Source: Hydractinia symbiolongicarpus (taxonomy: Eukaryota > Cnidaria > Hydrozoa > Anthoathecata > Hydractiniidae). From it: 64,000 nucleotides of DNA. Below the pieces are notes generated by a model. It made no database searches. It worked only from the letters and a program-made list of their open reading frames with translations, and was not told the origin of the DNA. The stretch is taken from NCBI RefSeq assembly GCF_029227915.1, contig NC_079875.1:12337001-12401000 (forward strand), read 5' to 3'. This document shows positions 1 to 64,000 of this stretch, piece by piece. Each line of letters begins with the position of its first letter. Position 1 is the first letter of the stretch. The translations under genes were made by a program, and so were the position numbers.

Positions 1-714
1 AACTAATCCGACTCCCCGAAAGAAATTCAAATTTGAGAATTCGAATCAAAAAAGGATAATAAACCAATCAAATTTGCTACATCAATAAATCAATTTCAAC
101 AAAATAAATCCTGCATTGTCCACAGGTTTCAAAATCATGTATTGCCTACTTAGTATTTTACTTGTTTAACATATCAAATTTATGCCACAATAATTAACGT
201 CCGTAATAACTTATGGCATAATAATTAACGTCCGTAATAATTTATGGCATAATAATTAACGTCCGTAATAATTTATGTCATTAAGTTTACACTGTTATTT
301 CTACAGTTTTAATTAACATCATTTCTATTGCCAGTGTTCGCGAAAATTTATCATTAATGCAAATTTGATTTCATATATTATTTTGTAAAAACTACAACTT
401 TGATATTTGGACAATATCAAGCATTGTTTTTGGCACACAAGGATGACGATTTCAGATTTCGGACTCATTTTGTGAAAACAACAAAATCTGCGAGAATAAG
501 TCCGCTTAAAGGAAAGATAATACAGTATGCTTTTTATGTTGATAAAAACGTCAGTTTATTTACATCAATAAAGAAAAGAAAAACAACAACAAAAACAAAA
601 AAATGTGTGACTGAACTTCTGATGTGTGAAAATGTGTGACTGAACTTCAACAAACGATACCGGGACTGTTACAAATCTCTGTACGAATAGTTAGGATTCC
701 TCCATATAAGGCTG
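1..714. other. 3' flank of SUB1, no gene seen
   Basis: AT-rich DNA downstream of the SUB1 stop codon. It holds a 31-bp tandem repeat and otherwise nothing recognisable; the only open frame (400-639) is A-rich and resembles no family. The SUB1 3' untranslated region probably occupies the right end. Confidence 0.5.
181..280. repeat. 31-bp tandem repeat, about 3 copies
   Basis: The core TAATTAACGTCCGTAATAA recurs with a period of 31 bases (AAC at 196, 227 and 258), with nearly identical intervening bases. This is a short minisatellite with no coding content. Confidence 0.85.
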
Positions 715-3700
715 TTACTTCTTAATTTTCTTGTTGATTTTGTCTACCACCTTGGTGAGTTCATCCCACTGGCTTAAATTCAATGCTATACCTATGTAGA
801 TAAATAAAAACAGCCCCCTAAAATTTCGAAATATTTATCTATTCTCTTTTATCTATATAATAATACGCTAGGTGTGTCTGTCTGTGTGTCTGTGACAGGC
901 AAAGTGGATGTCTTCATTTTCCTTTGATGTTGCCGAAAAATGCATGTCTAATATGTTAAATTTTCTGACGTTACGACGCGACGAAAATAACACTACTTTA
1001 ACGTCAATATCCTATATTATATTAATGAAGCCATTACAGTGCACCTAAAATTTTGAGGCCAAATAACTTGGAAACGAGGTGGTGACGTCAAAGATTCTTC
1101 ACCGCGTGCGTAACTAGGGACCAACTAGGACCAATTTGGGTAATTTTCCCAAACCTGGGTTCCCGAATCCGTTTCGGAATGGACGGGTTGATGACGTCAT
1201 CAACAAACCTTCAAACCCTAATATCTCTGCAACCGTTTATCAAAAGTACATGATCCTATACATTTTCCTGATCAGAGTTTCAGGATCTATGCGATGAAGG
1301 CAAAAGGTATGGAAATCTCCAAAAAAAAATTTTAGGTTTTGAAAGGCCATTGCTGGCGTCAGCAAAATTTTTTAACCCTTATATCTCCTTTTGCGTTCCT
1401 CGAAAACATATCATTCTATACGTCATTTTTATCAGCGTTTCAACCTCTACACATTGCAATAAAAGAATAAAATAAATTTCTTTAATTTTTTGGGATCTTC
1501 ACTGCTGACGTCAACAAAACATCTAAAGCTACCTATTTTTCCATTGTTCTTCTGCCCTAGTCTATCTATATAATAATACGCCAGTTCTGTCTGTCTGTCT
1601 GTGACTTTTGCAAAGACGATATTTGTTACCACTCGAATGCGCGAGTTTTTCGATTTTTTTTGTCAATATCTTTTAACGTGAATATCTTATATATTAAATT
1701 ATTGAAGCCATTACAGTGCACCTGAAACTTTGAGGCCAAATAACTTGGAAACGAAGTGGTGACGTCAATGATTTTTCACCGCGTGGGTAACTAGGGACCA
1801 CCAAGGACCAATTTGGGTAATTTTCCCAAACCTGGGTCCCCGAATCCGTTTCGGAATGGACGGGTTGATGACGTCATTAAAAAACCTTTAAGCCCTAATA
1901 TATCTGCATCCGTTTGTCACAAGTACACGATCCTATACATTTTCTTGATCAGCATTTCAAGATCTATATGATGAATGCAACGGGTGTACGAATTTGTGAA
2001 GAAATTTTTCTTTAGAACTTTTGGTAGGAACTTTGCTGACGTCAGCAAAATTTTTATACCCTATATCTCCTTAGGCTCTTTTCAAAAACATACGATACTA
2101 TACATTATTTTGATCAGCGTTTTAACCTCTGCACATTACAGACAACAAATGATTAAATTTCACCAATTTTCTTTTTGTATATGCACTGCTGACGTCAGCA
2201 AAAAATCTAAAGCAACCTAATTTTCCATTGTTCTTCTGCGCCTTAGTGGATTTTTCCACGGGCCTTATTGACTAGTCTCTTATAATAATGCAGAGACCGC
2301 GTCTGTTTGTAACAGGCAAAGTGGATATCGTCACTTTCCTTTGATGTCGCCGAAAAACTTGTGTCTAATATGTTAAATTTTCTGACGTTACGGCGCGACG
2401 TCAATAACACTACTTTAACGTCAATATCCTATATTAAATTAACGAAGCCATTACAGTGTACCTAAAACTTAGAGGCCAAATAACTTGGAAACGAGGTGGT
2501 GACGTCAATTATTTTTCACCGCGTAGGTAACTAGGGAGCACCTAGGACCAATTTGGATAATTTTCCAAAACCTGGTTCCCCAATCCGTTTCGGAATGGAC
2601 GGGTTGATGACGTCATCAAAAAACCTTTAAACCCCAATATCTCTGCAACCGTTTGTCAAAAGTACATGATCCTATACATTTTCTTGATCATCGTTTCACG
2701 TTCTATGCGATGAAGGTAACAGGGATAGGATATAAATTTCTGAAAAAATTTTTTTGCGTTTTAACGGGCCATTGCTGACGTCAGCAAAATTTTTAAACCC
2801 TTTTATGTCCTTTGTCGCTCGTGGAAAAGATATGATCCTATATATTATTTTGATCAGCGTTTCAACCTCACGTTGAACGTTACAGGCAACGAATAAACTA
2901 AATTTCGCCAATTTTTTTTGTGGATTTGCAATGCTGACGTCAGCAAATCAACTTTTTCAATGTCCTATTGCCTAAGTGGATTTTTCCACGGTTCTTTATC
3001 GACTAGTCTTTAATAATAGCCGTATTTTGTCGGTTTGTCCACGAGAGAAACTTCGTGTTAGGGAAACACAAAATGCGATATATGAAGGACGGGCGATCCC
3101 GTGGATTTTTCCACGGGTTGACAACTAGTTTATAATAATAAAAGCCGTACTCTGTCCGTTCGCAAAAAAAAATTGGTGCGGGCACTCGAAATGCAATATT
3201 TTAAGGACGGGCAACCCCGTAGATTTCTCTACGAGTTAACGACTGTATAATAACGCTTTTTGTTTACAAATTTTTTGCTTTTTAAAAAACTGAATCTTAA
3301 GACAATAAACACAAATAATAAACGGTGCACCTTTTCTACCCGGCTTTAATTCTCCGTCAGCTTCATAGTATTCTCGAATGTTTATATACGTTTGTCCTTT
3401 AAATTCACTGATCGAAACTTTCTTTTTCTTGCCAAGCTAAAAAGCAAGAAAACATTACGTTATTGTCCTGCATGCACCATGCTTCGGACGTAAATGTCTG
3501 CTGATACAACACTTAAATAGTATGCTAAAATCGTAACACACTGGGTAAATGAGACAGCTGTTTTGGTAGCTATAAAAAGTTTGTCACCTTAAATGGCATA
3601 GCTACAGATCTCACACCTACTTAAAAGAAGGACCCAATAACAGAACAAAACAAGCACAGTCAAAATTCTTACATCCCAGCTGCTGGCGTCGTCATCGCCA

Positions 3701-4665
3701 TGTGAAGCATTATCTTCTTTTTTAGCTGTCTTCTCTTTCTACAACAAATAGGTCAAAGTTTAGCAGAAAACACCAAAAGTGTATAAAACGTTCCATAATT
3801 TATGATATTTTGTTAAAATCTTTGAGCAAATGAAGTTACTTCCTTTTCTTATTTAAATGCCAGAAAAGCTGTTCAATTGGAAATGCAGTTAATATGTAAA
3901 TATAATTCATCAATCTTCAACAACATAAAACGTAGTAACATAAAGCTTACTATTTAAAAAAACATATATGTCACATGACATTTTTTAGATTATAGGAAAA
4001 ATCAATATTTTGAGTCCAACATTTAGGTTATTTAGGATATTGAAGGTGTGACCACCTTGATAAGCACTGTAAGGAAGAAACCAACTAATTGGGCAGCTGG
4101 TCAACCACACAACCATTTAATCAAACCATAAGAATACAACGTATGCTTTGTTTTAAGTTCTAACTAAACTCAAATTTTTACTAATAAACTTAACATTAGC
4201 AAAGCTAAGGCTTATGCTAATAATGTTTCAATTTTAGAAAAGGGTAATATTTCAGGGGTAATAAGTCAGTTTACAATATCAGTCATTCATATTGCATTGG
4301 TTACAAACTCAAACTTAAAAACTTTTAAAAAAATAACTAAGCCTCCATTCAAATTGGTGATGCTTCTAACGACTCATTTACACTAAGTGGAAATTTCAAG
4401 CAAAATAGGTTAACGCAATCTTATTGGCTAGCAGAAATTTCTACAGATCAAATACTTTCTGGCAGCTGTTGTTTTTGTGCAGCATGTTCTGCTAGCCAAT
4501 CAAATAACTTGATTATCTTGCTTTACACAGAACTTTTGGTCTAGTAGTAATAGGTTTAAACCCTAGACAAAAATTTGAATATACCTTGTTTTTTTTCTTG
4601 GACTGTTCGACATCCGAGTCAGAATCATCAGATATAAATTCTTTACTTTTAACACGCTTTGACAT
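715..4665 (-). CDS. SUB1: SUB1 / PC4 transcriptional coactivator (4 exons)
   Basis: Homologue of SUB1 (PC4, p15), a nuclear single-stranded-DNA-binding coactivator of RNA polymerase II that also acts in repair. Exons on the minus strand: 4585-4665, 3673-3738, 3331-3436, 715-791. All junctions are GT-AG and the frame stays open for 109 residues, close to the family's usual short length. The N-terminus (residues 1-45) is Ser/Lys/Asp-rich, like the regulatory tail of PC4. Residues about 50-109 are the PC4 fold, with the hallmark stretches FKGQ, INIREYY, GELKPGRKGI and a final QWDEL helix. The last exon encodes only 25 residues plus stop and lies 2.5 kb from exon 3, because intron 3 holds five tandem Helitron copies. 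The acceptor at 791/792 was chosen over a nearby AG because it restores GRKGI. Family assignment is firm; splice sites are inferred. Confidence 0.93.
852..1560 (+). mobile_element. Helitron copy 1 (long type)
   Basis: Starts TCTATATAATAATACGC and carries a (TCTG)n-like segment, then the long-type body with several GACGTCA palindromes. It ends GCCCTAG. The usual hairpin before the end is missing: the conserved TTCCATTGTTCTTCTG is followed directly by CCCTAG. Confidence 0.75.
1561..2275 (+). mobile_element. Helitron copy 2 (long type)
   Basis: Long-type body closely similar to copy 1. The 3' hairpin GTGGATTTTTCCAC lies at 2246-2259 and CTAG at 2272-2275. The 5' TC may be at 1561 or at 1565 (ATCTATATAATAATACG). 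Confidence 0.85.
2276..3006 (+). mobile_element. Helitron copy 3 (long type)
   Basis: Begins TCTCTTATAATAATGC immediately after the CTAG of copy 2 and shares the long-type body, including the block around ACTTGGAAACGAGGTGGTG. It ends with the hairpin GTGGATTTTTCCAC and GACTAG. Confidence 0.88.
3007..3128 (+). mobile_element. Helitron copy 4 (short type, 122 bp)
   Basis: Begins TCTTTAATAATAGCC right after the CTAG of copy 3. It carries GGACGGGCGATCCCGTGG leading into a strong hairpin around CCCGTGGATTTTTCCACGGG, then CTAG at 3125-3128. The internal body is different from and far shorter than copies 1-3, but the ends are alike. Confidence 0.87.
3129..3245 (+). mobile_element. Helitron copy 5 (short type, degenerate end)
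   Basis: Starts TTTATAATAATAAAAGCC directly after CTAG of copy 4. The hairpin is covaried: CGTAGATTTCTCTACG instead of CGTGGATTTTTCCACG, keeping the stem paired. The end reads GACTG rather than GACTAG. Confidence 0.75.
4397..4529. repeat. Inverted repeat (MITE-like) in SUB1 intron 1
   Basis: A perfect 14-bp inverted repeat, ATTGGCTAGCAGAA at 4423-4436 and its complement at 4487-4500, has weaker outward similarity (AAGCAAAATA against AAGCAAGATA). Arms and short loop suggest a small foldback element. No target-site duplication was identified. Confidence 0.6.
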
Positions 4666-6742
4666 GTTATTCTACTATCTACTTATGAACTAATAAAATT
4701 ATTGCTGCAAAAAACAAAGAATAAAGGATTAAAATAAAAACAGATATATGTATTTAAAGTACAAGTTCAATAGTTAAAAAGGCTGGTGAATCCACATTTA
4801 TTACTATTCAATCATGGTTGCAAAGTTTCTAACTAACTGAGTGAAAATAAATTATGTTACAAAAATAATTAATTTAATAGCAGTGTGAAACAGAATAAAT
4901 TTCATGCTTACAAAATTCCGCCAACTACAGAAAACAAATCATAGAACTTTACAAAAACAGTAAAAACAACAATTAGAAAAAAATAAAACACACACTCAAT
5001 GATTAAGAACTGTATTTCCATTTCATATTCTGGTACACCTATCCATAAAAAAACAAGTAAAAATATTTAGTTTATACATGTATATATTTTCATTGAAGAC
5101 AAGAAAGTTTTGCTAGGTAGAACATGTAAACAATTCGTAATACCTGATTTTCAATATCTTAATGGTACTAATTTATTTAGTAAAATGTTTTGTTGGTGTT
5201 ATTTTTTTAGGAAAATGAAATATTTTTTAAAGAAAAGCCTGTTATCAAAAAAACATTCACACATACAATTTTGGCACTTTATATATTGCGCTCTTTTCCA
5301 CTATCTGAAAATTTTTTACGAATTATTGGCATTTCTTGTTTTTATTTATGGATATCTTGAATAGTATCTCAATGTGCATAATTTAGTGAATAATATCTCA
5401 CATGTGAATAAGTTAGTGAATTTGACCAAAATTGAAAAAAAAAGCGCAAAACTAAGTACCATAAGGTAACTGAATTTGAGTAACAGATTAATTACAGTTT
5501 CAATGAAAAGTCATCACTAGTTTGTACAAACTTAGTACAGCGAAATGAACTTTGTACAGAGAAACGAACTGTGAAATTGTAAATTTTTGAGTAAAAATAC
5601 GTGATAATATTCCAATTAATATAAAATTATCTGAAACATTTTGTGAAAAAAACAAAAAGGAATCACCATTGAAAATTCTTGGAACTGTTAGGAAAGCTGG
5701 CACAGTTGTCTAATAAAATGCATGAAAAAAGTAATAATGTACGAAACGATAGTTGAATAACTAAAGCAAAAAGTAAACAAAAAACAAATAAAACAAAAAC
5801 TAATATATATATATAAATAAAAAAGTAAATTCTCATTTATCATTTATTTTCCCGAGTTAATTTTTATCAACATTTTGCATTACCTGTTTTCAAGAATCTC
5901 TTTGCCTCCAGTTCTATGCTTTGTTTTTGACCAGAAGGTTGAAGGCAGAATATTGTATTACTAAAATTCAAACACACCCACTTACAAATATCACTTCTGC
6001 AACAACTTGATTGTCTCATAGCATAAGTCAAACAAACTTTAACAAGCTTTTTAGCAAAGAAGTGTAATATTGCATCTAAATTTTTTTGGTTATTTTTTTT
6101 CCCTACATCTTTGATTTCCATTCTTGGTAATCCAAACCAAACACTGCATATCTGCATTACAATACTCTAGTGAACATAGAATGTTTGAGTTTTTGGGGTT
6201 ATAAGCTAAAAACAGGTGTTTATACAATGGCATACTTTTGTGGCAAGATGTTTTATACTTCCACAGGATTTTTCACCTTTGTAATATTACAATAATTTTA
6301 GTGAACCAAGCATGCCTGAGTTTTGGGGCTTTAAGCTCAGACAAGTGTTTTAAAATGAAAAAGAAAGCCGTATTCACAATGTGGATTCATGTCTAGCTGT
6401 ATTATAGCAACTACACCTAGCATGCTAAGTCAACTAGATTAATAAAAACTTGAAAATAAAACATGACAATACCACGACAACAAGAAAAGTAAGTAAAAGG
6501 TTTCCACTGCCTACGTTTTTCACCATAAGATAAGCAGCTAACAATTTCTTGTGGGTATTCTTGTTGTTTTATTCTTTTTTTATCAAGGAGTTTTATACCT
6601 ACTACAGTTAATTCAGACATATATATATAAATCCTATAATAACATAATCAGATAATGCATAAAAGACAAAAATTTACCTCAAATTATATATACAGTATTC
6701 TTTTATTTGTTAAATTTCTATTTACATACGCTTTAAACAAGC
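4666..6742. other. Spacer between SUB1 and RIC8
   Basis: Upstream sequence of SUB1 and downstream sequence of RIC8, both on the minus strand. AT-rich with A-runs. The open frames here (5110-5364, 5500-5703, 5867-6157, 6417-6620) have no recognisable motif. A roughly 70-bp degenerate duplication lies at 6156-6353. Confidence 0.5.
6156..6353. repeat. Degenerate direct duplication, two ~70-bp units
   Basis: 6156-6225 and 6286-6353 share, in order, ATTACAATA, TAGTGAAC, GAGTTTT, TTGGGG, TAAGCT and a GTGTTT tail. Old local duplication in the RIC8 3' flank. Confidence 0.6.
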
Positions 6743-9700
6743 TCAAGGACCTGGCTGGTTATTCCCTGTTTCTAACTCCGTAATTTTACCATCTTTATCC
6801 ACAGCGGCGGGTTTGATAACATTCAGCTCTTTTAATCGGTCAAACATGCACATTAGTTTTTCCATCTCAGCTTCTTTTTCACTTTCACTGAGACTTTCGA
6901 ATGAAGTGTCTTTTGGTTTAGGAATAGCTCCTGTAAACAAAAAATATTAGTAAAAAATGGGAATAAGTTGTAAAGTTTTACAACAATTTGAAAGGAAAAA
7001 ATAGTGAACAGTATTAACCTTTAAAAGATTGGAAAGTAATACAATATAAATCAGGAGGTAGACTTAGTTATGTTCTTAGTTATGTAAATACTAATATTCA
7101 ATGAGGAAGAATTGAGAACACTTTAGTTTCCAGATTAGAGGTGCTTTACAGAGGCAATATATAATGATAGGGTGGCCTTTACTTTAAGTGTGAAGTAGTT
7201 CAAGGAATAGAATATTTTGAAGGATATTTCTATTTCACATTTGACTCAAATTTTATGGAAGTAAAAATCAGAAAACAAAATGCCAGCTTAAGGTTATCAT
7301 ACCTTTCTAGAAACATTACTATACACACCAAATTGGAAAGTGGCATAATACAGACTGAAAGTCAAAGTTACCTGTTACTGGGTCAACGTCGTCCTCCACA
7401 TCCGTAAGTTCATCAGATGAATAATCACCATCTGCATCGGACATTCCCGGTATCATCAGTCCACGTGATGCAAGAAATCCTGCACTGTTTCCATACCCTG
7501 CATATTGTATTAATCTTTGTGAGTTTTCTTTGCACAATACAAACAAAAAATCTGCAGCCATATTCTATGAAATAAATTGCAATTTAACAAAAAAAGAGCT
7601 TGGAAAAAAAATTATAAAATTGTACAATAATTTTTCATAAATTTATCAACTTGTTTTTTAATTAATGAAAATTTTGAATATTATATATAGAATTGGTAAA
7701 CATTATGTTGTATGCAAAGACGATGATAAAAGCTTATATAGAAAAGAGAGTAGACCACTTTTAGGGTACAATTTTTCATGTGGATTAAATTTTGCACAAA
7801 TTCATTAAATTAAATCCACCTAAAACTTCTACGTTTTCACACAAAACATGAAGGCATTTTCAATTCTCTTTCTCTCTTACTTTTATATGCTTCTACCCAG
7901 AAATTGTAATTGGATTGCTGCCCCTTATAATTCAATTTACCCGACTTACAAAATACACCAAAAATAAAAACAAGCAAAAATTAACTTGCTTAAAAACTAT
8001 TTATTTATGCAAAGTCACAAAATTAGATTTATTAAAGGGAATCTGAAATAGATGACACCGTGAAATCTAACTTTGCAAATTTCCACCTTGTTATTGCTTA
8101 AACTAGGCTTACTTTAAGTTTTTTGTGGACTCTGCTAAACCTTTACATGAAATTCAAATTCATCCTTATAAAACCTTATCTCTGTGTTACCAATCTGGAA
8201 ATTTTTTTTTGTAAAATCGCAAATATTTTAACTTCAAATTTTCATTTAGGGAAGGTTTTCAACATTGATTTTGAGTTGAGACTAAAACCACTCAAAAAAT
8301 AAATGCAGAATAACCTTTAATGGCACATCAACAGTTGTCATTAACTGTACAATATTCCCCCTTAGGTCTTTAAACTGCTCTGGACGAACATCTGATGGTT
8401 GCAATGGAGGGAGAATTTCTCGTTTCAAATACTTTCTTATAACAGGATTAACTCGACACACAAAACAAAACGCTGTTAAAATTGCCATGGTTTTCTCCTT
8501 CATTTCAATGTAATTGTCAATTTGTATTCTCAATTTCAATGCATCTAGAAACACTATGACGGAACGCATTTCAAAGTTCTAAAAAAAACAATCAAGTCAA
8601 TATAACAACAACTGCACAAAGCTAAAGAAAAATCATGTGACAAAAGAAGCCATAAAATGTAACAACGTGTTTCCAAAAAAAAATACATACGACAAAATTG
8701 ATGAAAATTAACTGCATAAGGAATCATTAATATAAACGTTGTTTCAGTTAGATATGGTTCAGATTAACATTACACAATTTCTATACCTCGTACGTTACCG
8801 GATGTCCACAAAACTGTTCTTCTTCATCTTTATTACTATTTATTACCAAACCATCGAGAGCTGTTTTCGGCATATTAACCATCATATGAGCTATATGTGT
8901 CAACAGATCATCTTTTTCATCGGAGTCGAAGGGATAAAAACTAACTAACATGTTTTGTAAAATGCATACTAGATGTAAACAATCGTCAACAATACTTGGA
9001 GAGGTACTATTGCTTAGCTCTAGGGTTATATTAAACAACGCTTTCAAGACTTCACATATAATAGGAATATGCAGACCAGAGTCGTCAGATCTAAAAAAAA
9101 TAATAAATAGTATTACGAGATTACCAAAGATAACACACAAACATTATTGATACTCATGAATTCGCGAATTTCATTGGTTGCAAATAAGATAAAAGTTATT
9201 CTGAATCAGTTAGAAAATACACATTACCTCTGTGCAGTCAATTTAATGGAAATTAGTAAAAAAAATTTCTTTAGTATACAGAGGGTTTTTGAGGATATTA
9301 ATAGATTTTTCCTTATCATTTTAGAGGACCTTTACTAAAACTTCAGAAAATGTTGGTGACAAATAGATTAAATAGTGCTAATAAATAGAAGAAGCCGTAG
9401 TTCAAAATCACAATTTAGAGTTTTTTAATTTCCCTTTTCAAAAAACCTTAAAAATACCTGCAAAAGGTCATTTTCTCTAATTTTAAAATCGTAAAATTTT
9501 TAAATTTTAACGGATTTCAAAGTTTTTTAAAATAAACTACTTTGAAAATATAAATGGACTTTAAGGCATCACATGATGTGACCATTCTGAGAAACAAGCA
9601 TAAAAGCAAGTTTATTAAAGAAAAATAAGGAAAATGTTCAATTTCATACATAATAAAAAGAGGAAGTAACACATATAAGAGGAATTAACACATACTTGGA

Positions 9701-10297
9701 ATTAGCCAAAACTGCATCTGTCATAACCTTAACCAAAGTTGCAACAGCATCATCTTCAAGCATTTGGTTCCGTTCACTAACCTCCAATGCAGACATCAAA
9801 AACATTAATCGAATTTCGTAAAAATAATAATCAGTCACAGATTGATCTGTTATTTTCATTTCATCAATCATAAGTTTAATTAAGTTATTTTCTTTAAAAT
9901 ATATTCTGACTTTGTCACTAAGATAGACCCAGTTACATAAACATTTCACTGTTTCAATTTTTGACAAAAGGATATTGGAACCTAATTCTGCTTTCTCCTT
10001 TAGCAATTTTGCAAATATGTCCATGTAGAAATCAACATTTTTTATATTCAACACAAGGTTTTTGTCTCTGCTTAACAATCTTGTTATTTTGATACATTCC
10101 AACGAGAGTGGATGTTGATGGATTAATAAAAAGATTTTGTCAAGCAGTTTATTGTGACATTTGGCATCTAATTCTGAATACTCAAATGTCTTCTCATTTT
10201 CGCAAATAAATTTCTCCAAGACTTTTTTGCCTTCTTCTATAACTGCTGCATCATCCAAGTTATTGGTGAGCTCCTCGAATACTGGCAATAAATCCAT
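6743..10297 (-). CDS. RIC8: RIC8 (synembryn), G-alpha chaperone and exchange factor
   Basis: RIC8 proteins bind monomeric GDP-bound G-alpha subunits in the cytosol, help them fold, and stimulate nucleotide exchange without a receptor. Exons: 9696-10297, 8787-9090, 8315-8578, 7372-7564, 6743-6930. All junctions are GT-AG and in frame, giving 516 residues, the usual length. The armadillo/HEAT-like helical body is clear: RLLSRDKN near residues 90-96, KCLCNW, LKALFNITLE, then FLFVLCKENS, AGYGNSAGFLASRGLM and DPVTG in exon 4, and a C-terminal MFDRLKELNVIKP segment. Exon 4 carries an acidic stretch, YSSDELTDVEDD (about 438-449), aligned with the CK2-phosphorylated region of vertebrate RIC8A; S440 and T444 are candidate sites by inference. 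An acceptor-like TTTTTTAG lies 10 bases upstream of the ATG, so a 5' untranslated exon is likely further right. Confidence 0.95.
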
Positions 10298-10486
10298 ATT
10301 ACTAGACTAAAAAATAATAGTTCATTATTCAATGATTGGGTCAGGGATTGATTAGCATACTATTTTTACCAACTAGCAATATTAAAACATAATGAACATT
10401 AATTCGCTGCCTGTTAAAAAGATGATGAGATTGAAGAGGAAGTTCAAACTGAAAAGGAGATCACTGTAGCTTTTGTAGCAAGTGCA

Positions 10487-10842
10487 GGCCTATCAATAAG
10501 GGGAGAGCAATTGCGCTTGCTCAAACAAAGTCTCACCCAATTCTGAGAAATGAGAAACTAGCTGAGCCATTAATTGCTCCCCCAATTCCAAAAATTGTTT
10601 TTCAGGCTCAGCAATATCAATTCATCTCACATGGAAATCAATGTTCTCTTTCTTATTATTTACAGTAAAAAATAACTAAAATATATAAAAAAGATAAAAT
10701 AAAATACATAAAAAAGACTTTCTGATAAAATAAGCATTTATAAACTTATTCTATTTATTCAGATTGCTCGCCCAGTTTAAATTATTGTAACCTTGGGGAA
10801 GCGGTTTATTGCTCGGGTGTTATTTTCTTTTTGATAGGCCTT
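10487..10842. mobile_element. hAT-like MITE candidate
   Basis: Perfect 10-bp inverted ends, GGCCTATCAA at 10487-10496 and TTGATAGGCC at 10831-10840. They are flanked by near-identical 8-mers (CAAGTGCA on the left, CAAGTGTA on the right). An 8-bp duplication fits the hAT superfamily; one mismatch and the short ends keep this tentative. Confidence 0.5.
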
Positions 10843-11076
10843 CAAGTGTATTTTTTATGTGCTTGATATTTCATTACTTCATTACTTACATTCACTGGAA
10901 AAATCTTTTTTTCTTTCAAAAATGTGCAAATGTGGCAATCATGCTAGAGCAATACACCTCTTCACCTTTCAAGTTGTTTGCTCATTTTTTGTATATTGAA
11001 AAAAGGAAGTAAACAGAGTGAATTTTATAAGGCCTTGACCACGAGCATTATGATTATTTTTCCTTTTCTGAAGAAA

Positions 11077-11210
11077 CTAGTCTATAGCCCGTGGAAAAAC
11101 GGGTTCGCCTGTCCTTTTTATACCGCATTGCGTGCTTCTTGCTATTTGCGCAGCTTAGCTACCATTTTGCCTGACAGATGGACAGACGTATATGGGTATT
11201 ATAATATAGA
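11077..11210 (-). mobile_element. Short-type Helitron, 134 bp
   Basis: Read on the minus strand, it starts A|TCTATATTATAATACCC. It carries GTCTGTCC, the block TAGCTAAGCTGCGCAA and GGTATAAAAAGGAC, and ends with a CCCGT...ACGGG hairpin (loop slightly altered) and CTAG|T. Closely related to 55166-55303 and 31680-31901. Confidence 0.85.
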
Positions 11211-14036
11211 TAATTAGTCTTACGGCATTAGTATATTGTAACTATTCTTCATGGTCAGAGCCTTTTTAATTCATAACAGTTTACTTCCTTTTTTCAAATC
11301 TTAATAAGAGCGTTTTAACAAAAGAAAAATTTATTTAAACAGTTGTTAGCTGAAACTGTGAACTTGTTTACAGGCCCGTTTAAGGAGAGGCATGCGCACT
11401 TGCCCACACACGCAAAAAAAGTTACGCGAGCAAATTTATCGCTTGCGTAAGACTACTATATATAGCAAAGATTTTTTAAAGACATAATGCAATGCAATTT
11501 TACCATTTATGCTTACCGAGTACTCTTTGTTGATATCTTTGATCAGCGGCGGCTGGATCATTTAGTTTTATTATTTTACAGATCAAGCATATGCATGTTG
11601 GACATAAAACTTTTTAATTAGTTGTAAAAAAACAGGTGCTTTTTTTGCTACAAATAAATTAACTTTTTATTTCATTGATGTCAATAATGATGTTAAACAA
11701 GTTTTATTCATATGATGGATGTTATACCTGTAAATCGAAACTAAATACTTTGCTGAGCCAATTTCGTCCCCATAATCTTTTATATCTTTTCTGTTCTTTT
11801 TAATTTTTTTAAATTACTATATAAATAACATATGAAAAGTTGGAAAAAGACGTTTTTAACAAGGGAGGTTCGTATAATTTTTAAGTCGATATTCCTTAAC
11901 TTGATAAACAATTCTTTAAATGTGAATGCCTTGAAAACGAAAAGAGATTTTTAAAAAATTTAAGACTTGTTAGCTAACTTTTTAAGCTCTATGATATAAG
12001 TCCAACATCATTTTATACCTCGAGTTCCCTTTAACTATTGGCCTAAGCACTACCCAAACTGGGGTATTCCATGTTTTCAGTTAACCTAGTCTTTTCCTAG
12101 TGCCATTACCCAATATTGAAAAACTCTGACCTCTGCCATTTTCAGCAAAGCTGAGTCATAAACCTATAGCTACATGATGACTTTTGCAATCTCTAGCATC
12201 TTTTTTCCTGCTGCCAAAGCCACAGCCAAAAGAACTTATATACAGCTAAAAAGTAATAAATAACATCATGCTTGAAATCACCTATACACCCAATCATAGT
12301 TAAGTGTTTTTCCTGTGTGGGCAGAAATGGGAGGTAATGTGTGGTTTGTTTACATTTTTACCATCATTTCCTTGCTTGCATTGGGCATTATGTAATTACT
12401 TAGATGCGTGCGCAAGTGAATATCGGAACTTGATTCCATGTATGGCGGATACATGTATTATATATAATACATGTGTGCCTACTTAGCGAGGCTTTAAAAC
12501 GCTAATTTAGCATCTGATTGGCATCTTGTTCCTGACTGACTGGTTGGTTTAGAAAGAAGTATCAAATAAAGTTGTCTTGCAGACCAGGTGAACAAACAAA
12601 AGTTGCTGCGTGACATAATGTTTTGATTTTGCATCTAGAACAATGGATATGTGCATGCATGTGCAACAAGCAAAAAGTATCTGTAGCTAGACGTCCATGG
12701 TTGAAAATATCAAGTGTAAAAAAAAACTGATGCTAAAATTAGTAATGTCTGCTCTTAAACAGAGAAGATAATAGTTGAGAATAAACAATTCCAATTCATT
12801 TTTAACCTTACATTCCTAACAATCCATAAATTAGCATAAAGATTCAATTTGGCGAATCTAGCTAGGCCTTACTTTCTTGCCTGTTAGGATGCACGCACAT
12901 ATACGGATATTTATCAACATTCACAACTTATCTATACATTGTATGGTTATTTTGAAAATTAAATTTGGTCAAACTACTTTAGCTATCTACATTTGTTTCA
13001 TAACTTTTGCCTGTTTTATATTCTGACTTTTGGCTCCTTAACACTCTTCCAACATTGTTTTGGCGTAATCATAACAATAAAATTGTTTCTTGAAATATTG
13101 ATATCGAAAAGATAAGCGCGTGACTCCTGGCAATGCACCACCTAGCAAAGCTAAAACATACATGTCTAGCCTATGCTATGTAGCTACTAGCTATGCATAT
13201 GAAAAATATAGCTAGCTAGCCCTTTTTATAAAGTCAGCTAACCCGTTCTATTTCGAAACTCAAAATAAAAATGGATTCTAATTAAAGTTAAATACCACAT
13301 TAATACTTTAAATTTCCCATTACCAGGTAAAAAAATCCCTGAACTTCTACCTCTATATAGCTAGCTAGCTACCTTTTTGGGTTGTTTTTTTGACTTCACA
13401 CAGCTGCACTGCTCTGTTGGTTTCGAGGGTCGGTAGCATGAACACTACGGCCCTGTACCGTATGTTGTTTCCCCTTAAAAATGAACAACGCGAGAGAGAA
13501 GATTTTTACTTGTGGCCTGCGGGTTTTTGTTCGTAAGCAATCGCTCCACACATATTCAACAGCTGCACACGTTAACAAAGGTAACCCCCGTCACATGTGC
13601 TGCACTTAAATAGTTGCTTCACACCTCACTTTAGCCATTTGTGTATAAAACAGCGTTAAGGCGTTTTAAATAAAGTATGGAGTCACTGGTTGTGCGTGAA
13701 GCGACTGTTTACGATAAAAAAAAACCCGCGTACCTCCTATAGACAACTCAGAGTTGTTTAGGCACTTAATACTCGGAAAATTTCATTGCATGAAAAGGAT
13801 AATTTTTGTTAGATTTTGCCTTTAGGATATACTTTCTGCTTTAGTTTTGCTTAGACAATTTAAAGAGGACTAAATCATTACGTCATTGTTTAAATTAACC
13901 ATTGAAAACAAATAGAAAGGGGTATTTTTCTGATTGGATAATGTTGTTCTTATGACGAGAAAAATATCTTGAAAAAGTTATCGGTGGAGAAGTGGTCATA
14001 TCGTCCTGTGGCCAAAGCTATGGTAAAGTTCAAGAA

Positions 14037-14403
14037 CCCAGCCGGCACAAGACGTTTTAAAGACGCCTTTTCTGGAGCTTTTCTGCGCATGAAATATGCG
14101 CGCACCCGAAATACGTCACAAAAAGACGCCATAAAGACGCACAAAAAGACGTCGGAAAAGCGGACATTTAAGACCTAGAAAAGACGCATTTAAGACGCAC
14201 TTGAAAGATGTCTTTAAAACGCATTTGGAAGACGTCTTAAAAACTTAAAAAAAGACGTCTTTACGACGCACGGAAAAGACGTCGTACAGACGCACAAAAA
14301 AAGACGTCAGGAAAGCGGACATTTATGACCACAATAAGACGCCAAAAAGACGCACAGAAATGCGTCCTAAAGACGTCTTAAAGACGTTTTTTTGCCGGCT
14401 GGG
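14037..14403. mobile_element. MITE built from AAGACG motifs
   Basis: Inverted termini CCCAGCCGGCA and TGCCGGCTGGG bound a 367-bp segment packed with AAGACG, GACGC and GACGTC motifs in both orientations, spaced irregularly. It is G+C-richer than its surroundings. The open frames in both directions (13969-14178 and 13950-14144) are by-products of the repeat. No clear target-site duplication was seen, so the superfamily is unknown. Confidence 0.72.
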
Positions 14404-15254
14404 AATACTTCAAGCATTTATAGCAGAATGATTACTCTTCGGGCTATCAAAATATGGCGAAAGGTCGAAACAAAAACAACACACTTCTACAATGTTTTAA
14501 TATTAACAGTTATATGAAATATATATAAGCACAACCACCTCAAGTTATGTTTTATGTGAGAAACTCACATATGCTTTTTATACAACCTTTAGAAAATATT
14601 TACATAAAGATATGCTTAAAAGACTGCATTGGAACTACCAGGACAATTGGGGGACGGAAAGACAGTTTTCCACTTTAAGAAAGTTTTCCGCAAAACAGAA
14701 CGGACAGGAACAAAAATTTTTCTGGGCATACGCATGTTTAGGTAATTGAAAAATTTTCCATCGTGTACACTTTGCAACGGTTAGACGTGAAAATTTATCA
14801 TCATCTCACTTTAATATTAGCCTTGTTTTTATACTTTGCTCTCCCTGTTGCCCGAACAACAAGGGTATGGAATCGTTTGTAAGATAATATTTCCTATTTA
14901 TCTATACCTTCTAAAAACGCTTCGTTTTTAGAGATCGGGAATTGGAAGTCCCCAGCAAACTTAGTTGGTGGTTCAAAAGTAGGGGTTTGACTGGCTAAAA
15001 AAAGGGAAATCTACTAGTCCTGCATGAAATTCTAACTTAAAAAGTCTCCGTCTTGTAGAAGTGCCTGCTTAAAAGTTTTTGCTACGAAAGTTTCTATAAG
15101 AATTGTCGGGGACAAATCAAACTGTACTTTTATGGATGTGTCCGCTTCATAGGACGTCCGTTTTACTGTATTTACTAAAATACTAAATATTAAAATAAGC
15201 CACAATGTTAAAACTCCACTGTTTTTTTAGCAAGAATAGTCCTCTCCACCACGG

Positions 15255-18200
15255 CTAGTCTTGAGGGAGCATTTTTACTCTTATCAGTTCTGTATCCAGT
15301 GGCAGTTCTTCTTTGGCAAACAAACGATTTGGTGTCCATGTTGAAAAACGAAATCGAACATCTTTATTTTTAACGACACAAACGGCAAAGACAAAACAAC
15401 CGAGAACGGAAGCTGATATGCAAAAAATCCATTCCGATATTTGTGTTGCAAACCAAACCGCAAGGGTACCACTCAACCAAGTAACGCCATACAAGGTAAA
15501 AAGAACAAGTGCATTTTTCAGCCGCAGTAAAATCTCCTCGTTTTCCTGTTCCATTCTTGAGGATTTATGGATAGCAAAACCAGCACGGGATAGTGTCGCA
15601 ATACTGCCAATTATAAGTGCGATGACTGGCGCGAGAACTCCAATATAAAATGGTGTACCATGTACAACACAACTAAAAGAAGAAGACATTATATCGTCAT
15701 AGAACATTTGAAAAAGAATACAGTTGCATAAGTAAGCGGAACAGAAAAAAGCAAGCGAGACAGGAAAAAGGTTCTTCTTACAAGTCTTGGCTTCCATAAA
15801 ACCAGGGCGCTGCATTTGGAGATATAGCCACGATGAGTAAAGGAACTCCTAAATATAATATAACGAGGTACTTAATATTCTTAACAACACCAACGAGGAA
15901 TTACACTAAAGGAAGAAATTTTTTTGCTGGAGAACAAATTCTGGAGCTTAAGTTTGTGATTAGTAGTATGAAAAATGCGAGATAGGAAGTTGCGAAAACA
16001 CGCACTTTGTTTAAAAACTACGTATTTCCGGATTGCCAAAATGTAACCTAGATATTTCCACGGACCAACCAAACAGGATGGTTATATTCTATTGTCTAAA
16101 GTAAATTTTATGCTGAATTTTCAGGAAAAATGCAAATAAACCGGAAATTGGTTTTAATGCAGAGTAAAATGTCTGTGGAATTTGAAAAAGTGTGGAATTT
16201 GAGTTTGCAAATACGAGGCAAATTCGCAAAATTTAATTCTGCATATATTTATTACAACTTCGAGGCAATTTCCCGACTATGCTGAGATAGCCAAACTCGC
16301 GAAAATTATTCTCGTTAAAGTAAAAACACCAATTATAAAAAAGGTCAACAAAATAAAAAAATATCCAAGTCGTTATAAAAATCAGGAAACAACACGAACA
16401 AAAACGCAAATCATACCGAAAGCAAACAGAGCATTTTTCATGAGTAACGAAATTCCTTTTTCAGATTGAGCAGATCCGAGTCTCTGGGATCCGAGCCTCT
16501 GGGACGTCCACAACGCATATAGAAATACCCAGCAAAACGTCGTTAAAGTAAAATACTGCAGAAATGCGGCTACTGTACGGCATGCTGACGATGACGTGTC
16601 ACTGACTCCCGACACAAACACCAGCAGTAAACAGACAAGAGACAAACAGATACAAAGCATGAATCTCGTATCTTGTTTCTGCAAAGATTTTCTAAAACGT
16701 TCAAAACAAAAAAAAAAAAACACAATACAGCTAATAAATGATAACTTCAACACATGGATTTTAAGAAGCACAAGCTACAGTTGACGCCCCTTATCTCGTA
16801 TATTCGCTATACCAAACTTTTTCGCCAGTCCCTTGAGAGTTTGAGATAACGAGGGGCGACTATACACATATATTCGAAAACTATATTTATGAGAAATCCA
16901 ACATAAAGATACTTGAATAAATGATAAATATTAAATTAGTTTTACACAAACACTAAATAATGCTTTTTCGCTTTCTTCTTAAAGTTACCAGTTCTGTCAA
17001 AGTTCAAAATCTCAATTATCGGTGACGTGACGCAGCTTACCACCATTAGAAAATGTTTTATTACAAAAGCTCTTAAAGACACATCAAGGTAAAAAGGCGC
17101 ACACGGTCTCTGCCTTTAAAAACATTTTTTAATTTCGACTTTATGCTTATTATAAAAAAACAAAACAAAAACAAAACATAAAACATAAAAAAAAACAGAT
17201 TATATGCATTTCTTCATTTAAGAAGCTTTCCAAGACTTCTAAGGCAAAATATGTTCTAGCCTTAAAAAAAGAACGCAAAAACAGAAGTGGGTAAAAAATT
17301 CTAGAAAAGACTTAGAAGGCAAATAAGAATGCCAAGTAAAAAAAAAAAAAAATGAGATTAATTATTTTAAGGGAAATACGAAAACATATATCATGTAATA
17401 CCTGAAAACCAACAATAAAGTTACAGTGATTGCAATGAACATGATTGCAATTCCACAACCAATCCAAGTGACCAGTCCAAGTTTTAATAGCTTTCTTGAA
17501 GCTTTGAAAGTTTTTTTCAGGACTAAAGCATAGTATCCCAATTGCTGACATTTGCATGTGATCAAATTTGGTTCAGAAGACACTTTTACGCAACCTTCTG
17601 TGGACCAATGACTTTTCATACCACTCGACTCTATGAGATAAGTTTAGAATATGATATAAAATTAAAGGAGTTTAATCAGTATCAAGAGACATGTGACATT
17701 TCAATAAAACGTTTGCAGTTAAGAAAAGTAATTGGTGAGTCTTAAAGGTATAAAGAACAAGAGAAGAGAAATTTGAAAAGAAAAAGTTAAAATGATAACA
17801 TCATTTTCAAACAGACTGCTTTAAAATAAGGTAAATTGAAATTCCTAACCAGAGAGAACAGTGTCATTGTTGACACGATGTTGAACTTCAGGTTAAACTA
17901 AGTTTGGAGGGTAACACGGGACGCATCTTTTGTGTTTGCAACTTTCAAGCATGCGCACTGATCAAAAACTGCATTTCCTTTCAGGGTGAATTATTTACAT
18001 GGAAATCTCGCACAGGTGTGAAAATTAATAAAATGCCACCTTAAGTGACTTTTACTTGACTTGGACTAATTAAACTTTCATATATAAACAGTCCTACAAA
18101 TACACCGTACAATAAAGTGACTCAAACCGATTTAAGTTCAATTCGTGCCTCAGATGGACGCCCTGTCAGTAGAAAACAAATGTAATGAACTAGTAATGTC

Positions 18201-21200
18201 AGAATAATAATCCTTCAATCTCATCACCTTTATATGTTTTCCATAATGCACAAATTTCGTAAGCACCATTCTTTCTAATAGATGTGAATTTTAAAATAAT
18301 TGGTACTTTTAAATTTTCAACATTTTTCTTTGCCAATGCTACATATAATACAACACTGCTGTTTGACACTCTCAAAGAATTTTTTACGTCTGAAACAAAA
18401 AACGGTTTCTTGAAATACGAGAACGAATATACAAAGTTTTCTTTATAAGAAAAAGTTTTTGATGGCAAATGAATTGAAGCTTGAAAGTGTTCATTAATTG
18501 TTTGCAAGCTTCCAGTGTTCGATATCTTAACTTTTAGCCCACCATCGTTTTTTTGCACAGCAATGATATTTGTGGCATTCCGCTCTATGAAGGCAGCACT
18601 GACGGCTATATTTTGTCCAGTTAAGGATAAGTTTTGTTTATTTTCCATCAATGCTTCAGAAATTTTCTTAGTCAGTTCTTCAAAAGCATGAGTTATCTTC
18701 CACGTCACGTTAGTTTTAAGAATCGCCTCGTGTTTAGCGTTCCACAAGTTGTTTATGACATAAAATGTATTCGAAAATGTCTAAATAATAATATACGAAA
18801 TAAAATATATAGATACAATAACATTAATCATAATAAGATATCGAAAATCTTTAGAACAAAAGTTCTTCTAAAATATTTTTGTGTGTATTAGCACCAGTGC
18901 TGTAGGGCAAAACCATCGACCTCTCTGGGACACAAAACTTAAGCCCTCAAAACAAAATCGCTTACTACGGCATTGTAGAATCTAACAGTTGCGGAAAATT
19001 CTCTTCCTCACCTGTTGGTTCATTTTGTCAACATATACCAAAGAGCAGTTACAAGAAAAAGCAATAAACTCAAAGCCAGTTGTGGTCATTTTCCTGCACA
19101 ATTTCCAATTCACTGAAATTAAAATCCCCTGCAAGAAATCCTTCCCTAAAGGCATTCCTTCTCAATACAACTATTAATTTTACCTTTCTCGTAATGTTAC
19201 CATCCTTGCTGATAGCAGAAATTATATCGGACACAAGCTGTACTTGAAATGATGACGTTAATAACTTCCCATGTTTAAGGATATCAACCAGCGTCTGCGA
19301 CATTTCTTCGGCATGCACACATCCGCGACTTACGTTGTAACGCTTGCAAATTTTCGTCTAAATAATTAAATCAAGTTTTAAAACTCAATTTTAAACACAA
19401 CAGAACTTAGGAAAAGATAAAAAAAATTACATTTTGTTAAGTATGTAATTAGGACATACTTGACTAAACTAATCAAAAATTTCATAGCTACCTGGTTCAA
19501 CTTTATTAACAGTCGCTTAATTAAGCCTAAGAAAATAATAAACACATCATTCACAAAGAGAAAAACAGAAACAAATACAATGTATTAAGTAAATATCGTT
19601 ACCATCTCACCTATGGTAAAGTTGTAAGCATCCTTTCTTGGATTACAGTATTCATCACTATTAGACGGATTGGCTTCATTTGCAACATAGCAATAATTGT
19701 TAATGAAGCAGGTGTTATTCTAGAGAAAGCATATCGAATTACCTCCAACGGACAAGAATAAAAACGTTAATAACAACCTCACAATTATCAAAACTTCTAC
19801 GACCACCATCCAGAACATTAAAAAACCCAATCAAATCAAATTAAATCAATACTATCAGTATTATTACGAATACTAACAATAATAAACACTTCTCATCAAC
19901 ACCAGTACAACCACCATTAACCACTTAATTAAAGACCTGTTTTCATTAAAGTCAGTTATTGTCGTGAAAGAGATAGAAATTTTTGTTATCTCTATAACAT
20001 TTGTTGATAACATCTCTTGTGTTGCTTTGCTGTACAATACATGTTTTCACTGATTTCGGTGACTGTTTGCAACTGTTGTTCAACTACTCATCAACACTTT
20101 TTATGTTAATAGAAATACTATGACAACAATGACAACTATGACAACATTAACCACACAACTAACATCCACTAACACGAATACCAACAATACAATAGACACT
20201 AGCACCAAAACTAGCACCGACACTAGCACTAACTTAACCAACACCATCAGCATTAACACGAATACCAACAACAACAACAACAACATCAAAAACACAAAGA
20301 ATGCAACAAAGAAAAAGCAAACCTATAAATAATTAAGATATGGATCTTAAAAACAAAAAAACGAAGAAGAAATAAACCATATTTTGAACATTGGATTAGG
20401 AGAGAAAACCTTACTTTCTAAACACTGGCTATCTAAAGTTTCCGTTCTGATTTTTAAGATGGTAGAAAATTATGTTGTTATTAATAGATCATAACAAGAC
20501 AAAGGAATTACTAGCCAAACAGCTAATCAAGCTAATGCATTATAACATTTATTTGTACTAATTTTTTCTTAAGTGGTAATCCATTTAAATAACAACTCAC
20601 CTTCAGCATGCACTCATTCACGTCTTTGGTGCAGTAAACACATTTTGAATCATAGACAAAATGCATTACTTTCTTCACGCTGCGAGTGTTACCTTCATCA
20701 TGGGATAAATACAAATCGTAAATCTTTAATGGGCTTGACACAGATATTGTGGCTAGAGGTAAGGTACACAGAACCTCAGCAAACGAAACCAGCGTGCCTT
20801 TGATGTTTGAATGTGATCCAATTGCAGGACGATTTGACCAAGTCTAGAAATAGAGTTGGTTTGTTGCTTTAAACTTACAATAAAGATCAATACAAGCTCA
20901 AAAACAGTATAATTAGGCACTATTCTAGAGGGGTTACAGTAGAAAGAAATTAAAAAGACAAGTTCTTTTTCAGATCCAAATCACATCATTCAAATTTCGA
21001 GTTCTTTTTCGTTTTGAATTGTTACCTGGTGATGGCAATTTTTTCATAATAAGAATATCTAAAAGAGAAACTAATGACAGATTAGTATTTTACCTTATTC
21101 AAGATAAAAGTACACGTGACATCTAAAGAATCGACTATACTTCTTCCTGTCACAGACACCATATCACATTCATGCTTTCTCGTATCGCAGTAATGTTTTG

Positions 21201-24200
21201 CTTCTACGACTATGGGAGGTGAACCTAAATGTGGCAGTTAAAACATGGAAAGTTTAATTAACATACAAAGATATCCTTTGTCTGCGAAATGTCAGAACTT
21301 GATCTCTTTACTCTCCTATTAACTAGCTGTAGAAATGACATTTTAAAGTCAATTCCTCGTATGAAATTAGAAATTTGAGGGTAAGACCCTAATTTTCCAG
21401 GTCTGCTGTAAAATACAACGACAGGTAATGGTATTTTCTACATGAACATCCAAACTGTTGGAAAAAATGTGAACTTTTTTTCATTAATAGACCAAAATTA
21501 CTTTTAAAATATTTTTGAACGTAAATATATTAGGATGCATAAAAATTAAATTTCCAGACATGAAAGTCAATTATATATTAACTTCATTTAATATTACATT
21601 TCATAACAAAAAATCATATATCACACCTTTTAAAATCGAACAATCACTTCCGACATATGCGTCATTGCAAACACATGATCCGTTCATACATTCTCCATTT
21701 CCACTACAGTCGTTCATACATATGCTGTTTGCAACAAATGCTGGTGGCTCCAAAGTCCCATTGTCAGTCTTTTCCCAATACTTTTTTACATTTTTGAGAA
21801 CAACATCCTCACAAGATGTTGACATTACGTGTATGACTGACTTGACAAATTCATATGAGTCTGATAGCTATATTACAAGGGCAAAAATTTCTCAATAGAC
21901 AATACAGGATGATGTTAAGTACCTTGGGTGGGGCGCACATTTGACAATTTACTAAGGAAACTTTTTTAAAGGGGAAGTCCGGTAAATTTTCAAAATTTTT
22001 AAAATCACAATATTACATGTCTGTATAACAGCCAAAAAAAATTTTTCAGCTAAAAAGTTCTAAAAGTCATGAAAAAAGCAATTTTGCCTCATATCATTTC
22101 TACTTTCACTTCATGATATATTTCCGCAACGAGTAGTCTGGACACTAATATTCTTCTGACGTCATTCGTGACAACAACATTCGGCGCGTTACTTTCTTGC
22201 AGTAGTAAACTTATCTTGAAGTAGTTATGTCATCTTCCTCTTCTGATGTAAGCGATGTTGAATTTAATGAAGATGAAGAGTTTGGTTTATCTCCTTTCAT
22301 GTTCGAACCGGAACGGAGTCAAAGTGAAGTGGCTGCAGCTTTAGAAGCTTTAGGAAACAACGTTGGTGCTAAAAACTGCAATGTTGAAGCTGGAAATCGT
22401 GTTGGAAATGTTGAGTGGTGCCAGTGCAAAAAGTGTAAAATTATGGTCACTGAAACGGAAAGTTTATGTTGTCGTGATAATAATGATATTCCGGACGGTC
22501 ATTTTCAAGGTTTCTGTTGATTAAAATATCTTCTTATCGTGTATTTTACTTCCTTGTTTGCTACATCAATCACTTTCTGTTCTGTCACAACAAAGTTTTA
22601 GAAAGCTAAACGTTGTTTATTTACACACGGGGGTACGCCTTTTTAAAGATCTTTTTTCTTTTTTCGCTTAGGTCATACGTGTGTTACAAATTCGGATGAA
22701 TTCAAAATGGTTTGTTTGCCGGAACCCGTGTTACGGACAGCACTAGGTGCTATTCACAACATGAGAGGGATTCGTCATAAACTTTGCAACAGATCATATC
22801 GGTTTGCTGCTTATAAACAATATATATGGTGGGTGTATGGAAGACTGGGCATAGGTTATCGAAAGCCTATACCATCATGTGTTGTGTGGGTAATCCGTAA
22901 TGAATACCCGCAGCCCGATGGGGTATACGTGCCATACACAGAATCAGGAATGGATTTGGACACATAAAATGTATAAGAACATGTATAATTGTAAAGATGA
23001 TGAATGAAATTTTTACAATATATGTTTTTAAAATATAACAAATGTCCCCCGGAATTGTAAAATAAGCGTTTCTTGATGTAATGCTAAATATCATTTATAA
23101 ACCTGGGGGTTACTTTTAGGTAAATCTTGAACGCATATTCGAGACAACAACTTCCTTCCCAGGGTTTATTTTTAATGCAATATTTCTGGGTGTTTCAGGC
23201 AACTTAAAAAATATAGGAGCTTTGATTTTTTGAACCAAATCAAACACTTCCTTCATCAAGTCCTCTTGGTATTTCTTTTCTTTCGGATCCATTACTTTTT
23301 TTGCCACCCACTCCTTCGTAATTTTGGTGAAAGAAACTTTGAACTTCAACCTCCCATCGGATGTAGTGGCTTGTTGTCGTTCTACACCCGAGTTGTGGTC
23401 AAGCACAGCTAGTTGCGTCCTAGCAACCATCCCAGCGTACGAGAATGCTAAGCGTTTGGGACAGTACTTATTCAACAGGGAATGGTAAACCTCGAGCTGT
23501 CCAGTGTGCTTGAAATCAGCTACGTGTTTTAAATCGTTTAGTAGCTGTTTTTCATTAACAATTTTCTCCAGGGCGATGTAAGCAGGGCTTTCTTCAGTTA
23601 ACCACTTCTTCTGAGCTTGTTGTAGCAGGGTAAGTTCTTCATGAGCACATTTATGATATAGCGTATTATTTACCCAATAATGTACCCCACGGATATGACA
23701 GAGTAAACTCTGCCACTTTTCCTTCAATAATATTGGATCTCCTTCGCAAGTCGAACAAGCCCACCAGAAGTGGTTTATGATAGACTTCATCCAGTCATTC
23801 AAGTCACGACAGCTCTTTTTTTTTGCAACTTTCAAAATCTTTTTTTTGATATTTTTTGTCATGTGCCACACATCAAACTGGTGCGATATATGTTCATGTT
23901 CGGTGCGCATAAACTTTCGTATCTGGCTATGTCTGTCGGTAACTAGTGTGTCCACTATTACGCCAGCTTCGTCGATAAATTCCAAGCACTCAGCAAGTCC
24001 ATGTTTTTCCATGCGTGCCGAGTTTCCTGCTAAACGAACGTGTGAAATAAAAAAGTTCACCACCTCATTTGTCATGGCGTCCATGAGGCTGTATGTACCA
24101 TATTTAGCACTAAATCCAGGTGAGTCACAGCGACCATCTCCAATTAAATCGACACCCTCAAGCGCAACGAGTCTAACAAGTGTGGCTTCCTGATAATGCG

Positions 24201-27200
24201 TAAAAATGCTATTTATGGCTGGGAATAAAAATCTTCGCTGAAGTTCATGGAACTGCGACCTACTTATAAAGTTAACATTGGCAGTTTCAAATGCTTCTTT
24301 CACACCTTGAAATGTTAATCCGTTGAACAATATTCCAGCAGACAGCCTTACCGTTCCTTCCGCAATTCGATTTAAGTAAGGTTGTGATCTCCAAGTCACT
24401 TCGTGGTTACCGGCGCAAACCAATTTCACAATAAGCATACTACCCTTAGTTATATGTTTTTTGATAGTAGCTTTCTCACCGCATTCAAAGCAGAATTTGA
24501 AGAGCGACTTAAGCATTTCAAAGTACACTAGAAACATTGTTGAAGGTGCAATCGACTGCGTACCTTCCCTAACATCGACATCTTGCTCATTAACATCACT
24601 ATCAGCCGTATCGGCACTACTATCGACCGTATCAACATCGCTACTGACATTGAAAGATGCATCCGGATCAGCGCGATCTTCTACTTCACTTGCGCAAAAT
24701 GAAGAGCAATCTCCAATTTCATCTCCCTCTTTCGCAATAAGGTTGACTGTGGAAACGCTAGCATATTGAGTTAATATAACAGTTTGCGTGTTCGTCGAAG
24801 ACAAAGTTGGACTCATCTGAGTAGACATTGATTTGCATAACACAGCAGGAACCATAGTGCTCTTTGTTCGCATTGGTGTAGCACAGCTAACTTCTTTGTT
24901 GATCATGACGACATCAACAGTTTGCGTAATAGCATCCTTAAAAAGGGGCTCAAGTTCTAGGGAAGGTGCTTCCGGGCCACCTGAGTTTTCTTCTGCCGTA
25001 CAAGCTTCATCCACAATCTAAAGTTATGAACACATTAAGAAATTTTTTATTCCTTAAAAGAACAAATATTTTTTCCAACTCCAAGATTTTTAAATCTGAT
25101 CATTTTTTTGGAAGAGCACATAAAAAAGACATTCGAGGCTGAAAAAGTGTAAAAAAAAAGAACAACCAGACTGAGGTAAAATTTAAATGTTCTTATAAAA
25201 AACGTGTAAAAATATGTTTAACCACGATTGGCCTGCTGGGTTACCTGGCGTTTTGTTTTTCTTTCGTTTCTTGCAATGGATGCAGAACGCTTTGCAGGTA
25301 GCGGTTTCGAGAATGAAAATACCGATGGAATAGCGTTTGGTAATAATATAAACTTTCTCACAGAGCCACAGAGCTCCGCCTAAATAATAAAATTTAAAAA
25401 TGTATTTTTACCCCCTGGTTATTTATGGACAAAAAGATCAAAAGACAGGTGTTCAGAAAATTATTGAAGGTGAATACAGTTTCGCAACAAGCTTATTTAC
25501 AAAAGAAATAATGTGAAAAGAAGTCAAGAAAAATTTAAGAAGTGCAAGAAATACCTTGAGATCGCGTTGAAAACATTCGGACGTGAAATGCATACCACAA
25601 AGAACGAAATTCGTGTCTGCTGGATATGGTGGATCTCGCTTCATAGCTGCTAGCCATTTCTTACGACGTTGTTTATTTTCTTTTTCGGTGGGAACGTTAT
25701 GCCACCCTTTTACATCAGCTACCGATTTTTTGGTGGAAGAGTTACCACAATTTAAAGCACCACAAGTAACCATGATAACAGTAAAATCAATGGTACATTT
25801 ATGACTTGTTTGAAGTGGTGTAATCGACAACTGAAGTATTCCGGCGTGCAGAAAGCTGTTGTCATAAAATACGTCACGATAAACATTAGAGCCCAGACCT
25901 CGATGATAACAACAAAAAGATGGCGTCGTTTGAAAAAAAACAGTAACAATCCTAAACTTTGATAGACATTTATATCATTTGTAATACGAATTTTTAAAAA
26001 AGATTTTGCAGAAATTAATAACACGATGGTGTTTATTCAACACACAAATTTTGAAAAATGACCGGACTTCCCCTTTAAGGAATCACTTCGATGATTAAAA
26101 ACTCGGTTTATAAAATGTACAAGCTGTAACTACTCTAAGTTGATTAATTTTCACAAAGAAATATTTTCGTGATTTAAAGAAAAAATGTATTTTGTTAAGA
26201 TTAATTTTCCGTCGCAATTACACCAATTTCCAACATTTATTCGCGCGAATCTACTAGTACTTTCCTTAAATTTTAATTTAGTTAAGGTCTTAGATAGGGT
26301 AGCCTTAAATCAAACTTGCTTATGTCACAGAAGCTTGGAAATTTGCAAAAGACGGAGACAATAATTCATTTCATTTAATGTATATAGCTAAAATAAAACA
26401 GAAGAGAAACTCCTAACAAGGCACATTTAAGTCTCCAAAAAACAACATAAGAAGAAACAATTATAATACCCAAAATTAAAAAATAGAGCTTGTAACCTGA
26501 ATGTCTGAAATGCATTCGTTGCGAAATGCTGCAACGTCAAAATCCGATCTCAAAGTGACGGAACAAACTTTTCCAATTGTTGAATTAAATATGCTCTCAT
26601 TGCAAAACTGTTCCACTTCAGTAAACGTTTTGCCACTTTTAGTGGGCCAGGTGGGAAGAACAAATTCGCGATCAGGAGGATTATATTCGTATATGGTATC
26701 ATCACCTTCGTCTGGAACAACGATAACATTCGAAACTGCTCTTTTCTTTCGACTGGCACAGTTAGCAAAAGCTAAAATAAACAAGCTAATACAATAGTAG
26801 AAGTTTTGATGCATAGACTCGTATTACAGTAAAGACTTGACTGATTTCAGGGATAGAATTCGTTGTCTTTTACGAAAGGTCACTTCTGCTAGAACGTCAT
26901 ATAATATAACAGTTGAGATGACATAAAGTGATAAATATTTAAAAAGCTATATGACTTTCGTGGTTTTATAATGCAAATAGGTTTTTTGGATTTGAGATTA
27001 TTTGATAACGAAATTACTATGAAACAGTCATTTTGAATATTTTTTCTTATCTTTCTAACAAATATACATGTATTTTTTTTTAATAAGATAAATTCAACAC
27101 AATCTATCCTTTCCATTCCTATAAAATTTTAATAACCATTTGTAATCTGAAATATATCCCCCAATGTTTAGAAATACAAATTCAATACAGAAATACAAAT

Positions 27201-30200
27201 AATATGGAATATGCCAGACTTAAAGAGTGTAATAAAAATAGCACATTCAGCCTTGCTAAAATTAAAATAAAATTGTCTAAAAATACATAAAATTAAACTT
27301 TGTACTCTTATGTATTTTCCCTAACACAGCAATTTATTGTTTTTCTAGTCTTGTATACTTGTAAAATTCAAATATGAGGCCAAAATATGGCCTATGCTTC
27401 TATGTTTTACTTCACTTTCTGTCCTGATTATAAAACGAAAATATGCCTATGCTTAATTTTCCCTTCCTTTTTGGTCTTTTTGTTGTTTAAAATCTTTCAC
27501 TTATAAAAAACCTGTGTGGGATGATGCAAGAAAACAGAAAAAATATTGATTATCAGTACACACATATACCTGCTGACATAATGATTCTTCGATCTGTTTT
27601 CATGTTCAGCTGAGGATGAACTGCTGTATTTTCATATACGCAACTAGATCTCACACCAGTACCATCACGTCTCTTGCAAATACAAAAATACTCATCTTTT
27701 GTTACAGTGGATCTCTTACATCTTTTAGTGCCACTTTTTTTGAAAAAAAGACTGGTTCTTTTTCTTAACCTTAAAATAAAAATACTGATATGTACATAGT
27801 AATTCAAAGCAAATCGAAAACAATAACATATTTGGAATATTGTGACTGAAAAAAAATTCAGGATTTGTTTTACTTGAAGTACTTAGGAGATTTCTCAGAA
27901 AATTTATTTCAACATTAGACATTAAAAGGGAGATATGAAAAGGGCTAGAAAACGGTTAAGTAAGATCTCCCTCTTTGAGGTTTTATCTCCATCCTTGCAC
28001 ATTGTGAATAACATAGTACAATAACCAGACAACTTAGAAAGTCAGGTGCAAAATTATGCCCACTTTATTGCAACACCATGGATAATCTGTTCATAAATAA
28101 TTACTTTTTTATTTTTCTAAGTTTTGGTCTGCAAAATATAATAGTAAATATAATAGTAAAAACAAAAGTTTGTTTTGAAGAGGCAAAGACAACATAAGAA
28201 TTGGTTAAAAATAATACAATACATAACCTGAGGAAGGTAATTAATATTTTAAAGTTATGTTGTTGCCTTAAATGGTTTTATATGCAATAAACAGGTATCT
28301 TTTTTTGCAGAATTTAAACAGATAATAGTTAGCCAACTCTAGGTTAAAGAAGATTTCTTTAGCTAAAAAAAATGGATTTGAAAGTAATGCTTATATTGAA
28401 CTAATTATAGATGTCAAATATTTGTAAAGTAATTTTCCTGCGTTTTCACTTATATTTGGGTATGAACTGTGATATCAAAGATGATTCGAGATGTTGTCGC
28501 TATGCCAATTACTTACGAACCTTTTTCCCTGCCATAAGCTCAACTTTCGTCTAAGTCACAAAGTCAAAAATCAACAGCTTGTTTTGTAGTCATTTTAATC
28601 CGTTACTTGCTAAAAATTTTATTACAGCATATATTTTTTGAATTCTGCTAGAAAAAAAAAACGAGAGAAATTATCATACTTCCAAGAATAAACAAAGATT
28701 GAATTCGCTGGATCACGCTCTCTGTAAATGCTTCCATTTTTTGACATCATGTCATTAGCAAGATTCCCGTCATATAAACCACACAAGCCAAATGTTGCAT
28801 CTCGATAGATAGACGGTATTTCGACATATACATTCGCAAAGGAATTACTATTTGCCCGCTCTTGGACATTAAACTTGATGCGCAAACCAGATGAAAAATT
28901 GATCTGAAATATATTTTCACAAACAGTAATTATATATCATTCGACAATCTGTCTTTACAACGGACTAAATTTCTAGTCAAAGCAAAAGGAATGCCATATT
29001 TCAGGACAGTTTCAATCCGGTTGCAACCTAGCCTCACAATACTTTATACAAAATTAAACAATATATATACACGGTGTCTGTCAAGAATTATTAAATTAAC
29101 TGCAGATGCTTTAAATCTACCCTTTTATAAATATTAAAATTCAAGAAATAAACAAAAATTGAACAAATACAGTCAAATGTAGAAAGAGTATTAGTTACAA
29201 ATTATAACTTTATGGTTATTTATTTTCAAATTTTAATGTGTGTATTTAATTTTTACATTCGCCATAGAACCTGCTACAATTAGTATGTTTTTATAGTAAA
29301 GATAATACATACCTCAAAATATTTCGACTTCACACTTTCTAAGGTAGTTGCGTCAGACGGCTTGTGGCCAGTTGGCCATTTAAAGTGTGGTTTCGATGAG
29401 TTACACATGTCTATAGCGACAACATCATCTTTCTCCTGAGCAGCCACTGCTGCACTCCAGTTGCACGTAACACTTTGTGAGCAATCAAATGTTCTGATAT
29501 GAACCTAAAAACAAACTAAAATTTTTGCAATTCAAGAGGTAAATGTGCATTATTTTCCTGACACTTTACCCGAAAAATAGAGAAAACTCCTAAAAAGTCA
29601 CAGACATAATTTTGCGACAAGTTGAAATCACTTTTCACATTTTTTCGCACTTAAATTATTTCCATTGCTTGTTAGTAAGCTTGTGAAATAAACATAAATT
29701 ACAACTAACCTTCATATTGCGTTTAAGACTTTGCACCAGAACAAAATCACCTGGACTGAAAAAGGAATAACGAATCCCATCAAACGTTTTAATATAAGGA
29801 TCTCCGCTTGAAGAACAAGATGCTGTTGGAACATTGTTTGTTGTGATCTAAATTAATACAAAAAACAATTAACCTTGAAGTTCACACTTTCCTTATCTTC
29901 GTGAATGCAATTTAAGTGTAAAGTTTTCTGCTTATGAATAGATATGCATTTTCTTATCTTTATGATTGGCATATAAACCTTTTCCTAACTTATACGATGC
30001 TGTCTTTTGCACATCAGAATAAAATTGCATGGTTACAGATATAATATTGGTATTTTTAGTGTATTTGGATGCACAGACTGATGTTATACGCATCTCTGTT
30101 AAGTAAACGTTGCAACAGGCAGGAAAGAAGGTCTATTGTGATGGCTAAATATTATCGTATTTGGCATGATAATAACATTTGTAAAAGGTAACAATACAAT

Positions 30201-31742
30201 TGTCACCTTTGGCAATCCATATCCTAATATTTGGCTCTTCTTCACCACCATCTGTGAATAAATGCCTTATTTCAGAAAATGGAAGCAAGAAAAACAATTA
30301 CCAGCAATGGTGTTTGGTCTTCGTACCCTTTCCAATCAAAGACTTTATTAAAGCCACTTAAAACAGGCTTAACAGCTATATTTTTCAATCCATCATCTAT
30401 AAAATCCTGCTTTGGGTAAATGATTAAAATTTTAGAACGTTCTCCAGCTGGAACAAAATCAAAAGTACAACTGCTAAGAAAGACGTCCTCCTTATCTTGT
30501 TCAAATGATATTTCAACACTGCATTTTTTGCTTGCATCTGCACACACTAATGGGACAGTTAAAGTGAGTTTGATTTCTTTTCCGATTGAATCTTCCGTGA
30601 TAATGATTTTTTTTGGCTTAATCTAAAAATGTATGAAATGATACAATACTGTCAGAATGTAGCAGTGCGCTGTGCGCTGTTGATGCATATAAACACATAC
30701 CGTAAATCTACCGTAACATGTATGTATAAACAAAAACAATTCTAACTCGCGGAAAATATTGTCCCTTTAATGAACAAGAATATTTGAAGTTTTCAAGAAA
30801 AATTCAGAAAAATCCCCAAATTTGCTGTTGATTTTATCGCAAGGGGCTGCCTTGTAAGAGCAATTCAGCTACTGTTAAATTGTTACTACAAAGGCTAAAC
30901 TACTAACTTGTACAAAAGATTTGTTAAAAAAACATCACAATAGATGTTTAAGCTTTGTGCAATGAAAGGAATTGGAAATTCAATTGTTTTACAATGTCAA
31001 TTGTTATTTTTAAGTTAAAACGAGTTAGGTAGTACTGTATATTTGTTGTGTATATTTCATTTCCCTTTTTTTTCAATCTTATAACCCCTTTTAATAAAGA
31101 AATATAAATTATTTAATGTGGTATAAGTCTTTCTGTTGTTTCTGTCACCACCTAATTCCCAGTATTATGTTCCACAAGATAGTTGACTGTCCGAGGATTT
31201 TGAAATAAAAATTGAAAAGAAATAAAACACAATAAAATAATTTGACCAAACCAGTTAAACTTTGACTGCAAAGTTATTTATCTGTGAGTGTGGTAATTTT
31301 TTACACACTTACAAATCTCTTCTATTTATATAGTAAACATCAAGAAATACACCTACTCGAGTCAGAATAACCTCTTTTAATCGTAAATAATAACTCAAGT
31401 GTTTTCTCAAGGAATATAGAATAGAAAGTTAACAAAAAGTATGTCAAATTTAAATTCCGTTAGTTTTTATTGCAGTAACAGGTCATCTTTCATAAATACT
31501 TTTTGATTTATTTTGGTATCTTTTTAGGTATATTTACACATCTTTTACCAATTTTTAACAATATACTTATAGCAACTGAATTCAGAAAAAACAATGCTAG
31601 AAAAAAACTTTAAAGAGTTTTTTTAATTTTGGCCTTTTTTGTAGTTTTTTTGTTAATGCATAAAATACAAATCTGCTAATCTATATTATAATACTTGTAT
31701 ACGACTGTCACGTCTGTCTGTCTGTCTGTCTGCCTGCCTGCC

Positions 31743-31807
<65 letters not shown>

Positions 31808-34800
31808 GGCAAGATGGTAGCTTAGCTGCGCAATAGCGAGAAGCATGCAATGCGGTATAAAAAGGACGGGCGAACCCGTGGATTTTCCATGGGCTAACTA
31901 GTTTAAGAAAATTAATTCAGTTAAAATTTTCATGTTTTTTTATACTATCTTAAATAATTATAATATTAGAAACAATTGGATCAGGGTCACTATATGTTTT
32001 ATGACAAAACCAGCAGTTTGCATTTTTTCAGTAGGTCGGAATAGGTGGTCTTTTGATTATTTGCAAATTCAACTATACACTGTTTTCAAGAACTGAATTT
32101 ATAAAAATAAAACTTATTAAAAATAATGATAGACAAGTACTCTAATTGATCGATGTTATAAAACTTCAACTAGTCTCATCTAACTATTTTTTATGATTAG
32201 TGTGTAGAACATAAATCACAAACACTTTGTTGCACCCGGCACAGTGGATTAGTGAAGGCTATAGCTAAAATTTTAAAAATAAGTAATAACTTGGCTGATA
32301 TGACTACAAGTTTTGAATAAATATATATATGTAAACCTGACACAAGACCTGGCCTATTACCACTTGTCTAGTTACCATTACACCTACCTCAATACCTGCA
32401 AAAAACTTTGCACTTTCATAATACCTGCTTTTAATAGCAGGTGTATCATTGAACCATGACTGAACAATGCAGTATATCTAAGAAAACATTAAATTATTGA
32501 CTCAATATTATTTTTTTGCACTATGTATTATTAAGGATTTCATGTTAAATTTAAAATAGATGTGAGTGAAGATATAAAATGGCATTTATAACAATTATAC
32601 TTTTTGTTGTGCTAATGGTATAAAAAGGAGATGCTTTGGTTTTGTATACTGCTTATTCCGACTATTGAAACATTTCCACACATAGACCTACCTCTTGACC
32701 CAGTCTGAATCTGACTTCATTTGTGTTTAGTGTTAAACTGTTTTGAAAAGTTGAGCGATCCTGTCCAGAGACTAGCACATCAGTTTTGTTTAGTGACTTT
32801 TTGTTTTGAGCATACCAAGAAACTTCATACACACTACGAAAATCTGTGATGTTGTCTTGGAGAATACATTCAAAACGCAAGCCATGTTGAAATGTTTTGA
32901 CAGTGATTACTGGCAAGATGTGTATTATTGGATAGTTACCTTTAAAGCAAAGTATAAGCCTAAAGGATGACATAAGACATAATGTCTAAAACAAAATTCT
33001 TTCAGAACAAAGTATATTCAACTAAAATACAAAGCTTTTCATGGCATATTACTACATCATCAGGTAAAATGAATTACTAAAAACTGTATTACAATAATAT
33101 ACACCATATAAAAGTTAAAAACATGTCCCAAAAGATGTAAAAACTAAGTTTATTCAAATATTATATTTTTTGAAAGAATTTTGGTTTACTTACAATGGCA
33201 AACAAATCATCTTTGAACATAAATGTTTGATCAGGATAAAAGTCATTATGCTGATAACAGATTTAAAAAAGTAAATAAACTGAGGGGTAAATATAACAAA
33301 GTTAGTCTATATGGAGGAAAGGAATTTATCTTGAGGTAGGCTCAAAAAACATGAGGCGTACAAAAAGGAAGTCCATAAATTTTGGTTTACTCATCATTTT
33401 ACCACATCATTTTTTTATAGATGGGTTGCTGACGTCATCATCATTCAAATGACGCTTCTTTTTCGTTTTTAATTTGCACAAGTGGATTTTTCCACTGGCT
33501 TTATTGACTAGTTTTACAAATTAACATGAAACAAACCTAGACGTTCGCCAATACTGTATATCCATTCTCCTGGTTTGTTCACATTAGAGTTAGTTGTTAA
33601 AAAGACCATTTGTCTTGCATCAGAACGACTGTATGTGTTTCGAACAAAGTTTAAACCATTAGTGGGCCCTTCTTGCCAACCAACCTACAAAATAAAAAAT
33701 AACACTGTAGTAAGCTATAGTCATACATGTATTGGTTATACAGAATAAGCACATACGTAACAACAATATAAAACCAGTATAATAATGTAGTTTAATAAAA
33801 ATATATAAATAACAAAACCACTACAGTAACGCTGTAAACCATATAGTTTAGGTAAAGAGTGTCGAAAACAGAAAGTAAAGCTGAAATCACTAAAAAACTA
33901 AAAAAACGATGAAAATGATAAGAGAGATTAACTATGTGGATTAACTATGAATGTCTATCAACTGTAGTTGCCTCTGGATAATAATCAGCCTTTCTATTTC
34001 ACGTCGATACACGGCAAATGTAGAGGTGATCTGAAAAAAAAAACTAAGTTTACATCAGCAAAATTTTGCAGAGGCTTATTTTTTCTTCCCATATGATATT
34101 CTTCAATTGCTTTGAACCTATCATAAATATACACAGATTATATCGGTGATAAAGGTTAATCTCTAATTGCAAGAATTAATAAAGATTGTAAAAATGGTTG
34201 CTGAGCATTTTGCTTACTTACCCTAAATAGAATTAAAGTAGTTTGAAGGTGAGCAAGCTGGCTTGGAAGAAAAAGGCTTAAATTTAGAAGGTGATTTGCC
34301 AACATCAGACACCGCAATTAAATTTCATGTCATCGCATTTTGCCAATGTGAAATTGTGGATTGCCGAGGCGAATCAAAAAAATGAAAACTCACTTTGGCA
34401 TTTTTTTGCCGACGAGAAATGGCTTAATGCCGACGTGAAACAGTATATAAAAGTTCAGAAAAAATTTGAATTGGAAAGGCTGAAAATACTCTCTTTTAGA
34501 AAGAAACATGAAACATAAAGAAATAAACAAGTATATAACATATGAATTTGTTCCCTTACCGTAGTTTCGCCAAATGTGTTTTGTATGGTATTGTATAGAT
34601 AAAAGGCATATGTTGTCGATGCATCCCAGGCAAGTGCCAGTTGAAATGTAAAAGTGCACTAAAAATAATGTGCTGTTTATATTGAAGCCATAGGGACCTC
34701 CTCCCCTAGACACAAACAGCATATATACATACCCCTTCATGTTGATATCTGTTGATTTTAAACCATGTTACAACAAGCACATGATTTGGGTAAAATGATT

Positions 34801-35964
34801 TACCCATTCTCAATCTAATTTCATTGGAAGCTCTTCTCAATACAGTCCCGTTTGCATGCAATTGGTAATAGAATTTGGAGGAAGGTTTTATCAATTCTAA
34901 GTCATTCCAAAATGGTGCAATAATGGAAACTGTTAGATTATTATGCTTTATTGGAAAGTCTGTACTGGTATACTCATTAAACGTTTGATGTCCAAAGGCA
35001 ACATAACCATTGGTTGATATCTTAAAATAATTTTAAAAAAATAATCAAATAATAAGTTTAATAACTTCTGCATGTTAATCAAAACACAAGAGTTTAAAAT
35101 TTTTTAAAGGCGGGCTGGGCTGGCTTGGCAAACTTAACTGGCTCACTTGCAGGCCTGGTTTTCAACTTGTGTTTATATGGTTAGGCAGGCTGGCTCTAAA
35201 CAATGAAAACATTAAATAATATAGAACAAAAGAAATAATTTTCATGACAAAAGAATTTATTTACTTGAGCATAATATACCATCTCCCCTAGTAGTCCACA
35301 CTACTCGCTTTGTTACTGTTTACATGGAGTTGAAATTCCATTGAAAATAGCATTTAGGCGAGATCATGGCAGATGGGCTGGCTCAGCTTCTATATAAACA
35401 GTCTCTTAGAATAGGAGATGTTTGTGAAAGTTATTAAAAGTAGGGGATCAAGATAATGAAAGTTAAAAATAAAATACTATTTTTATCTTTTAATCTAAAA
35501 TCTGTAAAATTTTTTATACTCCATATCGATGCCAAAAACTAAAGAGCTTACCACTGAAAAGGTATATAAACAACAGAATTTATCTATAGGGTTAAGTGGA
35601 TCTTCCACACAGGCTGTACACAACTGGTACAGAATGTGTACACACACAAAAAACAGGTCATTTTAGAACCAACTCTGGTCTTTTCTACATGGCATAAGGC
35701 ATTCTTGTATTAGTAGGATAAACAATCCAAAAACATAAACAATACCTGCACATTGACATTGTTTCGTCTGCCAAAAAATGGAATGTGTGGAGTTTTGATT
35801 TTGTGAACAGCATCATCTTTTGCAACAAGTTGAATATTTTGCTCCAGATCATGAAGTACAACATCGTTCTGGGCTGTTCCAAAGGGAAAAAAATAATCAA
35901 TGTCAATACTTTGAATGAAGTTAGGTGCTGTTGATAGTAAAGTTATCAATAATAAAAAGGACAT
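15255..35964 (-). CDS. NIDO-VWD-EGF adhesion-type 7TM receptor (VWDE-like ectodomain)
   Basis: Large surface receptor joining a VWDE-like ectodomain to an adhesion-GPCR core. Exons: 35746-35964, 34733-35020, 34560-34658, 33537-33684, 32692-32939, 32388-32477, 30302-30622, 29710-29847, 29313-29504, 28680-28903, 27570-27769, 26497-26771, 21627-21867, 21094-21224, 20601-20843, 19611-19719, 19492-19526, 19184-19357, 18228-18780, 17402-17630, 16417-16691, 15782-15848, 15255-15672. Every junction is GT-AG with matching phase; total 1,638 residues. Order: hydrophobic signal peptide (1-19); NIDO domain (about 22-251; FFPFG, STNGYVAFG, SNVNKPGEW); linker (252-471); VWD domain (about 475-720; GDPYIKTFDG, GLCGLYDGN); WPTKSGKT segment as in VWDE; EGF repeat (Cys 864, 868, 874, 879, 881, 890); VWDE C-terminal Cys-rich region (895-1055); GAIN (about 1068-1310); GPS (1305-1341); seven hydrophobic helices (from 1362). 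The GPS has the WS and C-x-C marks but reads QLG where cleaved receptors have HL(S/T). Exon 17 is only 35 bp and is the weakest link between ectodomain and GAIN; without it the frame breaks. Domain calls are strong; the single-gene model is inference. Confidence 0.78.
16778..16860. repeat. Short foldback repeat (pogo/mariner-type MITE candidate)
   Basis: CAGTTGACGCCCCTTATCTCG on the left matches the complement of GAGATAACGAGGGGCGAC on the right with small gaps. TA dinucleotides flank both sides, as expected for TA-inserting elements. It lies in intron 20 of the receptor gene. Confidence 0.5.
20110..20332. repeat. A/C-rich low-complexity tract
   Basis: Strand-biased tract made of ACA, AAC, ACT and CAC triplets in intron 15 of the receptor gene. 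It gives open frames on both strands (Thr/Asn-rich on plus, Leu/Val-rich on minus) that are artefacts of composition. Confidence 0.8.
22227..22967 (+). CDS. Kolobok accessory protein with P2X7-ballast-like Cys region
   Basis: Two exons, 22227-22509 and 22672-22967, phase 1 GT-AG junction, 192 residues. The N-terminal third is acidic and Ser-rich (SSSSSDVSDVEFNEDEE). It is followed by a zinc-binding-like cluster, WCQCKKCK ... SLCCRD, then after the junction HTCVTNSDEF, a VCLPEPVL helix and a basic, aromatic segment YRFAAYKQYIWWVYGRLG. This resembles the cytoplasmic ballast domain of vertebrate P2X7 receptors, which recurs in invertebrate stand-alone proteins. Inside the transposon it is convergent with the transposase gene (149 bp between stop codons). 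Function in transposition is unknown; the Cys cluster suggests a metal-binding helper. Without the exon-exon junction the first frame would end in FC-stop. Confidence 0.82.
23116..25773 (-). CDS. Kolobok transposase with N-terminal THAP domain
   Basis: Exons 25555-25773, 25245-25379, 23116-25017; both junctions GT-AG and phase 0; 751 residues. Residues 1 to about 105 form a THAP zinc finger of C2CH type: C-x4-C at the start, WHNVPTEKE, LCGMHF with Cys-x2-His, then LLPNAIPSVF completed by exon 2. Such fingers bind the transposon ends. An acidic, Ser/Thr-rich linker follows. The C-terminal 450 residues are the catalytic region, with DLIGDGRCDSPGFSAKYGTY, VTDRHSQIRK and FDVWHMTKNI, which look like conserved acidic blocks of a DDE-type fold. 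The Met at 25773 is preferred to one 19 codons upstream because it starts right before the first zinc-binding Cys. The gene appears intact. Confidence 0.88.
31680..31901 (+). mobile_element. Short-type Helitron with expanded (CTGT)n tract
   Basis: Begins TCTATATTATAATACTTG and ends GGATTTTCCATGGGCTAACTAG|T. Between them is the short-type body (TAGCTTAGCTGCGCAA, TATAAAAAGGACGGGCGAACCCG). The GTCTGTC present once or twice in sister copies has become an almost pure tetranucleotide tract of about 95 bases (roughly 31712-31807) with a few CTGC variants. It lies in intron 6 of the receptor gene. Confidence 0.87.
33420..33511 (+). mobile_element. 3' end of a long-type Helitron
   Basis: TTGCTGACGTCATCATC, then GTGGATTTTTCCAC and TTATTGACTAG|T: the 3' terminal region of the long type without its 5' part. 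It ends 26 bases from the splice donor of the receptor exon at 33537. Confidence 0.75.
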
Positions 35965-36961
35965 TTTGTGTCGATATGTGTATCATCAAGTCTTGAGTAA
36001 AACTAGGTTGATGTAATAAAAAGAGTTCTATATATATTTTAGTTATTAATTAGTCATAGTTAAAGAGTGATTAGATGCCACTTTGTGGCCTGTTATAAAT
36101 ATAGTTGACTACTTAAAAAAAAGTGATAACAAAACTAATTTACTCACATAGCTAACTATTTATCTATAATAGCCAGCAAAAACATTGCATTAGCCTTTTT
36201 TGACATTATTAGGAAAGTGCAAGCATCAACAAACAGTCACGCTTTCTTCTAAATATTGTTTATCTTCCTTTTTTTAGCTACCAGTCTATAAAAGACTACT
36301 TTTGGATCCGCTAGAGGTCGTGCTTTGAATTGTTGACATGCAAAGTCTATGTGCACCTCCATGCGCGATTTCCAAGCCTAATTTTGCTGCTAAATTATAA
36401 CATGCATCTCCTCAAGTGCATATAAGCACTCCACCGTTTATTTGGAGCAAGTTAAAAGGATTTTCAGCTTATTTTTTAAATAAACTTAAAAAATTAAGTA
36501 ACTTAAAAACAGAACTAAGCACTACTGCACGTGTTAATCAACAAAAAAGTCATGGTTAAAGTGTAAGAGCATGGACAGTTGTGACAAGTGTCACAGCATT
36601 TGCACTACCCCCCGTGAACCGGCTTTGATGAAAAGAACCTTCGCAACCGAGGTAAAGCGGTTGAATACTGTTTTGCTGAGCAAATGTTATTGAATAAGTA
36701 GAACGCTGAGTCTTCTGGGTAGTCACAAACGTCAACCGAAAAGGATTAAAGAAAACGAAAGTAATTTATTTGACTCTTGCTTTGACCAAAGTTAATAAAA
36801 AAACACCATTATTAACTACGCTTTGACGTAAAACATACTCATGAAAAAATCGTTAATCAAAGCCAAAAAAATGTTTTCTTTCCGAGAATTATTATGCCAA
36901 CATCTAGCTTCCAAAAAATCAATTTAGGATCGTACACGTTAATTATCTTTTGTATGCAAAA

Positions 36962-64000: not shown

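Follow-up and report, generated by a model that had tools for sequence, protein, structure and literature searches.

The window, a 64,000-nucleotide stretch of Hydractinia symbiolongicarpus DNA, carries what we take, with a probability of about 0.8, to be one adhesion (class B2) GPCR gene that has a hydrozoan VWDE-like cassette as its ectodomain and was most likely assembled by exon shuffling. Independent exon chaining gave a gene on the minus strand that runs from 35964 to 15255 in 23 exons separated by 22 introns, all GT-AG, with a reading frame open from ATG to stop and an encoded protein of 1638 aa (Table 1); the ends, strand, exon number and limits of exons 15-19 proposed by a first-pass annotation of this DNA were thus reproduced. 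A candidate exon near 33250-33195 was ruled out by phase and by the relative P0001, and a 22-exon model without the microexon, with a donor at 19603, was replaced when the microexon was found via P0001.

Table 1. Exons of the receptor gene (positions in the window) and the features they encode.
Exon	Position	Strand	Content	Evidence
1	35746..35964	-	signal-peptide-like start, N-terminal lead into NIDO, aa 1-73	exon model, homology to P0002, P0003, P0130
2	34733..35020	-	NIDO	exon model, Pfam, P0001 tblastn
3	34560..34658	-	NIDO	exon model, P0001 tblastn
4	33537..33684	-	end of NIDO	exon model, P0001 tblastn
5	32692..32939	-	Ig_VWDE	exon model, Pfam, P0001 tblastn
6	32388..32477	-	end of Ig_VWDE	exon model, Pfam, P0001 tblastn
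7	30302..30622	-	conserved aa 365-471, without Pfam match	exon model, Pfam, P0001 tblastn, Hydractinia homologues
8	29710..29847	-	start of VWD	exon model, Pfam, P0001 tblastn
9	29313..29504	-	mid VWD; NWSAAV here, NCAV in P0001, P0002, P0003	exon model, Pfam, P0001 tblastn
10	28680..28903	-	end of VWD (GLCG)	exon model, Pfam, P0001 tblastn
11	27570..27769	-	Cys-rich, after VWD	exon model, P0001 tblastn
12	26497..26771	-	DEGDDTIYEY block, conserved	exon model, P0001 tblastn
13	21627..21867	-	EGF	exon model, Pfam, P0001 tblastn
14	21094..21224	-	conserved, after EGF	exon model, P0001 tblastn
15	20601..20843	-	Cys-containing	exon model, P0001 tblastn
16	19611..19719	-	last exon common to Hydractinia paralogues; phase 1 end = tail-swap point	exon model, Hydractinia homologues
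17	19492..19526	-	35-nt microexon GLIKRLLIKLNQ, same in P0001	exon model, P0001 alignment
18	19184..19357	-	start of GAIN	exon model, P0001 tblastn, ADGRG6 alignment
19	18228..18780	-	GAIN	exon model, P0001 tblastn, ADGRG6 alignment
20	17402..17630	-	GPS (QL-G), Stachel-like GYYALVL, TM1	exon model, Pfam, GPS alignment
21	16417..16691	-	TM2-TM3, beginning of TM4	exon model, Pfam
22	15782..15848	-	TM4, beginning of ECL2	exon model, Pfam
23	15255..15672	-	ECL2 Cys, TM5-TM7, short tail, stop	exon model, Pfam, P0001 tblastn

The unnamed protein P0001 (1561 aa, 12 member sequences) is encoded on a publicly available contig of 5,051 bases with the source code 'lgn'; compared as a protein sequence, it is 91% identical to the window protein over 96%. 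It has the same domains in the same order, the microexon and the same Q-L-G at the GPS, and differs in lacking exon 1, in having a VWD cysteine and in a loop before TM4 that is four residues shorter. In tblastn it matched exons 2 to 23 in order (exon 17 within a joined row, and also when aligned alone), which excludes chance chaining of exons. The locus is 19.8 kb long, and a contig of 5,051 bases leaves no room for introns, which means that the fused message is present in a relative or paralogue; shorter isoforms of the gene may also occur. P0001 is the only fused relative found and, among the 120 listed of 374 matches, read by eye, the sole protein bearing NIDO, VWD or Ig_VWDE. Exon 1 draws its support solely from three Hydractinia homologues (28/69, 26/70 and 34/71 identities over residues 1-71), and P0001 begins at exon 2; the signal peptide there is a putative call made by eye, with hydropathy below the cut-off.

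The Pfam search was run on the 1629-aa version of the protein, i.e., the one without the microexon. Six named domains pass the cut-offs, the five main ones by a wide margin: NIDO (E 2.4e-26), 7tm_2 (4e-17), VWD (1.2e-15), Ig_VWDE (3e-14), GPS (6.3e-9) and EGF_Teneurin (9.1e-6); six more matches fall below. The match to 7tm_2 (PF00002) covers profile positions 3-245 of 250. GAIN gave no Pfam match in the window protein and was recognized by a full-length alignment to ADGRG6 (21du_R, E 4.7e-8), and the receptor end matches structures of ADGRL3, ADGRG2 and ADGRG6 with E values of 7.8e-23 to 2.9e-20. The order is NIDO, Ig_VWDE, VWD, one EGF, a Cys-rich stretch, GAIN/GPS and 7tm_2, and the chain of NIDO, VWD, EGF, Cys-rich region, GAIN/GPS and 7TM described earlier holds, with NIDO, VWD, EGF, GPS and 7TM matched by Pfam and GAIN by the ADGRG6 alignment. 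Two features of an adhesion GPCR are present, namely 7tm_2 and a GAIN with GPS directly before TM1; the cysteines of TM3 and ECL2 and the GVTW of TM6, which we take to be receptor features, are retained, and the C-terminal tail is short (~40 residues). By hydropathy, TM3 lies under the cut-off and ectodomain residues 955-973 lie over it. ADGRL3, ADGRG2, ADGRG6 and ADGRE5 share the GAIN/GPS and 7tm_2 core with the window protein and differ from it in their ectodomains, the receptor end being ~25% identical.

The ectodomain has the Ig_VWDE and VWD of VWDE proteins and the NIDO of NIDO-bearing matrix proteins; of the EGF repeats that VWDE proteins have towards the C-terminus, a single EGF is seen. 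VWDE is treated as a secreted protein class in the available part of PMC9117669, and the ectodomain is VWDE-like but the whole protein is not a VWDE, because 7tm_2 sits in the same protein. Six fish VWDE proteins (P0004-P0009) share Ig_VWDE (PF25776), VWD, PF26129 and EGF-type domains with it, whereas NIDO and 7tm_2 are absent from their precomputed domains. The earlier description of the ectodomain as complete and VWDE-like applies to a hydrozoan core with one EGF rather than to the fish form.

The closest named proteins are hydrozoan. The ectodomains of the H. symbiolongicarpus proteins LOC130642063 (P0002), LOC130638810 (P0003) and VWDE-like isoform X2 (P0130) are 46-51% identical to that of the window protein (521/1030, 508/1032 and 441/951), sharing across aa 1-1055 a core of NIDO, Ig_VWDE, VWD and EGF, but they carry a CBM_14-like (chitin-binding-like), TSP1x3+MAM or VWA-like tail, with no match to GPS or 7tm_2 in any of the three. 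To judge from their sequences, VWDE-like proteins with NIDO that are apparently secreted are already present in Hydractinia. All three part from the window protein after the same residue, aa 1055, and the tails show no similarity to one another (blastp gave only two short matches, one of 11 residues with E 3.2 and one of 12 with E 5.8). The swap point is a phase-1 intron in the window gene, at the end of exon 16, which points to exon shuffling. A structure prediction for P0002 (alignment rows P0003, P0130 and P0001) had a mean pLDDT of 31 and was set aside.

It is highly improbable that the exon model merged two adjacent genes, one for a secreted VWDE-like protein and one for an adhesion GPCR. 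Such an arrangement would suit several features: intron 15 (20600-19720) has a low-complexity stretch reading VLVLVLV and ATG-led hydrophobic ORFs, e.g., at 20286 and 19818, polyA-like hexamers occur at 20553 and at 19507 (the latter within the microexon), and the Hydractinia relatives of the ectodomain are non-receptors. However, exons 15, 16, 17, 18 and 19, microexon included, are joined in P0001, on which test the two-gene reading was rejected. The first-pass annotation had asked for a transcript across these exons and had named a break between 20601 and 19184 as decisive against a single gene; P0001, a relative or paralogue rather than this species' own cDNA, crosses that interval, and the claim that one gene couples a VWDE-type module to a GPCR core is supported. 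Alternatively, the fused gene may be genuine while the window copy, paralogous or allelic to P0001, is in decay; we regard this as unlikely. The receptor end diverges more from P0001 than the ectodomain does (505/579 versus 926/982 identical), the window VWD is without a cysteine that P0001, P0002 and P0003 have, and its loop reads RLGSQRLGS versus RL-VGS in P0001; together these make relaxed constraint on the window copy possible. Yet all 23 exons keep an open frame and GT-AG sites, and the six named domains exceed the cut-off.

At the GPS, both the window protein and P0001 have Q-L-G where H-X-S/T is the self-cleavage motif, and self-cleavage is thus not expected; the aligned ADGRG6, G1 and ADGRE5 chains have H-F-T, H-L-T and H-L-A, respectively. 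In the available part of PMC13062082, H-X-S/T is described as common and not universal, ADGRB1/B3 carrying RLS, and a reversible Stachel mode may serve uncleaved adhesion GPCRs. The loss of the motif, the short tail and the faster change of the receptor end would all fit a protein whose seven helices are an anchor only, i.e., one that serves adhesion at the cell surface and does not signal through G proteins. This seems rather doubtful, as the 7tm_2 match spans nearly the whole profile, and the TM3/ECL2 cysteines, GVTW and the Stachel-like segment GYYALVL in exon 20 are kept.

Returning to a signalling receptor of shuffled origin, and beside the directly observed exon chain, domains, fused P0001 coding sequence, common break point and H-X-S/T loss, we infer how its ligand and signalling may operate. 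The cassette would have been joined to the GAIN-7TM end at the phase-1 intron after aa 1055. Its NIDO/VWD would bind matrix or a partner, perhaps one also bound by the secreted relatives, pull or binding would be transmitted to the uncleaved GAIN, and GYYALVL would then engage the 7TM bundle reversibly, leading to G protein activation. A broader scenario is offered tentatively: a hydrozoan tail-swapping family could combine the cassette with chitin-binding, TSP1-MAM, VWA or GAIN-7TM ends at a fixed exon boundary, the secreted forms building into matrix, e.g., the chitinous perisarc, and the GPCR form co-assembling and reading matrix state via an uncleaved, reversible GAIN switch.

Ectodomains of adhesion GPCRs vary widely, and their gain is mostly inferred from distant comparisons. 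What is new here is the VWDE-type ectodomain on a receptor of a known class; the novelty first claimed stands in this form and is narrower, since NIDO-bearing VWDE-like proteins exist in Hydractinia and receptor ectodomains vary. Our literature search found no paper describing a VWDE-type ectodomain and an adhesion GPCR in one protein. The same cassette of ~1,050 residues is seen with the receptor end and with three other ends, parting at one residue that is an intron in the window, which makes domain gain testable. Animals amenable to the study of matrix, perisarc and regeneration thus offer one ectodomain in secreted as well as receptor versions for side-by-side comparison, and a role of vertebrate vwde in blastema growth is reported in the part of PMC9117669 available to us.

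The receptor is encoded by one real, single gene. The exons were chained on the minus strand in three frames with splice-site scoring, each edge being checked base by base, and the final model comprises 23 exons (35964 to 15255) with 22 introns, all GT-AG, and encodes 1638 aa. The first-pass annotation had placed a fused receptor gene between the same two ends with the same number of exons, and this independent chain reproduced both. A 22-exon version lacking the microexon (exon 17, 35 nt at 19526-19492, revealed by comparison with P0001) encodes 1629 aa with no inner stops.

P0001, an unnamed protein of a public contig (source code 'lgn', which we take to be Logan), was the best match in a whole-protein word search that reduced 4047 candidates to 10 proteins at E <= 0.001. 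It is 1561 aa long, has 12 member sequences and is 91% identical over 96% of the query. It lacks exon 1, and tblastn with it recovered exons 2 to 23 of the window in order. The contig has 5,051 bases, as compared to 19.8 kb for these exons in the window, so the introns do not fit and the contig, judged by size, reflects a spliced message; were it a genomic retrocopy, its origin would still be a fused message. Its precomputed domains include PF06119, PF25776, PF00094, PF23106, PF01825, PF00002 and PF26129, the last of which was not reported by the Pfam scan of the window protein (1629-aa version). PF26129 was also found, together with PF00028, PF00017 and VWD, among the precomputed domains of a 1776-aa JGI protein, P0010. 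PF00028 and PF00017 are presumably cadherin and SH2; cadherin-SH2 proteins occur in choanoflagellates.

The Pfam scan, run on the 1629-aa version, gave six matches above their own cut-offs (see the table) and six others below theirs. The receptor end (514 aa of that version) matched 28 distinct PDB sequences at E <= 0.01, 27 of them adhesion GPCRs and one the glucagon receptor, with ADGRL3 the best (7.8e-23). The GAIN and GPS stretch aligned with ADGRG6 over residues 26-292 of the 303-aa query (E 4.7e-8). At a hydropathy cut-off of 1.6 six of the seven helices were detected, TM3 falling below, and exon 1 did not reach the cut-off. The ectodomain stretch 955-973 exceeds it and is taken to be a buried strand, because the equivalent stretch is also above the cut-off in P0002 and P0003, which in this three-protein comparison have no further such segment, N-termini aside.

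Features of the window protein and of the surrounding sequence (protein positions refer to the 1629-aa version; in the final model those after 1055 are increased by 9)
Feature	Position	Strand	Remark
NIDO	aa 72-249		Pfam, above cut-off
Ig_VWDE	aa 255-361		Pfam, above cut-off
VWD	aa 482-638		Pfam, above cut-off
EGF_Teneurin	aa 864-892		Pfam, above cut-off
GPS	aa 1292-1336		Pfam, above cut-off
7tm_2	aa 1350-1584		Pfam, above cut-off
Ric-8 (synembryn) gene pieces	8781-10306	minus	downstream of receptor gene
Stretch within intron 12 with two ORFs	23119-25974		
Mutator-like transposase ORF, 633 aa	23119-25017	minus	in intron 12
THAP-domain ORF	25456-25974	minus	in intron 12
Short tandem repeat	31689-31916		in intron 6; translation DRQTDRQT
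HIRAN-domain ORF	38960-39601	minus	6.8e-6
Mobile-element cluster	40124-44308		

As far as the literature covered shows, the VWDE-type ectodomain is new for an adhesion GPCR. A literature search, with subscription journals mostly outside it, returned no adhesion GPCR with VWD (with or without NIDO) or with VWDE, and likewise no NIDO with 7TM; co-mentions of adhesion GPCRs and NIDO (cat oocytes, olfactory glia) were unrelated, as judged from the listing. NIDO, VWD, von Willebrand and nidogen are absent from the main texts of PMC12716839 and PMC4302439, which came from a search on cnidarians, adhesion GPCRs and domain architecture, and among the matches listed no title in the literature on VWDE, or on nidogen and exon shuffling, names such a receptor. 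Among proteins, the receptor-end word search (aa 1040-1629) passed 374. In the 120 of these that were listed, P0001 alone is a close match (85%) and, by eye, the sole one to have NIDO, VWD or Ig_VWDE, the other 119 being vertebrate ADGRL or ADGRE5 by name at about 25%. NIDO and 7tm_2, both present in the window protein, are absent from all six fish VWDE proteins among the matches of the whole-protein search.

The nearest named proteins are those of Hydractinia symbiolongicarpus, a hydrozoan: P0002 (LOC130642063) and P0003 (LOC130638810) from the whole-protein word search and P0130 (VWDE-like isoform X2) from a second search, in which 5700 candidates yielded 5 proteins. Residues 1-1055 of the window protein share 521/1030, 508/1032 and 441/951 identities with them, respectively, and divergence begins directly after the last positions in common, where the window protein has NFTI and the three others have HFSI, NFSV and NFTT. 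Beyond this point the window protein and P0001 continue into GAIN-GPS-7tm_2, whereas P0002 has two CBM_14-like stretches (21.9 bits, just below the 22.1 cut-off), P0003 three TSP1 domains and a MAM domain, and P0130 a VWA-like domain of which just the start is present (24.5 bits for VWA_2, below 27; 22.4 for VWA, below 23.8). In blastp the window tail matches these three tails at two short stretches only (E 3.2 and E 5.8); among themselves, the three tails have no matches at E 1e-3. P0130 is short by about 64 residues within the VWD stretch and terminates inside the VWA-like domain, possibly as an isoform or through a limit of annotation. The simplest reading would be that exon shuffling joined the cassette to the receptor end, because the break sits at the end of exon 16 at a phase-1 intron (the phase being known from the window gene alone), and such introns usually separate shuffled extracellular modules. 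It looks as if a tail-swapping family stands behind the window gene.

The canonical GPS motif is H-X-S/T, with the histidine and the S/T as catalytic groups, according to PMC13062082. At the GPS, the window protein has CKCQQLGYYALVL and P0001 has CKCHQLGYYALVL; when the window GPS is aligned with CLCNHFTHFGVLM of ADGRG6, Q stands in place of the histidine base and G in place of the threonine nucleophile. Self-cleavage of the window GPS would not be expected, because these residues stand in place of the catalytic ones. Stachel peptides have an aromatic residue at position 3 and aliphatic ones at 6 and 7, and the segment past the lost cleavage site retains all three. For receptors that stay uncleaved, PMC13062082 argues, signalling may proceed through a reversible Stachel mode. 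In the mechanism we propose, the window receptor would remain uncleaved and sense matrix; the ligand, the sensing of force and the G protein of this scheme are all inferred. Against this, the window gene may be a copy under weaker constraint: identity to P0001 is lower in the receptor end (505/579) than in the ectodomain (926/982), GAIN is the most divergent part (194/233), a VWD cysteine of P0001, P0002 and P0003 is missing from the window copy, and one of its loops carries an additional RLGS-like repeat.

Ric-8 is a G-alpha chaperone and exchange factor, and the position of its gene pieces (Pfam Ric8 8.8e-11 and 3.3e-5, the second just below cut-off) beside the receptor gene is probably a coincidence. 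Both ORFs within intron 12 are oriented as the receptor gene. The mobile-element cluster consists of a DDE_1 transposase-like ORF, a reverse-transcriptase fragment and a 604-aa ORF that carries integrase and copia-type domains.
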